From: Kitasatospora sp. NBC_01250
Lineage (GTDB): Bacteria > Actinomycetota > Actinomycetes > Streptomycetales > Streptomycetaceae
Assembly: GCF_036226465.1 (NCBI RefSeq)
Contig: NZ_CP108476.1
Location: 5,146,001-5,210,000 of the forward strand
Length of the DNA stretch: 64,000 nucleotides
Direction: 5' to 3'
Shown: positions 1-64,000 of the stretch, in pieces
Layout: every line of letters begins with the position of its first letter
Numbering within the stretch: the stretch's first letter is position 1
Program-made: the position numbers and the translations under genes
Notes under the pieces: model-generated
Database searches by the model: none
Seen by the model: the letters and a program-made list of their open reading frames with translations, nothing else
Told to the model about the DNA's origin: nothing

Positions 1-465
1 CAGCGGGCCGATGATGCCGCTGACGAAGGCCGGGTCGAATGCGCGCAGGTCGGCGTCGATGAAGCAGACGATCGCCCCGCTGGTCACCAGCAGCGAGCGC
101 CAGAGCACCTCGCCCTTGCCCGGCACGGCCGGCAGTCCGGGCAGGATCGCGTCCCGGTGCACCACCCGGGCACCGGCCGCCGCGGCCACCTCGGCGGTGC
201 GGTCCGCCGAGCCGGAGTCGACCACCACCAGTTCGTCCACCAGCGGCAGCCGCTCCATCAGCTCGCGGCGGATCACCGTGACGATGTCGCCCACCGTGGA
301 CTCCTCGTCCAGCGCGGGCAGCACCACGCTGACGGTGCCGGCCGCCCCCGCGGCCTGCTTGGCGGCGAGCAGCGCGGCGGGCGGCCGGTCGCCCGCCCGC
401 CAGGAGCGTCGGCGCAGCCAGTCGGCCGCCTCCGGGAGTAGCGCGGGGCTCTGCTCGGCAGGCAA
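1..465 (-). CDS. gpgS: glucosyl-3-phosphoglycerate synthase (partial, 3' end outside window)
   Basis: This is the N-terminal 155 codons of a GT-A glycosyltransferase; the rest lies beyond the left edge. Members of this family (GT81) transfer glucose from a nucleotide sugar to 3-phosphoglycerate. The visible part has a leader rich in Trp/Arg (WLRRRSW), then SVVLPALDEESTVGDIV, which is the nucleotide-sugar-binding opening of the fold, ELVVVDSGSADRT, and the metal-binding DxD as FIDADLRAFDP. The TTG start at 465 is chosen because AAGGAG lies a few bases upstream and the protein begins where the family does. The gene diverges from the riboswitch-controlled unit to its right. The subfamily is fairly sure; a general GT2 enzyme is the alternative. 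Confidence 0.8.
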   Translation of the reverse strand, partial: MPAEQSPALLPEAADWLRRRSWRAGDRPPAALLAAKQAAGAAGTVSVVLPALDEESTVGDIVTVIRRELMERLPLVDELVVVDSGSADRTAEVAAAAGARVVHRDAILPGLPAVPGKGEVLWRSLLVTSGAIVCFIDADLRAFDPAFVSGIIGPL

Positions 466-617
466 ATCTCGCTCCTTGTGAATCTCGTCTCGCGGGTCGG
501 ACGGTCGGCCTCGGTGGACCGCCCTTCGGATACAGTCTTCGTACTGCGGTCAGACCTTCGCACGCCGGGGTCGATCGCTCGGACTCGCCAGCATTCCTGG
601 TGTCCACAACTTCACAG

Positions 618-748
618 AGCTCATCCAGAGGGACTGAGGGAACGGCCCGTCGACGTCCCGGCAACCTTCTCGTCCGGCCTTCGCGGGCCCCGGCGGGGCA
701 GGTGCCAATTCCGGCCTGTGGCGCGACCGCGCCATGGGGAAGATGAGG
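618..748 (+). ncRNA. SAM-I (S-box) riboswitch upstream of metM/thrC-like gene
   Basis: The leader carries the S-box core. CTCATC (620-625) pairs with GATGAG (742-747) to close helix P1. Inside are the conserved GAGGGA, a CGGCAACC segment, a P3 hairpin (CCGGCC-TTCG-type loop) and GGTGCCAATTCC before the last helix. In this class S-adenosylmethionine binds the four-way junction and turns the downstream gene off. The 3' strand of P1 runs directly into the purine-rich ribosome-binding region (746-756), and no terminator hairpin with a T run separates it from the ATG at 766, so control is probably at translation initiation. A SAM sensor marks the downstream genes as methionine genes. Confidence 0.88.
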
Positions 749-765
749 AGAGAGGCCTCGCCATC

Positions 766-2046
766 ATGGCTACCGCTACCCCTGCAGCTGTCGGTCCTGT
801 CGATCTCGGCCCCGCCGCCGCGCTGTCCTGTCGCGAGTGCGGCACCCGGTTCCCGCTCGGTCCCAGCTTCGCGTGCCTGGAGTGTTTCGGCCCGCTGGAG
901 ATCGCCTACGACTACGAGGGCTACGACGCCGACGAGCTGCGCAAGCGGATCGAGGCCGGCCCCGCCTCGATCTGGCGCTACGCCCCGCTGCTGCCGGTGC
1001 CCGCGGACGTGGCCGGCAAGCCCAACCTGAACCCCGGCTGGACCCCGCTGGTGAAGGCCGACAACCTCGGCCGCGAGCTCGGTTTCACCGCCCAGCTGCA
1101 CGTCAAGGACGACTCCGGCAACCCGACCCACTCCTTCAAGGACCGGGTGGTGGCCTGCGCGATCGAGGCCGCCCGCGCCTTCGACTTCACCACGCTGTCC
1201 TGCTCCTCCACCGGCAACCTGGCCGGCGCGGTGGGCGCCGCGGCGGCCCGGGCCGGCTTCAAGTCCTGCGTCTTCATCCCGCACGACCTGGAGCAGGGCA
1301 AGGTCGTGATGGCCGGGGTCTACGGCGGTGAGCTGGTCGGCATCGAGGGCAACTACGACGACGTGAACCGGTTCTGCTCCGAGCTGATCGGCGACCCGGC
1401 CGGCGAGGGCTGGGGCTTCGTCAACGTCAACCTGCGCCCGTACTACGGCGAGGGCTCCAAGACGCTGGCCTTCGAGATCTGCGAGCAGCTCGGCTGGCGG
1501 CTGCCGGAGCAGATCGTGATCCCGATCGCCTCCGGCTCGCAGCTCACCAAGATCGACAAGGGGCTGCAGGAGCTGATCAAGCTCGGCCTGGTCGAGGACC
1601 GGCCCTACAAGATCTTCGGTGCCCAGGCGGCCGGCTGCTCGCCGGTCTCCGCGGCCTTCAAGGCGGGTCACGACGCGATCCGCCCGGTCAAGCCGGACAC
1701 CATCGCCAAGTCGCTGGCGATCGGCAACCCGGCGGACGGCCCGTACGTGCTGGACATCGCCCGGCGCACCGGCGGCGCGGTCGAGGACGTCACCGACGCC
1801 GAGGTGGTGGCGGCGATCCGGCTGCTGGCCCGCACCGAGGGGATCTTCGCCGAGACCGCGGGCGGCGTGACCATCGGCGTGCTGAAGAAGCTGGTCGAGA
1901 ACGGTCTGCTGGACCCGGCCAAGGAGACCGTGGCGATCAACACCGGGGACGGCCTCAAGACGCTGGACGCGGTGGCCGACGCGGGCCTGACCGCGACCAT
2001 CCGGCCGACCCTGGAATCCTTCCGCGCCGCCGGCCTGGCGTCCTGA
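766..2046 (+). CDS. metM: threonine-synthase family PLP enzyme, probable O-phosphohomoserine-dependent homocysteine synthase
   Basis: A 426-residue fold-type II PLP enzyme of the threonine synthase family. The N-terminus has four cysteines (C22, C25, C37, C40) in a zinc-ribbon-like arrangement, followed by HSFKDR with the PLP lysine at about K125, then SSTGNLAGA and later INTGDGLKTLD. By homology alone it would be ThrC, converting O-phosphohomoserine to threonine. The context argues otherwise: a SAM riboswitch sits just upstream and a MoaD-like sulfur carrier follows 61 bases downstream. This is the arrangement described for Streptomyces MetM/MetO, in which the thiocarboxylated carrier donates sulfur to O-phosphohomoserine to give homocysteine. 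The frame is open 5' to 478, but the riboswitch occupies that stretch and the ATG at 766 has a purine-rich ribosome site. Confidence 0.85.
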   Translation: MATATPAAVGPVDLGPAAALSCRECGTRFPLGPSFACLECFGPLEIAYDYEGYDADELRKRIEAGPASIWRYAPLLPVPADVAGKPNLNPGWTPLVKADNLGRELGFTAQLHVKDDSGNPTHSFKDRVVACAIEAARAFDFTTLSCSSTGNLAGAVGAAAARAGFKSCVFIPHDLEQGKVVMAGVYGGELVGIEGNYDDVNRFCSELIGDPAGEGWGFVNVNLRPYYGEGSKTLAFEICEQLGWRLPEQIVIPIASGSQLTKIDKGLQELIKLGLVEDRPYKIFGAQAAGCSPVSAAFKAGHDAIRPVKPDTIAKSLAIGNPADGPYVLDIARRTGGAVEDVTDAEVVAAIRLLARTEGIFAETAGGVTIGVLKKLVENGLLDPAKETVAINTGDGLKTLDAVADAGLTATIRPTLESFRAAGLAS

Positions 2047-2107
2047 CCCCACCCCCAGCAGCTGAGCCAGCGGCTCAGCCGGCAGTTCAGCAAGCGAGGA
2101 GACACCG

Positions 2108-2386
2108 ATGAGCGCGAACGTCCGTATCCCGACCATCCTGCGCACCTACACCGAGGGCGCCGCCGAGGTGAGCGCCGAGGGCGCCACCCTGCAGGAGGTC
2201 ATCGCCGACCTGGAGCGCAACCACCCCGGCATCGCCGCGCGGATCCTGGACGAGGCGGGCAAGCTGCGCCGCTTCGTGAACGTGTACGTCAACGACGACG
2301 ACGTGCGGTTCGCCGAGGGCCTGGCCACCGAGGTCGGGGACGGCGCCGGGGTCTCGATCATCCCGGCGGTGGCGGGCGGCTGCTGA
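2108..2386 (+). CDS. metO: MoaD/ThiS-family sulfur carrier protein, probable MetO
   Basis: A 92-residue ubiquitin-fold sulfur carrier. It begins VRIPTILRTYTEG, has the helix EVIADLERNHPGI, and ends AVAGGC. In this family the C-terminal Gly-Gly is adenylated and converted to a thiocarboxylate that donates sulfur. Here a cysteine follows the diglycine, so it must be removed (for example by a JAMM-type peptidase as known for QbsD or Mec) or exchanged before activation. AGGAG precedes the ATG. It lies 61 bases downstream of the threonine-synthase-like gene in the same riboswitch-led unit, which supports a role in homocysteine synthesis. CysO or a general MoaD2 carrier is the alternative name. Confidence 0.82.
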   Translation: MSANVRIPTILRTYTEGAAEVSAEGATLQEVIADLERNHPGIAARILDEAGKLRRFVNVYVNDDDVRFAEGLATEVGDGAGVSIIPAVAGGC

Positions 2387-2417
2387 CGAGGCGTCAGCGC
2401 CCCTTCGAGCGCGTTTC

Positions 2418-2454
2418 CAGGGCGCCGTCCGGCTGTTGGCCGGGCGGCGCCCTG
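2418..2454 (+). terminator. intrinsic-type terminator after metO
   Basis: CAGGGCGCCGTCCGG (2418-2432) pairs with CCGGGCGGCGCCCTG (2440-2454), giving 15 pairs with one G-T and a 7-base loop. There is no clear T run, which is common for GC-rich actinomycete terminators. It lies 32 bases after the metO stop. Confidence 0.7.
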
Positions 2455-2766
2455 CTGTCGGCCGCCCGCCGGTGGCGCGGCGGCCCGGCCGGTGTCCGTG
2501 GCTGTCTCCGGCAGGGCATAGGCTGTCCCCGATGTCCGGGTCCGGCTCGCCCCGCCGCTCGCACGGCAGTTGAGCGCGGCTGGAGCCGTCCGGCCGGTGA
2601 GACGCATCTGCCGAGGTATCGCCCGAACCCTGTCGGCGCCTCGTCAGAATTCTTTGGACTATTTGCGGGTTTCGTCCGCTATGTCCCAGCCGAATTGCCG
2701 AGGTCTGTCGCATTCATCCCCGACTATCCCTTGGCGCCCCAAGCGAATTGGCGTTCAGTGGCCCTG

Positions 2767-2794
2767 TTGCACAGGGCGCCGATGCGGATACATT
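2767..2794 (+). promoter_or_regulatory. candidate promoter for the cold-shock gene
   Basis: The 2455-2967 gap is less GC-rich than its surroundings between about 2640 and 2810. TTGCAC (2767-2772) and TACATT (2789-2794) are spaced by 16 bases and would start transcription near 2801, leaving a leader of about 165 bases before the ATG at 2968. Long leaders are usual for cspA-type genes. I see no open frame with coding character in the gap. Confidence 0.35.
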
Positions 2795-2967
2795 CAGCCG
2801 CGGTCGATGCATGCGCCTGCTTCGTCAGCGCCAACTGGCGCCCGGGGGTGGGACGCTGCGGCATGCGGGAGCGCGCCCAGGGGGGATTCCTCGGGTCGCT
2901 CCACCAAGACCCGCGCCCGTGACCTGCGGGTGCGCGAAGGGCCAGCACAGCACTAGGGGAGTTCGGA

Positions 2968-3171
2968 ATGGCTCAGGGCACCGTCAAGTGGTTCAACGCG
3001 GAGAAGGGCTACGGCTTCATCGCGGTCGACGGTGGTGCGGACGTGTTCGTCCACTACAGCGCGATCCAGATGGACGGCTACCGCACCCTTGAAGAGGGCC
3101 AGCGGGTCGAGTTCGAGATCTCCCAGGGGCAGAAGGGCCCGCAGGCGGACATGGTCCGCGCGGCGGTCTGA
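2968..3171 (+). CDS. cold-shock protein, CspA family
   Basis: A 67-residue single cold-shock domain, the usual length for the family. It carries both nucleic-acid-binding motifs: KGYGFI (RNP1) and VFVHYSAI (RNP2). Such proteins bind single-stranded RNA or DNA and act as RNA chaperones or antiterminators. The start ATG follows AGGGGAG. The gene stands alone between the metM/metO unit and groEL, with a long leader upstream that may carry temperature-dependent control, as known for cspA. Confidence 0.95.
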
Positions 3172-3308
3172 CCTTTCCGAACCTCGGAGCCTCGGCTCTC
3201 ACCGAGCTGGTGGTTCAGCGGCAGGCCCGTGGGACTTCCCGGACACCGGGACGTCCCGCGGGCCTGCCGTTCGTTTTGCCGCGAGTTGTCGTCGGGTCGC
3301 CCGAGGAG

Positions 3309-3335
3309 CTTGCACTCGCCATGCCGGAGTGCTAA
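3309..3335. promoter_or_regulatory. CIRCE element 1 (HrcA operator)
   Basis: Left arm CTTGCACTC (3309-3317), nine-base spacer, right arm GAGTGCTAA (3327-3335). This matches the CIRCE pattern TTAGCACTC-N9-GAGTGCTAA apart from two positions at the outer end of the left arm. HrcA binds such sites and represses chaperone genes outside heat shock. Confidence 0.93.
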
Positions 3336-3344
3336 TCATTGGCG

Positions 3345-3371
3345 TTAGCACTCACAGCTTGAGAGTGACAA
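3345..3371. promoter_or_regulatory. CIRCE element 2 (HrcA operator)
   Basis: Left arm TTAGCACTC (3345-3353) is perfect. The right arm GAGTGACAA (3363-3371) deviates at two inner positions. The two CIRCE sites start 36 bases apart and lie 119-181 bases upstream of the groEL ATG, so two HrcA dimers could bind one promoter. Confidence 0.9.
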
Positions 3372-3387
3372 CGGACCGGGTCGGTGA

Positions 3388-5112
<1,725 letters not shown>

Positions 5113-5142
5113 TCCTCCACCGAGGATCACGGGTTCTGAACA

Positions 5143-5171
5143 GGGCGGCCTCCTTCGGGAGGCCGCCCTTT
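5143..5171 (+). terminator. terminator after groEL
   Basis: GGGCGGCCTCC (5143-5153), TTCG loop, GGAGGCCGCCC (5158-5168), then TTT. A perfect 11-bp stem with a stable tetraloop, 30 bases after the groEL stop. Confidence 0.9.
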
Positions 5172-5212
5172 CGCATGCCCACCCGCCCCCGGGGGTGCGC
5201 GAGAATGGGTGC

Positions 5213-5584
5213 ATGTCCGACATCGAAGCCGCCCTGCACCAGGCCCGCGCGCTGATCCTCACCGACCTGTCCGCCCGCGCCGTCCTGGACCGCGACCCCG
5301 CCGCGGACGCCGCCGTGGTGTCCATGGTGGAGGACGCCGTGACGCACCGGCGCTGGTGGCTGGAGCAGTGGCCGGACGGCGTCGAGTTCGTGGCCGGGCT
5401 GCTCGCCCAGGACGTCCAGGACGCGCTGCTGGAGGGCTACGGCCGCTGGCCGCTGTGCGAGGACTGCGCGCGCGAGGGCGACCCGCACGCGCTCGGCGTG
5501 GAGCCCGAGCTGGGGCCCGACCCGCACTGGGTGTGCGGCAAGGAGGGCGTCGTGGTGGCGGCGGTCGGCTCGCTCCAGCCCTAG
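5213..5584 (+). CDS. conserved hypothetical protein with paired cysteines
   Basis: A 123-residue acidic protein I do not recognise as a named family. The first two thirds are helical (EAALHQARALIL, DAVTHRRWWLEQW). The C-terminal part has LCEDCAREGDPHALGVEPE and HWVCGKEG, so three cysteines and two histidines that could bind a metal. The start is the ATG at 5213, because translation from further upstream would overlap the groEL terminator. It is expressed from the same strand as groEL but beyond that terminator, and converges with the HD hydrolase gene. Confidence 0.7.
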   Translation: MSDIEAALHQARALILTDLSARAVLDRDPAADAAVVSMVEDAVTHRRWWLEQWPDGVEFVAGLLAQDVQDALLEGYGRWPLCEDCAREGDPHALGVEPELGPDPHWVCGKEGVVVAAVGSLQP

Positions 5585-5591
5585 GCGACGG

Positions 5592-6251
5592 CTAGGCGAT
5601 CAGGGTGTTGATCTCCGCCAGCAGGTTGGCGCGGGCCTGCTGTTCGAACCGGGCGTGCCCGGCGGGGGTGCGGTAGAGCACCGGCAGCGCGATCAACTGG
5701 TGCAGGATGAGCGCGCGTTCGCGGCGGAACACCTCCTCGGGGATGAAGGCGTACTCCTCGCGGACCGCGGCGGCGTAGCCGGCGTACGCCTCGGGCGAGC
5801 GCCCGAGCACCGCGAGGTCGGCGTCGCAGAGCACCTCGCCGTCCCGGTCACCGGGGCGCGGGAAGTGGCTGACGGTGAGCCGCACCAGCCGGACCACCTC
5901 CTCGATCAGCCCGGCCGCCAGCCCCGCCTCGCGCAGCGCGCGGATCGCCAACTGGGCGCTGCGCTCCTCGTTCTCGGACCGGTCCGGCTGGTAGACGGCG
6001 TCGTGGAACCAGGCCGCCAGCCGGACGGTGTCCGGCGCGTCGGCGTACTCGGCGAGTGCGTCCACCTCGTCCAGCACGGCCAGCAGGTGGTCCGTGGTGT
6101 GGTACCGGCGATGCGGCTCGGCCCAGCGCGCCAGCAGCGCGCGCCCGTACGGCTCGGGGTCGACGGTGGCCGAGCAGCGCTCCAACAGGGCGGTCCAGCG
6201 ATCGAGCAGGGCGTCGGTGGCGGGGTGCGGGTCGGTAGGCATGACGGTCAT
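5592..6251 (-). CDS. HD-domain metal-dependent phosphohydrolase
   Basis: A 219-residue predicted soluble protein. RYHTTDHLLAVLDE, AAWFHDAVYQ and ENEERSAQLA give the ordered His and His-Asp residues of an HD hydrolase, with a further downstream Asp at LCDADLAVLG. HD enzymes of this small type hydrolyse phosphate esters of nucleotides or similar compounds; the substrate here cannot be read from sequence. The start is the ATG at 6251, preceded by GGGGGCGAG; a second ATG lies three codons further in. It is divergent from cutC. Confidence 0.82.
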   Translation of the reverse strand: MTVMPTDPHPATDALLDRWTALLERCSATVDPEPYGRALLARWAEPHRRYHTTDHLLAVLDEVDALAEYADAPDTVRLAAWFHDAVYQPDRSENEERSAQLAIRALREAGLAAGLIEEVVRLVRLTVSHFPRPGDRDGEVLCDADLAVLGRSPEAYAGYAAAVREEYAFIPEEVFRRERALILHQLIALPVLYRTPAGHARFEQQARANLLAEINTLIA

Positions 6252-6366
6252 TGTGCTCGCCCCCCGCGGCGGGGCGGCACCCCGGTCGGCTGACGGCCCG
6301 TCTTTCGTACGCCGGGTCCTGCCGGGGGCTCGCCGGTGGGTCGGGTGATGTGGCAGGGTAGCTGAT

Positions 6367-7053
6367 ATGTCTAGACCAATCTTCGAAGTCATCGCGCTGA
6401 CGGCGCTCGATGCCCAGGCCGCGCAGTCGGGCGGTGCCGACCGGCTCGAACTGGTCACCGACATGGCCGCCGACGGGCTGACCCCCGCGCTCGCCGACTT
6501 CGCCGCGATCCGGGCAGCCGTGGACCTGCCGCTGCGGGTGATGCTGCGGATCCGGGACGGCTTCGGCGCCGGTGACCTCGCGGAGCTGGTGGCCCGGGCG
6601 GTGGCGCTGCGCGCCGAGGGCGCCGAGGAGTTCGTCCTCGGCTTCCTGGACGCGGACGGGAACGTCGACCTGCCCGCCGTGCGCACCGTGGCCGAGGCGG
6701 TGGCGGGCTGCCGCTGGACCTTCCACCGGGCGATCGACCACAGCGCCGACCGGGCCGCGCTGCGCGCCGCGGTCGGCGAGCTGCCGGGCCTGGACACCTT
6801 CCTCACCTCGGGGGCCGCCGCGGGGGTCGCGGCGGGCGGCGAGGTGCTGGCCGGTGAGCTGGCCAAGTCGGGGGAGCCCGGCTACCGGCAGCGGATCCTG
6901 ATCGGCGGCGGTCTGCACGCCGAGCACCTGCCGCGGCTGCGGGCCGAGGGCTTCGACGCCTTCCACGTGGGTGGCGCGGTGCGGACAGCGGGCTGGAACT
7001 CGCCGGTCGACGCGGCCAAGGTCGCCCGGTGGCGAGCGCTGATCGACGGCTGA
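6367..7053 (+). CDS. cutC: CutC-family protein (copper homeostasis annotation)
   Basis: A 228-residue TIM-barrel protein of the CutC family, close to full length. Family signatures are the opening FEVIALTALDAQAAQSGGAD, then RLELVTDMAADGLTP, TFHRAIDH, LTSGAA and GGGLHAEHLP. CutC was linked to copper tolerance in E. coli, but the direct role remains uncertain and the barrel looks like that of an enzyme. It stands alone between two minus-strand genes. Confidence 0.9.
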   Translation: MSRPIFEVIALTALDAQAAQSGGADRLELVTDMAADGLTPALADFAAIRAAVDLPLRVMLRIRDGFGAGDLAELVARAVALRAEGAEEFVLGFLDADGNVDLPAVRTVAEAVAGCRWTFHRAIDHSADRAALRAAVGELPGLDTFLTSGAAAGVAAGGEVLAGELAKSGEPGYRQRILIGGGLHAEHLPRLRAEGFDAFHVGGAVRTAGWNSPVDAAKVARWRALIDG

Positions 7054-7112
7054 GCGGCTGAGCGGCCTGTCCGGTCGGCGGCGGTCCGCACTGCGGAGCG
7101 CCGCCGACGGGC

Positions 7113-9242
7113 TCAGCCCAACTCGGCCGGCAGCGGCTCGGCGTGCAGCACCGTCAGGCCGGAGACGGCACGGGTCAGCGAGACGTACAGCCGCCGCAGG
7201 CCGGTGCGCCGGTCCGGCTCGCCGGCCACCACGGCGGCCGGCTCGTCCAGCACCACGTAGTCGTACTCCAGGCCCTTGGCCAGCGAGGCGGGCACCAGGG
7301 TGAGCCGGCTCTCCGCGGTGGTCTCGGTGCCCGGCGTCAGAAAGGCGAGACCGGCCTCGGCCAGCGCGGCCTCGAAGAGCGGCAGGCGCGCGTCGGCGGC
7401 GATCAGGCCGGTCGAGCCCTCGTGCGCCAGCGCCTCCCGGCAGGCCGCCACGACCGCCGCGACCAGCTCCTCCCCGGTGGCCCGGCGGATCGTCAGCGAG
7501 TCTGCGGCGGTACGGATCGAGGTGGCCGGGGCCAGGCCCGGGGCGATCGCCGGCAGCAGGCGCGAGGCGTAGGCGATCACCTCCTCGGGCACCCGGAAGC
7601 CGGTGGTGAGCTCCTCGACGTGCGCGCCCGGCTTGCCCAGGTGGTGCAGCGCCTCGGGCCAACTGCCGGTCGCCCACGGGGTGGTGCCCTGCGCCAGGTC
7701 GCCCAGCACGGTGGCCGAGCCGGTGGTGCAGCGCCGGCCCACCGCGCGGTACTGCATCGGTGAGAGGTCCTGCGCCTCGTCGAGGACCACATGGCCGAGC
7801 GAGGGGGTGCGGTGCACCAGGTCGACGGTCTCGTCCACCAGCACCGCGTCCGCGGCGGTCCACGGCGCGGTCTTCGGTGAGCGGCCCGGCTTCTCCCAGC
7901 GGATCGCGGCCTGCTCCGCGGCGTCCAGGATCCCGTCCGCGCAGCTCGCCAGGAACTCGGCGTCGGTCAGCAGCCGGTGCACCAGCTTGGCCGGGTCCAC
8001 CGGCGGCCAGCAGGCCTTGACCAGGGCCTTGACCTCGCGCGAGCGGGCCACCGCGTCCTGCACCCGGTCGTCGGGGGCCTCGCCGCCCTGCTCCATCTTC
8101 AGCAGCACCGCGTGCGAGACGCGCTGCGGCAGCGCCTCCATGGCGGCCCCGTAGCGGATGTCCCGGCTCGCCAGCTCCTTGATGATCTCGACGAGTTCGT
8201 ACGCCGGGACCCGCCAGCGGCGGGAGCCGCGCACCACCACGCAGGGCTCGGTGGGCAGCGTGATGCCCGAACGCACGGCCCGGCGCAGCACCTGCGCCAT
8301 CCGCGCGTCGCCCTTGATCCGGGCCGCCTCGGCCGAGTCGGTGCCGCGCACCTCGACGTGCCGCACCAGCTCCTGGACGGTGGCCTGCGCGACGTCCAGC
8401 TCGCCCAGCGCGGGCAGCACCTGCTCGATGTAGGAGAGGAAGGAGGCGTTCGGCCCGATCACCAGGGTGCCGGACTTGGCGAGCCGCTCGCGGTGCGCGT
8501 ACAGCAGGTACGCCACCCGGTGCAGGCCCACCGCCGTCTTCCCGGTGCCGGGCGCGCCCTGCACGCAGACCGTGCCGGTCACCTCGGCGCGCACGATCTC
8601 GTCCTGCTCGGGCTGGATGGTGGCCACGATGTCGCGCATCGGGCCGACGCGGGGCTTCTCGATCTCGGCGGCCAGCAGCGCGGAGGCGCTCTCCAGCTCG
8701 GCCGGGTCGCTCAGGTTCTCGTCCTCGTAGGCGGTCAGCTCGCCGCCGGTGTAGCCGAACCGGCGCCGCTTGCCGATGTCCATCGGGTCCTTGCGGCTGG
8801 CCCGGTAGAAGGTCTGGGAGACCGGCGCGCGCCAGTCGATCACCATCGGGTCGCCCTCGGCGTCGTGCACGTGGCGCCGGCCGATGTAGAAGCGCTCTCC
8901 GCCTGCCCCCTCGCTCGCGTCGCCGGAGATCGCGTGCAGGAAGTCCAGCCGGCCGAAGAAGAGCGGGGTGTGGGCCAGGTCGGCCAGGGCGGCGATCCGC
9001 CGCTCGACCTGCTTGCGCAGCACCTCGGCGGTCACCCAGGTGCCGGCCACGTCGGAGATGTCCAGCGCCTGGGCGTCCTCGCGCATCGCGCGCAGGGCGG
9101 CCCGGGACGAGGCGAGGTGGTCGCGCTCCCGCTGCAGCGGGTCGGACGGCAGGTCGGTCAGGGCGTCGGGTGTGGCGGGGGATGGCACAGCGAACCTTCC
9201 CGGCCGCGCCGTTGCGGTCGCGGCGGTCTCGTCGTAGCTCAC
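7113..9242 (-). CDS. helD: HelD-family UvrD-like helicase / RNA polymerase recycling factor
   Basis: A 709-residue superfamily 1 ATPase. The N-terminal coiled-coil region (DPLQRERDHLASSRAALRAM) is the arm that enters the RNA polymerase in HelD proteins. Walker A is QGAPGTGKTAV, Walker B is VVLDEAQDLSP, and TTGFRVPEEVI and YVSLTRAVSGL match later SF1 motifs. HelD uses ATP to remove stalled or inactive RNA polymerase from DNA, and some actinomycete members protect against rifamycins. The start is the GTG at 9242. A single gene, divergent from the small ORF at 9492. Confidence 0.92.
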   Translation of the reverse strand: MSYDETAATATARPGRFAVPSPATPDALTDLPSDPLQRERDHLASSRAALRAMREDAQALDISDVAGTWVTAEVLRKQVERRIAALADLAHTPLFFGRLDFLHAISGDASEGAGGERFYIGRRHVHDAEGDPMVIDWRAPVSQTFYRASRKDPMDIGKRRRFGYTGGELTAYEDENLSDPAELESASALLAAEIEKPRVGPMRDIVATIQPEQDEIVRAEVTGTVCVQGAPGTGKTAVGLHRVAYLLYAHRERLAKSGTLVIGPNASFLSYIEQVLPALGELDVAQATVQELVRHVEVRGTDSAEAARIKGDARMAQVLRRAVRSGITLPTEPCVVVRGSRRWRVPAYELVEIIKELASRDIRYGAAMEALPQRVSHAVLLKMEQGGEAPDDRVQDAVARSREVKALVKACWPPVDPAKLVHRLLTDAEFLASCADGILDAAEQAAIRWEKPGRSPKTAPWTAADAVLVDETVDLVHRTPSLGHVVLDEAQDLSPMQYRAVGRRCTTGSATVLGDLAQGTTPWATGSWPEALHHLGKPGAHVEELTTGFRVPEEVIAYASRLLPAIAPGLAPATSIRTAADSLTIRRATGEELVAAVVAACREALAHEGSTGLIAADARLPLFEAALAEAGLAFLTPGTETTAESRLTLVPASLAKGLEYDYVVLDEPAAVVAGEPDRRTGLRRLYVSLTRAVSGLTVLHAEPLPAELG

Positions 9243-9491
9243 AGTGAAGGAACCTGACCGGTTGCCGAGCGGTCAGGGCCTCCCACGGCTGCCACGGACG
9301 GCACCACGCTTCGGGAGGGGGCAGACCGGACAGCATAGAGCGCCGTTCGCCCCCGCGCTAACGGATATTCGCCGCACAAGCACCTGAGGGTCGGGTACGG
9401 GGTCGGGTACGCCGCGGGGACGAGTTCTGCCTCTTCGGGTACGGACTTTGGGCCGATGTGCTGACGGCGCGCGAAAACTACCGTGGAACAC

Positions 9492-9704
9492 ATGAGCACC
9501 GTCAACGTCACGGCGCCCCCGGCAGCGGCCAAGACCCCCCGGGCGCGCACCACCACCGAGTCCCTGGCCGGCGCCACCGCGGCCTCCGCGGCCGACGGCC
9601 CCCGCCGGCGACCGCCCCTGAAGCAGGCCGTGCGCAACGTCGGCATCGTGCTCGACACCGCCGCGCGCGTGGTCCTCCTCGGGCGCGACGGCGTCAAGCT
9701 GTAG
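9492..9704 (+). CDS. small hypothetical protein
   Basis: A 70-residue Ala/Thr-rich protein with no recognised domain. The first half is low in complexity; the second half (LKQAVRNVGIVLDTAARVVLLGRDGVKL) looks structured. It ends 32 bases before the end of the convergent XPB gene. A GTG at 9483 would add three residues; the ATG is preferred. Expression is not proven by the sequence, and the call rests on codon-position composition and a plausible start. Confidence 0.5.
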   Translation: MSTVNVTAPPAAAKTPRARTTTESLAGATAASAADGPRRRPPLKQAVRNVGIVLDTAARVVLLGRDGVKL

Positions 9705-9736
9705 TCGTCCGGTAGCCGTCGGACGACTGCCGTCCG

Positions 9737-11371
9737 CTACACGTCGTCGGCGTCGATGATCCGGTAGGCGTACCCCTGCTCGGCCAGGAACCGCTGGCGG
9801 TGCGCCGCGAAGTCCTGGTCGACGGTGTCCCGGGCGACCACCGAGTAGAAGTGTGCGGAGTGCCCGTCCGCCTTGGGCCGCAGCACCCGGCCCAGCCGCT
9901 GGGCCTCCTCCTGGCGGGAGCCGAAGGTCCCGGAGACCTGGATGGCCACCGTCGCCTCCGGCAGGTCGATCGAGAAGTTGGCCACCTTGGAGACCACCAG
10001 CACGCTGATCTCCTTGCTCCGGAACGCCTCGAAGAGCTTCTCGCGCTGGGCGTTGCTGGTCTCGCCCTTGATCACCGGCGCGCCCAGCACCTCGCCCAGC
10101 TCGTCGAGCTGGTCGATGTACTGCCCGATGATCAGCGTCTGGTCCTTCTCGTGCTTCTTGACCAGCGCCTCCACCACCCGGCGCTTGGTCGCCGTGGTGG
10201 AGCAGTACCGGTAGCGCTCCTCCGGCTCGGCGGTCGCGTAGGCCAGCCGCTCGGAGTCGGTCAGGGTCACCCGCACCTCGCAGCAGTCGGCCGGCGCGAT
10301 GTAGCCCTGCGCCTCGATCTCCTTCCACGGGGCGTCGAAGCGCTTGGGACCGATCAGGCTGAACACGTCGCCCTCGCGGCCGTCCTCGCGCACCAGCGTC
10401 GCGGTCAGGCCGAGCCGGCGGCGGGCCTGCAGGTCGGCGGTGAACTTGAAGACCGGCGCGGGCAGCAGGTGAACCTCGTCGTAGACCACCAGGCCCCAGT
10501 TGCGGGCGTCGAACAGCTCCAGGTGGGCGTAGGTGCCCTTCCGCTTGGTCGTCATCACCTGGTAGGTGGCGATGGTGACCGGGCGGATCTCCTTGCGGGT
10601 GCCGCTGTACTCGCCGATCTCGTCCTCGGTCAGCGAGGTGCGCTTGACCAGCTCGTGCTTCCACTGGCGGGCCGAGACGGTGTTGGTGACCAGGATCAGC
10701 GTGGTCGATTTGGCCTCGGCCATCGCCGCCGCGCCGACCAGCGTCTTGCCCGCACCACAGGGCAGCACGACCACGCCGCTGCCGCCGTGCCAGAAGCCCT
10801 CCACCGCCTGCTGCTGGTAGGGGCGCAGCTGCCAGCCGTTCTGGTCCAGCTCGATCGGGTGCGCCTCGCCGTCCACGTAGCCCGCGTGGTCCTCGGCCGG
10901 CCAGCCCAGCTTGAGCAGCACCTGCTTGATCTGCCCGCGCTCGGAGGGGTGCACCGCGACGGTGTCGGGCTCGACCCGGGCGCCGACCAGCGGGGCGATC
11001 TTCTTGGACTTCAGCACCTCCTCCAGCACCGGGCGGTCGGTGGTGGTCAGCACCAGCCCGTGCACCGGGTGCTTGAGCAGCTGGAGCCGCCCGTAGCGGG
11101 CCATCGTGTCGGCGACGTCGACCAGCAGCGCGTGCGGCACCGGGTAGCGCGAGTACGTCACCAGGGCGTCCACCACCTGCTCGGCGTCGTGCCCGGCGGC
11201 CCGCGCGTTCCACAGCCCCAGCGGCGTCACCCGGTAGGTGTGCACGTGCTCGGGCGCCCGCTCCAGTTCGGCGAACGGCGCGATCGCGCGACGGCAGTCG
11301 GCCGCCTGGGGGTGGTCGATCTCCAGCAGGAGAGTTTTGTCGCTCTGGACGATCAGTGGCCCGTTGTTCAC
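9737..11371 (-). CDS. xpb: XPB-type DNA repair helicase
   Basis: A 544-residue superfamily 2 helicase like XPB/Rad25. The N-terminal XPB domain (PLIVQSDKTLLLEI, VTPLGLWNARAAG) precedes the motor. Motif I is LPCGAGKTLVGA, motif II VVYDEVHLLPAP (a DEVH box), motif III LGLTATLVREDGR with the RED motif characteristic of XPB, and motif VI EEAQRLGRVLRPK. XPB opens DNA in nucleotide excision repair in eukaryotes; bacterial copies are 3'-5' helicases with a less certain role. The start is a GTG with GGAGGA upstream. The next genes leftward and rightward are not obviously co-transcribed, but a second helicase-associated protein lies 0.9 kb away. Confidence 0.94.
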   Translation of the reverse strand: MNNGPLIVQSDKTLLLEIDHPQAADCRRAIAPFAELERAPEHVHTYRVTPLGLWNARAAGHDAEQVVDALVTYSRYPVPHALLVDVADTMARYGRLQLLKHPVHGLVLTTTDRPVLEEVLKSKKIAPLVGARVEPDTVAVHPSERGQIKQVLLKLGWPAEDHAGYVDGEAHPIELDQNGWQLRPYQQQAVEGFWHGGSGVVVLPCGAGKTLVGAAAMAEAKSTTLILVTNTVSARQWKHELVKRTSLTEDEIGEYSGTRKEIRPVTIATYQVMTTKRKGTYAHLELFDARNWGLVVYDEVHLLPAPVFKFTADLQARRRLGLTATLVREDGREGDVFSLIGPKRFDAPWKEIEAQGYIAPADCCEVRVTLTDSERLAYATAEPEERYRYCSTTATKRRVVEALVKKHEKDQTLIIGQYIDQLDELGEVLGAPVIKGETSNAQREKLFEAFRSKEISVLVVSKVANFSIDLPEATVAIQVSGTFGSRQEEAQRLGRVLRPKADGHSAHFYSVVARDTVDQDFAAHRQRFLAEQGYAYRIIDADDV

Positions 11372-11495
11372 GGTGAGGAGTCCTCCATCGGGTCAGGCGC
11401 AGACCCTCCAGTGTCCCGCATCGGTGGGGCCTTCGGGGCCGGAGCCCGGCAGCCGGGGGCGGGCGGGCCCACCGCGCGCCGGGCGGGGCCGTCTC

Positions 11496-12215
11496 TCAGG
11501 CCTGCGGCTGGAGCCAGATGTAGGCGGCGAAGCGGCCGGTCGCCTGTTCGCGGCGGTGGGAGAAGAGGGCCTGGTCCTCGATGGTGCAGCGGGCGTCGTG
11601 GCGGATGTCTGTGAGGCCGGCGCGGGTCAGTTGGGCGGTGATGCCGGCCCGCAGGTCGAGGGCGGGGGTGCCCTGGCGGGTGGTGGACCAGACCTCGGGC
11701 AGGACGGCGGCGGACTCCTCGCGCATCGCGGCCGGGACCTCGTAGCAGTGGCCGCAGGCGGCGGGGCCGATCAGCGCGGTCATCCGGCCGGGCTCGGCGC
11801 CGGCCTCGGCCATCGCCGCCACCAGGTTCGGGGCGACACCGGTCAGCGTGCCGACCCGCCCCGAGTGGGCGGCGCCGACGACCCGGGCCACCGGGTCGGC
11901 GAGCAGCACGGCCGCGCAGTCCGCGCCCAGGGAGGCCAGGGCCAGGCCGGGCTCGGTGGTCCACACGCCGTCCAGCGCGGGCGCCTCGCTGCCCCAAGGG
12001 GCCTTCACCTGCTGCACGGTGGCGCTGTGCACCTGGCGCATCCAGACCACCCTGTCCGGCGCCAGGCCGAACTGGCGGGCGGTCAGCTCCCGGTTGCGCA
12101 GCACGTTCTGGTAGTCGTCGGCGGTGGCCCCGCCCAGGTTGCGGCCGTAGGGGGCGGGGCTGACGCCGCCGTGGCGGTCGGAGACGGCGCAGCGGATGCC
12201 GGGGGCGAGTTCCAT
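11496..12215 (-). CDS. laccase-domain (YfiH/PgeF-type) purine nucleoside phosphorylase / polyphenol oxidase family protein
   Basis: A 239-residue protein of the YfiH/YlmD family. Signatures are VSDRHGGVSPAPYGRNLGG, WMRQVHSATV, LGADCAAVLL, AAHSGRVGTL and IGPAACGHCYEV; the His and Cys residues in these form the metal and substrate site. Members act on purine nucleosides or edit peptidoglycan precursors. Most streptomycetes carry another copy in the ftsZ region, so this is probably a paralogue. The family normally has AAHAGWRG at the third motif, and here it reads AAHSGRVG, so the active site may be altered. Confidence 0.85.
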   Translation of the reverse strand: MELAPGIRCAVSDRHGGVSPAPYGRNLGGATADDYQNVLRNRELTARQFGLAPDRVVWMRQVHSATVQQVKAPWGSEAPALDGVWTTEPGLALASLGADCAAVLLADPVARVVGAAHSGRVGTLTGVAPNLVAAMAEAGAEPGRMTALIGPAACGHCYEVPAAMREESAAVLPEVWSTTRQGTPALDLRAGITAQLTRAGLTDIRHDARCTIEDQALFSHRREQATGRFAAYIWLQPQA

Positions 12216-12233
12216 ACCGGCGACCCTACCCAG

Positions 12234-14771
12234 CTAGCCCTCGTCCAGTTCGGCCACGCCGGTGATCCGGTGCAGCGCGAAGGTGTTCAGCTTCTCCGCG
12301 TGGTGGTCGAAGGCGGTGACGTAGCCGCCCTCCACCTTGACCGGGTCGATCACCCGCTGCGAGGCCAGGCCCTCGGCGTTGATGTAGCCGATCCACATCC
12401 GCTCGCCGAGCAGCACCGCGGTCTGCAGCGCGGCCAGGGTGTCGGCGGCCGCCGTGCGCGGCAGGTGACGGGTGTCGGTGCGGGCCGGGCCCGTTTCGGG
12501 GCGGGTGGCGGCGGGGCCGGTGACGGTCTCGCGGCGGTGCGCCGTGGCGGCCCGGTCGCCGGCCCGGATCGCCTTGACGGCCGCGCCGAGCAGCACGTCG
12601 TCCGGGGCGGTGGGGCCGTCGGCGATCGGGGCGGGGGCGCTGCGCGGCGGGGTGCGGTGGCTGTCGGGGCGGGTGATCACCAGGTCGCCCTCGGCGGACT
12701 CGGCGGCCGGCGCGTAGCCCATCGCGCGCAGCACCGTCAGCACCGTCTCCGGGCCGCTCTGGGCGGCCAGCACGGTGGGCGCGAGCAGCCGCAGCCGCAG
12801 CTCGGCGGCGCGGCGGTCGGCGAGCACCTCGGCGAGCAGCGCGGGGTCGTCGCAGCGCAGGTAGGCGCCGGCCGCGCCGACCCGCAGCACGCCGTGCCGG
12901 CGCGCGACGTCGTCGATCAGGTAGCTGAGCGGCTGCGGGACGGGCGTGCGGGAGTGCTGCTCCAGGAAGGCGTGCAGATCGGTGGCGCTGCGCCCGGCGT
13001 CCAGCGCCCGGCGGACCGATTCGGCGGTGAACCGGTAGACGGTGGCACCGCCCTTGGACTCGATCTCGGCGCAGAGCGCCAGCGCCTGGGCGAGCGGGGT
13101 GAGCAGCGGCCCGGGGGCGATCGCGGTCAGGTCGGGCTGCAGGATCACGTGGTCCAGCGGCTGCGGCAGCAGCGGGGCGAGCACCGGCGCGGGGTCCTGC
13201 CCGGCCAGCAGGGCGCGGCCCGCCGACCCGAGCGCGCCGCGCCCGGTGACGCCGAGCAGCTCGGCCTCGGCCAGGCTCCACGAGGTCAGCTGGTCGCGCA
13301 GCTCGCGTCCGTCGGGGCCGGTGGGGCCGCCGCGCAGCGGGCGGTGCCAGCGCTGGACGGGCAGCAGCGCCTCGGCGTCGGCCACCGTGCCGGGCGGCAG
13401 CTCGGCGAGCAGGCCGAGCACCGCGCGCCGGGTGACCGGCGCCAGCACCCGGTCCAGCTCGGGGCCGAGTGCGGCGCGCGCCTTGCCCTTGCCGTCGGGT
13501 GCGCCGACCAGCCCGGCCACCCGGGTGCCGGCCAGCCAGCCGCGGGCCAGCAGCACCCAGCGCTCGGCGGTCGGCTGCTGCAGCCACAGGTCGTAGGCGG
13601 GGGTGGGGGCCCAGACCTCGCCGGTCCGCCCAGCCAGTTCGCCCACCTCGCCGTCGGGGGCCAGCAGGCCCGCACCGTAGGCGAGTTCGAGCCAGAAGGC
13701 GGCGCCCGCCTCGTCGGTCTCCAGGGCGAGGGCGGCCCGCTTGAGGTCGCGCACGCCCAGGCCGCCGGCCCGCAGGGCGGCGGGCGGCTGCAGGCCCCAC
13801 AGGTCGAGCAGCTCCTCGACGGTGCGGACCGCGGTGTGGGCCTGGCCGGCCGCCGCGCTGTCCACAGCCTGTGGATCGCGCTCGGCGACGGGGACCACCA
13901 CCGGTGCGAGCGGCGTGACGGTGCGGTGGCTGCGTCCGCCGCGCAGGTGCAGCGCGACCTCGCGGGGGAGCACCACGGTGCCGGGGCCGGAGGGCAGCAG
14001 CAGGCCGCGGGCCAGCAGCCACTCGACGGGGCTGCGCGCCTGATCGGCGGTGACCGGGCGGGCCGCGTCGGGCACGGTGCCGGTGGGCGGGCCCCAGACC
14101 AGCCGGTCCAGCACCCCGAGCGCGGCCGGCGGCGCCTCGGCGAGCAGCGCGGCGCACCGCTTGCGGTCGGCGAACAGCGCGCCGAGGGCCGCCACCGCGG
14201 TCACCGGGTCGGGCGTGGCGGGCAGGCCGGCGCCGGCGAGCAGCTGTTGCAGTCGGGCCGGGGACATCCCCAGGGTGGCCTCGCCCAGGGTCGGCCCGAG
14301 GCCGGTGCCGCCGGGCCCGGCGGCGCTGGGGGCCAGTGCCTCGCGGACCGCGATCACCAGGTGCGGCGCCGTGTCGGGACCCCAGAGCAGCCCGCGTTCG
14401 CGCAGCGCGGCCAGTGCCCGGGGCAGCGCGGCGATCACCGCGGCCCGGTCCACCGGTTCGGCGCCGGGGTGCGCCTTGACCCGGGCGGGGCCGGCCAGCA
14501 GGTCGCGCAGCACGGTGGCGGCGCCGCCGTCCGGCATCGCGGCCAGCGCCTCGGCCACCTGCAGCGTGAAGCGGTCCAGCCGCTCCAGCGCGCGCAGCGC
14601 GGAGGCCCGGCTGGAGAGCCTGGCGGTCAGCTGGGTGAGGTCGGTCGGCACGGGGTTGAGCAGATCGGGGCGCAGGCGCAGCAGGGTGGCGAGTGCCTGG
14701 TCGCTGCTGGCGCGGAGTTCGTCGGCGAGGGTGCGGGCCCCGCCGGAGGCTCCGTTCGGCTCGGTGGTCAT
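12234..14771 (-). CDS. helicase-associated protein with C-terminal WYL domain
   Basis: An 845-residue Ala/Leu-rich protein typical of actinomycetes. The N-terminal part is an array of helical, winged-helix-like segments (LADELRASSDQALATLLRL, LTARLSSRASALRALERLD). The middle corresponds to the XPB/Ssl2-like helicase-associated domain (HVILQPDLTAIAPGPL). The C-terminus is WYL-like (VLLGERMWIGYINAEG, VDPVKVEGGYVTAFDHHAEK, FALHRITGVAEL), a domain that senses ligands or nucleic acid ends. No intact helicase P-loop is seen. The start is the ATG at 14771; the 41 codons upstream lack coding character. It lies just behind the laccase-domain gene, close to XPB, which suggests a DNA-repair link. Confidence 0.78.
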   Translation of the reverse strand: MTTEPNGASGGARTLADELRASSDQALATLLRLRPDLLNPVPTDLTQLTARLSSRASALRALERLDRFTLQVAEALAAMPDGGAATVLRDLLAGPARVKAHPGAEPVDRAAVIAALPRALAALRERGLLWGPDTAPHLVIAVREALAPSAAGPGGTGLGPTLGEATLGMSPARLQQLLAGAGLPATPDPVTAVAALGALFADRKRCAALLAEAPPAALGVLDRLVWGPPTGTVPDAARPVTADQARSPVEWLLARGLLLPSGPGTVVLPREVALHLRGGRSHRTVTPLAPVVVPVAERDPQAVDSAAAGQAHTAVRTVEELLDLWGLQPPAALRAGGLGVRDLKRAALALETDEAGAAFWLELAYGAGLLAPDGEVGELAGRTGEVWAPTPAYDLWLQQPTAERWVLLARGWLAGTRVAGLVGAPDGKGKARAALGPELDRVLAPVTRRAVLGLLAELPPGTVADAEALLPVQRWHRPLRGGPTGPDGRELRDQLTSWSLAEAELLGVTGRGALGSAGRALLAGQDPAPVLAPLLPQPLDHVILQPDLTAIAPGPLLTPLAQALALCAEIESKGGATVYRFTAESVRRALDAGRSATDLHAFLEQHSRTPVPQPLSYLIDDVARRHGVLRVGAAGAYLRCDDPALLAEVLADRRAAELRLRLLAPTVLAAQSGPETVLTVLRAMGYAPAAESAEGDLVITRPDSHRTPPRSAPAPIADGPTAPDDVLLGAAVKAIRAGDRAATAHRRETVTGPAATRPETGPARTDTRHLPRTAAADTLAALQTAVLLGERMWIGYINAEGLASQRVIDPVKVEGGYVTAFDHHAEKLNTFALHRITGVAELDEG

Positions 14772-14980
14772 CCGACCCAGCGTAGTCGCAGCGGTTGGCG
14801 TGCGGGGGCCGCGCCGGTGCGGGATCCCCGGGCGGGCGGTGCCGCCCGCCGGGCGGTCCCGGCACCGGGGGTGGCGCGGCGACGCGCGGGGCATAGGGCG
14901 GGTAGCTCTCGCATGGCCGGGCGGCAGTCGGTAGCGTCAGCGGACGGCGGGGCCTGGCGTACGGAACAGGGTGGCGGACG

Positions 14981-16054
14981 ATGGCGGGTGGGCAGTCGGG
15001 CGGGCGGCCTGGCGAGCGGGGCGGTGCGCGGCCTGCGGACGGCGAGGTCGGCGAGCGGCTGACCGGCGGTCTGTCGGGCGGCGAGTGGTGGCGGGTGGAC
15101 GGACCCTGGCGGGTGCTGGGCGCCGTGCCGGGCGCCGGCGCGGCCGCGGAGCCCGGGTCGACGGCGGGCCGGGGTGCGGGTCAGCAGGCGGCGGAGGCGG
15201 GCGTCGAGGACGGGGTCTACCTGAGTGGGTCCGCCGTGCCGCCGCGCCCGACCGCGCCGCCCACTGCGGCCGTCCCCACGGCTTCCCCGTCCGCCGGGCC
15301 CGGGATCCCGGCGCGCCGGGCGCCGCACTCGATCTTCCGCAAGCGCACCCCGGCCGCCGCGGCCCGCCGTGAACCAGCCGCCGAGATCCCGCGGCAGGCG
15401 TCCGTCGCGCCCGAGGAGGGAGCCCCCGCCGCCTGGCTGATCGCGCCGGCCAGTCCCGGCGCGGGCCGCCCGCCGGCTGCTGCCGACTTCCCCGGCTGGG
15501 ACGCCGTCACGATCGAGTTCCCGCCGGACGACACGGAGAGCGCCGAGCCGCCGGCCGAGGAGGCGCCCGTCCCCGAGCAGCCGCCCGGCAAGGGGGGCAA
15601 GGCGGGCCGGCGCGGCAGACCGGGCAAGGGTGCCGCGGTGGAACCGGAGCCGGAGCAGGGGATCGAGGCGGCGGGCGAGCTGCCCGCGGCCTCGGTCCTG
15701 GCCGGCCGGCGCCCCTCGCCGCTGCTGCTGCTCGCCGCCGCGGTGCTGGTGGGCGGCGCGGTGAGCGGGGTGATCCTGGTGCTGCTGGCCGGCTGGGGCC
15801 TGGCCTACCTCTCGGCCCGGCTCGGCAACCTGACCAAGAAGTTCGCGGTCTTCGGCATCCCGATGATCACCATGACCGCCTCCAGCATCTGGTTCTGGGG
15901 GCGCTCCGAGGGCCGCTGGGGCGATGCGCTGGCCAAGGGTGCTCCGGTGACCCACGCCACCCTCACCGCCGCCCCCGGGGTGCTGCGGCTGGCGGGGGTG
16001 CTGTCGGCCGTCTTCCTGCTGGCGGTGGCGCTGCGCCGGCGCCCGCTGGGCTGA
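14981..16054 (+). CDS. hypothetical membrane protein with long disordered N-terminus
   Basis: A 357-residue protein. Residues 1 to about 240 are rich in Pro, Ala, Gly and Glu, with no fold visible. Three hydrophobic segments follow: PLLLLAAAVLVGGAVSGVIL, a second near FGIPMITMTASSIWFW, and a last one at VLRLAGVLSAVFLLAVAL. No catalytic motif was found. It is divergent from the WYL/helicase-associated gene and ends 21 bases from the convergent TetR gene. Confidence 0.75.
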   Translation: MAGGQSGGRPGERGGARPADGEVGERLTGGLSGGEWWRVDGPWRVLGAVPGAGAAAEPGSTAGRGAGQQAAEAGVEDGVYLSGSAVPPRPTAPPTAAVPTASPSAGPGIPARRAPHSIFRKRTPAAAARREPAAEIPRQASVAPEEGAPAAWLIAPASPGAGRPPAAADFPGWDAVTIEFPPDDTESAEPPAEEAPVPEQPPGKGGKAGRRGRPGKGAAVEPEPEQGIEAAGELPAASVLAGRRPSPLLLLAAAVLVGGAVSGVILVLLAGWGLAYLSARLGNLTKKFAVFGIPMITMTASSIWFWGRSEGRWGDALAKGAPVTHATLTAAPGVLRLAGVLSAVFLLAVALRRRPLG

Positions 16055-16075
16055 CGCGGGGGAGCCGGCCCCGGG

Positions 16076-16660
16076 TCACTCCCCGAGCTTGCGGGCCAGC
16101 TTGACCAGGGCCGCGCGCCGGCTGGCCAGGTCGTCGTCCGTCAGCCCCGCCATCACCATGGCGATCACCTTGGGCGCGGTGAACCACCAGGCGGAGAGCG
16201 CGAAGACGGCGTACAGCAGGTGCTGGGCGGGCAGCTCGCGGCTGATCGTCCCGGCCTGCTGCGCCTCCGTGATCGCCGTGACTCGCTGGGCGTAGTAGGC
16301 GGCCCGCTCGTTGTCCCGGGCGGTGGGCTGCGGCTCGATCAGCAGCCCCTCCCAGCGCAGCAGGCGCAGGAAGGTGGGGTTGGCCGCGTGCCAGTCGAAG
16401 AGCAGCCCGGCGAACTCGCCGAGGTCCTCGCAGTGTTCGGGCAGCGGTGAGGCGGCGGCCATCACCTTGGCCAGCTCCTGGTCGATGACGTGCCCGAAGA
16501 GCTGCTCCTTGTTGCCGAAGTACTGGTAGATCCGCTCCTTGTTGACGCCGGCCAGCTTGGCGATCCGGTCCACCCGAGCACCTTCGGGGCCGTGCTCGGC
16601 GAACTCCCGCACGGCGGCGTCCAGCAGCAGCTGCTTGGTTCTCTCGGTGTCCCATGCCAT
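16076..16660 (-). CDS. TetR-family transcriptional regulator
   Basis: A 194-residue regulator. The N-terminal helix-turn-helix is standard: LLLDAAVREFAEHGPEGARV, then IAKLAGVNKERIYQYFGNKE. The ligand-binding part is helical and of usual length. It is divergent from a small membrane-protein gene, and two inverted repeats with the same half-sites TCCAAC/GTTGGA lie between them, so it probably represses both genes. The ligand is unknown. Confidence 0.93.
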   Translation of the reverse strand: MAWDTERTKQLLLDAAVREFAEHGPEGARVDRIAKLAGVNKERIYQYFGNKEQLFGHVIDQELAKVMAAASPLPEHCEDLGEFAGLLFDWHAANPTFLRLLRWEGLLIEPQPTARDNERAAYYAQRVTAITEAQQAGTISRELPAQHLLYAVFALSAWWFTAPKVIAMVMAGLTDDDLASRRAALVKLARKLGE

Positions 16661-16680
16661 GGCGGCAGTCTAGGGCGAGA

Positions 16681-16702
16681 TGTCCAACTAAATGGTTGGA
16701 CA
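16681..16702. promoter_or_regulatory. inverted repeat, probable TetR operator 1
   Basis: TGTCCAAC (16681-16688), six-base spacer, GTTGGACA (16695-16702): a perfect 8-bp dyad 21 bases upstream of the TetR gene start. Confidence 0.75.
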
Positions 16703-16728
16703 TAGCCCGGGGCGCGTGCCAGACTCAT

Positions 16729-16746
16729 TCCAACCAGTCAGTTGGA
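16729..16746. promoter_or_regulatory. inverted repeat, probable TetR operator 2
   Basis: TCCAAC (16729-16734), six-base spacer, GTTGGA (16741-16746). It has the same half-sites and the same spacing as the first dyad, and lies 28 bases upstream of the small membrane-protein ATG. Confidence 0.7.
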
Positions 16747-16773
16747 GTTACTGCGTTCCCTGGGGGCCTCGCC

Positions 16774-17010
16774 ATGTCCGCTCCGTCCGTGCACCACCGC
16801 GCCGTGATCACCTGGGTGGCCGTCTACCCGACCATCACCCTGGTGCTGGGGCTGCTCGGCCCGCACACCGCCCACCTGCCGCTCGTCGTCCGAACCCTGA
16901 TCCTCAGTGGGATCGTGGTGCCGGTGGTGGTGTACGGGCTGATACCGGTGCTGCACCGGCTGCACGCCGCGACGATCGGCCGCCGCTACGCCCGCAGGGC
17001 CGTCGTGTAG
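16774..17010 (+). CDS. small two-helix membrane protein
   Basis: A 78-residue protein with two hydrophobic stretches (AVITWVAVYPTITLVLGLLG and LVVRTLILSGIVVPVVVYGL) joined by a short loop, then a basic tail. Similar short proteins are found next to TetR regulators and as tails of antibiotic-biosynthesis monooxygenases; the function is unknown. The ATG follows GGGGGCC, a weak ribosome site. Its last 25 bases overlap the 3' end of the convergent methyltransferase gene. Confidence 0.72.
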   Translation: MSAPSVHHRAVITWVAVYPTITLVLGLLGPHTAHLPLVVRTLILSGIVVPVVVYGLIPVLHRLHAATIGRRYARRAVV

Positions 17011-17870
17011 CGGATCGCGGTGCGCCGCACCAGGCTGCCGTCCGCCGCCATGAGCGGAGTGAGCTCGGCCAGTGCCGCCGCTCGCGCCTCGTCCAGGCGC
17101 TCGGCCGGGATCGCCTCCAGCACGGCGCGCCACCCGCCCGCCCGCTGCGAGCGCCACCAGGCCTCGGCGTCCGGGTAGTGGGTGGCCGCAGGGTGTTCGA
17201 CCGTGTGGACGTCGCCGAAACCGGCCCGGTGCAGCAGCTCGGCCGCCTCCTCGGGGCTGCGGCCCAGCGGATTGAACCTGGCCGCCCTGCTCTGCCGCAC
17301 CCGGGCCGCCTCGGGCGGCAGGAAGGCGTTGAGCGCCGCGCCGGGCCGCTCCCAGCCGGGCTCGTCCGCGCCGAAGGCGGTGAAGGCGAACCGCCCGCCG
17401 GGCACCAGCACCCGGTGCACCGAGTCCAGCGCCGCCGCCGGATCGGGCGTGAAGATCACTGCGAACGAGGAGAGCGCGGCCTCGAAGGAACTGTCCGGGA
17501 AGCCCAGCGCCTCCGCGTCGTCGACCCGGACGCAGACGTTGCGCAGGCCGCGCCCGGCGGCCTGCGCGGCCGTGGCGCGGACCATGCCCGGAGCCAGGTC
17601 CACGCCGACCACGTAGCCCTCCCGCCCGACTTCGGCGAGCGCGGCGAAGAGCACCGCGCCCCGGCCGCAGCCGACGTCCAGCACCCGGTCGCCGGGCCGC
17701 AGGCCGGCCAGCCGGGCGAGGCGGGCGCCGATCGGATTGAAGAAGCCGCCGTTGGCCTCGTCGTACTCGTCGGCCGCGAGCGAGAACGCGTGGGCCAGCG
17801 CGGACTTGCGGCGATGGGACGCCTCGTCCTGCCCGGCGGGTGACTCACCTCGGAGCTGAGTGTTCGTCAT
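16986..17870 (-). CDS. class I SAM-dependent methyltransferase
   Basis: A 294-residue methyltransferase of the UbiE/type 11 kind. Motif I is VLDVGCGRGAVLF, motif post-I VVGVDLAPGMV, then VDDAEALGFPDSSFEAALSSF and LDSVHRVLVPGGRFAFTAF. It transfers a methyl group from SAM; the acceptor cannot be deduced. It stands alone, convergent with the small membrane protein. Confidence 0.88.
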   Translation of the reverse strand: MTNTQLRGESPAGQDEASHRRKSALAHAFSLAADEYDEANGGFFNPIGARLARLAGLRPGDRVLDVGCGRGAVLFAALAEVGREGYVVGVDLAPGMVRATAAQAAGRGLRNVCVRVDDAEALGFPDSSFEAALSSFAVIFTPDPAAALDSVHRVLVPGGRFAFTAFGADEPGWERPGAALNAFLPPEAARVRQSRAARFNPLGRSPEEAAELLHRAGFGDVHTVEHPAATHYPDAEAWWRSQRAGGWRAVLEAIPAERLDEARAAALAELTPLMAADGSLVRRTAIRYTTALRA

Positions 17871-17961
17871 ACCGCCATGGTGGTCCCGCTGTGGCGCGGG
17901 TCACAAGAGGTCGGGCGGCGCCGGCGGGAGCACGCGGGTACGCGCCCGGGACGAGGCTGGC

Positions 17962-18924
17962 CTAGTAGGTGAGCAGTGTCTGCAGCTCGGCGAGGATCAG
18001 GCTGGCTCCGGTGTAGCCGATCCCCTCGAACCAGAGCTGGTCGTCCACCGGGAAGGCGCGGTGGCCGCGGACCGCGCCCAGGGCGTGCCAGGCCGGGCCG
18101 GTCAGGACGGCCGCGGCTGCGGCGGCCGGGCCGCCGTGGACGGCGTAGAGCAGGACGTCGCCGTCGGCCCCGGCGAGCTGGTCGGGGGTGATCTCGACGT
18201 CGAACTGGTCGACGTTCTGCGCATCGGGGCGGCCGAGCTGGAGGTCGGCCAGGATCGTGCCGAGGAAGCTCTGCCGGCCGTAGAGCCGGATCCGCCCGCC
18301 CGGGACGAACCGGACCAGGCTGACCCTGCGCCCGCCGGTGGCACCCGGGCCGCCGAGCGCGCGGCTCGTCGCGGCGATCTGGCCGCGGTAGGCGGCGGCC
18401 ACCGCGTCGGCCTCCACCGGCCGGCCGAGCGCTCTCGAGTGGAGCTGGACGTTGTCCTTCCACGGGTATCCGGTGGTCCGGCTGAGCACGGTGGGCGCGA
18501 TCGCGCGCAGCGCCTCGAAGTGCGCGCCGTCGCGCAGCGCGTTGCCCAGGATCAGTTCGGGGCGCAGCGCGCCGATCCGGTCCAGGTCCGGCGTCCCGAT
18601 GGTGCCGGCGTCGGCCACCTCGGCGAGCCGGGTGGTCGGCCAGTAGCCCGGCAGGCCGGTGTCGTAGGCCGCCCGGCAGGCGCCGACGGGGGTGATGCCC
18701 AGGGTCATCGCCGAGTCCAGCTCGGCGGTGTCCAGGGCCACCACCCGCAGCGGCCGGCCCGGGACCGCCACCGCCCCGGTCGCCGCCGTGACGGTGGCGG
18801 TGGCCGCGGCGGTGGCGGTGTTCACCGGTTGCGGAGGCCGCACGGCCGGGGCTCGGCGGCAGCTGCCGAGCGCGGTCGCCAGGGCCGCGCCCAGCACGGC
18901 TCGGCGCGGTGGGTGACGGTGCAT
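17962..18924 (-). CDS. iron-siderophore ABC transporter substrate-binding lipoprotein
   Basis: A 320-residue FhuD/FepB-type binding protein. A basic N-terminus (MHRHPPRRAVLG) and a hydrophobic stretch lead to LGSC at about residue 22, a lipobox-like cleavage site, with two arginines directly after. The mature part has RVVALDTAELDSAMTLGITPVG, LRPELILGNALRDGAHFEAL and LQLGRPDAQNVDQFDVEITPDQLA. It would capture ferric siderophores outside the membrane. No permease or ATPase gene is adjacent, so it must use a transporter encoded elsewhere. A window gene at 61926 encodes the iron repressor likely to control such genes. Confidence 0.85.
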   Translation of the reverse strand: MHRHPPRRAVLGAALATALGSCRRAPAVRPPQPVNTATAAATATVTAATGAVAVPGRPLRVVALDTAELDSAMTLGITPVGACRAAYDTGLPGYWPTTRLAEVADAGTIGTPDLDRIGALRPELILGNALRDGAHFEALRAIAPTVLSRTTGYPWKDNVQLHSRALGRPVEADAVAAAYRGQIAATSRALGGPGATGGRRVSLVRFVPGGRIRLYGRQSFLGTILADLQLGRPDAQNVDQFDVEITPDQLAGADGDVLLYAVHGGPAAAAAAVLTGPAWHALGAVRGHRAFPVDDQLWFEGIGYTGASLILAELQTLLTY

Positions 18925-19047
18925 CGGGCTCCTCGGCGGCCGGGTGGGGGCGGGGAACGGCGTCAGGATCGGGCGCTGCAGGCCCCCGGGAAGGATGTCC
19001 TATTTGCCGGAAATATAACGGGATGCTGAGCGCCTTAAGGTGAAGGC

Positions 19048-19677
19048 ATGTCTGCGATCTCAGCGCCTGCCCCGCTCACCGTCGGTTTCGACCTCGACAT
19101 GACCCTGCTCGACACCCGTCCGGGGATCAGGGCCACCTACCTGGCGCTGTCCGCCGAGACCGGCACCTACATCGACGCCGACCTGGCCGTCACCCGGCTC
19201 GGCCCGCCGCTCACCGTCGAGCTGGCCAACTGGTTCGACGAGGCGCGGCTGCCGGCCGCGCTGGAGCGCTACCGCGCCCTCTACCCCGAGCACGCCCTGG
19301 CGCCGACGGTGCCGCTGCCCGGCGCGCGGGAGTCGGTGGCGGCGGTCAGGGCGGCCGGCGGCCGGGTGGTGGTGATCACGGGCAAGTACGAGCCCAATGC
19401 GCGCCTGCACCTGGAGCACGCGGACCTGGAGCACGACGCGCTGGTCGGCGACCTGTGGGCGGAGACCAAGGGCGCGGCGCTGCGCGAGCACGGCGCCGGG
19501 ATCTACGTCGGCGACCACCTCGGCGACATCATCGGCGCCCGGGTCGCCGGGGCGCTGGCGGTCGCGGTGGCCACCGGGCCCTACGACGCCGGGCAGCTCG
19601 CCGAGGCCGGGGCGGACGTGGTGCTGGCGGACCTGCGGGAGTTCCCCGCCTGGCTGGCCGACCACCGCCGCGGCTGA
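19048..19677 (+). CDS. HAD-superfamily hydrolase
   Basis: A 209-residue phosphatase of the Gph type. Motif I is VGFDLDMTLLDTRPG with the nucleophile Asp (DLDMT), motif II VVVITGKYEPNARLHLEH, and motif III/IV IYVGDHLGDIIGARVAG. Such enzymes remove phosphate from small metabolites; the substrate is unknown. It is divergent from the siderophore-binding lipoprotein gene, 123 bases away. Confidence 0.88.
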   Translation: MSAISAPAPLTVGFDLDMTLLDTRPGIRATYLALSAETGTYIDADLAVTRLGPPLTVELANWFDEARLPAALERYRALYPEHALAPTVPLPGARESVAAVRAAGGRVVVITGKYEPNARLHLEHADLEHDALVGDLWAETKGAALREHGAGIYVGDHLGDIIGARVAGALAVAVATGPYDAGQLAEAGADVVLADLREFPAWLADHRRG

Positions 19678-19689
19678 CGCCGCGCGGGC

Positions 19690-19920
19690 TCAGGCCTGCG
19701 CGTCGGCCCGGCGGCGCTGCGCGCGGGCCGAGCGGAACAGGCCGACCAGCGCGAGCAGGAAGCCCAGCGGCATCAGCATGCTCGCGAAGTAGGCGGGGGT
19801 CGGCAGCGGGGTGAGGTGGAAGAAGAGCGGGACGAAGGTCGCGATGGTGGCCAGCGCGCCCACGATGAAGACCACCGCTCCGATCCGGACCAGGCCCTCG
19901 CCCGACGCCTTGCTGCTCAC
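19690..19920 (-). CDS. small membrane protein
   Basis: A 76-residue protein with two transmembrane segments (LVRIGAVVFIVGALATIATF and a second around MLMPLGFLLALVGLF) and a basic C-terminus. The GTG at 19920 is chosen because GGAGG lies six bases upstream; an ATG at 19938 would add six residues but has no such site. It is convergent with the HAD gene. Function unknown. Confidence 0.72.
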   Translation of the reverse strand: MSSKASGEGLVRIGAVVFIVGALATIATFVPLFFHLTPLPTPAYFASMLMPLGFLLALVGLFRSARAQRRRADAQA

Positions 19921-19938
19921 GGCCGCCTCCTGCTGCAC

Positions 19939-20489
19939 CTGTCGCCCGCCCGCGGCACTCCCGCGGAGCCATCGCCCCAGTCTCGCAGAACCCGGACCGC
20001 AAACCGGACCGCGAGCCCGCCCGTGGCCCGGCCCGTGCCGGCCGACCCCTCGCCACCTGCGTCGATCCGGGCCTCGTCACTGCCTGCGGTTCGCCGGGGA
20101 CAGCGAGTTTCGGACTCCCGGTGGCGGGGGTATGCAGGTTTCGCACGGGGTCGCCCGATCCCATCGTCCAGCCAAGGGGGTGTGAGCCGTGACGTCCGCC
20201 CAGCCGTCGTCAGCAGGCCGTGTCACGCCCTGGCCGGCCACACTCGCCAGAGCCGGATACCAACCACCGGACGTGTGCGAGTGAAACCCTTGACCGGCCG
20301 TTAGCCTGCCGCCGACGGACGCCGTTCACCGGCCCGTCCGGGTCGGCGGCCACCCGCGACCCCCCGCCGGGCGCACCGCGCACGACGCACCGCAGGTGAG
20401 ACCGGCCCGTCCCTGATCCGCACCGGGCACCCCGACGACGACGCCGGGGCGCCGCCACACCCACCCCATCCACACTGAGGACATTCGAG
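19939..20489. other. 551-base gap: long leader region of the second cold-shock gene
   Basis: No open frame with coding character was found on either strand. The stretch closest to the gene is C-rich and poor in T. By analogy with cspA genes it probably contains a promoter and a long structured leader, but I could not place a convincing -35/-10 pair. Confidence 0.4.
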
Positions 20490-20873
20490 ATGCCCACCGG
20501 CCAGGTCAAATGGTTCAACGAGACGAAGGGCTTCGGCTTCCTGTCGCGCGACGACGGTGAGGACGTCTTCGTCCACAGCAAGGCGCTGCCTGCCGGCGTG
20601 AGCGCACTCAAGCCGGGGCAGCGGGTGGAGTTCGGGGTGGTCGCCGGGCACCGCGGCGACCAGGCGATGGGGGTCACCCTGCTGGACGCGCTGCCGTCGG
20701 TGGCCGCCGCGCAGCGCCGCAGCGCCGACGACATGGCACCGATCGTCCAGGACCTGATCACCATGCTGGACGCCGCACTGCCGGGGCTGCAGCACGGCCG
20801 CTACCCGGCCAAGCCGGCCGGGCAGAAGCTGGCCGTGGTGCTGCGCGCGGTGGCCGACCAGTTCGACATCTGA
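20490..20873 (+). CDS. cold-shock domain protein with C-terminal extension
   Basis: A 127-residue protein. Residues 1-67 form a cold-shock domain with KGFGFL (RNP1) and VFVHSKAL (RNP2). The remaining 60 residues (DMAPIVQDLITMLDAALPGL and following) are a helical extension absent from ordinary CspA proteins and common in actinomycete paralogues. The domain binds single-stranded nucleic acid; the role of the extension is unknown. The ATG is preceded by GAGGAC. Confidence 0.93.
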   Translation: MPTGQVKWFNETKGFGFLSRDDGEDVFVHSKALPAGVSALKPGQRVEFGVVAGHRGDQAMGVTLLDALPSVAAAQRRSADDMAPIVQDLITMLDAALPGLQHGRYPAKPAGQKLAVVLRAVADQFDI

Positions 20874-20890
20874 GACGTCGAGCTGCGGCA

Positions 20891-20920
20891 GGCCTTCCCG
20901 TGCCGCGTTACGGGAAGGCC
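20891..20920. terminator. bidirectional terminator between cold-shock gene and mqnD
   Basis: GGCCTTCCCGT (20891-20901), 8-base loop, ACGGGAAGGCC (20910-20920). The 11-bp stem overlaps the mqnD stop codon and can serve both convergent genes. Confidence 0.75.
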
Positions 20921-21756
20921 AGCGCCTCGGGCGCCAGGGCGGGCACCAGGCCCTCCTCGGCCGCCCGGGTCAGCAGCGCGCGCACGGCCGCGTAGCCCTC
21001 GTCGCCGAGCCCGGCGGTGAACTCGTTGACGTACAGCCCGATGTGCTGGTCGGCAACGGCCGGGTCCATCTCCTGCGCGTGCGCCAGCACGTATGCGCGC
21101 GAGGCGGCCGGATCGGCCCAGGCCGCCTCGACCGAGCCGCGCACCGCCGCCGCCAGCTCGCGCAGCCTGGCCGCACCGAGCGAGCGCTTGGCGATGATCG
21201 CGCCCAGCGGGATCGGCAGCCCGGTCGCCGCCTCCCAGGCCTCGCCCATGTCGGCCAGCTTGGCCAGCCCGTACTCCTGGTAGGTGAAGCGCGCCTCGTG
21301 GATCACCAGCCCGGCGTCCACCCGGCCGTCCCGCACCGCCGGCATGATCTCGTGGAACGGCAGCACCACGATCTCGCCGAACCCGCCGGGCACCGCGGTC
21401 GCGGCCCAGAGCCGGAACAGCAGGTAGGCGGTGGAGCGCTCGCTGGGCACCGCGATCCGGCGCCCGCTCAGGTCGCCCTCCTCGCCGGGCCGGGTGAGCA
21501 CCAGCGGGCCGCAGCCGCGGCCCAGTGCGCCGCCGCAGGGCAGCAGCGCGTACTGGTCCAGCAGCCAGGGCAGCGCGGCGTAGCTGACCTTGAGCAGGTC
21601 CAGTTCGCCGCGCTCGGCGAGCCCGTTGGTGACGTCGATGTCCGCGAAGAGCACCTCGGGCGCCTCCTGGCCGGGCAGCAGGCCGTGCGTCCAGGCGTGG
21701 AAGACGAAGGTGTCGTTCGGGCAGGGCGAGTACGCGATCCGCAGCGGCTCAGCCAC
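20908..21756 (-). CDS. mqnD: 1,4-dihydroxy-6-naphthoate synthase, futalosine pathway
   Basis: A 282-residue periplasmic-binding-protein-fold enzyme. It opens LRIAYSPCPNDTFVFHAWTH, the family signature, followed by LLKVSYAALPWLL, GCGPLV, VPSERSTAYLLFRL and GLVIHEARFTYQEYGL; the His in the last motif is the catalytic base described for MqnD. It converts cyclic dehypoxanthine futalosine to 1,4-dihydroxy-6-naphthoate on the way to menaquinone. The GTG at 21756 has GAGGAG upstream. It follows mqnB by 11 bases and is the last gene of the operon. Confidence 0.95.
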   Translation of the reverse strand: MAEPLRIAYSPCPNDTFVFHAWTHGLLPGQEAPEVLFADIDVTNGLAERGELDLLKVSYAALPWLLDQYALLPCGGALGRGCGPLVLTRPGEEGDLSGRRIAVPSERSTAYLLFRLWAATAVPGGFGEIVVLPFHEIMPAVRDGRVDAGLVIHEARFTYQEYGLAKLADMGEAWEAATGLPIPLGAIIAKRSLGAARLRELAAAVRGSVEAAWADPAASRAYVLAHAQEMDPAVADQHIGLYVNEFTAGLGDEGYAAVRALLTRAAEEGLVPALAPEALAFP

Positions 21757-21767
21757 CGGTGGTCTCC

Positions 21768-22460
21768 TCAGTCGAGCGGGTGCAGTGCGGTAAGTCGGTC
21801 GTAGGGCAGCGCGGCGAAGGCGCGCTCCAGCGCGCCCAGCGCCTCGCCGATCCGCCAGGCGGCGCGGTCGCGCGGGCCCACGGCGTTGGAGACGGTACGC
21901 AGCTCCAGCACCGGCACACCGCACCGGACGGCGGCCTCGGCCACCCCGAAGCCCTCCATCGCCTCGGCGACGGCGCCCGGGTGGCGGCCGGTCAGCTCCG
22001 CGGCGCGTTCGGCGCTGCCGGTCACGGTCGAGACGGTCAGCACCGGCCCGACCACCGCCCCGGTCGCCCCGGCCAGCAGCGCGAGCGCGGCCGGCGACGG
22101 GGTGTGCCGCACCGTGCCGAAGCCCAGCTCGGCCACGTCCTGGAAGCCGTCGGGGGTCTGCGCGCCCAGGTCGGCGGCGACGATCGCGTCGGCCGCGACC
22201 ACCGAGCCGATCGGCGCGTGCGGGGCGAAGCCGCCGGCGATGCCGGCCGAGACCACCAGCGGGTGGCGCCCGGTGGCCAGCGCCAGGGCGGTGGCACCGG
22301 CGGCGGCGGCCGGGCCGACTCCCGCGGTCACCACGGTGACCCGGTCGGCGCCCGCGCCGCGCAGCACCGCCTCGGCCTCGGCGGCCACCGCGACCACGAC
22401 GAGCAGCCGAGCACCCCCAGGAGGGCTCGGCTGCTCGTCGGCGCGCTGGGGCAGGGTCAC
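21768..22460 (-). CDS. mqnB: futalosine hydrolase
   Basis: A 230-residue nucleoside-phosphorylase-fold protein. It has VVVAVAAEAEAVLRGAGAD, VVTAGVGPAAAAGATALAL, VVSAGIAGGFAPHAPIGSVV and the catalytic AVAEAMEGFGVAEAA. It removes hypoxanthine from futalosine to give dehypoxanthine futalosine for menaquinone synthesis. The GTG start overlaps the stop of the DUF2771 gene (GTGA), so translation is probably coupled. mqnD follows, which supports the assignment over the related MTA/SAH nucleosidase. Confidence 0.93.
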   Translation of the reverse strand: MTLPQRADEQPSPPGGARLLVVVAVAAEAEAVLRGAGADRVTVVTAGVGPAAAAGATALALATGRHPLVVSAGIAGGFAPHAPIGSVVAADAIVAADLGAQTPDGFQDVAELGFGTVRHTPSPAALALLAGATGAVVGPVLTVSTVTGSAERAAELTGRHPGAVAEAMEGFGVAEAAVRCGVPVLELRTVSNAVGPRDRAAWRIGEALGALERAFAALPYDRLTALHPLD

Positions 22461-23053
22461 TGGCCCTGCGAGGGGTCCTGACCCTGGCTGGCGTCCTGCG
22501 ACTGCTGCTGGCCCACCGGGGCGGCGTCGTTCTGCAGGTCGAGGAACCAGACCGCGATGATGCCCGGCTTCGCGGAGTCGGCGGTCTTCGGGTCGAACTC
22601 GATGATCGTCAGCGTGGTGTCGCGGACCTGGGTCAGCACGTTCACGGCCGGGACCAGGCCGGAGAAGGTGCTGGTCTTCTGGTAGTTCGCGATGGTGGCC
22701 GTGCCCTGGCCGCCGCCACCGTTGGTGTAGGCGCGCCAGCCGTTCTTCGCGCTGTCCGGGTCCAGGCCGACGCCGATCTGGTCGCTGGTCTTGATCGACA
22801 GCTTGCGGAACTGGGCGGGCTGGTTGGAGAACGCGGCGCAGGCCTGGTTGGCGGCGGCGTCCAGCGGCTTGCCGCCGTTGTAGCAGACCGGGTCCGGCGT
22901 GAACTCCTGCGAGGAACGGCCGATCGTGACGGTGGCCTTGGTCGCGATCGGCTTGGGCTGGCCGGAGGCGTAGGCGATGGACCCACCGAGCGTGCCGGCG
23001 CCGATCACGACCACGGCGCCGAGGGCGGCGATGACACGGGTGCTGAGGCTCAT
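22457..23053 (-). CDS. DUF2771-type exported protein
   Basis: A 198-residue protein with an N-terminal hydrophobic segment (VIAALGAVVVIGAGTLGGSI) that is a signal peptide or anchor. The extracellular part has one disulfide-compatible cysteine pair (DPVCYNGG and NQACAAFS) and ends in a Gln/Asp/Ser-rich tail (QSQDASQGQ). Function unknown. It lies between an MFS gene and mqnB with very tight spacing, so it is part of the menaquinone operon transcript. Confidence 0.8.
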   Translation of the reverse strand: MSLSTRVIAALGAVVVIGAGTLGGSIAYASGQPKPIATKATVTIGRSSQEFTPDPVCYNGGKPLDAAANQACAAFSNQPAQFRKLSIKTSDQIGVGLDPDSAKNGWRAYTNGGGGQGTATIANYQKTSTFSGLVPAVNVLTQVRDTTLTIIEFDPKTADSAKPGIIAVWFLDLQNDAAPVGQQQSQDASQGQDPSQGQ

Positions 23054-23079
23054 GGACGAAGGCTATCCAACTCTGCCGG

Positions 23080-24750
23080 TCACGCGACGCGGGGGTGCGG
23101 TGCGCCGCCGCGAACGCCCAGCCGGACCAGCGCCAGCACCGTCCAGAGCAGGGCCACGCCCAGGATCGCGGCGGCGACCGACAGACCCAGCGTGCCGTTC
23201 AGCGGCAGCAGGATGCCGAGCGCGCCGCCGGCCACCCAGCACAGCTGCATCAGGGTCTCCGAGCGCGCGAAGGTGGAGGTGCGCACCGCCTCGGGGACGT
23301 CGCGCTGGATCAGCGAGTCCAGCGCGAGCTTGGCCAGCGAGGCGGCGATCCCGGCGACCGCGGCCACCGCCAGCACGGTGACCAGGTTGTACCAGATCGC
23401 GGCGGCTGCCGCGGCTGCGGTGGCCAGCAGCAGCATCGCGGTGATCAGGGCCTCCGAGCCGCGGCTGCGCAGCCAGGAGCCGAAGACCGAGCCGAGCGCG
23501 TTGCCGCCGCCCGCCGCCACCGCCAGCAGACCCAGGCCCACCGTCGGCGATACGCCGCCGACCGGGGCCACCCGCACCAGGAAGGCCAGGAAGAGGGTGA
23601 GGAAGCCGCTCAGCCCGCGCAGCGCCGCCACCGCCCGCAGGCCCAGGATCACCGCGGGGCCCACCGTGCGCAGGGTGCCCTTGGGCCGGGGCGCCGCATC
23701 GGCCCGGCCGTCCTGCGCGGTCGCGTCCTGCGGGTCGGCGTGCGGGCTGGCGTGCAGCACCGCGCGCTGCTCGCCCTTGGCGGAGTCCACCTGGTGCGGC
23801 AGGTGAAAGGCCATCAGCGTGCCGATCACGAAGACCAGGAAGGCGCCGCGCAGCGGCCACGAGGGCCCGGCCAGGTGCAGCAGCCCGCCCACCGCGGCGG
23901 CCAGGCCGGTGGCCAGCAGGCCGGCCAGGGTCACCCGGGAGTTGGCCTTCACCAGCGTCACCCGGGCGGGCTTGAGCCGGGGCACCACCACGCTGCGCAC
24001 CACGCCGTACGCCTTGGAGGCCACCAGGCAGCCCAGTGCCTCCGGATAGAGCGTCAGGTTGCCGTCGGCGATCGAGCCCGCCATGGTCCAGGCGAGCACC
24101 GCCCGGGTCAGCATCGCCATCGCCATCGCGGCCCGGCGGCCGTGCGGCAGCCGGTCCAGCAGCGGGCCGATCACCGGGGCGAGCAGCGCGAACGGGGCCA
24201 TGGTGACCAGCAGGTAGAGCGCCACCCGGCCACGGGCCTCGCTGGTGGGCACCGAGAAGAAGATGGTGGAGGCGAGCGCGATGGTGATCAGCATGTCGCC
24301 GAAGGAGTTGAGCGCGTGCAGCTCGATCAGCTTGGCCAGCCCGGACTCGCCGGCGCCGTCGGCCGAGGTGGCCTTGCGGATCCGCCGTCCGGTGCCGTGC
24401 ACCACCCGCCCGGTGCCCAGACCGGCCGCCGAGGCACCGCGGAGCAGCAGGTTGCGCCGGGCCGGCGGCTCGGGCTCCGGGACCGGATCGAGGTCGGCCT
24501 CCGGGGCCGGGTCCGGTTCGAGATCTGGTTCGAGATCCGGTCCGGGGCCGGGATCGGGCTGCGGAGCCCTGATCTCGGGGCGCGCGGACTTGGTCAGGTC
24601 GACCGGCGGACTCGTCCCGGTCGCGGGCGACCCGGGCAGCGGGGATCCGTCCGCCGGGTGCGGATCCGCATCGTCCACCCCGGGGATCGAGAGCTGCTGT
24701 CGCGGCACGGCGACCGGCCTGGCGTGCTGCGACGGAGTTTCGTCCGCCAC
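23080..24750 (-). CDS. MFS transporter with long acidic/proline-rich N-terminus
   Basis: A 556-residue major facilitator protein. The first 100 or so residues are cytoplasmic and low in complexity, with repeated Asp-Pro and Glu-Pro pairs encoded by short tandem DNA repeats around 24480-24560. The membrane part starts near LIELHALNSFGDMLITIALA, has IGPLLDRLPHGRRAAM as the cytoplasmic loop 2-3 signature, and about 12 segments in total. The substrate is unknown. I chose the GTG at 24750; a TTG at 24771 is the upstream alternative. First gene of the MFS-DUF2771-mqnB-mqnD unit. Confidence 0.8.
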   Translation of the reverse strand: MADETPSQHARPVAVPRQQLSIPGVDDADPHPADGSPLPGSPATGTSPPVDLTKSARPEIRAPQPDPGPGPDLEPDLEPDPAPEADLDPVPEPEPPARRNLLLRGASAAGLGTGRVVHGTGRRIRKATSADGAGESGLAKLIELHALNSFGDMLITIALASTIFFSVPTSEARGRVALYLLVTMAPFALLAPVIGPLLDRLPHGRRAAMAMAMLTRAVLAWTMAGSIADGNLTLYPEALGCLVASKAYGVVRSVVVPRLKPARVTLVKANSRVTLAGLLATGLAAAVGGLLHLAGPSWPLRGAFLVFVIGTLMAFHLPHQVDSAKGEQRAVLHASPHADPQDATAQDGRADAAPRPKGTLRTVGPAVILGLRAVAALRGLSGFLTLFLAFLVRVAPVGGVSPTVGLGLLAVAAGGGNALGSVFGSWLRSRGSEALITAMLLLATAAAAAAAIWYNLVTVLAVAAVAGIAASLAKLALDSLIQRDVPEAVRTSTFARSETLMQLCWVAGGALGILLPLNGTLGLSVAAAILGVALLWTVLALVRLGVRGGAPHPRVA

Positions 24751-25128
24751 ACAGGCAATCCTGCCTGACAAACCCGCCCGGGACGAGGGATTACGGCCCG
24801 CTCGGCGCGGTCGGGCACAGCTGCTACTCTCGACGGCCGCTCATCGGGCTGTCGCGTGGACCTGCGCGGCGGGTAGCCTGCACTACGAGCCCTAGGGTGG
24901 AGCGCGCGGTGCGCCGGTCGGCCTGGCCCGACGGCGGCGCGGCCGGTCCCCGTGAGGCTCGCGGTCACGCAGAATAGGGGCCGGTACCTCGAGCGAGCGG
25001 TACCGCGGTTCGGTCGACGACGCGGTGGCCACGGGCGCGCGCCCCCGGTGGCCGAGACGTCCCGAACGGCCCGGGCGAGACACCGGGCGATTAGGCTGCA
25101 GGTAAGAAGACTGGAGAGAACCGACGCC
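24751..25128. other. 378-base divergent intergenic region
   Basis: It lies between the MFS gene and the DUF3027 gene, so it must contain two outward promoters. I could not place a convincing pair of hexamers. No coding frame, RNA gene or repeat was recognised. Confidence 0.4.
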
Positions 25129-26019
25129 GTGAGTGCTGCGATGCGAAGCCGTACCCCAGACCGGCTCTGTGCCGAGGCCGTCGAACTCGCCAGGCAGGCA
25201 GCGATCGAGGCGGTCGGCGCCGAGGCTGTCGGCGCGCATCTGGCGGCCCGGGCCGAAGGCGAACGGGTGGTCACCCACACCTTCGAGTGCCTGGACGCCG
25301 CCTACCGTGGCTGGCAGTGGGCCGTCACCGTGGCCCGTGCGCCGCGCGCCAAGCTGGTGACCCTGGACGAGGTCGTGCTGCTGCCCGGCGCCGACGCGGT
25401 GCTCGCCCCCCAGTGGGTGCCGTGGAGCGAGCGGCTGCGCCCCGGCGACCTGGGCCCGGGCGACCTGCTGCCCACCGGCGCCGACGACGAGCGGCTGACC
25501 CCCGGCTGGTCCGGCGAGGACGAGCCGGCGCCCAACTCCGCCGTCTTCGACGGCGAGGAGGACCTGGAGCTGTCCGACCCGCACGTGCAGCCCGCGCCGG
25601 CCCGCGCGCAGATCGGCGCGGTCGCCGACGAGCTGGGGATGGCCCGCCCGCGGGTGCTCTCCCGGCTCGGCCTGCACCTGGCCGCCGACCGCTGGGAGAA
25701 GACGCACGGCCCGCAGAGCCCGATGGCGCAGTCCGCCCCGGCCTCCTGCACCAGCTGCGGCTTCCTGATCGCGATCGGCGGCTCGCTCGGCCAGGCCTTC
25801 GGCATCTGCGGCAACGAGTACGGACCGGCCGACGGCCAGATCGTCTCGCTCGCCTACGGCTGCGGCGGCCACTCCGAGGCGGCCGTGCTGCCGGCCCCGC
25901 CGGTGCCCGCCGAGCTGATCCTGGACGAGACCGTGGTCGAGCCGCTGCACCTGCACCCCGACCGGGCCGGCGGCTCGGTGGAGCCGGACGCCCCGGCCGA
26001 GGAGCTGGGCCACTCCTGA
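25129..26019 (+). CDS. DUF3027 family protein
   Basis: A 296-residue acidic protein of an actinomycete-specific family. Conserved stretches are CAEAVELARQAAIEA, YRGWQWAVTVARAPRAKLVT, WVPWSERLRPGDLGPGDLLP and ARPRVLSRLGLHLAADRW. A CTSCGF motif and GICGNEY, GCGGH later in the chain suggest a metal site. No reaction is known. The start is the GTG at 25129 after GGAGAG. It is followed by a terminator and then the sacsin-like gene. Confidence 0.82.
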   Translation: MSAAMRSRTPDRLCAEAVELARQAAIEAVGAEAVGAHLAARAEGERVVTHTFECLDAAYRGWQWAVTVARAPRAKLVTLDEVVLLPGADAVLAPQWVPWSERLRPGDLGPGDLLPTGADDERLTPGWSGEDEPAPNSAVFDGEEDLELSDPHVQPAPARAQIGAVADELGMARPRVLSRLGLHLAADRWEKTHGPQSPMAQSAPASCTSCGFLIAIGGSLGQAFGICGNEYGPADGQIVSLAYGCGGHSEAAVLPAPPVPAELILDETVVEPLHLHPDRAGGSVEPDAPAEELGHS

Positions 26020-26042
26020 CCAGCTGACCCGCACCGTCGTAC

Positions 26043-26076
26043 CGGAGCCCCGGAGCGTTCGCCGCCCGGGGCTCCG
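26043..26076 (+). terminator. terminator after DUF3027 gene
   Basis: CGGAGCCCCGG (26043-26053), 12-base loop, CCGGGGCTCCG (26066-26076): a perfect 11-bp stem, 24 bases after the stop. Confidence 0.75.
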
Positions 26077-26183
26077 CCGGGTCCGGGCCCGTCCCCGGTG
26101 GCCGTGGTCGGCGGGCGCCCCGACACGGGGGAGAATGCCCCCAACGGATCTCGTGTGACGGTTGGGGAAGGCGGGCGGGTCCT

Positions 26184-29100
26184 GTGGAGCCTCGCATCAT
26201 CGGCAGTGGCGGCGACGGACAGGCGGCCGACCACTTCGGCACGGCCGAGGTGCGCCGCCGGGTGCTGGACGGCTGGACGGCCGCCGCGGCCCGGTTCCGG
26301 GAGGACGCCAACGCCGAGGAGGAGTTGGCGCTCGGCGGCTACCGGGACCGGCTGGTGGTCGAGTTGGCGCAGAACGCGGCCGACGCCGCCGCGCGCGCCG
26401 GACGCGGCCCGGGCCGGCTGCGGCTGACCCTGCGCGACGGCGTGCTCGCGGTGGCCAACACCGGCGCCCCGCTGGACGCCGCCGCCGTCGAGTCGCTCTC
26501 CACCCTGCGGGCCTCCTCCAAGCGCGCCGACACGACCCCCACGGTGGGCCGGTTCGGGGTCGGCTTCGCGGCCGTGCTGGCGGTCAGCGACGAGCCGGCC
26601 ATCCTCGGGCACAGCGGCGCGGTGCGCTGGTCGCTGGCCGAGGCCCGCGCGCTGACCGATCGTGCGGCGGGGGAGGCGCCCGCACTGGCGGAGGAGTTGC
26701 GCCGCCGCGACGGCCACGTGCCGCTGCTGCGGCTGCCGCTGGCCGCCGAGGGCGAGCCGCCGGCCGGCTACGACACGGTGGTGCTGCTGCCGCTGCGCGA
26801 CGGTGCCGCCGAGGACCTGACCCGCCGTCTGCTCGACGGGGTGGACGACGCGCTGCTGCTCACCCTGCCGGGCCTGGGCGAGATCGTGATCGAGATGCCG
26901 GACGGGCGGGTGCGCACGCTGACCCGCTCGGCCGTCGAGCGGGCCGAGCACGCCGAGGAGGGCGGCCTGGGCCAGGTCACCCTCACGGAGCAGAGCGGGA
27001 GCGGCACCGCGGTCTCCATCTGGCAGACCGTCACCAGCACCGGCGCGCTGGCCGCCGAGCTGCTGGCGGACCGTCCGGTGGAGGAGCGCACCCGGCCGTA
27101 CTGGACGGTGACCTGGGCCGTCCCGGTCTCCGCCGCCGGTACCCCGCAGCCGCTGCCGGTCGCCCCGGTGCTGCACGCGCCCACCCCGAGCGAGGAGCCG
27201 CTGGGCCTGCCCGCGCTGCTGATCGCCTCCTACCCGCTGGACTCCACCCGCCGCCACGTCGCACCCGGGCCGCTCGCCGACTTCCTGACCGAGCGCGCCG
27301 CCGAGGCCTACACCGACCTGCTGCGGGCCCGCGGCGCCGACCTCGGCTCGCTGGTCCTGGTGCCCGGGCCGCTGGGCCAGGGCGCGCTGGACAACGCGCT
27401 GCGCGCCGCGGTGCTCTCCCGGCTGCCCGGCACCGCCTTCCTGCCGCACCCCACCGCCGTGGAGGAGGGCACCCCGGCGCTGCGCCCGCGCGACGCCACG
27501 CTGCTGGAGGGCGCGGACTCCTCGGTGGTCGAGGCGCTGGCGCCGATCTTCCCGGGGCTGCTGCCGGCCGGCCTGGAGCGGCGCGCGGAGCTGCGCGCCC
27601 TGCAGGTGCGCCGGATCCCGCTGGCCGAGGTGGTCGACCAGCTCGGCGGCCTGGACCGGGAGCCGGCCTGGTGGCGCAGCCTGTACGGGGCGCTGGCCGG
27701 CGCCGACCCGGAGGCGCTCGGCGCGCTGCCGGTGCCGCTGGCCACCGGACGCACCGTCACCGGGCCGCGCCGGGTGCTGTTGCCCTCCGACGACGCCGAC
27801 TGGGCGGGCTTCCCCGGCTACCCGCAGGCGCTGGCCCAGGCGCTCGACCTGCTGGACCTGCGGCTGGCCCACCCCGATGCCGCGCACCCGCTGCTGGCCA
27901 AGCTCGGCGCCACCGTCGCCACCCCGGCCGGGGTGCTGGCGACCCCCGAGCTGCGGGCCGCCGTGGCCCGCTCGCTCGACCTGGGCGAGGACGACTTCGA
28001 GGCCGCCGCCGAGCTGGCGGACGCGGTGCTCGGGCTGGTGCGGGCCGCGGGGGCGAAGGCCGGGGACCACCCGTGGCTGGCCCGCCTCGCGCTGCCGGAC
28101 GACGAGGGCGAGCTGGCCCGGGCCGGCGAGCTGATCCTGCCCGACGGCCCGCTCGCCCGGCTGGCCCGCCCCGAGGACGCGCCCTTCGTGGACGAGGACC
28201 TGCTGGAGCGCTGGGGCCCCGAGGTGCTGGCCGCCGTCGGGGTGCTGGGCGACTTCGTGCTGGTGCGCGCCGAGGACGCGGTGCTCGACCCGGACGACCT
28301 GGAGCGGCTGGACCCGACCGCGCCCGCCGACCGGGCGGTCGGCGGCAACCCGACCGGCCTGCTGGACGAGGCGCCGGACGGGCTGGCCGACTGGTGCGAG
28401 GAGGTCCTGGAGCAGCTGCACATCGACGACGCCGAGGTCGGGGTGCCGCCGGTGGCCGCGGAGCTGCTGGTGGTGCGCGACCTGGACCTGGTGGACGAGG
28501 ACGCCTGGCCCGAGGCGCTGGCCCGGCTCGCCCGGCCGCCCTACCGGGACGCGGTGATCACCCCCGTGCGCGCCCTGCTGCCCGACGGCAGCTACACCGA
28601 CCTGCCGCCCTACACCGCCTGGTGGCTGCGCGACCACCCGGTGCTGGACGGCCGCGAGCCGGCCGGCCTGCGCGCGGCGGGCGGCGACTGGCTGCTGCGC
28701 GGCCTCTACGACGAGGCCCGCACCACGCTGGACGAGCAGTTCCTGCACGCGCTCGGGGTGCGCACCACGCTGGCCGCGCTGCTCGCCGAGCCGCACGGTT
28801 CGGAGGAGCTGCTGGACCACCTCACCGACCCGGCGAGCGAGGTCTCGCACCGTCAGCTGCACGGCATCTACACCGCGCTGGCCGGCGTGCAGGGCGGATC
28901 CTCGCCGGACCCCGGCTGGGGCGAGGAGCACGACGAGGTGCGCGCCCTGCCGCCGCTGGACGAGGCCACCGGGCGCCGCCCGGCGCACACCGTGGTGGTG
29001 GACGCCACCGAGGCCGTGGTCGCCGACGCCCCGGACCTGGTGCAGCTGCTCCACCCCTACCCGCTGGTCCCGGTGGCCCCGGAGCTGGCTCCGGCGCTCG

Positions 29101-29558
29101 CCGAGCGGCTGCACGTCTCGCTGGCCAGCGAGGTGGCCGGCGGCCGGGTGCTCTCCGAGGGCACGCTGCACCGGGTGCCCTCGTTCGTCCGGGAGCTGCT
29201 GCCCGGCTGCCCGGCCGCCTACGAGGAGCACGAGGAGCTGCTGGTGGTCGGCCCGGACGGCGAGGAGGCCGCGGTCGACTGGCGCTGGGACACCGCCGCG
29301 CCCTCGCCCGAGCTGCCCTACGACCCGGAGCTGACCGAGGCCGAGGACGAGGAGGACGGCACCTACTGGCCGACGGTGGGCGGCGAGTTCGAGGTGCCGC
29401 CGGTGGCCGGGCTGCTGCACGCGGCCACGCCCGAGGGGCTGGCCGCCGGGCTGGCCTGGTCGGTGGGCCAGTGGCACCGGCGCTTCGAGGTGCTGGCCGC
29501 GCTCACCGAGCCGGACCGGGCCTACGAGCTCTCGGCGGCCCGCGACTTCGAGTCCTGA
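26184..29558 (+). CDS. sacsin-like GHKL ATPase (large HATPase protein)
   Basis: A 1124-residue protein whose N-terminus is a Hsp90/sacsin-like ATP-binding fold: VVELAQNAADAAARAG carries the N-box Glu60 and Asn64, VANTGAPLD is the G1 region, and GRFGVGFAAVLAV (122 on) is the G2 lid. The remaining 900 residues are acidic, Leu/Ala-rich and show no second known domain. The start is the GTG at 26184. Sacsin-type proteins are thought to act as chaperone-like ATPases; bacterial ones of similar architecture also occur in defence loci, but this one sits in conserved housekeeping surroundings. Function not established. Confidence 0.82.
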   Translation: MEPRIIGSGGDGQAADHFGTAEVRRRVLDGWTAAAARFREDANAEEELALGGYRDRLVVELAQNAADAAARAGRGPGRLRLTLRDGVLAVANTGAPLDAAAVESLSTLRASSKRADTTPTVGRFGVGFAAVLAVSDEPAILGHSGAVRWSLAEARALTDRAAGEAPALAEELRRRDGHVPLLRLPLAAEGEPPAGYDTVVLLPLRDGAAEDLTRRLLDGVDDALLLTLPGLGEIVIEMPDGRVRTLTRSAVERAEHAEEGGLGQVTLTEQSGSGTAVSIWQTVTSTGALAAELLADRPVEERTRPYWTVTWAVPVSAAGTPQPLPVAPVLHAPTPSEEPLGLPALLIASYPLDSTRRHVAPGPLADFLTERAAEAYTDLLRARGADLGSLVLVPGPLGQGALDNALRAAVLSRLPGTAFLPHPTAVEEGTPALRPRDATLLEGADSSVVEALAPIFPGLLPAGLERRAELRALQVRRIPLAEVVDQLGGLDREPAWWRSLYGALAGADPEALGALPVPLATGRTVTGPRRVLLPSDDADWAGFPGYPQALAQALDLLDLRLAHPDAAHPLLAKLGATVATPAGVLATPELRAAVARSLDLGEDDFEAAAELADAVLGLVRAAGAKAGDHPWLARLALPDDEGELARAGELILPDGPLARLARPEDAPFVDEDLLERWGPEVLAAVGVLGDFVLVRAEDAVLDPDDLERLDPTAPADRAVGGNPTGLLDEAPDGLADWCEEVLEQLHIDDAEVGVPPVAAELLVVRDLDLVDEDAWPEALARLARPPYRDAVITPVRALLPDGSYTDLPPYTAWWLRDHPVLDGREPAGLRAAGGDWLLRGLYDEARTTLDEQFLHALGVRTTLAALLAEPHGSEELLDHLTDPASEVSHRQLHGIYTALAGVQGGSSPDPGWGEEHDEVRALPPLDEATGRRPAHTVVVDATEAVVADAPDLVQLLHPYPLVPVAPELAPALAERLHVSLASEVAGGRVLSEGTLHRVPSFVRELLPGCPAAYEEHEELLVVGPDGEEAAVDWRWDTAAPSPELPYDPELTEAEDEEDGTYWPTVGGEFEVPPVAGLLHAATPEGLAAGLAWSVGQWHRRFEVLAALTEPDRAYELSAARDFES

Positions 29559-29597
29559 GAAAGGCCCTGGAGTCCGGCGAGCCCCGGTGGCTACCCT

Positions 29598-30179
29598 GTG
29601 GCCGTGATCGACACAGCCGAGGGCGCCACCGGGCGCAGGTTCCTCTTCCTGCTCGCGAGCACCCGCTCCGAGGGCAACACCGAACTGCTCACCCGGCGGG
29701 CGGCCGAACAGCTGCCCGCCGCGGTGGAGCAGCGCTGGCTGCGGCTGAGCGAGCTGCCGCTGCCGCCGTTCACCGACATCCGGCACGCGGGCGAGGGCCG
29801 CTACCCGCAGCCCGAGGGCCACGCCAGGACCCTGCTGGAGGCCACCCTGTGGGCCACCGACCTGGTGATCGCCTCGCCGCTGTACTGGTACAGCGTGAGT
29901 GCCGACGCCAAGCTCTACCTGGACCACTGGGCCAGCTGGATGCGGGTGCCGGGCGCGCAGTTCAAGGCGGGCATGGCCGCCAAGACGCTCTGGGGCGTCA
30001 CCGTGCTGACCACCGAGGACCACGCGCCGGCCGACCCGCTGGTCGGCACCCTGCGGCTGTCCGCCGAGTACCTGAGGATGCGCTGGGGCGGCGCGCTGCT
30101 CGGCACCGCCAACAAGCCGGGCCAGATCGCCGAGGATCTCGGGGCACTGGAACGGGCGAAGACCTTCTTCGCGTCCTAG
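29598..30179 (+). CDS. NAD(P)H-dependent FMN oxidoreductase, flavodoxin-like fold
   Basis: A 193-residue flavodoxin-like reductase. The FMN phosphate loop is LLASTRSEGNTELL, and VIASPLYWYSVSADAKLYLD is the second flavin-contact region. It would reduce quinones, azo compounds or other acceptors using NAD(P)H. The start is uncertain: GTG at 29598 or 29604. It follows the sacsin-like gene by 39 bases and may be co-transcribed. Confidence 0.85.
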   Translation: MAVIDTAEGATGRRFLFLLASTRSEGNTELLTRRAAEQLPAAVEQRWLRLSELPLPPFTDIRHAGEGRYPQPEGHARTLLEATLWATDLVIASPLYWYSVSADAKLYLDHWASWMRVPGAQFKAGMAAKTLWGVTVLTTEDHAPADPLVGTLRLSAEYLRMRWGGALLGTANKPGQIAEDLGALERAKTFFAS

Positions 30180-30221
30180 TGCCGCGTCAGACAGGCCCTG
30201 GGGCCCCGGCCGCTGCTCGTC

Positions 30222-32690
30222 CTACTCCTCGTCCAGCGAGCGCCGGACGAACCGCCAGACCACCTCGAGCAGCAGGCCGGCGACCACGGCGACGGCCACC
30301 CCCGTCCAGGGGTCGCGGATGCCGACCAGCTTGAGCTGGAAGAAGTCGGAGAGCCAGGGGACCACCAGCACCAGGGCGAATGCCCCGCACATGGTGGCGA
30401 TCAGCAGCAGCCGCCACCAGGTGTACGGGCGGGCCACGATCGCCAGCACCCAGATCGCCACGATGAAGAGCGTCAGGGTGGCCACACTGGTGTCGGCCTT
30501 CAGGTCGGTGGCGTGGTCGCCGCGGGCCAGCACGTAGGCGACGAAGGTGGCGGTGCCCGCGATCACCCCGCCGGGGATCGCCAGCCGCAGCACCCGGCGC
30601 ACGAACCCGGGCCTGGCCCGTTCGTTGTTCGGCGCAAGCGCCAGGAAGAAGGCCGGGATGCCGATGGTCAGTGCGCTCAGCACGGTGGAGTGCCGGGGCA
30701 GGAACGGGTACGGCACCTGGGTGAAGACCACCAGCAGCGCCAGCAGGACGGAGTAGACCGTCTTCACCAGGAACAGGCTGGCGACGCGCTCGATGTTGCC
30801 GATCACCCTGCGGCCCTCGGCGACCACCGAGGGCAGCGTGGCGAAGCTGTCGTTCAGCAGCACGATCTGGGCCACCGCCCGGGTCGCCTCGCTGCCCGAG
30901 CCCATCGCCACCCCGATGTCGGCGTCCTTGAGCGCCAGCACGTCGTTGACGCCGTCGCCGGTCATCGCCACGTGGTGCCCGCGCGACTGCAGCGCGCCGA
31001 CCAGCTCGCGCTTCTGCTGCGGCGTCACCCGGCCGAAGACGGTGGTGCGCTCGGCGGTGTCGGCCAGCGCCTCGGGCTCGGTGGGCAGCGTGCGGGCGTC
31101 CAGCGGGTGGTCGGCGCCCGGCAGCTCCAGGCTCGCCGCCACCGCGCCGACCGAGACCGCGCTGTCGCCGGAGATCACCTTCGCCTGGACCCGCTGCTCC
31201 TCGAAGTAGCGCAGCGTCGCGGCGGCGTCCGGGCGCAGCCGCTGCCGGAGCACCAGCAGGGCCAGCGGCGCAAGGCCCTTGGCCGGGTCGGGGGCGTCCA
31301 GCGGGACGGTGGTGCGGCCCAGCAGCAGCACCCGCAGGCCCTGCGCGCCGAGTTCGTCCACCGCGGTCAGCGCGGGGTGGCCGGTGGGCAGCAGCACGTC
31401 GGGGGCGCCGAGCAGCCAGCCGGCCTCGGCGCCGTCCGGCTCGCGCAGCTGGGCGCCGCTCCACTTGCGGGCGGAGGAGAAGGGCACCGCCTCCAGCACC
31501 CGCCAGCCGCCGCCGTCGGCGGTGCTGTCACCGTCGCCGGTGCGATCGTCCTCGGGGGCGGCGGTGCCGTAGGCGTCCAGGATCGCCCGCATGCTCGGGT
31601 TGGGCCGGGCGTCGGCACCGGCCAGGGTGCCCAGCACCTGCTGGAGCCGGCCGGGCTGCGCGTCGCCGTCCAGCGCGCGCAGCTCCTGCACGTCCATGCC
31701 ACCCTCGGTGAGGGTGCCGGTCTTGTCCAGGCAGACGGTGTCCACCCGGGCCAGCCCCTCGATCGCCGGCAGCTCCTGCACCAGGCACTGCTTGCGGCCC
31801 AGCCGGACCACCCCGATCGCGAAGGCCACCGAGGTCAGCAGCACCAGGCCCTCGGGCACCATCGGCACGATGCCGGCCACCGTGCGGCGCACCGCCTCGC
31901 GCCAGTCGTTGTGCTCGACCGACCACTGACTGATCACCAGGCCGATCGCGGTGGGGACCAGCAGGTAGGTGATGAACCGCAGGATGGTGTCGATGCCGGT
32001 GCGCAGCTCGGACTTGACCAGGGTGAACCGGCTGGCCTCCTCGGCCAGCTGGGCCGCGTAGGCCTCGCGGCCGACCTTGGTGGCGGTGAAGGCGCCGGAG
32101 CCGGCCACCACGAAGCTGCCGGACATCACCGCGTCGCCCGGGCGCTTGTGCACCGGGTCGGGCTCGCCGGTGAGCAGCGACTCGTCGATCTCCAGGCCGT
32201 CCGCCTCGGTGACCTCGCCGTCCACGATCACCTTGTCGCCGATGCCCAGCAGCACGGTGTCGTCCAGCACGATCTCGCCGACCGCGATCTGCGCCACCTG
32301 CCCGTCGCGGCGCACCTCGGGGCGGGCCTCGCCGATCAGCGCCAGGCTGTCCAGGGTCCGCTTGGCGCGCACCTCCTGGATCACGCCGATCGCGGTGTTG
32401 GCCACGATCACCAGGCCGAACAGGCCGTCCTGGATCGGGCCGACCACCAGGATCACCGCGAAGAGCACGCCGATGATCGCGTTGAACCGGGTGAAGACGT
32501 TGGCCCGGACGATCTCCGGCACCGACCGGCTGGACCGCACCGGTACGTCGTTGACCTGACCCTGGGCCACCCGTTGCGCCACCTCGGCGGCGCTCAGGCC
32601 ACCCGGACGGACGAGGGTGCCCGGGCCGGCCGCGGCCGGGGCGTCGGCGGGGTCGTCGGCTGGCGTGCTCCGGTCGGCGGGGTGCGTCAT
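30222..32690 (-). CDS. P-type cation-transporting ATPase
   Basis: An 822-residue P-type ATPase. The actuator motif is LLTGEP, the phosphorylation motif DKTGTLTEGG, and the hinge GDGVNDVLALKDADIGVAMG. Transmembrane segment 4 carries VPEGLVLL, the PEGL motif of calcium-pump-like enzymes, so a divalent cation such as Ca2+ or Mn2+ is the likely substrate. The ATP-binding domain is shorter than in eukaryotic pumps. The ATG at 32690 is chosen because the protein then begins as other bacterial members do. A single gene, 87 bases after the DUF2530 gene on the same strand. Confidence 0.9.
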   Translation of the reverse strand: MTHPADRSTPADDPADAPAAAGPGTLVRPGGLSAAEVAQRVAQGQVNDVPVRSSRSVPEIVRANVFTRFNAIIGVLFAVILVVGPIQDGLFGLVIVANTAIGVIQEVRAKRTLDSLALIGEARPEVRRDGQVAQIAVGEIVLDDTVLLGIGDKVIVDGEVTEADGLEIDESLLTGEPDPVHKRPGDAVMSGSFVVAGSGAFTATKVGREAYAAQLAEEASRFTLVKSELRTGIDTILRFITYLLVPTAIGLVISQWSVEHNDWREAVRRTVAGIVPMVPEGLVLLTSVAFAIGVVRLGRKQCLVQELPAIEGLARVDTVCLDKTGTLTEGGMDVQELRALDGDAQPGRLQQVLGTLAGADARPNPSMRAILDAYGTAAPEDDRTGDGDSTADGGGWRVLEAVPFSSARKWSGAQLREPDGAEAGWLLGAPDVLLPTGHPALTAVDELGAQGLRVLLLGRTTVPLDAPDPAKGLAPLALLVLRQRLRPDAAATLRYFEEQRVQAKVISGDSAVSVGAVAASLELPGADHPLDARTLPTEPEALADTAERTTVFGRVTPQQKRELVGALQSRGHHVAMTGDGVNDVLALKDADIGVAMGSGSEATRAVAQIVLLNDSFATLPSVVAEGRRVIGNIERVASLFLVKTVYSVLLALLVVFTQVPYPFLPRHSTVLSALTIGIPAFFLALAPNNERARPGFVRRVLRLAIPGGVIAGTATFVAYVLARGDHATDLKADTSVATLTLFIVAIWVLAIVARPYTWWRLLLIATMCGAFALVLVVPWLSDFFQLKLVGIRDPWTGVAVAVVAGLLLEVVWRFVRRSLDEE

Positions 32691-32776
32691 GGCACCGACT
32701 CTACGGGCGGGAAATGTCCGGTGCGTCCCTCTATGGGACCGGTCGGGCCGACCGGGTGGACCACTCGGCGGGGGGC

Positions 32777-33079
32777 TCAGTCCTCCTCGCGGCGGACACC
32801 GTCCGTCGGGGTCCCGGTGGCGGACGCCGCGGCGTCCGCGGCCCGGGAGCGCTGGATCGCCGCCCGCCTGCCCCGGCAGTACCACACGCCGATCAGCCCG
32901 AGCAGGCCGCCGGCCAGGCAGACCCAGGGCCAGTTGCCGTGCCCGTGCTCCCGCAGCGTGCTGTGGAACGGGAGCAGCACCACGAAGCCCAGGAACCAGA
33001 GCGCCGTCCCGCCGCCGACGATCGCGACGTCGTTGGCTTCCATGGGAGGCGGTGAGGGGTGCAGCGGGGTCTTCGGCAT
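32777..33079 (-). CDS. DUF2530 small membrane protein
   Basis: A 100-residue protein with two transmembrane segments (IVGGGTALWFLGFVVLLPF and WVCLAGGLLGLIGVWYC) and a basic, Ala-rich tail. It begins MPKTPLHPSPPPMEANDVAI as other DUF2530 proteins do. Function unknown. It is divergent from the NCS2 permease, its usual neighbour, and upstream of the P-type ATPase gene on the same strand. Confidence 0.85.
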   Translation of the reverse strand: MPKTPLHPSPPPMEANDVAIVGGGTALWFLGFVVLLPFHSTLREHGHGNWPWVCLAGGLLGLIGVWYCRGRRAAIQRSRAADAAASATGTPTDGVRREED

Positions 33080-33225
33080 GGGGTTCAGCCTACGGCTTCG
33101 GATGTGCGCCACCTGGACTGATGCGCGCTCGGGAGGGGCGCCGAATCTACGCGCGAAGATGGCGCGTGCACGACCATGAACACATACTGAAGGCCCTCCT
33201 TTGCCCCCACCAGAGGACATATCGC

Positions 33226-34632
33226 ATGCCTTCCGCGGCCCTCGACCGCTACTTCCGGATCTCCGAGCGCGGCTCCAGCCTGCCCAGGGAGATCCGTGGC
33301 GGCGTCGCCACCTTCTTCACCATGGCCTACATCCTGGTGCTGAACCCGATCATCCTGTCCAACGCCGTGGACGTGAACAAGCACGCGCTGAGCTTCCCTC
33401 AGCTGGTCACGGCGACCGCGCTCACCGCGGGGCTCACCACCCTGCTGATGGCGGTGATCGGCAACGTGCCGATCGGCCTGGCCGCGGGCCTGGGCGTGAA
33501 CACCATCGTCGCGCTCCAGCTCGCGCCCAAGATGACCTGGCCGGACGCCATGGGCATGGTCGTGCTGGCCGGCATCTGCATCATGCTGCTGGTCGCCACC
33601 GGCTTGCGCGAACGGGTGATGACCGCCGTGCCGCTCGGCCTGCGCAAGGCGATCGCGATCGGCATCGGCCTCTTCATCGCGCTGGTCGGCCTGGTCGACT
33701 CCGGCTTCGTCAGCCGGGTGCCCGACATCGCCCACACCACCGTCCCGCTGCAGCTCGGCATCGGCGGTCACCTGCACGGCTGGCCGGTGCTGGTCTTCGT
33801 GCTCGGGGTGCTGCTCACCCTCGTGCTGGTGGTGCGCAAGGTGCCGGGCGCGATCCTCATCTCCATCGTGGTGATGACCCTGGTCGCCGTGGTGATCCAG
33901 AAGGCCGCCAACCTGCCCGCCGAGGCCTGGGGCCTGACGGTGCCCAAGTGGCCGGGCAACCCGGTGTCCACCCCGGACTTCTCGCTGGTCGGCCAGGTCA
34001 GCCTGTTCGGCGGGTTCCACCACGTCAGCGTGCTGACCGGGATCCTCTTCGTCTTCACCGTGCTGATGAGCGCCTTCTTCGACGCGATGGGCACCATCCT
34101 CGGCGTCGCCGACGAGGCCCACCTGCTCGACCGGAACGGCGACCTGCCGGGCATCAACCGGATCCTGATGGTCGACGGCGTGGCCACCGCGCTGGGCGGC
34201 GCCACCTCCTCCTCGGCCAACACCTGCTTCGTCGAGTCGACGGCGGGCGTCGGCGAGGGCGCCCGCACCGGCTTCGCCAGCCTGGTCACCGGCGCGCTCT
34301 TCATGCTCGCGCTCTTCCTGACCCCGCTGGCCACCATGGTGCCGGCGCAGGCGGCGACCCCGGCGCTGGTCACGGTCGGCTTCCTGATCCTGGCCAACTC
34401 GATCCGCGAGATCGACTGGAGCGACTACACGATCGCCATTCCGGCGTTCCTGACCATGGTGCTGATGCCGTTCACCTACAGCATCACCAACGGCATCGGG
34501 ATGGGCTTCATCACCTTCTGCGTGCTGCGGCTGGCGACCGGGCGCGGGCGCAGCGTGCCGGTGGCGCTGTACGTGGTGGCGGCGGTCTTCGCCTTCTACT
34601 ACATGATGCCGGCGCTCGGGCTGGCCAAGTAG
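33226..34632 (+). CDS. NCS2-family purine permease
   Basis: A 468-residue membrane protein of the AzgA/PbuG branch. It begins with a short amphipathic lead (LDRYFRISERGSSLPREIRG), then GVATFFTMAYILVLNPIILS, LAAGLGVNTIVA, and DAMGTILGVADEAHLLD, with SSANTCFVESTAGVGEGARTG as the branch signature. About 12 to 14 membrane segments. It would import hypoxanthine, guanine or adenine by proton symport. The ATG has AGAGGA upstream. A terminator follows. Confidence 0.92.
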   Translation: MPSAALDRYFRISERGSSLPREIRGGVATFFTMAYILVLNPIILSNAVDVNKHALSFPQLVTATALTAGLTTLLMAVIGNVPIGLAAGLGVNTIVALQLAPKMTWPDAMGMVVLAGICIMLLVATGLRERVMTAVPLGLRKAIAIGIGLFIALVGLVDSGFVSRVPDIAHTTVPLQLGIGGHLHGWPVLVFVLGVLLTLVLVVRKVPGAILISIVVMTLVAVVIQKAANLPAEAWGLTVPKWPGNPVSTPDFSLVGQVSLFGGFHHVSVLTGILFVFTVLMSAFFDAMGTILGVADEAHLLDRNGDLPGINRILMVDGVATALGGATSSSANTCFVESTAGVGEGARTGFASLVTGALFMLALFLTPLATMVPAQAATPALVTVGFLILANSIREIDWSDYTIAIPAFLTMVLMPFTYSITNGIGMGFITFCVLRLATGRGRSVPVALYVVAAVFAFYYMMPALGLAK

Positions 34633-34649
34633 CGCTCGCCCGACCCGTC

Positions 34650-34686
34650 GTGAGCCCGGCCCCGCGGTGTGCGGGACCGGGCTCAC
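34650..34686. terminator. terminator between permease and lectin fragment
   Basis: GTGAGCCCGG (34650-34659) pairs with CCGGGCTCAC (34677-34686), and CCCGC (34661-34665) with GCGGG (34671-34675) inside one mismatch. A 15-pair stem with a 5-base loop that can serve both convergent frames. Confidence 0.75.
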
Positions 34687-34702
34687 GGCGTACGGCGCGG
34701 GG

Positions 34703-34963
34703 TCAGGACTGGCCGTAGGTCCCGCTGGACCAGGCGGCGCCGGTGTCGGTGACGTAGAGCACGAGGTTGTCGTCGTTCTGCACCACGAGGTGGCCGCCGG
34801 GGACGGAGGTGTAGGTGCCCGTGGCCCAGAGCGCCCTGCCGTCGGGGCCGTGGACGACGAGGTTGCCGTCGGGCTGCATGACGGCGGAGGCGCCGGAGTG
34901 GCCCCAGGTGACCGGGGACCACAGGGGCTTGCCGGTGGCCTTGGAGCAGAGGACGAGGCCCAT
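34703..34963 (-). CDS. bulb-type mannose-binding lectin fragment
   Basis: An 86-residue frame with two lectin repeats: VMQPDGNLVVHG and VVQNDDNLVLYV, both matching the sugar-binding pattern QxDxNxVxY of bulb lectins (the first with His in place of the last Tyr). A complete domain has about 110 residues and three such sites. There is no signal peptide, and the frame is closed by a stop 30 bases before the ATG. It may be a short intact lectin or a remnant of a longer secreted protein. The aminotransferase-like neighbour ends 25 bases upstream on the same strand. Confidence 0.6.
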   Translation of the reverse strand: MGLVLCSKATGKPLWSPVTWGHSGASAVMQPDGNLVVHGPDGRALWATGTYTSVPGGHLVVQNDDNLVLYVTDTGAAWSSGTYGQS

Positions 34964-34988
34964 TCCGCGACGAGGTGCTGACGGTGCG

Positions 34989-35675
34989 TCAGGTCAGCAG
35001 GTCCGTGAGCTGCTGCGGGCTCCAGTGGCCGGCGGCGCCGGGGCGGGTGCTCAGGTAGGCGGCGATCTCGGTGGTGCGCCAGCCGTGCGCCTCGCGCAGG
35101 CCGGCCGCGAGGTGGTGCAGGTAGCGGGCGGACGGTGGGTTGAGCGGGGCCTCGGCCAGCGGCCAGGGGGCCGTGAAGGTGAGCAGCGGGCGGCCCTCCA
35201 GGTCGCCCGGGTGGATCAGGGTGTCGTAGCGGCCGGGGCCCAGGACGGCGCGGCCCTCGCGCAGGGCCTGGCGCAGGTCGAGGTCGGTGCCGGGCGGGCG
35301 GCGCATCTCCTGGGCGGCCAGGTCGCTCAGCTGGGCGGCGGTGATCAGGTAGGCGCGCGCCGCCGTGCCGTCGTGGCCGGGGGAGCCGGTGTCAGGGGCG
35401 GCAGTGGTGGCGGTAGTGGCGGCGGGGTCGTAGAAGGCCATGCCGCCGGTCCAGACGGTCGACTCCAGGGCGAAGTACAGCCGGCCCGGCAACCGGATCG
35501 CGCGGCTGTCGCGTGGCGGACGCGGGTCGCGGCAGCCCGGGTAGTCGCGGGCGCCGCCGAGCGGGCGGCCCCCGGCCAGGTAGGCGGTGAGCCGGGCCAG
35601 GTGCAGGTTGGAGCCGTAGGCGGCGTACCAGAGCAGCTTCGGGCCTGCCGCCGGGTCGGGGCTGTCGCCGGTCAT
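34989..35675 (-). CDS. gamma-glutamylcyclotransferase-like protein
   Basis: A 228-residue protein with the GGCT-fold opening LLWYAAYGSNLHLARLTAYL; YGSNL is the substrate-loop signature. The rest (RLPGRLYFALESTVWTGGMAFYD) follows the fold. In streptomycetes such proteins are often named histone deacetylase, which the sequence does not support. Residue-level proof of cyclotransferase activity is lacking because the catalytic Glu cannot be assigned with confidence. It precedes the lectin fragment on the same strand. Confidence 0.75.
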   Translation of the reverse strand: MTGDSPDPAAGPKLLWYAAYGSNLHLARLTAYLAGGRPLGGARDYPGCRDPRPPRDSRAIRLPGRLYFALESTVWTGGMAFYDPAATTATTAAPDTGSPGHDGTAARAYLITAAQLSDLAAQEMRRPPGTDLDLRQALREGRAVLGPGRYDTLIHPGDLEGRPLLTFTAPWPLAEAPLNPPSARYLHHLAAGLREAHGWRTTEIAAYLSTRPGAAGHWSPQQLTDLLT

Positions 35676-35859
35676 GGGGGCAGCGTAGAGAACGGGATGC
35701 CCTGGCAGGGGGACCTGAGGGGGCGAACTCGCTGTGTTCTGAGCGGTGATGACGTCGGGTCACACCGGTTTCCGGACGCCGGGGCTGACCGGAAACCGTG
35801 CTGTGTAGCCCAGTTGGCGCTGGGCATACTGCCCGTGAGGTGTGAGGGGGCACTTGCCG

Positions 35860-36783
35860 ATGGCGCGATGGGACCCAACGGGGATCGACGAGGCGGATTT
35901 CCTGCCGGAGCAGTTCCGCACCGCCGACCAGGCCTCGGTCGAGGCGCAGCGGCAGACCCTGCGCTGGTACCGCGGGTTGATCCTGATGCTGGTGGTCGCG
36001 GCGGCGGTCAGCGCGGTGATCGGTCCGGGCAGCGGCGGTCACGGCAGCGTCGCCCCGCTGATCTCGGTGGCGGCCTTCCTCGCGGCCGGCTACTTCTGGT
36101 CCAGGCTGCGGCAGGCCAACCCGCAAGCCCGCTGGTACGCCTCGCGCGCCGCCGCGGAGTCGGTGAAGACGCTGGCCTGGAAGTACACGGTGCGGGCTCG
36201 CCCGTTCGGCGGCCCGGCCGACTCGCCCGAGGTCGACGAGGAGTACCGGGCGCACATCGCCGAGGTGCTGCGGACCTTCGAGGAGACCGGGGTGCTGCCG
36301 CCCGACGCGGTGCCGGAGATCACCGACGGCATGCGGGAGTTGCGCGCCGCCGGGCTGACCGCGCGGCGCACCATGTACCTGCGGCTGCGGGTGGAGGGCC
36401 AGCGCACCTGGTACCTGGCCAAGGCGGACGCCTGCGAGTCGCAGGCCGTCTCCTGGGGGCTGGGGACGGTCGCGCTGATGATCATCGGTGGCGCCGCCGC
36501 CGTGGCGCAGGCCACCGGTGCGATCTCGGTGAGCCTGTTCGGCGCCTGCTCGGCCGCCGCCGCCGCGATCATCGCCTGGACCCAGCTCAAGCAACTGCGC
36601 CCGCTGGTCTCGGCCTACCAGCTGGCCGCCAAGGAACTCGACCTGGTGTGGGGCAAGTTGTCGGTGCTGGATCCGAACGACACGGACGCGGAGTCGACCT
36701 GGTCGCTGCTGGCCGGCGACGTCGAGGACGCGGTGGCGCGTGAGCACAGCAGTTGGCGCTCGCGTCGGGCCTTCCCGCGCTGA
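35860..36783 (+). CDS. DUF4231/SLATT-type membrane protein, copy 1
   Basis: A 307-residue protein with two pairs of transmembrane helices: one near residues 40-85 (LILMLVVAAAVSAVIG, VAAFLAAGYFW) and one near 205-245 (GTVALMIIGGAAAVAQ, ACSAAAAAIIAW). Between them is a soluble helical part with AAAESVKTLAWKYTVRA. This is the layout of SLATT (SMODS and SLOG-associating two-TM effector) proteins, predicted pore-forming effectors in nucleotide-signalling defence systems. No SMODS or SLOG gene is adjacent. The gene at 59863-60789 is a clear paralogue. The ATG at 35860 follows GAGGGGG. Confidence 0.78.
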   Translation: MARWDPTGIDEADFLPEQFRTADQASVEAQRQTLRWYRGLILMLVVAAAVSAVIGPGSGGHGSVAPLISVAAFLAAGYFWSRLRQANPQARWYASRAAAESVKTLAWKYTVRARPFGGPADSPEVDEEYRAHIAEVLRTFEETGVLPPDAVPEITDGMRELRAAGLTARRTMYLRLRVEGQRTWYLAKADACESQAVSWGLGTVALMIIGGAAAVAQATGAISVSLFGACSAAAAAIIAWTQLKQLRPLVSAYQLAAKELDLVWGKLSVLDPNDTDAESTWSLLAGDVEDAVAREHSSWRSRRAFPR

Positions 36784-36835
36784 GCCGCAACCGAGCAGGC
36801 GCCCCGCCCGGGCCTGCCGGGCGCATGACCACCGC

Positions 36836-36872
36836 CGAGGGCGGCACCGGTTCCCCACCGGTGCCGCCCTCG
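36836..36872 (+). terminator. terminator after SLATT copy 1
   Basis: CGAGGGCGGCACCGGT (36836-36851), 5-base loop, ACCGGTGCCGCCCTCG (36857-36872): a perfect 16-bp stem, 52 bases after the stop. Confidence 0.85.
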
Positions 36873-36962
36873 CTGCTGTCCGTGGTGCGCGCTCGGGTGG
36901 TGGGGTGGTGGGGCGGTGGGGCGATTTTTAATTAGAGAGAGTAATGACGTAAGCTAAGTATC

Positions 36963-37397
36963 ATGTCCGAGATGTCCGAGGGCGACCTCGCCGCTGTCAG
37001 TCAGCTGCGGTCGTCCGTGATGCGGCTGGCGCGGCGGTTGCGGCACCAGCATGTGGAGCAGTCCCTCAGTCCCACCGAGATGGGTGTGCTGGGGACGCTC
37101 GCGCGGTGTGGCAGTGCCACACCTGGGGAGTTGGCGCGGCGGGAGCATGTGCAGCCGCCGTCGATGACGCGAATCATCGCGATGTTGGAGGAGAAGGGGC
37201 TGGTGCGGCGGGAGCCGCACCCCGAGGACCGGCGGCAAGTGGTGGTCAGCATGACCGAGCAGGCCCAGACGATCCTCGACGAGAGCCGTCGGCGGCGCAA
37301 CGCCTGGCTCGCGGAGCTGGCCTCCGGCCTGACCGAGGAGGAGTGGGCGACCGTGCGCGCGGCAGCGCCCGCGCTGTACAAGCTCGCGCACCTGTAG
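36963..37397 (+). CDS. MarR-family transcriptional regulator
   Basis: A 144-residue winged-helix regulator. LSPTEMGVLGTLARCGSAT leads into the recognition helix ELARREHVQPPSMTRIIAML, and the wing is VRREPHPEDRRQVVVSMT with the family's conserved Asp-Arg-Arg. It lies directly upstream of an MFS exporter gene, so it probably represses both and responds to a drug-like ligand. The upstream 36925-36960 is AT-rich (TTTTTAATTAGAG), which stands out in this genome and probably holds promoter and operator. Confidence 0.92.
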   Translation: MSEMSEGDLAAVSQLRSSVMRLARRLRHQHVEQSLSPTEMGVLGTLARCGSATPGELARREHVQPPSMTRIIAMLEEKGLVRREPHPEDRRQVVVSMTEQAQTILDESRRRRNAWLAELASGLTEEEWATVRAAAPALYKLAHL

Positions 37398-37517
37398 CGC
37401 AGGCGCAGCAGGACATCGGACGAGAGAGAGGACCACAGCATCACCGCAGGACCGACCAGGAAGACCAGCAGCGCGGTTCCGGCCACCACCGGAGCCGCGC
37501 CACGAGGGGAGCAGTAC

Positions 37518-38975
37518 GTGACACCGCAGGGCGCAGCCGGCGCCGTCAACCGTCCCGACGACACCACCATCCCGACCTCGACCCTTGCCACTCCCGTGGC
37601 CACGCCGGTGAGTCCGCCCGGCGACGACGACCCCTGCGAACGCACCGCGGCGGCTGACCCCGCCGCGTCGGCGCGGTTCACCCGGCCCGGGGGGATGTTC
37701 TCCTCGCTGCGGGTGCGCAACTACCGGTACTTCTTCGCCGGGCAGATCGTCAGCAACACCGGCAGCTGGATGCAGCGCATCGCCCAGGACTGGCTGGTGC
37801 TGAGCCTGACCGGCAGCCCGCTCGCGGTCGGCATCACCACCGCCATGCAGTTCCTGCCCACGCTCGCGCTCGGCCTCTTCGGCGGCGTGCTCGCCGACCG
37901 GATGCCCAAGCGCCGGCTGCTGATCGCCACCCAGGGTGCGATGGGCCTGCTCGCCGCCGCACTGGCGGTGCTCACGATCACCGGTGCGGTGACCGAGTAC
38001 TACGTCTACGCCTTCGCCCTGCTGCTCGGCCTGGTGACCGTGGTGGACACCCCGACCCGGCAGGCCTTCGTCTCCGAGATGGTCGGCCCCGACCACCTGA
38101 GCAACGCGGTGAGCCTGAACGCCGCCAACTTCCAGACCGCCCGGCTGGTCGGCCCGGCGGTGGCCGGTCTGCTGATCGCGGCGGTGGGCAGCGGCTGGGC
38201 GTTCGCGCTCAACGGGCTCTCGTTCGCGGCCGTGATCGGCGGGCTGCTGGCGATGCGGACCAGCGAGCTGCGGCCGGTCGCCCGGATCCCGCGCGAGAAG
38301 GGCCAGTTGCGCGAGGGGCTGCGGTACGTCAAGGAGCGGCCCGACCTCATGTGGCCGCTGGTGCTGGCGGGCTTCATCGGGACCTTCGGCTTCAACTTCC
38401 CGACCCTGCTGTCCGGTTTCGCCCGCGGCACCTTCCACGTCGGCCCCGGCCAGTACGGCCTGCTGAACACCGCGATGGCGCTCGGCTCGCTGGCCGGCGC
38501 GCTCTACGCCGCCCGCCGGGGCGCGCCGCGACTGCGCTGGCTGGCCGGCGCGGCGCTGGTCTTCGGGCTGCTGGAGGTGCTGGCCTCGGCCGCGCCCGGC
38601 TACTGGAGCTTCGCGGTGCTGCTCACCCTGATCGGGATCTTCGGGCTGACCTTCAACACCTCGGTCAACTCCTATGTGCAGCTGTCCACCGACCCCGAGA
38701 TGCGCGGCCGGGTGATGGGTCTGCTGGTGCTGGTCTTCACCGGCGGCACCCCGATCGGCGCCCCGCTGGTCGGCTGGGTGACGGGGGCCTACGGGGCCCG
38801 GGTGGGCCTGCTCGCCTGTGGCGTGGTCTCGGCGCTGGCCGCGGCGGGGGTCGGCCTGGTGCTGGCCCGCTGCGCGGACCTGCGACTGCGGGTCGACCTG
38901 CACCGCGGCAGCCGGGTGGTGGCCTTCGTGCCGCGCCAGCGCAGCCGCAACAGCGAGCTGGCGCCCGCCTGCTGA
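37518..38975 (+). CDS. MFS exporter, MarR-linked
   Basis: A 485-residue major facilitator protein of the Bcr/enterobactin-exporter-like (MFS_3) type. Residues 1-60 are polar and disordered. The membrane part starts SLRVRNYRYFFAGQIVSNTG, with GGVLADRMPKRRLLIATQG as loop 2-3 and LDTPTRQ-type VVDTPTRQAFVSEMVGP in the middle. It ends in a basic tail. It probably exports a toxic compound; the substrate is unknown. The GTG has GAGGGGAG upstream, 120 bases after the MarR stop. Confidence 0.87.
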   Translation: MTPQGAAGAVNRPDDTTIPTSTLATPVATPVSPPGDDDPCERTAAADPAASARFTRPGGMFSSLRVRNYRYFFAGQIVSNTGSWMQRIAQDWLVLSLTGSPLAVGITTAMQFLPTLALGLFGGVLADRMPKRRLLIATQGAMGLLAAALAVLTITGAVTEYYVYAFALLLGLVTVVDTPTRQAFVSEMVGPDHLSNAVSLNAANFQTARLVGPAVAGLLIAAVGSGWAFALNGLSFAAVIGGLLAMRTSELRPVARIPREKGQLREGLRYVKERPDLMWPLVLAGFIGTFGFNFPTLLSGFARGTFHVGPGQYGLLNTAMALGSLAGALYAARRGAPRLRWLAGAALVFGLLEVLASAAPGYWSFAVLLTLIGIFGLTFNTSVNSYVQLSTDPEMRGRVMGLLVLVFTGGTPIGAPLVGWVTGAYGARVGLLACGVVSALAAAGVGLVLARCADLRLRVDLHRGSRVVAFVPRQRSRNSELAPAC

Positions 38976-38997
38976 CGATGCGTTACCTGAGCCCTGG

Positions 38998-39525
38998 TCA
39001 GATCCTGATCTCCAGGATCTGGCCGGGCCAGGTGCTGCCGTCGGGGCGCGGGAGGTCGAACGCGAGGCTCTCGGTGAAGCCGAGCGTCTCGTACTGACGC
39101 ACCAGCGCCCGGTCCTCGCCGCGGAAGCAGTCCACCCGCAGCAGGGTCAGCCCGCGCCGCACCGTCTCCTCGCGCGCGTCCGCGATCAGCGCGGCGCCGA
39201 TGCCGCTGCCGCTGCGCGTGCGGTCGGTGAGCAGGAACCGGACGTACAGCTCGGGTATGACGGCCGGGGCGACCCGGGCGACGTAGTCGGACAGCTCCTC
39301 GGCCAGCACGCAGACGCCGACCACCTGGCCGTCCGCGTCCTCGGCGACCCGCAGCAGGTAGTCGCGGGCGTAGCGGTGCAGGCGCTCGACGTCGGCCGGG
39401 CGGTTCGACCAGGGCACCTCGCCCCACTGCTCGGTGATGCCCCGGGCGTTCAGCCAGGCGACCGCCGAGTCGGCCAGGGCGATCATCGCGGGGACGTCTG
39501 CGGGGCCACCGTTGCGGATCTTCAT
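38998..39525 (-). CDS. GNAT-family N-acetyltransferase
   Basis: A 175-residue acetyltransferase. MKIRNGGPADVPAMIALADS is the usual opening, and RSGSGIGAALIADAREETVR is motif A, the acetyl-CoA pyrophosphate loop (normally R/Q-x-x-G-x-G/A). The acceptor is unknown. Its 3' end overlaps a 9-bp hairpin at 38999-39021 that may terminate the convergent MFS transcript. Confidence 0.85.
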   Translation of the reverse strand: MKIRNGGPADVPAMIALADSAVAWLNARGITEQWGEVPWSNRPADVERLHRYARDYLLRVAEDADGQVVGVCVLAEELSDYVARVAPAVIPELYVRFLLTDRTRSGSGIGAALIADAREETVRRGLTLLRVDCFRGEDRALVRQYETLGFTESLAFDLPRPDGSTWPGQILEIRI

Positions 39526-39571
39526 CCCCTCTTTCTAGTACCCGGCGCGGACAAGGGGAAGGGCCGGCCCG

Positions 39572-39730
39572 TCAGCTCGGCTGCAGGCGGTCGGCCAGTC
39601 GGCGGCGGTGAACGCGGCCACCAGGGCCTCGCGGCCCTCGGTGAAGTGGGCCCGGCTGTCGAAGTGGGCGGGCACCACCCGGCGGGCATCCAGGATCGCG
39701 GCGACCGCACCCGCGCAGCCCGCGCCTACG
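39572..39730 (-). pseudogene. remnant of a metallo-beta-lactamase-fold hydrolase
   Basis: Reading the minus strand, about 50 residues match the C-terminus of UlaG-like metallo-beta-lactamase-fold proteins: RRVVPAHFDSRAHFTEGREA, with the His-Phe-Asp motif. The N-terminal three quarters are absent. Near 39599-39604 one base is missing: inserting a single G restores AAGLADRLQPS and a stop at 39572-39574, whereas the present frame runs on into unrelated sequence. The gene is therefore both truncated and frameshifted. Confidence 0.72.
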
Positions 39731-39899
39731 CGCGACGGCGGGAGGCGGAGGGGGAGTGAGGGGACGGCCCGCGCGCGCTCCTCCTGCGGGCTGGTGGCTG
39801 CCATCCTGGGCGGCCTCCGGTGATCTGACAGCTGGTGCTGGCGTGCGAGCGATGGCGTAGCGGTGGGAAGGGCGGGGCGTGCGCCGTGACAATGGGGGC

Positions 39900-40472
39900 A
39901 TGAGGCTCTTCGTCGCCGCTCACCCCTCCGTCGACGCCCTCGCCGAGCTGGCTGTCGCCGTCGCTCCGCTGCACGCGCTGCCCGGGGCGGGGCGGCTGCG
40001 GTGGACGGGTGAGGAGGGGTGGCACCTCACGCTGGCGTTTCTGGGGTCGGTGGCGGAGGAGCAGCTGCCCGGGCTCCGTGACGGGCTGGCGCAGGCGGCC
40101 GCGGGGTACCAGGCGCACCGGCTTCGGCTGGCCGGGGGTGGGCACTTCGGTGACCGGGTGCTGTGGGTGGGGCTGGCCGGGCAGACCTGGGCGTTGCGGT
40201 CGCTGGCCCGGGCGGTGACCCAGGTGACGGGCGAAGTGCTGGGCGTGGAGGAGGAGTTCACGTACCACCCGCACCTCACGCTGGCGCGTACCGGGCGCGG
40301 TGGCCACCCCGGGCGCGAGGAGCGTGCCGCGCTGCGTGCCGCAGCCGAGCAACTCGTCGAGTTCCAGGGCGTCGAGTGGCCGGTGACGGAGTTTCAGCTG
40401 ATGCGCAGCGACTTCGGCAGCGGCCGGTCCCGCTACACCACCGTGGACCGCTGGGAGCTCAACTCGGGCTGA
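39900..40472 (+). CDS. thpR: RNA 2',3'-cyclic phosphodiesterase
   Basis: A 190-residue 2H phosphoesterase. The two catalytic motifs are HLTLAFLG and HLTLARTG, each with the His-x-Thr pair that clamps the cyclic phosphate. It opens RLFVAAHPS as the family does. It hydrolyses 2',3'-cyclic phosphate ends to 2'-phosphate and was first described as a tRNA ligase. The ATG at 39900 is used. It overlaps the convergent TetR gene by 14 bases. Confidence 0.9.
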   Translation: MRLFVAAHPSVDALAELAVAVAPLHALPGAGRLRWTGEEGWHLTLAFLGSVAEEQLPGLRDGLAQAAAGYQAHRLRLAGGGHFGDRVLWVGLAGQTWALRSLARAVTQVTGEVLGVEEEFTYHPHLTLARTGRGGHPGREERAALRAAAEQLVEFQGVEWPVTEFQLMRSDFGSGRSRYTTVDRWELNSG

Positions 40473-41079
40473 GCGGTGGCGGCCAGGCGCGCATGGCCGC
40501 CTCGGCGACCAGTTCCAGCTCCGCTCGATCGGCGCCGTCCCTCGCCTGCTGCGACATGCCCTGGATCACCGCGCCGACGAGCCGGGCCAGGGTCGCCGGG
40601 TCGCTGGTCGGCGGCTCCTCGCCGGTGGCCACGGCTGCCGCGATCCGCTGTTCGAGGTCCGCGATGTTGGCGGTGCGGATCGTTCGCAGGCTCGCCATCA
40701 CCTCTTCGTTGCTGCAGTTGGCCGCGGCGCTGATGATCATGCAGCCGTGCGGGTGGCCGGGGGCGGTGTACTCGGCGGCCGTCTCGCGCAGCAGCCGGGC
40801 GATGCCGGCGCGCACCGTCGGCTCCTCCTCCAGCGCGCGCAGGCCGAAGGCGCCGTACGCCCTGCCGTAGTCGGCCACCACCTCCTCGAACAGGGCCCGC
40901 TTGTCGCCGAAGGCCGCGTACAGGCTGGGTGCCCGGATGCCCATCGCCTCGGTCAGGTCGGCGATCGAGGTGGCCTCGTACCCCTTCTCCCAGAACAGCA
41001 GCGTGGCGGCGGCCAGCGCCGCCTCGCGGTCGAAGGACCGGGGACGGCCGCGGGTCGCGCCGGGCTGGGTGCTGGTCAT
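40459..41079 (-). CDS. TetR-family transcriptional regulator
   Basis: A 206-residue regulator. RPRSFDREAALAAATLLFWE and IADLTEAMGIRAPSLYAAFG are the DNA-binding helices, and the ligand domain has the GCMIISAAANCSNEEVM segment of the AcrR/YxaF-like C-terminal type. It is divergent from the SDR gene, and two near-identical 21-base repeats lie between them, the likely operators. Confidence 0.92.
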   Translation of the reverse strand: MTSTQPGATRGRPRSFDREAALAAATLLFWEKGYEATSIADLTEAMGIRAPSLYAAFGDKRALFEEVVADYGRAYGAFGLRALEEEPTVRAGIARLLRETAAEYTAPGHPHGCMIISAAANCSNEEVMASLRTIRTANIADLEQRIAAAVATGEEPPTSDPATLARLVGAVIQGMSQQARDGADRAELELVAEAAMRAWPPPLSPS

Positions 41080-41087
41080 GCCCAGAT

Positions 41088-41108
41088 TCTATATCGCCCG
41101 CTACAGAA
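41088..41108. promoter_or_regulatory. operator repeat 1 (TetR/SDR)
   Basis: TCTATATCGCCCGCTACAGA followed by A. It matches the repeat at 41126 in 19 of 21 positions, nine bases upstream of the TetR start. Confidence 0.7.
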
Positions 41109-41125
41109 GTCGTGCTACGTTCCTT

Positions 41126-41146
41126 TCTATAGCGACCGCTACAGAA
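41126..41146. promoter_or_regulatory. operator repeat 2 (TetR/SDR)
   Basis: TCTATAGCGACCGCTACAGA followed by A. Its centre TAGCG-AC-CGCTA is an inverted repeat, as expected for a TetR dimer. It starts 38 bases after the first repeat and 34 bases before the SDR ATG. Confidence 0.75.
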
Positions 41147-41159
41147 AGAGGCGTGGGCG

Positions 41160-41927
41160 ATGAGCAGGCTTTCCGGGAAGACGGCACTGGTGACCGGCGG
41201 CAGTCGGGGGATCGGCAAGGGGATCGCGCTGCGGCTGGCCGCCGAGGGTGCGCTGGTCGCGGTGCACTACGGGACCAACGAGGGCGCCGCCAAGGAGACG
41301 GTGGCCGGGATCGAGGAGGCCGGCGGCCAGGCGTTCGCCCTCGGGGCCGAGCTGGGCGTGCCGGGCGACGCCGCCGCGCTCTGGGCGGCCTTCGACGAGG
41401 GGCTCGCGGCCCACAGCGGCGGCTCGGGCCTGGACATCCTGGTCAACAACGCGGGCGTGGGCCTGTACGGAGTGGTCGGCGAGGTGGCCGAGGCCGACTT
41501 CGACCGGGTCTTCGCGGTCAACGCCAAGGCGCCGTACTTCATCGTCCAGCAGGGCCTGGAGCGCCTGCGGGACGGTGGTCGGGTGATCAACATCTCCTCC
41601 GGCGTGACCCGGATCGCCTACCCGATCACCAGCGCCTACTCGATGACCAAGGGTGCGATCAACACGCTCACGCTCACCCTGGCCCAGCAGTTGGGCCCGC
41701 GCGGGATCACCGTCAACGCGGTGGCCCCCGGCCTGGTCAACACCGACCTGACCGCGGAGCTGCGGGAGCCCGCGGCGCAGGCGCAGGCCGCCGCGTTCTC
41801 GGTCTTCAACCGGGTCGGCGAGCCGGCGGACATCGGCGACGCGGTGGCCTTCCTGGCCTCCGACGACGCCCGCTGGGTCACCGGTCAGGTGCTGGATGGC
41901 ACGGGGGGCTCCCACCTCGGGGTGTGA
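41160..41927 (+). CDS. short-chain dehydrogenase/reductase
   Basis: A 255-residue classical SDR. The cofactor loop is TGGSRGIGKG, then DILVNNAGVG, and the catalytic Ser-Tyr-Lys as INISSGVTRIAYPITSAYSM with YSMTK. Absence of an acidic residue after the second strand and the loop composition suggest NADP. The substrate is unknown. It is under probable control of the divergent TetR protein. Confidence 0.92.
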   Translation: MSRLSGKTALVTGGSRGIGKGIALRLAAEGALVAVHYGTNEGAAKETVAGIEEAGGQAFALGAELGVPGDAAALWAAFDEGLAAHSGGSGLDILVNNAGVGLYGVVGEVAEADFDRVFAVNAKAPYFIVQQGLERLRDGGRVINISSGVTRIAYPITSAYSMTKGAINTLTLTLAQQLGPRGITVNAVAPGLVNTDLTAELREPAAQAQAAAFSVFNRVGEPADIGDAVAFLASDDARWVTGQVLDGTGGSHLGV

Positions 41928-41953
41928 CCCGGGCGGCCGGGTACGCTCGATGC

Positions 41954-42043
41954 GTGGATCCCAAGACTCGTATGCGTATCGTCTCCGGCGCCCTGGGGCT
42001 GCTCCTGGTCGCCGTGCTGATCGGCGCGCTGGTGCAGAAGTGA
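41954..42043 (+). CDS. single-pass micro-protein
   Basis: A 29-residue frame starting GTG: VDPKTRMRIVSGALGLLLVA then VLIGALVQK. One transmembrane helix follows a basic N-terminus. I recall similar tiny proteins next to serC in other streptomycetes, which is why I list it. The ribosome site is weak. Confidence 0.5.
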   Translation: MDPKTRMRIVSGALGLLLVAVLIGALVQK

Positions 42044-42070
42044 CGCCGGCGCCCGCCCCGTGACGCGCGG

Positions 42071-42103
42071 AAGGGCCGCCACCGGCGAACGGTGGCGGCC
42101 CTT
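42071..42103. terminator. bidirectional terminator upstream of the serC stop
   Basis: AAGGGCCGCCACC (42071-42083), 7-base loop, GGTGGCGGCCCTT (42091-42103): a perfect 13-bp stem between the micro-protein and the convergent serC. Confidence 0.85.
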
Positions 42104-42113
42104 GCGCAGTGGG

Positions 42114-43241
<1,128 letters not shown>

Positions 43242-43346
43242 CTACTGTGCCCGCTGCCGGGATTTCGCCCGTTGTCCGGCCGCTGAGATGGAGGACTCAG
43301 CGGCCGGCGGGCGGAGTCGAACTGACCTGCTGTCAGCTCTCGGGCG

Positions 43347-44447
43347 TCAGTGCGCGATCGACTCGAAGCCCTCGATCTCCTGCGGGCCGCGCGGGCCGGG
43401 GCCGATGTAGCGGGCGGCCGGACGCACCAGGCGGCCGGTGCGCTTCTGCTCCAGGATGTGCGCCGACCAGCCGGCGGTGCGGGCACAGGTGAACATCGAG
43501 GTGAACATGTGCGCCGGGACCTCGGCGAAGTCCAGCATGATGGCGGCCCAGAACTCCACGTTGGTGGCCAGCACCCGGTCCGGGCGGCGGTTGTGCAGCT
43601 CCTCCAGCGCGGCCTTCTCCAGCGCCTCGGCGACCTCGAAGCGCGGGGCGCCGAGCTCCTTGGCGGTGCGGCGCAGCACGCGGGCGCGCGGGTCCTCGGC
43701 GCGGTAGACGCGGTGGCCGAAGCCCATCAGGCGCTCGCCCTTGTCCAGCGCGTTCTTGACCCAGGCGGCGGCGTCGCCGGTGCGCTCGATCTCCTCGATC
43801 ATGCCCAGCACGCGCGAGGGGGCACCGCCGTGCAGCGGGCCCGACATCGCGCCGACCGCGCCGGAGAGCGCCGCGGCCACGTCGGCGCCGGTGGAGGCGA
43901 TCACCCGGGCGGTGAAGGTGGAGGCGTTCATGCCGTGCTCGGCGGCCGAGGTCCAGTAGGCGTCGATCGCCTTGACGTGCTTGGGGTCCGGCTCGCCGCG
44001 CCAGCGGATCATGAACCGCTCGACGACCGTCTCGGCCTTGTCGATCTCGCTCTGCGGGACCATCGGCAGGCCCTGGCCGCGGGCCGACTGGGCCACGTAG
44101 GACAGCGCCATCACGGCGGCCCGGGCGAGGTCGTCGCGGGCCTGCTCGGCGGAGATGTCGAGCAGCGGCTTGAGGCCCCAGACCGGCGCGAGCATGGCCA
44201 GCGCGGACTGCACGTCGACCCGGATGTCGCCGGAGTGCACCGGGATCGGGAACGGCTCGGCGGAGGGCAGGCCCGGGTTGAACTTCCCGTCCACCAGCAG
44301 GCCCCAGACGTTCCCGAAGGAGACGTGACCGACCAGGTCGTCGATGTCGACGCCGCGGTAGCGCAGCGCACCGCCCTCGCGGTCCGGCTCGGCGATCTCG
44401 CTCTCGAAAGCGACGACTCCCTCAAGCCCGGGTACGAAATCGGACAT
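43347..44447 (-). CDS. citrate synthase 2
   Basis: A 366-residue citrate synthase, the short type. It has the N-terminal LRYRGVDIDDLVGHVSFGNV, the catalytic His in GPLHGGAPSRVL, RLMGFGHRVYRAEDPRARVL with the second His and the substrate-binding Arg, and ATNVEFWAAIMLDFAEVP with the catalytic Asp. It condenses acetyl-CoA and oxaloacetate at the entry to the citric acid cycle; a 2-methylcitrate synthase is the alternative. The ATG at 44447 is used. It is divergent from pdxH. Confidence 0.92.
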   Translation of the reverse strand: MSDFVPGLEGVVAFESEIAEPDREGGALRYRGVDIDDLVGHVSFGNVWGLLVDGKFNPGLPSAEPFPIPVHSGDIRVDVQSALAMLAPVWGLKPLLDISAEQARDDLARAAVMALSYVAQSARGQGLPMVPQSEIDKAETVVERFMIRWRGEPDPKHVKAIDAYWTSAAEHGMNASTFTARVIASTGADVAAALSGAVGAMSGPLHGGAPSRVLGMIEEIERTGDAAAWVKNALDKGERLMGFGHRVYRAEDPRARVLRRTAKELGAPRFEVAEALEKAALEELHNRRPDRVLATNVEFWAAIMLDFAEVPAHMFTSMFTCARTAGWSAHILEQKRTGRLVRPAARYIGPGPRGPQEIEGFESIAH

Positions 44448-44798
44448 CACGCGGCTCCTCAGTGACGTGACTGGCCCTGCGCCGTGGTGGGGCGGCGGGC
44501 CGGCGACCGTTTGGTGTTTGGCACTCGGTGCCAGGGTGGCAGGCACTGGGTGCATTGCGCCATACACCACTGCGGTGATGTTTCCCCAGTGGCCGCCCGA
44601 TTTCCTGTCGGAACCGGTATGTCTCCGGGATCTTCCATGGCAAACCGGTTCGAACCGGGCAATCCGCGGGATCGTGCGGACCGCCGGGGGCCGCACGGGA
44701 CCGCCAGGGGCGAGCGATGGCGAGCCACCATATCTCTCGATGTCGAGATTCCATAGGCGGCGCATGGTCCGCTGCTTGTCGTACGGGATGATGTTGAC
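44448..44798. promoter_or_regulatory. 351-base divergent promoter region, citrate synthase / pdxH
   Basis: It holds two direct repeats, GGCACTCGGTGCC (44520-44532) and GGCACTGGGTGCA (44542-44554), whose starts are 22 bases apart, and a perfect 14-base palindrome CCGGTTCGAACCGG (44645-44658). The composition is less GC-rich than the flanking genes. These are probably regulator sites for one or both genes; the proteins that bind are unknown. No coding frame was seen. Confidence 0.55.
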
Positions 44799-45482
44799 GT
44801 GCAGACCCCGGAACGCGCCCAGCCCGCGCACCAGACATCCGTCCCCGATCTCGCCCGGATGCGCCGTCAGTACGCCGAGGAGGGCCTGGCCGAGCACGAG
44901 TTGGCCCCCGATCCGGTGGCCCAGTTCGTCCGCTGGTTCGAGCAGGCCGAGCAGGCCGGGCTGGTGGAGCCCAACGCCATGGTGGTCTCCACCGCCGACG
45001 CCGAGGGGCGCCCCAGCGCGCGCACCGTGCTGCTCAAGGGAGTGGACGAGCGCGGCTTCGTCTTCTTCACCAACTACGGCTCCCGCAAGGGCACCGAGCT
45101 GGCCGCCAACCCCAACGCCGCGCTGCTCTTCCCCTGGCACCAGATCGACCGTCAGGTGATCGTCACCGGCGGCGTCGAGCGCACCGGCCGGGACGAGACC
45201 GCCGCCTACTTCCGCACCCGCCCGCACGGCTCGCAACTGGGCGCCTGGGCCAGCGAGCAGTCCAGCCCGGTGGCCTCGCGCGAGGTGCTGGAGCAGCGCT
45301 TCGCCGAGCTCGCCTCGCGCTACCCCGAGGGCGAGGGGGTGCCGGTGCCGCCCTTCTGGGGCGGGTACCGGGTGATCCCGCGCTCGGTCGAGTTCTGGCA
45401 GGGCCGCCCCAACCGGCTGCACGACCGGCTGCGGTACACGGCGGGGCCGGACGGCTGGACGGTGGAGCGGCTCTGCCCGTAG
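44799..45482 (+). CDS. pdxH: pyridoxamine 5'-phosphate oxidase
   Basis: A 227-residue FMN oxidase. Signatures are [20 protein letters not shown], the FMN-phosphate region [20 protein letters not shown], and the C-terminal [14 protein letters not shown] with [11 protein letters not shown]. It oxidises pyridoxamine or pyridoxine phosphate to pyridoxal phosphate, the cofactor of SerC and the MetM-type enzyme in this window. The start is a GTG at 44799. The Fxs region begins 142 bases downstream on the same strand. Confidence 0.95.
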
Positions 45483-45624
45483 TAACGGGTCGGTCCACCG
45501 CTCGGCGCCGCCGGGCGCGACGGCGCGTAGAGGCTTGCCCAGCGCGGGAATTGCTCCATCCGCCCCCTTCGGAAACGGCGCGCGCCGGTCCACACTGAGT
45601 GGACGACGGACGGTGGGGGCGCGG

Positions 45625-48600
45625 GTGGAGGCGTACTTCTTTCTGAGCTACGCGCGGGCGGACGACAGTCCGCTGATCGCGGCCTTCTACCGCGACCTGG
45701 GCGCCCGGCTGCTCGCGCGGGACCCGGCCGCCGCCGGGCTGCCCCCCTTCCGGGACGTCGAGCAGATCCGGCTCGGCGCGGACTGGGAGCGGGCGCTGGC
45801 CGACGCGGTCGCGGGCTGTCGCGCGATGGTGGCCCTCTACTCGCCCGGCTACTTCGCCAGCTCCTACTGCGGCAAGGAGTGGACCGCCTTCCACTCCAGG
45901 GTGGTCGCGTTCCGCGCGGAGACCGGCTGGGACCCCCGAGCGCTGGTCCCGGTGCTCTGGCGGCCGGTGGCCGGGGCGCTGCCCGGGCCGGTGGCGGAAC
46001 TCCAGTACAGCGAACCGGCCATGGGCGAGCGCTACCCGCGGGTCGGGCTGCGCTCGCTGCTGGCGGAGGAGCCACCGGGGCCGGAGTACCACCAGGTGCT
46101 CGACGTGCTGACCGACCGGATCGCGCTCGCGGCCGGGCGGGCCCGGCTGCCCGGGCTGCCGGGACTGGACCTCGGCTCGTTCGTCGGGGCCTTCCCCGTC
46201 GCGGCGCCCGAGCCGCCGCCGGTCCACCTCAGCTACGCCCCGGCCGGCCGGCTGTGGGCCGAGTGGGCGGCCGCCGAGCTCGCCGCGGCGGGCCGGCCCG
46301 CCGCCCTGCACGGCCTCGGGACGGCCGGCGCCGACCAGGCGCTGCAGGAGGCGCTGGACGGCCGGGGCCGGGTGCTGGCGCTGCTGTCGCCCGACTATCC
46401 GCGCCATCCGGCGGCGGCCGGGCTGTGGAGCGCGCTGGCCGGGCACGCGTGGGCCCCCGGGCGCCCCACGCTGCTGTCCGTCCGGGTCGGTGAGTCCACC
46501 GACCCGCTGCCCGCGCCCTTCGGCGACCAGGTGCCGGGCGAGCAGCTCGCGGCCGACGCGACGGTGGCCGCAGCTCAACTGGCCGCCCTGGCGGGGGAGC
46601 CGGTGGCCGCGGGCGGTGCCCCCGTCACCGCCCGGCCCGCGCGCGGACCGCGCCCGCGCTTCCCCGGGGAGCGCCCCGCGGTCTTCGACGCACCGGTGCC
46701 CACCTCGAACTTCACCGGGCGGGACGAGGTGCTGGAGTCGCTGCGCGCCGGGTTCCTGGCGCCGGGCGGGCCGGCCGTCCAGGTGCTGCAGGGCATGGGC
46801 GGGGTCGGCAAGACCCAGACGGCGGCCGAGTACGCCCGGCGGTACGCGGCGGGGTACGACGTGGTCTGGTGGATCGCGGCCGAGCAGCCGGAGTTCATCG
46901 CCCCGCGGCTGGCCCAGCTGGCCCCGCGGCTCGGCCTGACCGCCACCGACGACAGCGCCGACACCGCGGCCCAGGTGCTGGAGGCGCTGCGCGCCGGGCG
47001 GCCGCACCCGCGCTGGCTGCTGATCCTGGACAACGCCGGCGACCCGGCCGAGCTGCGCGGCCGGCTCCCCGACCCGCCGCCCGGCGGCCACCTGCTGATC
47101 ACCTCGCGCGACGCGGCCTGGGCCCGCCGCGACCGGGTGCTCGAACTCGGCGTCCTGCGCCGGGCGGAGAGCCTGCAGCTGCTGGAGCGGCTGAACCCGG
47201 AACTGCCGGTGGCGGCCGCCGCGAAGCTGGCCGCCGCGCTGGGCGACCTGCCGCTGGCCATCGTCCCGGCGGCGGCCTGGCTGCGGGAGACGGGCATGCC
47301 GGTCGCCGAATACCTGGAGCTGCTCGCGGCCACGGCCACCGAACTGCTGGAGCGCAGCTGGCTGCCGGACGGGGACTACCCGCACTCGGCCGCCGCGAGC
47401 TGGCTGCTCTCGCTGGCCGAGCTGCGGCGCGTCAACCCGGCGGCCGCCGAGCTGCTGGAGCTCTGCGTCCACTTCGGGCCCGAGCCGATCCCCACCCGGC
47501 TGCTCTTCGCACCGCTGCCGGGCACGCCGGTCACCGGACCGGGCCTGGCGGGTGGCCCGGGCCCGGGTGCGGGCGGCGCGGCGGCAGGCAGCACGGCGGA
47601 CGGCTCGGCGGTGGACGCCTGGGCGGGGGAGGGCAGGGCGGTGGACGCCCGGCTGGCGGTCGGCGAGCTGATCAAGGCGATCCACCGCAGCGGGCTGGCC
47701 CGGGCGGGCGGCGGCACCGAGACGCTCACGGTGCACCGGCTGGTCCAGGGGGTGATCCGGGAGCAGGTCGGGCCGGAGCGCCGGGAGCAGCTGCGCGGCA
47801 CGGTGCAGCGGCTGCTCGCCGGAGCGGAGCGACCGGCGCCGGGTCTGGTCAACGGCTGGCCCGTCTACCAGGAGCTGCTGCCCCACCTGGGGCCGAGCGG
47901 TGCGGCACACAGCACCGACCCCGCGGTGCGGGACTGGCTGATCGACTCGGTGCGCTACCTCTACCAGCGCGGGCTCAGCCAGGAGGCGTGCGACCTGGCC
48001 GAGCGCATCCTCGCGTGCTGGTCGGAGCGGGACGCGGAGCCGGGCACGCAGAGCGCCGTCCAGGTGCCCCAGCTGCGCCGGCAGTACGCCAACACGCTGC
48101 GCGTCCTCGGGCGCTACCGCGAGTGCTACGCCATCGACAAGGAGGTGTTCGCCCAGCTGACCCGGGAGCTGGGCGACGGCCACCCGCACAGCCTGTCCGC
48201 CGCCAACAGCCTGGGCGCGGACCTGCGCTGCCTGGGCCGGTTCGCCGAGGCGTGCGAGCTGGACCGCACCACCCTGCGCCGGGCCGAGCGGGAGCTGGCA
48301 CCGGGCGATCCGCAGCGGCTGCTCTGCGCCAACAACCTCGCCGTCGCGCTCTACGCGGTGGGTGACCGGGTGGCCTCACTCGGCCTGCACGAGCGCACCT
48401 GGCGGCAGCGGGTCCGGTCGGCGCCGGCCGATCCGACCACCCTGTCCTCCGCGATCTGCGTCGCCCAGTCGCTGCGCGAGGCGGGCCGCCCGGCGCAGGC
48501 GCTCCGGGTGGCCGAGGAGGCCGCGCGCGACTGCCGGGACCTGCTCGGGGAGCGGCACCCGCGGACCCTGCTGGCCCGGGACGGCCTGGCCGCGACCTAC

Positions 48601-49251
48601 TACCGCCTTGGCCGGTTCGCCGAAGCCGAGAAGCTGGCCGAACCGGTCCACCGGAGTACCGAGGAGGTGCTCGGGGCGGGCAGCCACGAGGCGCTGGGCG
48701 CCGCCGCGCTGTTGGCCGCCGTCCGGCACGCGCTGGGCGAGCACGTCCGGGCGGTGGCCGTCGGCGAGCGGGCCTACCGCGAGGGCCGGGCCCGGTTCGG
48801 CGGCCGGCACCCGCTGACCGTGCTGCTGGCCGGGAACCTGGCGCCCCAACTGCGGGCCGCCGGGCGCACCGAGGAGGCGGCGGTGCTGGCCCGCGAGGCG
48901 GCCGAGCGGTTCGAGGCCGCCATGGGTCCGGACCACTGCGACCTGGGCGCGCTGCTGGTGAACCGGGCCACCGATCAGGCCGTCGGCGACCCGGCGCAGG
49001 CGGTCCGCACCGGCACCCGGGCGCTGGAACTGCTGACCGCGACGGTCGGCACGGCGCATCACCACGCGCTGGCGGCCGGCTCCAACCTGGCGCTCGACCT
49101 GGCCGCGGTCGGCGAGCGCGGGCCGGCCGAGGAATTGGCGGGGCGCTGTGCGGACCTGGCGCGCACGGCGCTGGGGGAGGGCCACGCGCTCACCCGCGCG
49201 GTGGTCGTCCGCAAGCGGCTCGATGTCCAGGTCGAGTTGTACCTGCTCTGA
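45625..49251 (+). CDS. TIR-TIR'-NB-ARC-TPR protein (FxsC-FxsT-like fusion)
   Basis: A 1208-residue protein in four parts. Residues 1 to about 130 are a TIR domain (YFFLSYARADD) that keeps the catalytic glutamate in CGKEW (Glu85), as in NAD-cleaving TIRs. Residues 200-330 are a second TIR-like domain (VHLSYAPAG) lacking that glutamate. An NB-ARC ATPase follows with P-loop GMGGVGKT (390-397), WLLILDNAGDP and a winged-helix part interrupted by a Gly/Ala-rich insert near 633-670. Residues from about 800 on are 42-residue TPR repeats of the kinesin-light-chain kind. The second TIR-NB-ARC-TPR part aligns with FxsT (54791), and the first TIR resembles FxsC (53371). The GTG at 45625 is chosen because the TIR fold starts immediately after it. 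Probably a STAND-type sensor-effector. Confidence 0.85.
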   Translation: MEAYFFLSYARADDSPLIAAFYRDLGARLLARDPAAAGLPPFRDVEQIRLGADWERALADAVAGCRAMVALYSPGYFASSYCGKEWTAFHSRVVAFRAETGWDPRALVPVLWRPVAGALPGPVAELQYSEPAMGERYPRVGLRSLLAEEPPGPEYHQVLDVLTDRIALAAGRARLPGLPGLDLGSFVGAFPVAAPEPPPVHLSYAPAGRLWAEWAAAELAAAGRPAALHGLGTAGADQALQEALDGRGRVLALLSPDYPRHPAAAGLWSALAGHAWAPGRPTLLSVRVGESTDPLPAPFGDQVPGEQLAADATVAAAQLAALAGEPVAAGGAPVTARPARGPRPRFPGERPAVFDAPVPTSNFTGRDEVLESLRAGFLAPGGPAVQVLQGMGGVGKTQTAAEYARRYAAGYDVVWWIAAEQPEFIAPRLAQLAPRLGLTATDDSADTAAQVLEALRAGRPHPRWLLILDNAGDPAELRGRLPDPPPGGHLLITSRDAAWARRDRVLELGVLRRAESLQLLERLNPELPVAAAAKLAAALGDLPLAIVPAAAWLRETGMPVAEYLELLAATATELLERSWLPDGDYPHSAAASWLLSLAELRRVNPAAAELLELCVHFGPEPIPTRLLFAPLPGTPVTGPGLAGGPGPGAGGAAAGSTADGSAVDAWAGEGRAVDARLAVGELIKAIHRSGLARAGGGTETLTVHRLVQGVIREQVGPERREQLRGTVQRLLAGAERPAPGLVNGWPVYQELLPHLGPSGAAHSTDPAVRDWLIDSVRYLYQRGLSQEACDLAERILACWSERDAEPGTQSAVQVPQLRRQYANTLRVLGRYRECYAIDKEVFAQLTRELGDGHPHSLSAANSLGADLRCLGRFAEACELDRTTLRRAERELAPGDPQRLLCANNLAVALYAVGDRVASLGLHERTWRQRVRSAPADPTTLSSAICVAQSLREAGRPAQALRVAEEAARDCRDLLGERHPRTLLARDGLAATYYRLGRFAEAEKLAEPVHRSTEEVLGAGSHEALGAAALLAAVRHALGEHVRAVAVGERAYREGRARFGGRHPLTVLLAGNLAPQLRAAGRTEEAAVLAREAAERFEAAMGPDHCDLGALLVNRATDQAVGDPAQAVRTGTRALELLTATVGTAHHHALAAGSNLALDLAAVGERGPAEELAGRCADLARTALGEGHALTRAVVVRKRLDVQVELYLL

Positions 49252-49606
49252 GGCTGTATCCGCCATTCGGATGTATCCCCGGGCCGGTTGGGTAGGCGGT
49301 CCGTCCACATGGCGGACACGGCGTCGACGCGCGGTGAAGATCGCTACGTCGAATGGCGGAACGGCCGATCACCGCAACGGGTGAACTCGATCACGAGGGT
49401 GTCCCAAATCTGGGTGGTGAGCTGGGAGTCCGGGCAGATCGTGCCGGTCCGAACGACCGGGGGCCCGGAATCGTCTCCGGCGCTGACTGGAAATAGGCTG
49501 GCCAGACACTAGGTTGGTGCCAGGGCCACTGTGGGACACTCCCCAGCGCCCTACTACCCCCGTTCGGCACGGTTCAACCGTGCCAGGTCCGGAAGGATCG
49601 TCAAGT
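49252..49606. other. 355-base gap upstream of fxsA
   Basis: It must carry the fxsA promoter. No convincing hexamer pair was found. Its 3' end holds a perfect dyad, listed separately. The composition is less extreme in GC than the flanking genes. No coding frame was accepted. Confidence 0.4.
49566..49584. promoter_or_regulatory. perfect dyad upstream of fxsA
   Basis: GGCACGGTT-C-AACCGTGCC (49566-49584): 9-base arms around one base, 22 bases before the fxsA ATG. It can act as an operator in DNA or as a 7-bp hairpin with a 5-base loop in the leader RNA. Confidence 0.65.
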
Positions 49607-49792
49607 ATGCACACCATGCTGGAAGTCGCGGGAACCACGTCCGGCAAGCCACTCGCGTCGCAGGGCGGGCGCCCCTCGCTCGCGGAGCTGTCGACCCAGG
49701 ACACCGATGTGCTGCTCGCCTCGCTCTACCGGTCGCTGCCGGTCCTCGACGGCGAGCCGGAGGTCGAGAAGGGCTTCAACTCCTCGATCTGA
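49607..49792 (+). CDS. fxsA: FxSxx-COOH RiPP precursor peptide
   Basis: A 61-residue peptide. The leader includes GRPSLAELSTQDTDVLLASL, an acidic helix-like segment typical of this precursor family. The chain ends EKGFNSSI: Phe57, any residue, Ser59, two more residues and the free C-terminus, which is exactly the FxSxx-COOH pattern. In this family the adjacent radical SAM enzyme joins the Phe ring to the beta-carbon of the Ser two positions on, forming a three-residue cyclophane. The ATG at 49607 has GGAAGGA upstream; a second ATG lies three codons later. fxsB follows after 94 bases. Confidence 0.93.
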   Translation: MHTMLEVAGTTSGKPLASQGGRPSLAELSTQDTDVLLASLYRSLPVLDGEPEVEKGFNSSI

Positions 49793-49886
49793 AGGGCGCG
49801 CGGAGATGACGCCCGGTTGACAGCTCCGCCCTGCCGGTACTGCAGTTGTTCTGGCGGAGTGTCATCTCTCAACAGCAGGAAGTCAC

Positions 49887-52385
49887 ATGACGCACCAGCT
49901 GGTGCCATTCTCACAGTTCGTACTGAAGGTTCACAGTCGCTGCGACCTGGCCTGTGACCACTGCTACGTCTATGAGCACGCCGACACCAGCTGGCGCGGC
50001 AGACCACGGGCGATCACGGGGGTGGTCCTCGACCGGGTGGCCGAACGGATCGCGGAGCACGCGACCGAGCACCGGCTGCCGGCCGTTCACGTGGTGTTGC
50101 ACGGGGGTGAACCCCTGCTGGCCGGCCCGCGAGTGCTGCGCCGGGCCGCCGAGCGGCTCCGTGCCGCGCTGCCCGCCGGCTGTGCGCTGGACCTGCGCAT
50201 CCACACCAACGGGGTGCGGCTGGACCGCGCGTTCTGCGAACTCTTCGACGAGCTGGACATCAAGGTCGGGATCTCGCTGGACGGCGACGCGGCGGCCAAC
50301 GACCGCCACCGCCGGTTCGCCGACGGCCGCAGCAGCCACGCCCAGGTGCTCGCCGCCGTCGAGCTGCTGCGCCGCCCGGAGTTCCGCCATCTGTACGCGG
50401 GCCTGCTCTGCACGATCGACGTGGAGAACGACCCGGTCGCGGTCTACGAGGCGCTGCGCGCGCTGGAGCCCCCGCGCATCGACTTCCTGCTCCCGCACGC
50501 GACCTGGGACCAGCCGCCGAAGCGCCCTGCCGAGCTGGGAGAACACCCCTACGCGAAATGGCTGCTGACGATCCATCGGCGCTGGGAGCAGCAGGGCCGG
50601 CCGGTCCCGGTGCGCACCTTCGACTCGGTGTACCGCACGCTCCGCGGCCGGGCCAGCCTGACCGAGGCACTCGGACTCGATCCGGCCGATCTGGTGGTGA
50701 TCGAGACGGACGGCACGTTCGAGCAGGCCGACAGTCTGAAAACGGCCTATGACGGTGCACCGGCGACCGGTTTCGACGTTTTCGCGAACAGCCTGGACGA
50801 AGTGGCCCGGCACCCGGGGATGATGGCCCGGCAGTCGGGACTGGCCGGGCTGACCGCGACCTGCCGGGCCTGCCCGGTGGTCCGCAGTTGCGGCGGCGGT
50901 CTCTACGCGCACCGCTGGCGCACCGGCGCCGGCTTCGACAACCCTTCCGTCTTCTGCGGAGACCTCATGCGCCTGATCACCACCATCCGGGACCGGATCG
51001 CCCCGGCCCGACCCGCGGCCTGCGCGGTCCCTGACCCTGTCAGCCCGGACCCCGGCGCCCCGGCGGCCGGCCCGGGCCCGGAGCAGCTCGCTCAACTGGC
51101 CCGCGGCCACGGGGACGCGGCCACCGTCGCGGCGCTGGCCGCCGGGCAGCTGGACCTGACCCGGCGGCTGCTGGCGGCGGTCGGCCCGGCGGTGGGGGAG
51201 TCCTGGCAGGCGCTCGCCGAGCTGGACGCAACGGCGCCCGCGGCGGTGGACGCGGTGCTCGCCCACCCGTACGTCCGCGGCTGGGCGGTGGGCCGGCTGC
51301 GCGCGGAGGCGGGCGAGCCGCAGGCCGAGCCGGACACGCTGGCCGAGATCGCAGCGGCCGCACTGATCCGGGCACGACTGGCGGCCGAGCTGCCGGTCCC
51401 GGTCCGCGGCGGTGCGATCCAGCTGCCCACCCTGGGCCGGGTGCTGGTCGGCGGCTCGGGGCAGGCCGTGGTGCGCAGCGGGGCCGACGGCTTCACCGTG
51501 CGCACCGCGGGCGGGGTGGAGCGGGTGATCGGCTTCGACCAGCCCGCCGACCGGAGCTGGCTGCCGGTGCGACGGCTCGGCCTGCTCGGCGGCTGGTCGG
51601 TGGCGCTGGAGGACACCGACCCGCAGCGGGACCGCCACCGGTGGCCGGCCGAAGCGCGCCTGACCGAAGCCGAGCTGGGCGACTGGACCGGTGCCCTGCG
51701 CGAGGCCTGGGAACTGCTGCTGCGCGAACTGCCGCAGTACGCCGCCGGGATCGGCGCCGGGCTGACCACCCTTACCCCCCTGCGCCCGGGCCCGCCAGGC
51801 CGGGAGCTCGGCGGCGCCGACCGGCAGGCCTTCGGCGCCGTCGCGATCGCCCGCCCGCGCACCGCGCCGGCCCTGGCCCGGCTGCTCGTGCACGGGTTCC
51901 AGCTGGTCAAGCTGGGTGGGGTGCTGGACTTCCACGACCTGTACGACCGGGCGGACCGGCGCGGCTACCGGGCTCCCTGGCAGGAGGAGCCGCGCCCGCT
52001 GGCCGACCTGTTCCAGGAGGCCTACGCCGAGCTGGCCGTGACCGAGTTCTGGGGCAGCCGGGCGCGCGCCTACCACGGGGTGGGCGGCGAGGCTGCCGAG
52101 CACGCGCGCGCGCAGTTCGGGCGCCGACGCGGGGAGACCGAGCAGGCGCTCGACGCCCTGCTCGGCTCGGGCTCGCTCACCGCGCTCGGCGAGCGGTTCG
52201 CGGTGGGCCTGCGGGAGTCGCTGGAGCCCTGCCTGGCGATGCCGCTGGGGGCGCCGGCCGTGCCGGCGGACCGGTCCGTAGGTGACGCAGCCGCCGCTCC
52301 GGCCGACCGCGCTGTGCCGGCCGACCACCACGCGCCCGCCGACAGCCCTGCCCCCGCCGATCACTCCGCTCCCGCCGGACGCTGA
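49887..52385 (+). CDS. fxsB: radical SAM/SPASM cyclophane-forming maturase FxsB
   Basis: An 832-residue enzyme. The radical SAM cluster motif is HSRCDLACDHCYVYEH (CxxxCxxC at about C19, C23 and C26), followed by VVLHGGEPLLAGP as the SAM-binding GGEP motif. SPASM cysteines appear around residues 326-361 (TCRACPVVRSCGGGLY). The C-terminal 400 residues match the metallohydrolase-like extension of FxsB, but HEXXH is replaced by HGFQL (His669-Leu673), so that domain is inactive. The last 40 residues are an Ala/Pro/Asp-rich tail. It modifies FxsA. Confidence 0.95.
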   Translation: MTHQLVPFSQFVLKVHSRCDLACDHCYVYEHADTSWRGRPRAITGVVLDRVAERIAEHATEHRLPAVHVVLHGGEPLLAGPRVLRRAAERLRAALPAGCALDLRIHTNGVRLDRAFCELFDELDIKVGISLDGDAAANDRHRRFADGRSSHAQVLAAVELLRRPEFRHLYAGLLCTIDVENDPVAVYEALRALEPPRIDFLLPHATWDQPPKRPAELGEHPYAKWLLTIHRRWEQQGRPVPVRTFDSVYRTLRGRASLTEALGLDPADLVVIETDGTFEQADSLKTAYDGAPATGFDVFANSLDEVARHPGMMARQSGLAGLTATCRACPVVRSCGGGLYAHRWRTGAGFDNPSVFCGDLMRLITTIRDRIAPARPAACAVPDPVSPDPGAPAAGPGPEQLAQLARGHGDAATVAALAAGQLDLTRRLLAAVGPAVGESWQALAELDATAPAAVDAVLAHPYVRGWAVGRLRAEAGEPQAEPDTLAEIAAAALIRARLAAELPVPVRGGAIQLPTLGRVLVGGSGQAVVRSGADGFTVRTAGGVERVIGFDQPADRSWLPVRRLGLLGGWSVALEDTDPQRDRHRWPAEARLTEAELGDWTGALREAWELLLRELPQYAAGIGAGLTTLTPLRPGPPGRELGGADRQAFGAVAIARPRTAPALARLLVHGFQLVKLGGVLDFHDLYDRADRRGYRAPWQEEPRPLADLFQEAYAELAVTEFWGSRARAYHGVGGEAAEHARAQFGRRRGETEQALDALLGSGSLTALGERFAVGLRESLEPCLAMPLGAPAVPADRSVGDAAAAPADRAVPADHHAPADSPAPADHSAPAGR

Positions 52386-52396
52386 GGAGGCCCGCC

Positions 52397-53233
52397 GTGC
52401 TGACCGTCCCCGAGCTCACCGACCAGCTGCGCCGGCTCGGCCTGTCGCCGCGCTGCGGGCCGGTGCTGGTGCACGCCGCGCTGCGCTCGCTCGGCCCGGT
52501 GGAGGGCGGCTCGGCCGGCGTGGTCACCGCTTTGAGCACCGCGCTGCGCGGCGCGCTCGGCCCGGAGGGCACGCTGCTGGCCTTCACCGCGACCCCGGAG
52601 AACTCCGAGACCTCCCGGCTCGACGCGGCCGTCACCGCCGGGCTGAGCCGGGCGGAGCTGCTGGCCTACCGCCGCGCGATGGCGCCCTTCGACCCGGCGA
52701 CCACCCCGAGTTCGCCGACCATGGGGCGGCTCTCCGAGGAGCTGCGCACCACGCCCGGCGCGCTGCGCAGCACGCATCCGCAGACCTCGTTCGCTGCGCT
52801 CGGACCACGGGCCGCCGAGCTGACCGCCGACCACCGGCTCGACTGCCACCTCGGCGAGTACTCGCCGCTCGGGGCGCTCTACCGGGCGGGCGGCTCGGTG
52901 CTGATGCTGGGCGCCTCGCCGGAGCGCTGCACCGCCCTGCAGCTGGCCGAGTACCGGGTGCCCGACGCTCCGGTGAAGCGCTACGGCTGCATGGTCCGCG
53001 ACGCCGCCGGGCGCCCGGCCTGGGTGCGGTTCGACGGGCTCGACCTGGACGACCAGTACTTCCCGCAGATGCTGGCCGCGATCCGGCCGCGGCTGACCGG
53101 GGCGCGGGAGGGCCGGATCGGCGGCGCCGAGTGCCTGCTGATGCCCGTGGTGCAGGCGGTCGACGCGGCGCGGTGGTGGCACCTGCGGCAGCGGGCGACG
53201 GTTGTGGCTGATCCGATTCGGGCAAACCGCTGA
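52397..53233 (+). CDS. AAC(3)-family N-acetyltransferase of the Fxs cluster
   Basis: A 278-residue protein of the aminoglycoside 3-N-acetyltransferase fold. Signatures are PVLVHAALRSLGPVEGG, STHPQTSFAALGPRAAEL and GEYSPLGALYRAGGSVLMLG. The usual TxLHxAE motif reads TALQLAEY, with Gln182 in place of the His, so activity on classical aminoglycosides is doubtful. It follows fxsB by 11 bases with GAGGAGG before a GTG start. Its place between fxsB and fxsC suggests acetylation of the modified peptide or of a partner compound rather than resistance. Confidence 0.87.
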   Translation: MLTVPELTDQLRRLGLSPRCGPVLVHAALRSLGPVEGGSAGVVTALSTALRGALGPEGTLLAFTATPENSETSRLDAAVTAGLSRAELLAYRRAMAPFDPATTPSSPTMGRLSEELRTTPGALRSTHPQTSFAALGPRAAELTADHRLDCHLGEYSPLGALYRAGGSVLMLGASPERCTALQLAEYRVPDAPVKRYGCMVRDAAGRPAWVRFDGLDLDDQYFPQMLAAIRPRLTGAREGRIGGAECLLMPVVQAVDAARWWHLRQRATVVADPIRANR

Positions 53234-53235
53234 CA

Positions 53236-53274
53236 CCACCAGCTTGACTGACGCATGATCAGTGGAGCTGGTGG
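53236..53274 (+). terminator. long hairpin between acetyltransferase and fxsC
   Basis: CCACCAGCT (53236-53244) pairs with AGCTGGTGG (53266-53274); inside, ACTGA pairs with TCAGT. The structure is a 14-pair stem with one symmetrical internal bulge, followed by a short T run at 53282-53285. It is either a terminator or a processing site in the cluster transcript. Confidence 0.55.
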
Positions 53275-53370
53275 CAGAGGTTTTCCACCGGGGTATTCCA
53301 CTCGGGAAGCGGGGCTTCCTACACTGAGGATGCCCTGAGCGGGGCGGCACAGGCCCCTGGGGAGGCGCGT

Positions 53371-54801
53371 GTGAACGACGCTGCGGGCAAGCAGAAGGCC
53401 TCGGCGAAGCCGCACTTCTTCCTCAGTTACGCCCACATGCCGCCGGTCGGTACGCGAAATCCCAATTCGCGGGTCAGCCAGTTCTACGAGGACCTCTGCG
53501 AGGCCGTGCTGCAGTTGACGCCGCTGCCCACCGCGGATCCGGTCGGCTTCATGGACGAGACCATGCACCAGGGGGACAACTGGGCGGTGAAGATCTCCGA
53601 GGCGCTGGCGACCTGCCGGGTCTTCGTGCCGCTCTACCACCCGAGACTGTTCCGCAGCACCCCGTGCGGTCAGGAGTGGTACACCTTCGCCCAGCGCGCG
53701 GCCAACGCCCCCGGCGGCACCGCACAGAACAGCGCGATCGTGCCGGTGCTCTGGGTGGGCATGCGCGAGGGCGCGCTGCCGCAGGTGGCCAGCGCCGTGC
53801 AGTTCAACCACTCCAGCTTTCCGCGTGCCTATGCCGAGGACGGCCTGTACGCGCTGATGGCCCAGCGCCATCACCAGGGTCTGTACGAGAAGGTGGTCTA
53901 CAAACTGGCCCGGCGCATTGTCGAAGTGGCACTGGAGACGGTGGTCCCGGTGGTCGAGCCGGTCGACTTCACCACCAATCCCTCGGCCTTTCCCGGCCGT
54001 TCGCCCGCCGATGAACTCACCATCGCCGTCCTGGCGTTCAAGGACAGCGAGGTGCCGGCGCACCGCGACCGGGGCTACTACGGGGCGCGCCGCACCGACT
54101 GGCAGCCGTACGTGCGCGGCGGGGACGCCGCGCTGGCCGAGAAGGCCGCACAGTTGGCCCGGCAGTGCGACCTCAACCCGACCATCCACGAGTTCGAGCT
54201 GGCGGCCCCCCGGCTGATGGAGCTGGAGCGGCCGCAGGGCCCCGGTGTCCTGCTGGTCGACCGCTGGGTCCTGCAGGACCCCCAGCGCTGCGCGCTGGTG
54301 CGCGAGTTCGCCCGCCGCAACCCCGCCTGGGTGGCGGTGGTGGAGCCGTGGAACCGCGACGATCCGCAGTGCGCGGCCGAGACCGGGTCGCTGGCCGCGC
54401 TGAGCGAGCAGGTGCTGCGCCAGCGCGGCGGCAGCGTGCGCCCGTCCTTCCGCCCGGTGGCGGGCGACGGCGCCGATCCCGAAGGGGTGCCCACCGCCAG
54501 CGACTTCGGCCTGGCCTTCCAGCACGCCGCGATCCGCGCACAGAAGGCCTACAAGGAACGCGCGCTGCCCAGGCCTCCGGTGACCGGCGAGTCCCGGCCG
54601 CGGCTGCGGGACGCCTTCGGTGACGCGGGCCGGCCGTCGCAGAACCGCTACGCCGACCCCCATGCCGACCCGGGTCCGCCCTTGGAGAACGACGAGCACG
54701 ACCGCGAGTTTGACGAGCAGGACGAGCACGACGGCGAGTTCGACCCCGATCTCGACGGTGAGTTCGACGAGGATGACGAAGGAGGAGATCATGACGTCTG
54801 A
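53371..54801 (+). CDS. fxsC: TIR-like protein FxsC
   Basis: A 476-residue protein. The N-terminal 200 residues are a TIR-like domain: HFFLSYAHM, then VFVPLYHPRLF and STPCGQEWYTF with Cys99 and Glu102 at the catalytic position of NAD-cleaving TIRs. The middle part (LTIAVLAFKDSEVPAHRD, ERPQGPGVLLVDRWVLQD) is the FxsC-specific domain. The C-terminal 40 residues are almost only Asp, Glu and His. The GTG at 53371 follows GGGGAGG. It overlaps fxsT by 11 bases, so the two are translationally coupled. Confidence 0.9.
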   Translation: MNDAAGKQKASAKPHFFLSYAHMPPVGTRNPNSRVSQFYEDLCEAVLQLTPLPTADPVGFMDETMHQGDNWAVKISEALATCRVFVPLYHPRLFRSTPCGQEWYTFAQRAANAPGGTAQNSAIVPVLWVGMREGALPQVASAVQFNHSSFPRAYAEDGLYALMAQRHHQGLYEKVVYKLARRIVEVALETVVPVVEPVDFTTNPSAFPGRSPADELTIAVLAFKDSEVPAHRDRGYYGARRTDWQPYVRGGDAALAEKAAQLARQCDLNPTIHEFELAAPRLMELERPQGPGVLLVDRWVLQDPQRCALVREFARRNPAWVAVVEPWNRDDPQCAAETGSLAALSEQVLRQRGGSVRPSFRPVAGDGADPEGVPTASDFGLAFQHAAIRAQKAYKERALPRPPVTGESRPRLRDAFGDAGRPSQNRYADPHADPGPPLENDEHDREFDEQDEHDGEFDPDLDGEFDEDDEGGDHDV

Positions 54802-57800
54802 CCAGACTCGCAACCTCCGGGTGGGTGGGCGTAGTTCAGCGGCCAAGCTGACCGCGTCCGGACCCGCGCCGGCCAGGACCGGCGAGGAGGACCGCCAGGG
54901 CCGGATCATCACCTTCTACTCCTACAAGGGCGGCACCGGGCGCACCATGGCGCTGGCCAACACCGCCTGGATCCTGGCCGCCAACGGCTTCCGGGTGCTC
55001 ACCGTTGACTGGGACCTGGAGGCCCCCGGGCTGGCCAAGTTCTTCCACCCCTTCCTGGACGCGGCCGAACTCGCCGACTCGCCGGGCGTGATGACGCTGA
55101 TCAACGACTACCGCGAGGAGGCGCTGCGGGAGACCGAGCTGCACGCCGACGCGCTGCTCGAACCCGAGCGCTACCAGCAGGAGCTGCTGGAGATCGGCCA
55201 CCACCCGGGCTGGCACCTGGACTTCGCCAAGGTGGCCGGCCACGCGGTGCCGCTCTCCTGGGGCGGCTTCCCGGCCGGCGGCAGCATCGACTTCCTGGCC
55301 GCGGGCCGCCAGGACCGGGACTACTCCGGCACCCTGGGCAGCCTGGACTGGGACCTGTTCTACGAGCGGTTCGACGGCGGCCAGTTCTTCGACGCGCTCC
55401 GCGCCGACATGCGCAAGCGCTACGACTACGTGCTGATCGACAGCCGCACCGGCCTGTCCGACACCGCCGAGATCTGCACCGTGCAGATGCCCGACGACCT
55501 GGTGGTCTGCTTCACGCTGAGCGACCAGAGCATCGACGGCGCCTCCCGGATCGCCCAGCACATCGCGGACCGCTACCGCGACCGCGGCATCCGGATCCTG
55601 CCGGTGCCGATGCGGATCGACGACTTCGAGAAGGACAAGGCGGACGCCGGGCGGGCGCTGGCCCGGATCCGCTTCGACGGGCTGCCCTCAGGGCTGACCA
55701 ACGAGCAACTGGTGCACTACTGGGGCTCGGTGGAGATCCCCTACCGGCCGTTCTACGCCTACGAGGAGATCCTGGCCACCTTCGGCGACCAGGTCGGCAC
55801 CCCGACCAGCATGCTCTCGGCCTGCGAGCGGCTGACCGACGTGATCACCGCGGGCCGGGTCGCCTCGCTGCCGCCGATGGACGAGGAGGTGCGGCTGCGC
55901 TACATCGAGGCGTTCACCCGCCGCCGCCCCACCGTGCCGGCCGACATCTACCTCAGCTACGTGCCCGAGGACCGGATGTGGGCCGACTGGATCGAGTTCG
56001 TGCTCGGCGCGGCCGGTTTCCGGGTGCTGCCCAGGGACGTGGGGGCGGGCACCGACGCGCGGGCCGAGACCGAGCGCTCGGTGGACGCCGCCTACCGGAC
56101 CGTCGCGGTGCTCTCGCCCGCCTACCTGCGCTCCCCGCACGCCCGCGCGCTGTGGGAGTCGGTGGTCGGCTCCGACCCCTCCGGCACCCGCCGCCAGCTG
56201 ATCCCGGTGCGGGTCGGCTCCACGCCGCTGGCCGCCCCGTTCAGCAGCCGCAACCCGGTGGACCTGGTCAACCTCAAGGAGCCGCAGGCGCTGCTGGCCC
56301 TGGTCAAGGCGCTGGGCCGGGAGGAGGTGCCTGCGGTGGACACCGCGAGCGGGCCGCGGTTCCCCGGCACCCAGCCGGAGATCTGGAACGTCCCGCCCCG
56401 CAACACCTACTTCACCGGCCGGTCCGAGCTGCTGGAGCGGCTGCGCAACCAGCTCGGCGGCGGCGCGACCGCGGTGCTGCCGGTGCCGCAGACCCTCTAC
56501 GGGCTCGGCGGCGTCGGCAAGACCCAGGTGGCGCTGGAGTACGCGCACCGGTTCATGGCCGACTACGACCTGGTCTGGTGGGTCTCGGCCGAGCAGGAGG
56601 ACGAGATCCAGGGCCAGATGGCCGAGCTGGCCCGCAAGATGGGCCGGGCCAGCAACGAGCCGGTGGCGCTGGCCACCGAGATCGCGCTGGAGTCGCTGCG
56701 CCGCGGCGAGCGGTCCAAGCGCTGGCTGCTGATCTTCGACAACGCGGACGACCCGGGCGAGATCCGGCGCTACTTCCCCGGTGGCAACGGCCACATCCTG
56801 GTCACCTCGCGCAACCAGGCCTGGGCCACCCACGCCGAGGCGCTGACCATGGACGTCTTCACCCGCGGCGAGAGCATCGACCACCTGACCCGGCGCACCG
56901 GCGGTGCACTCAGCCGGGTGGACGCGGACGCGGTGGCCGAGGCGGTGGGGGACCTGCCGCTGGCCGTCGAGGTGGCGGGCGCCTGGCTGAAGGCCACCAG
57001 CACCCCGGTCGCCGAGTACATCGCGGCCCTGCAGACCGAGGCCTCCCGGGTGCTGGAGCTCGGCCGTCCGGTCGACTACCCGATGACGGTCGGCGCCACC
57101 TGGCGGGTCTCCATCGCCCGGCTGCGCGAGCAGTCCCCGGCCGCCGCCCGGATGCTCCAGCTGTGCGCCTACTTCGCGCCCGAGCCGATCTCGATGAGCC
57201 TGTTCTACAGCGACCAGATGATCCGCGCGCTGGTGCCCTACGATCCGGGGCTGAGCGACAAGTTCCTGCTCGGCCGGGTGATCCAGGCGATCGGCCGGTA
57301 CGCGCTGGCCAAGGTGGACGCGGGGACCAACAGCATCCAGGTGCACCGGCTGGTCCAGGAGGTGATCCGCTCCGAGATGACGCCCGAGGAGCAGGTCGAC
57401 ACCGTGCACGAGGTGCACCGGATCCTGATCGGCGCCCGCCCGGTCACCGGTGACACCGACGACCCGGCCAACTGGCCGGTCTTCGAGGAGATCTGGCCGC
57501 ACCTGTCGCCCTCCCGGGCGCACGACTGCGACGAGTCGGACACCCGGCAGCTGATGATCGACCGGGTCCGCTACCTGTGGAAGCGCGGCGAGTTCGGCCA
57601 GGCCCGCCGGATGGGCCACCTGCTGGACGAGGCGTGGACCGCCAAGCTCGGCGAGGACGACCGGCAGACCCTGCTGCTGCGCTTCCAGCTCGCCAACGTG
57701 ATGCGCTCGCAGGGCCAGTACGCGCTGGCGGTGGAGCTGGACAAGGACACCCTGAAGCGGCAGCAGCGGGTGCTGGGCGCGCACCACCCGTACACCCTGA

Positions 57801-58861
57801 TGACGGCCGGCTCGCTCGCCGCCGACCTGCGCGCGGTCGGCGACTTCGACGAGGCGCTGGGGCTGGACCGGGAGGCGCTCGAACGGTTCCGCGAGCAGTT
57901 CGGCGAGGACAACCCGCGCACCCTGTCCTGTGCCAATAACCTGGCCGTCGACTACCGGTTGGCCGGCAACAGCAAGGACGCCCAGGAGCTGGACCAGGAC
58001 ACCCTGGACCGCCGGGCCCTGGTGCTCGGCCCCAAGCACCCCTACACCCTGTCCACCAAGTCCAACCTGGCCCGCGACCTGCGCGAGTCCGGCGACTACG
58101 AGGGCTCGGTGACGCTCCACCAGGAGGTCGCCGAGGCCTTCGCCGAGGTGCTCGACATCGACGTGCCGGAGATCCTGCGCAACGCCAAGTCGCTGGCCGT
58201 CTCGCTGCGCAAGGTGGGCCGGCAGGCCGAGGCGCGCCGGCTCACCAAGGAGACCTACGAGCGCTACCTGGAGCGCTACGGCGAGAACGCGCCGGACACG
58301 CTGGCCTGCGCGCTCAACCTGGCCGCCGACTACAGCGCGGGCGGGGACAAGGACGCGGCCCGCGATCTGGCCCGTCAGGTCTACGTCGGCCACCAGCAGC
58401 TCTACGGGCCCGAGCACCCGTTCACCCTCGTCTGCGCCAACAACCTGGTGATCTACCTGCGTGGCAGCGGCGGTCTGGCGGAGGCGCTGGAACTGGGCGA
58501 GGCCACGGTGGACACGCTGACCCGGACGGTGGGTGCCGACCACCCCTACACCCTCAACGCGATGATCAACCTGGCCAACGCCTACGGCGACCAGGGCCGG
58601 CTGGTGGAGGCCGAGGAGCTGGAGCAGTCCGCCTACCGAGGCCTGTGCGAGCGCTACGGTCCCCGTCACCCTGACGCGGTGGCCTGCCAGGCCAACCTGG
58701 CCGTCACGCTGCGCTCGCAGGGCAAGGTCAACCAGGCCACCGAGCTGCGTGCCCGCGCGGTGGCCGAGCTGATCCGCCAGCTCGGCGAGGAGCACCCCAA
58801 CACGGTCTCGGCCCGGGGCTGGAAGCGGATCAACCGGGACCTGGAGCCGCAGCCGATCTGA
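54791..58861 (+). CDS. fxsT: FxsT: MinD-like ATPase, TIR-like, NB-ARC and TPR protein
   Basis: A 1356-residue protein. Residues 38-370 are a MinD/ParA-like domain with YKGGTGRT (45-52); the signature Lys46 is kept but the usual P-loop Lys is Arg51. Residues 384-510 are a TIR-like domain (IYLSYVPEDRMW) in which the catalytic-glutamate position holds Leu, so it is probably not an enzyme. An NB-ARC ATPase follows with GLGGVGKT (571-578) and WLLIFDNADDP. From about residue 950 to the end are TPR repeats of 42 residues. The ATG at 54791 has GGAGGAG upstream. It is the TPR partner that marks Fxs loci, a likely STAND-type sensor. Confidence 0.93.
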   Translation: MTSDQTRNLRVGGRSSAAKLTASGPAPARTGEEDRQGRIITFYSYKGGTGRTMALANTAWILAANGFRVLTVDWDLEAPGLAKFFHPFLDAAELADSPGVMTLINDYREEALRETELHADALLEPERYQQELLEIGHHPGWHLDFAKVAGHAVPLSWGGFPAGGSIDFLAAGRQDRDYSGTLGSLDWDLFYERFDGGQFFDALRADMRKRYDYVLIDSRTGLSDTAEICTVQMPDDLVVCFTLSDQSIDGASRIAQHIADRYRDRGIRILPVPMRIDDFEKDKADAGRALARIRFDGLPSGLTNEQLVHYWGSVEIPYRPFYAYEEILATFGDQVGTPTSMLSACERLTDVITAGRVASLPPMDEEVRLRYIEAFTRRRPTVPADIYLSYVPEDRMWADWIEFVLGAAGFRVLPRDVGAGTDARAETERSVDAAYRTVAVLSPAYLRSPHARALWESVVGSDPSGTRRQLIPVRVGSTPLAAPFSSRNPVDLVNLKEPQALLALVKALGREEVPAVDTASGPRFPGTQPEIWNVPPRNTYFTGRSELLERLRNQLGGGATAVLPVPQTLYGLGGVGKTQVALEYAHRFMADYDLVWWVSAEQEDEIQGQMAELARKMGRASNEPVALATEIALESLRRGERSKRWLLIFDNADDPGEIRRYFPGGNGHILVTSRNQAWATHAEALTMDVFTRGESIDHLTRRTGGALSRVDADAVAEAVGDLPLAVEVAGAWLKATSTPVAEYIAALQTEASRVLELGRPVDYPMTVGATWRVSIARLREQSPAAARMLQLCAYFAPEPISMSLFYSDQMIRALVPYDPGLSDKFLLGRVIQAIGRYALAKVDAGTNSIQVHRLVQEVIRSEMTPEEQVDTVHEVHRILIGARPVTGDTDDPANWPVFEEIWPHLSPSRAHDCDESDTRQLMIDRVRYLWKRGEFGQARRMGHLLDEAWTAKLGEDDRQTLLLRFQLANVMRSQGQYALAVELDKDTLKRQQRVLGAHHPYTLMTAGSLAADLRAVGDFDEALGLDREALERFREQFGEDNPRTLSCANNLAVDYRLAGNSKDAQELDQDTLDRRALVLGPKHPYTLSTKSNLARDLRESGDYEGSVTLHQEVAEAFAEVLDIDVPEILRNAKSLAVSLRKVGRQAEARRLTKETYERYLERYGENAPDTLACALNLAADYSAGGDKDAARDLARQVYVGHQQLYGPEHPFTLVCANNLVIYLRGSGGLAEALELGEATVDTLTRTVGADHPYTLNAMINLANAYGDQGRLVEAEELEQSAYRGLCERYGPRHPDAVACQANLAVTLRSQGKVNQATELRARAVAELIRQLGEEHPNTVSARGWKRINRDLEPQPI

Positions 58862-58876
58862 TGCCGTGGCGTGCCG

Positions 58877-59752
58877 TCAGTCGACGCCCCCCGCCGCCCA
58901 CTTCAGGGCGGCGGTGAGCACCCGCAGCGAGCCGAAGTGAGCAGCGCCCGGCTCCAGGAAGAGCGTGGCGTCGGGGATGTGCGCGGCCAGCCAGCGGGAG
59001 TGGTCCACCGGCGACCACATGTCGTCGGCGCCGTGCCACAGCCAGGTGGCGGCCGTGACGTCCTGCGCCTTGAACCCCCAGTCGGTGGTGAAGGCGAGCA
59101 CGTCGTCGATCCAGCCGTCGGCGTTCTGCCGGAATGCCTCGCGGTAGTTGCTCAGCAGCATCCGGCGGATGCCGGCGTCGGAGACCACCGCGCGGTCCAC
59201 GGCGGTCAGCTCGCGGCGCAGTCCGGCGAGCAGGGTGGCCGGATCGTCGCGCATCCGCCGGGCCCGCTGCTCCATGGTGGCGGCGATCCGCTGGTGGTCG
59301 CGCTCGGCGGCGCGGTAGTCGCGGATGTTGGCGGCGGTCATCCCGGCGTACCAGTCCAGGTCGTCGGCGTTCCAGGGGGCCAGGCCCACCAGCACGGCCA
59401 CCCGGTGGACCCGGCCGGGCAGCAGCGCGCCACAGGCCAGCGCGTGCGGTCCGCCGCCGGAGCGGCCCACCACGGCGAAACGTTCCAGCCCGAACTCGTC
59501 GGCGATCGCCTGCACGTCGGCGGCGGCCGCGGCCACCTGCCGGCCGCGCAGGCGGTCCGAGCCGCCGTAGCCGGGGCGGTCGAAGGAGATCAGCCGGACG
59601 CCGAGGTTGTACAGCACGCTGCTGCGCGGGGTCGGGCCGAGCCGGCTGCCGGGTGTGCCGTGCATCAGGAAGACCGGGCGGCCTTCGGGGTCGCCGAAGG
59701 TCTGCACGGCGAGCCTGCGGCAGTCGGCGGTCTTCACCAGTCGGGGCTGCAC
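58877..59752 (-). CDS. alpha/beta hydrolase
   Basis: A 291-residue hydrolase. The oxyanion-hole motif is FLMHGTPGSRLGP, the nucleophile elbow GRSGGGPHALA, the acid WLWHGADDMWSP, and the catalytic His follows at GAAHFGSLRV. The GTG at 59752 has GGAGG eight bases upstream. It converges with fxsT, 15 bases after its stop, so it may not belong to the Fxs transcript; its substrate is unknown. Confidence 0.88.
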   Translation of the reverse strand: MQPRLVKTADCRRLAVQTFGDPEGRPVFLMHGTPGSRLGPTPRSSVLYNLGVRLISFDRPGYGGSDRLRGRQVAAAAADVQAIADEFGLERFAVVGRSGGGPHALACGALLPGRVHRVAVLVGLAPWNADDLDWYAGMTAANIRDYRAAERDHQRIAATMEQRARRMRDDPATLLAGLRRELTAVDRAVVSDAGIRRMLLSNYREAFRQNADGWIDDVLAFTTDWGFKAQDVTAATWLWHGADDMWSPVDHSRWLAAHIPDATLFLEPGAAHFGSLRVLTAALKWAAGGVD

Positions 59753-59862
59753 GCCGGGGACCTCCAAAGTCGGGGAACACGGGTAGGGGATCGGGACCGG
59801 CACAGGCCGCGGACGGCCTGTTGCGGATGCCGGGGGAGCGGGCCACCGCCCGCGCCAGGCCG

Positions 59863-60789
59863 CTAGTGGCCGGGCCCGCGGACCTCGCGGCGGGCCTGCC
59901 AGGTGGTGTGCTCGCGCGACACGGCGTCCTCGGCGTCCCGGGCGAGTCGGGCCCAGACCTCCTCGGAGTCGGCGGCGGACAGGTCGAGCTGGGTCAACTG
60001 GGCGCGGACCAGCTCCAGTTCGTCGGCCGCCAGCCGGTAGGCGGCGGCCAGCGGCCGGTACTGGCGCAGCTGGGCCCAGGCGGTCACCGAGGCGGCCACC
60101 GCCGAGACGGTGCCCAACTGGTCGAAGGAGACGGCGCCCAGCGCCCGCAGCACCGCCAGCACCAGCCCCAGGACCGGCAGCGCGACACCGAGCAGTTCGG
60201 TGGTCCGCCCGGCCCGGTCGCAGTAGCCGGCCTTGGCCTGGTACCAGTCGTGCTGCACCGCCACCCGCTCGCGCAGGTAGACCTCCCGCCGCACGGTCAG
60301 CGGCTGCGCGCGCAGCTCCCGCATCGCGGCCGTCACCCCCGCGCGCCGCTCGGCGTCGCCCGGCAGCACCGGGCTGTCTCTGAAGCCGCGCAGGATGCCG
60401 CGCAGCTGGAGGTCGTAGAGCCCCTCCGCATCCGGCAGGGTGGCCGCGAGCGGCTGGTAGGCGTCGGCCCGCACCGCGAACTTCCAGGCCAGCGTCTTGA
60501 CCGACTCGGCCGCCGCCCGGCCCTCGTACCACAGGCCCTGCGGGTTCTGCCGGCTGACCAGCGCGGCCAGCCCGCCGGCCCCGAGGTAGGCCGCGGCGGC
60601 GACCCAGGCGTACGGTCGCCCGGCCAGCGAGCCGACCGCCGCCCCGGCGGTGAGCAGCAGCAGCTGCCAGCGGGCCAGCGTGATCGAGTGGCGCTGGCCG
60701 CGCCGCGAGGCCAGGTCGGCGACCCGGAACAGCTCGGGCAGTAGCTCGGCCTCGTGGACCGGCTCCGTCGATTGTGCGCCGGCTGCCAT
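59863..60789 (-). CDS. DUF4231/SLATT-type membrane protein, copy 2
   Basis: A 308-residue protein with the same plan as the gene at 35860: two helix pairs (LLLLTAGAAVGSLAGRPYAW, AAYLGAGGLAALV; then LLGVALPVLGLVLAVLRALG, VSAVAASVTAW) around a soluble part with AAAESVKTLAWKFAVRA. Shared C-terminal signature: EDAVSREHTTWQARR against EDAVAREHSSWRSRR. SLATT proteins are predicted membrane effectors of nucleotide-dependent immunity. It lies next to the Fxs genes but on the other strand, upstream of the hydrolase. Confidence 0.78.
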   Translation of the reverse strand: MAAGAQSTEPVHEAELLPELFRVADLASRRGQRHSITLARWQLLLLTAGAAVGSLAGRPYAWVAAAAYLGAGGLAALVSRQNPQGLWYEGRAAAESVKTLAWKFAVRADAYQPLAATLPDAEGLYDLQLRGILRGFRDSPVLPGDAERRAGVTAAMRELRAQPLTVRREVYLRERVAVQHDWYQAKAGYCDRAGRTTELLGVALPVLGLVLAVLRALGAVSFDQLGTVSAVAASVTAWAQLRQYRPLAAAYRLAADELELVRAQLTQLDLSAADSEEVWARLARDAEDAVSREHTTWQARREVRGPGH

Positions 60790-61003
60790 CCCGTCCCCCC
60801 GTGCGCGTGGTGTCCACTGGTCCGTCAGCTGTCCTCTCGATGGACACTGACGTACTGCCCGCGGCGGAGGGCGGGTACGCCTTTCGCCCGGCCCAGTATG
60901 GGCGTTCGCCGGGCGCGCGCCCAGGGCTGGCGGCCGCCGTGTCGGGGCGGTTGAAGTGCGCGGGGCTTGTTGCGGGGCTCGTGCGCGTGGACGGCGCGGT
61001 CGG

Positions 61004-61753
61004 TCAGAACGCGTAGAAGATCCGGTCGGCGTTCTCGGCCATCACCTTGGCGTTCCAGTCGGTGCCGCCGTCCACGTTGCCGGAGCGGAACAGCGGGGCG
61101 CTGATTCCGCGCTCGGCCAGCTTGCCGACCGCGCTCACCACCACGGCCTGCATCAGGGCACTGGTGGTGATGGTGGAGACCGGGCCGAACGAGGTGGGCA
61201 CGTCCGGGTGGGTCAGCTCGCCGTCACCCACCGCGACCTTGTTGTCCAGCACCACGTCGCAGTGGTCCTTCAGGTAGGTCCCCGAGGGGTGCTGGGAGCT
61301 GACCCGGCCGGGGTAGGCGAGCGAGGTGACGCCGACCACGTGCAGGCCACGGGCCCGGGCGTGCGCGGCCAGCTCGATCGGCATCACCTGGCGGCCGGAG
61401 AGCGAGATGACGAAGAGCAGGTCGCCGGTGGTGGCGGGGGTCAGGTCCAGGGTCGCGGTGGCCAGCCCGGAGACCCGCTCCAGCGCGCTGCCCAGGTGCG
61501 CAGGGATCACGTTGACGCCGGTGGTGCCCGGCACGTTCAGCAGGTTGAGGACGACCAGGCCGCCGGCCCGGTAGACCACGTCCTGGGCGGCCAGCGAGGA
61601 GTGGCCGGCGCCGAAGGCGAAGATCCGCCGGCCCTCGGCGACCGCGTCGGCCAGCAGCGCGCCGGCGCGGTCGATCGCGCCGGCCTCCTCGGCGTGCACC
61701 CGCTCCAGGTGGGCCGCCGCCGCGGCGAAGTACTGCCCGACCAGGTCATCCAT
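61004..61753 (-). CDS. SIS-domain sugar phosphate isomerase-like protein
   Basis: A 249-residue protein of the MurQ/GmhA-like SIS type. IFAFGAGHSSLAAQDVVYRA is the phosphosugar-binding loop, and LLFVISLSGRQVMPIELAAH the second. The ATG at 61753 is used. It probably acts on a phosphorylated amino sugar. It is divergent from the DtxR-type regulator gene; this pair is conserved in streptomycetes as far as I recall. Confidence 0.85.
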   Translation of the reverse strand: MDDLVGQYFAAAAAHLERVHAEEAGAIDRAGALLADAVAEGRRIFAFGAGHSSLAAQDVVYRAGGLVVLNLLNVPGTTGVNVIPAHLGSALERVSGLATATLDLTPATTGDLLFVISLSGRQVMPIELAAHARARGLHVVGVTSLAYPGRVSSQHPSGTYLKDHCDVVLDNKVAVGDGELTHPDVPTSFGPVSTITTSALMQAVVVSAVGKLAERGISAPLFRSGNVDGGTDWNAKVMAENADRIFYAF

Positions 61754-61925
61754 GAAGATCTTCCCTAACCGCCAGTGGAGAAAGCTACGGCGAGCACGGT
61801 GCTGCCTGGCCGGGCCGGCTGTCAACAGGGACGAAACCGGCGGGAAGCGGATTGCGCCGGGCTCGGTTGTCCGTGCGGTACGTCAGAATTGGCGGTGAGG
61901 ATACCGAGGAACGGAGCCTGCGGCG

Positions 61926-62618
61926 ATGTCTGGGCTGATCGACACGACTGAGATGTACCTTCGCACCATCCTGGAGCTGGAGGAAGAGGGCATCACCCCG
62001 ATGCGCGCCCGGATCGCCGAGCGTCTGGAGCAGAGCGGCCCCACGGTCAGCCAGACGGTCGGCCGGATGGAGCGCGACGGCCTGCTCCAGGTCGCCGGGG
62101 ACCGCCACCTGGAGCTGACCGAGGAGGGCCGCAGGCTCGCCGTGCGGGTGATGCGCAAGCACCGGATCGCCGAGTGCCTGCTGATCGACGTGATCGGCCT
62201 GGAGTGGGAGGAGGTCCACGAGGAGGCCTGCCGCTGGGAGCACGTGATGAGCGAGACGGTCGAGCGCAAGGTGCTCGCCATGCTCGGCCACCCCACCCAG
62301 TCGCCCTACGGCAACCCGATCCCCGGCCTGGACGAGCTGGGCGACATGAAGGCCGAGGGCGAGGGCTTCGACGCCGCCCTGGTCACCCTGGACGCGCTGC
62401 GCCCCGGTGACGACGGCGCCAGCGTGGTGGTGCGCCGGATCGGCGAGCCGATCCAGACCGACGAGGAGCTGATGCGCACCCTGCGCCGGGCCGGGATCCG
62501 CCCGGGCGCCACCGTGCAGGTCGCCCCGGCGGTCGGCGGCGTGCTGGTCGGCAGTGGCGCGGACGCGGCCGAGCTGGGCAAGGACATCGCCCAGCACGTC
62601 TTCGTGGCGCAGCCGTAG
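61926..62618 (+). CDS. desR: DtxR/IdeR-type iron-dependent repressor
   Basis: A 230-residue regulator. LIDTTEMYLRTILELEEEGI opens the winged helix, with the recognition helix QSGPTVSQTVGRMERDGLL. Metal ligands are seen as VMRKHRIAECLLIDVIGLEW, HEEACRWEHVMSETVE and the Cys/Glu/His positions within, and a C-terminal SH3-like domain (GASVVVRRIGEP) completes the full-length form. With Fe2+ bound it represses siderophore and iron-uptake genes. It is the DmdR1/DesR type. A strong terminator follows. Confidence 0.95.
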   Translation: MSGLIDTTEMYLRTILELEEEGITPMRARIAERLEQSGPTVSQTVGRMERDGLLQVAGDRHLELTEEGRRLAVRVMRKHRIAECLLIDVIGLEWEEVHEEACRWEHVMSETVERKVLAMLGHPTQSPYGNPIPGLDELGDMKAEGEGFDAALVTLDALRPGDDGASVVVRRIGEPIQTDEELMRTLRRAGIRPGATVQVAPAVGGVLVGSGADAAELGKDIAQHVFVAQP

Positions 62619-62648
62619 CCCGTCGCGCCCGCCGCGCGGGCAGGTGAA

Positions 62649-62688
62649 CCGAGGGCCCCGGCGCGTCCCCGCGCGCCGGGGCCCTCGG
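62649..62688 (+). terminator. terminator after desR
   Basis: CCGAGGGCCCCGGCGCG (62649-62665), 6-base loop, CGCGCCGGGGCCCTCGG (62672-62688): a perfect 17-bp stem, 30 bases after the stop, with no T run. Confidence 0.88.
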
Positions 62689-63113
62689 CGGCCCCACCCT
62701 GATCCCCACCCGGTCCCCCCGCTCCCCTCCTGCTTCCCCTCCTGCGCCACGCCCGGCTTCCCCGTCCAGGCGCTCCCCCGGCTCCCCCGGTCCTGCTCCC
62801 CCATGGCCGTTCCCCGACGGCCGTCTCCGGCGGTTCCCCGATGGCCCGTTCCCCGTGGCCCTGGTCCCTTGTCCTTGCTCCCGGTGGTCCCTTTCGTCGT
62901 GGTTTGTGCGGTCCCCGTCTGCAGCCATTCATCCCCTGGGTGGCGGATGCCAATCCCCGGGCCCTGTCACTCGTCCGAGCGGCTTGCCCCGGTGGGCACC
63001 GGGTACGCCAGCTCCTCAGGACGATCACCGGGGCCTGCCGCCAGCACCGGCAGCGGGCCCGGATTACCGGACCCGCTCAAGTGGCTGATGCAACGTCAGA
63101 TCACGACGCAGCG
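62689..63113. other. non-coding stretch with polypyrimidine tract
   Basis: From about 62690 to 62880 the plus strand is strongly pyrimidine-rich, with many short runs of C and T such as CTCCCCTCCTGCTTCCCCTC. The rest shows no RNA gene or accepted coding frame. It lies between two gene ends, so no promoter is required. Confidence 0.5.
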
Positions 63114-63167
63114 ACTGCCTGCCTGGCGCCGCGGTGGCGCACTGCCTGTCTAGCGCCGCGGTGGCGC
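63114..63167. repeat. 27-bp tandem duplication over the Prim-Pol stop codon
   Basis: Two adjacent 27-base units (63114-63140 and 63141-63167) differ at only two positions. Each contains GCGCC-GCGGT-GGCGC, a short hairpin. On the minus strand, the second unit holds the TAG stop of the Prim-Pol gene, while the other has CAG at that place. Confidence 0.85.
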
Positions 63168-63887
63168 GGTGACCGGCACCTTCGCCTGCGGCGGGGCCAG
63201 CCGGGCGGCCGGCGCGTCCCGGCCGCAGGCGTAGGCGAGCGGGTTGATCAACTCGTCCGCGTCCGGCAGCCACCGGTTCAGCGCGGAGGGCTGGCGGGCC
63301 CACTGGGCGAAGGTGTACGCGCCGATCCGGGAGGGCGGTGCGACGATCCAGCCGCCGTCCCCGTGGCAGGTCAGGTCGAGCCGCCCCGGCGCCCAGCCGA
63401 GCTTGCGCAGTGCCTCGGGCACCTTGGCCTGGGCACCGGGCAGCACCAGGAAGAGCAGCCGCCGCCCGCGCTGCCCCGGCGTGGCCGGCACCGAGGCGAC
63501 CGGGCCGAGCTGCAGCTGCAGGCGCTCCATCCGGGCCAGCGCCAGGCAGCCGGCCACCTCGGGGACGTCCAGTACGTCGAAGGAGCGGCCGGTGGGCAGC
63601 ACGATCGAGGCGTGCGGGCTCTCGGTCCACCAGCGGCGCACCACGCCGGGGCCCGAGGTGGCCCGCCGGTGCCAGTCCTGGGTGATGGGATGCGCGCCCG
63701 GCAGCGGGCAGCTGGGCGCTCCGCACGAGCAGCGGGCCGGGCCGTCGTCCTCGATCAGGTGGGTGCCGGGCACGACCTCCCAGTGCCGGTCCTCCGCGTA
63801 CCTGACCGCCTCGATCAGCAGCGGGGAGATCGGTTTGCCGTCACTGCCCGGCTGCGGGGCTCCTGGGGTCTCTTCCACGTGCTGCAC
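63150..63887 (-). CDS. bifunctional DNA primase/polymerase (Prim-Pol) N-terminal domain protein
   Basis: A 245-residue protein of the Prim-Pol type found in actinomycetes as a single domain. CSCGAPSCPLPGAHPITQDW is the Cys/His cluster with the PGxHP motif of the family, followed by WWTESPHASIVLPTGRSFDV with the DVLDVP acidic site, and GWIVAPPSRIGAYTFAQWA near the end. It lacks a helicase part. A role in replication or repair is inferred only. The start is a GTG at 63887. The C-terminal codons lie in a tandem repeat. Confidence 0.82.
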   Translation of the reverse strand: MQHVEETPGAPQPGSDGKPISPLLIEAVRYAEDRHWEVVPGTHLIEDDGPARCSCGAPSCPLPGAHPITQDWHRRATSGPGVVRRWWTESPHASIVLPTGRSFDVLDVPEVAGCLALARMERLQLQLGPVASVPATPGQRGRRLLFLVLPGAQAKVPEALRKLGWAPGRLDLTCHGDGGWIVAPPSRIGAYTFAQWARQPSALNRWLPDADELINPLAYACGRDAPAARLAPPQAKVPVTAPPRR

Positions 63888-64000
63888 AACTACCGGCCGT
63901 GGGGCGGGTTACGGGATGCCCGGGGGCGAGCGGCCCGCAACCGGCAATGTCACCCGAACCGGTGAGTCGCGCCACGGCTCTGACTGCCGGGCGGGTGGTG

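Follow-up and report, generated by a model that had tools for sequence, protein, structure and literature searches.

We analyzed a 64,000-nucleotide stretch of Kitasatospora sp. NBC_01250 (contig NZ_CP108476.1; referred to here as the window), which carries the small gene fxsA (positions 49607..49792, + strand) directly upstream of fxsB (49887..52385, +). Translation of fxsA gives a 61-residue precursor ending in G56-F57-N58-S59-S60-I61-COOH; as in other Fxs systems, a small precursor with an F-x-S-x-x-COOH end thus adjoins fxsB. The last five residues (49775-49789, +) hold the expected ring, F57 to S59, and are preceded by E-V-E-K-G (49760..49774, +), where relatives with an intact HExxH site in FxsB have V-x-V-A-A. 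FxsB (832 aa) comprises a radical SAM/SPASM region (residues 8-368) and a C-terminal extension (about residues 401-789), and it scored 581.6 bits against TIGR04269 ("cyclophane-forming"; cut-off, 370). The cysteines of its CxxxCxxC motif, together with C326, C329, and C335, were kept in 81/81 rows. Residues 10-371 matched ChlB (PDB 9gm3; 254.8 bits), and residues 401-789 matched PDB 22nu (267.6 bits). The precursor and dedicated maturase described in an earlier note on this DNA are therefore borne out. Just 5′ of fxsB, 78 of the 80 named relatives have an ORF that ends in FxSxx (L078 has none, and the L081 candidate is not convincing), so the fxsA-fxsB pairing is not due to chance. The fxsA-fxsB intergenic hairpin was no stronger than those of shuffled sequences (z of 0.12).

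TIGR04269 presumably corresponds to IPR026335, the entry of MscB. The review passage on MscB (PMC11002830) describes a crosslink that connects Phe C4 with the C-beta of a Ser two residues on (i to i+2). Because a Phe-to-Ser cyclophane of this spacing is published for this kind of enzyme, and TIGR04269 is itself named for cyclophane formation, the earlier expectation of a Phe57-Ser59 crosslink was the right one. By homology, the radical SAM half of FxsB would join Phe57 and Ser59 into a three-residue cyclophane. The window thus resembles the triceptide 3-CyFE enzymes, especially MscB, as covered in that review passage, in its FxsB-type enzyme, F-x-S motif, and expected Phe-to-Ser C-beta ring, although the ring of the window is a prediction.

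Asn58, Ser60, and Ile61 had been taken to be specific to this strain. Instead, FNSSI was the commonest FxsA tail (81/218 unique loci), and the tail was almost constant across many genera. Tails were picked by the C-terminal pattern F-x-S-x-x, so that F and S cannot vary in the tail sets and zero entropy at these two positions says nothing. That pattern left 8/221 loci without a candidate, and a wider tail pattern left 6/221. Left out of the rows were 18/238 unique loci without an assigned tail, L203 (whose FxsB frame continues into the gene that follows), and L081; L051 was manually given a different tail.

FxsB exceeded the cut-off in 283/394 genomes of the strain's family and, among the matches listed, was present in all 69 other genomes of the same genus (E value of 5.5e-140 or better). 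Searches for FxsB or FxsA on phages returned distant or chance-level matches only, and plasmid genes of the FxsB family covered at most 44% of the window FxsB query among the matches listed.

Partner genes of the locus

An AAC(3)-like acetyltransferase gene (52397..53233, +) follows fxsB, occupies this place ahead of fxsC in many relatives, and was counted in 112/172 loci. Its product belongs to the PF02522 superfamily (216.9 bits) but falls below the cut-off for aminoglycoside 3-N-acetyltransferase (NF033082; 164.1 bits; cut-off, 270). The next gene, fxsC (53371..54801, +), encodes a TIR domain and a C-terminal domain and scored over the cut-offs of NF040588 (181.4 bits; cut-off, 130) and TIGR04276 (136.8 bits; cut-off, 55). 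The TIR fold was borne out by a structural match to 8i87 (Z score of 12.8, rmsd of 2.9, 136 residues aligned), and a candidate catalytic Glu, which we take to be the catalytic residue, was kept in 196/196 sequences; this domain is probably NAD-cleaving. The model of the C-terminal domain (pLDDT of 89.0) matched a receiver domain best (Z score of 9.0, rmsd of 3.1, 125 residues aligned), with flavodoxin-like and TIR folds scoring close below, so this domain was given no fold assignment. fxsT (54791..58861, +; inferred start codon) encodes a protein with MinD-like, TIR-like, NB-ARC, and TPR regions by Pfam; it scored 1070.4 bits against NF040586 (cut-off, 300), and its Walker A Lys was kept in 195/195 sequences. 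Both partners of an Fxs system are thus found in the window, as are FxsC in 159/172 and FxsT in 157/172 loci. Upstream of fxsA lies a second FxsT-like gene (45613..49251, +; inferred start codon), whose product is a natural fusion of an FxsC-type TIR to NB-ARC-TPR, over cut-off for both NF040586 (749 bits) and FxsC_Nterm (152.9 bits); L015 carries such a fusion as well.

Convergent to fxsT is an alpha/beta hydrolase gene (58877..59866, −; PF00561, 65.9 bits; tentative start codon), which keeps Ser, Asp, and His and is convergent in 138/172 loci. A frame on the plus strand (58871-59866) was first taken as a conserved gene, but the real gene is on the opposite strand. At the ortholog level, the convergent hydrolase was found in 24/25 FxsB-positive versus 0/25 FxsB-negative genomes. 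A gene for a SLATT_3 plus SLATT_1 two-transmembrane protein (59863..60789, −) is a weaker associate (36/81 loci; 58/172 loci). pdxH, which at first seemed to be missing before fxsA, was found at 44823-45479, and a citrate-synthase neighbor was present in 34/35 Kitasatospora-group loci, with the group labels assigned by hand. No exporter was found among 15 neighboring gene products (39879-62615) by Pfam scan. The earlier statement that no protease or exporter is adjacent therefore holds for the exporter but is incomplete, since the hydrolase after fxsT is a candidate; the note also lacked the AAC(3)-like gene, FxsC, FxsT, the second FxsT-like protein, and this hydrolase.

Overall, this is an actinobacterial FxsA-FxsB peptide-crosslinking locus of the standard kind, tied to immune-receptor-like proteins. 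It shares gene content, gene order, and the FxSxx tail with the FxsA/FxsB/FxsC/FxsT systems (TIGR04269, NF040588/TIGR04276, and NF040586), the standalone FxSxx peptide-processing systems in the relevant part of PMC7159879. It differs in its additional upstream TIR/FxsT fusion and in its HExxH half; the convergent hydrolase is not linked to FxSxx systems in that part of the publication.

The HExxH half of FxsB and the V-A-A block of FxsA

The extension of FxsB, absent from the earlier note, matched the alpha-ketoglutarate HExxH peptide hydroxylase domain TIGR04267 (117.6 bits; cut-off, 40). Its active site does not fit: the site reads H669-G-F-Q-L673 (51891..51905, +), where HE..H occurs in 111/111 unique intact relatives (by definition of that group), and residue 715 (52029..52031, +) is Glu in place of a His kept in 111/111 HExxH-intact loci, likely the third metal ligand of those enzymes. 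The substitutions S642G, E670G, H673L, and H715E all fall at positions invariant in the 111 intact relatives. We conclude from these residues that the HExxH half of the window FxsB is catalytically dead. No other mod_HExxH match was found in this genome at an E value of 0.001. Drift has been faster in the extension than in the radical SAM half (67.2% versus 89.0% for the window against L179), although the window keeps 57/66 extension columns with conservation of 97% or more among intact relatives. In the tree, this loss is separate from a 67-member loss clade. FxsBH (NF040587) likewise has an extension without HExxH, but the window FxsB scored 218.2 bits, below the cut-off of 225. In its fold matches FxsB is like fused radical SAM/alpha-ketoglutarate HExxH enzymes (ChlB, 9gm3; 22nu) and PflC/PosC (PMC12636437), but Glu670, His673, and the kept His at position 715 are gone. 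For a fused radical SAM/HExxH enzyme, hydroxylation of Asp and His is published; PosC, in addition, cuts at an Ala (PMC12636437).

Loci with an intact HExxH conserve the V-A-A block just before the FxsA ring, whereas loci that lost HExxH do not; the window reads EKG in its place. What is new, as read from these sequences, is that a live HExxH domain is fused to FxsB in many relatives (138/218 unique loci) and is dead here, with the V-A-A block missing. The full motif was missing in 8/8 HExxH-loss clusters, including the lineage of the window, and in 80/80 lost versus 23/138 intact rows (218 rows). This joint loss suggests that the HExxH half acts on the V-A-A block.

Lineage drift without any functional link could also produce such a pattern, and we give this reading a minority share of belief. 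A single clade holds 67/80 losses, the composite motif yielded only 6 supported independent pairs on the tree (median sign-test P value of 0.0625), and the four-position motif score was a post hoc choice. Drift accounts less well for the recurrence of the missing motif across all loss clusters and for the later-fetched rows, in which a motif definition fixed earlier was broken in 9/9 lost versus 14/28 intact rows (P value of 0.007; rows of the 2×2 counts are not independent). Signal was weaker at control positions (with loss/against: ring middle, 0.6/0.6; +3, 1.7/0.4; +4, 0.9/0.1). Some HExxH-lost rows retain part of the block, namely, Ala at −1 in L179, L059, L283, and L302 and T-A in L311 and L315. 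The tree tests of a link between HExxH and V-A-A are suggestive, not conclusive.

We also considered a hard-wired hydroxyl, in which Ala at −1 becomes Thr or Ser upon hydroxylase loss (raw counts, 52 Thr and 4 Ser of 72 lost). This idea was dropped because the counts come mostly from one clade ("−1 in S/T" went with loss in 1.6/6 independent pairs and against it in 1.0) and because, in the loci fetched later, Ala at −1 did not hold up by itself (P value of 0.25).

Among systems with an unfused FxsB, the tails of L232, L242, and L245, beside a separate HExxH gene, keep [VT]-[AS]-G-F, whereas that of L249 does not; L234, with no HExxH gene within the 4 kb examined, has KGN before Phe. These unfused cases are too few for their numbers to carry weight.

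Proposed role of the crosslinked tail

Most likely, the product is a cyclophane that remains inside the cell, probably still joined to its leader, and serves there as a ligand for FxsC/FxsT. In relatives whose HExxH half is live, that half would probably oxidize FxsA a second time, most likely at the V-A-A block, as the joint loss suggests. With a dead HExxH half and no V-A-A block, this strain probably makes the cyclophane alone, still on its leader. Retention of the product in the cell or on the leader, as proposed earlier, is plausible; the HExxH half, which might otherwise process the precursor, is dead in this strain, and this adds an argument for it. The crosslinked tail would most likely act as an intracellular ligand or status tag read by FxsC (TIR) and FxsT (NB-ARC/TPR), and the AAC(3)-like enzyme and convergent hydrolase might conceivably attach another group to the peptide or take one off. 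A stable tail beside stable FxsC and FxsT partners and the natural FxsC-type TIR/FxsT fusion count in favor of a ligand; the proposal of a toxin or amplifying signal, in the part of PMC7159879 on these systems, counts against it. Taken whole (ring by the radical SAM half, second oxidation lost here, and tail read by FxsC/FxsT), we consider this account reasonably probable.

A more detailed two-step version is tentative. FxsB would form the F-x-S ring, and its HExxH half would then oxidize V-A-A. This second step might cut the backbone at an Ala, the way PosC does, and so free a small 2-oxoacyl-capped cyclophane from the leader as the FxsC/FxsT signal. This strain would belong to one of eight sampled lineages that lack both enzyme half and site and would keep a leader-attached ligand, and the hydrolase would act on the same peptide.

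An anti-phage or conflict module, with the modified peptide as a toxin or an alarm that amplifies a TIR/NB-ARC suicide response, is possible but not favored. The TIR, NB-ARC/TPR, and SLATT partners would suit it, as would the absence of FxsB from some family genomes, and PMC7159879, in the same part, suggests this for FxSxx systems. Against it, the presence of FxsB in all listed genomes of the genus and the nearly constant citrate-synthase neighbor make the locus more stable than is usual for phage defense. PADLOC matches were partial only (FxsB to pVip, 32.8 bits; FxsT to PDC-M28B, 77.3 bits, covering a portion of the protein; second FxsT-like protein to SAVED_TIR, 19.9 bits). Radical SAM cyclophanes include secreted antibiotics, according to the review passage (PMC11002830), but a secreted antibiotic with its exporter and leader protease encoded elsewhere is improbable here, given the lack of an exporter among the 15 products scanned, a tail nearly constant over many genera, and constant partners that are TIR and NB-ARC proteins. 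That the locus is decaying and no longer works in this strain is very improbable: the extension has lost its active site and drifts faster, but the radical SAM and auxiliary cysteines and the conserved extension columns noted above are kept, and all six long genes are open.

No functional study of an Fxs locus was found in the open-access literature searched, and these loci are common in the strain's family. The linked hydrolase adds a component that is open to deletion. The HExxH active site and a three-residue block in its presumed substrate have been lost together repeatedly, which marks the block as a candidate site for a second FxsB reaction; natural pairs, the window strain versus its HExxH-intact relatives, make this testable.

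The FxsA precursor and its maturase

The gene fxsA (49607-49792, + strand) translates to 61 residues ending G-F-N-S-S-I, and fxsB (49887-52385, + strand) scored 581.6 bits (cut-off of 370) against TIGR04269, titled "FxsB family cyclophane-forming radical SAM/SPASM peptide maturase" in NCBIfam. An FxSxx-ending open reading frame lies upstream of fxsB in 78 of 80 named relatives, the best-matching of which are mostly Kitasatospora. These data bear out the earlier note's reading of a precursor with an FNSSI terminus and its maturase. Since MscB joins Phe C4 to Ser C-beta at residues i and i+2 (according to the available text of review PMC11002830), a Phe57-Ser59 crosslink is, by analogy, the right expectation for FxsA. 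The same note's view that the exposed tail residues are specific to this strain fails, because FNSSI is the commonest (81/218) of 32 different tails among unique loci with an assigned tail; tails in this set were selected by the F-x-S pattern, so that F and S are invariant by construction.

Joint loss of the HExxH site and the V-A-A block

The C-terminal extension of FxsB is homologous to PDB 22nu (residues 401-789, 267.6 bits). In 111 unique relatives with an intact HExxH site, S642, H669, E670, H673, and H715 are invariant (the HExxH residues by group definition), while FxsB of the window carries S642G, E670G, H673L, and H715E. It nevertheless matches the intact set at 57 of the 66 best-conserved extension columns (≥97% conservation), including 27/27 before residue 642. 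The host genome (9.0 Mb, single contig) yielded no mod_HExxH match at E 0.001 other than FxsB's own extension, which scored 218.2 bits against NF040587, a model of inactivated extensions, just under the cut-off of 225. Comparison of the window with L179, a relative's locus whose site is also dead (REFQR), gave 89.0% for the radical SAM half and 67.2% for the extension; for the live relatives L006 and L007 the values were 87.3% and 75.6%. Sequence drift has thus been quicker in the extension than in the radical SAM half. L050 lacks HExxH and still carries the third His, and in L279 and L280 an HEFQH site is accompanied by Tyr where the third His is otherwise conserved, through either altered chemistry or a slip in the alignment.

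Across 138 rows with an intact HExxH site, V-A-A precedes the ring (positions -3 to -1 relative to Phe), and entropy at these positions is 0.59, 0.53, and 0.97 bits. The three variable tail residues gave 1.29, 1.10, and 0.97 bits, position -5 gave 1.44 bits, and the remaining leader gave 2.2 to 3.3 bits, leader values being inflated by indels because rows were ungapped from the C-terminal end. The V-A-A positions climb to 3.01, 2.52, and 1.80 bits in 80 HExxH-lost rows. A 218-row tree built from only the radical SAM half shows 8 changes of HExxH state. Losses fall into eight clusters, one of them made up of the window and L179; cluster sizes are 1, 1, 1, 1, 2, 2, 5, and 67 rows. A motif score over four positions (-5, -3, -2, and -1), picked after data inspection, was <3 in 74/80 lost versus 8/138 intact rows and <4 in 80/80 versus 23/138. 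Among six supported independent pairs, a score of <3 accompanied HExxH loss in 5.4 and ran counter to it in 0.0 (median sign-test P of 0.0625, range of 0.031 to 0.125); the corresponding values at control positions were 0.6/0.6 (ring middle), 1.7/0.4 (+3), and 0.9/0.1 (+4). Six usable pairs are too few and cannot provide a strong test of co-loss.

Under a stricter definition, the motif was broken in 9/9 lost versus 14/28 intact rows among 37 later-fetched, nonindependent rows (P of 0.007); in these rows a test of Ala at -1 by itself failed (7/9 lost versus 14/28 intact; P of 0.25). The window's nearest intact relatives have VAVAAF (L173), IAVAAF (L006), and VPVAAF (L167). Counter-cases among HExxH-lost loci are Ala at -1 in L179, L059, L283, and L302, T-A in L311 and L315, and I-S or V-S kept in part of the 67-row clade; the mixed HExxH/third-His states of L050, L279, and L280 also weigh against the link.

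Conserved partner genes

In the window, fxsB is followed in the same orientation by an AAC(3)-like gene (PF02522) and the genes for FxsC (TIR) and FxsT (MinD-like, TIR, NB-ARC, and TPR). Counts over the 172 unique loci having ≥9.5 kb of sequence downstream of fxsB were 159 for FxsC, 157 for FxsT, and 112 for the AAC(3)-like gene. Candidate catalytic residues are kept throughout: the FxsC TIR Glu (196/196), the FxsT Walker A Lys (195/195), and the AAC(3)-like His (150/150). The first domain of FxsC has a TIR fold (model pLDDT of 82.4) matching a SPARTA TIR (Z of 12.8, rmsd of 2.9, 136 aligned). A second FxsT-like protein (45613-49251, + strand), between pdxH and fxsA, carries an FxsC-type TIR, with its C-x-x-E motif kept, on an NB-ARC-TPR body. 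The complete fusion occurred only in the window and L015 among 221 loci, an undercount because 140/221 had only ~3 kb of upstream sequence available; five more loci (L157, L173, L179, L193, and L195) hold only truncated pieces. Such a natural fusion is suggestive of joint action by FxsC and FxsT. Standalone FxSxx systems that contain an AP-ATPase and a MinD-like domain lacking activity are described in section 24 of PMC7159879, where the peptide is suggested to be a toxin or signal. In L203, the fxsB frame continues into the AAC(3)-like gene with no recognisable HExxH extension, possibly through a frame error or natural truncation. Just upstream in L026, L028, L031, L033, L035, and L064, ~8 to 10 kb into each locus, is a second, split system with a radical SAM gene, a separate HExxH gene (HEFLH), and its own FxsT-like neighbour.

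An alpha/beta hydrolase convergent to fxsT is probably an extra component of the Fxs locus. When predicted genes were clustered across 81 loci (80 named plus the window), most flanking genes were limited to one or two genus labels; the two that recurred widely were this hydrolase (51 loci, 14 labels) and a SLATT protein (36/81 loci, 9 labels). The gene caller had put the window's hydrolase gene on the wrong strand, and direct search placed the hydrolase ≤1.5 kb from fxsT in 57/80 loci. It was present in 138/172 loci, on the opposite strand in 138/138 and ≤300 bp from the fxsT end in 118/137, with its Ser (158/158), His (158/158), and Asp (157/158) kept. Fifty genomes were hand-picked, 25 with FxsB at an E of ≤1e-174 and 25 with nothing better than 1e-7. 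Hydrolase matches of 5e-98 or better occurred in 24/25 FxsB-positive versus 0/25 FxsB-negative genomes, and FxsC divided them alike (24/25 versus 0/25), although these genomes are related and the counts not independent. Three FxsB-negative genomes had weaker hydrolase matches (6e-61 to 1e-84); genome G270 lacked both hydrolase and FxsC. In the passages of PMC7159879 consulted, an alpha/beta hydrolase is paired with caspase-like domains in other systems and is not linked to FxSxx systems. In L038, L040, L045, and L046, the AAC(3)-like gene lies beyond the hydrolase, on the opposite strand, instead of between fxsB and fxsC. The window's SLATT protein (59863-60789, - strand; SLATT_3 plus SLATT_1, two transmembrane segments) adjoins the convergent hydrolase.

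Proposed processing and role

PMC7159879 took the zincin-like domain for a peptidase excising the C-terminal peptide; according to the introduction of PMC12636437, later work identified one such fused domain as an alpha-ketoglutarate oxygenase hydroxylating Asp and His. The same paper reports that PosC cleavage at Ala is abolished by Ala-to-Gln or Ala-to-Ser changes. By analogy, the V-A-A block next to the ring may be where FxsB, when its HExxH half is live, uses that half to hydroxylate or cut FxsA. Positions -3 and -2 are better target candidates than -1, since -1 also tolerates Arg, Lys, and Gly in intact loci. Open-access titles and abstracts yielded no functional study of any Fxs locus; subscription papers may already have described the second site.

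A phage-defence role for the locus is weakened by its apparent place in the Kitasatospora core: the locus looks core because FxsB was found in 69/69 other same-genus genomes among those listed (E of 5.5e-140 or better) and a citrate-synthase neighbour in 34/35 Kitasatospora-group loci. With enzyme half and block both gone in the window strain, the expected product, as predicted from sequence, would be a cyclophane that stays attached to its leader. The stable tail and the constant FxsC and FxsT partners make an internal ligand likelier than a secreted antibiotic.
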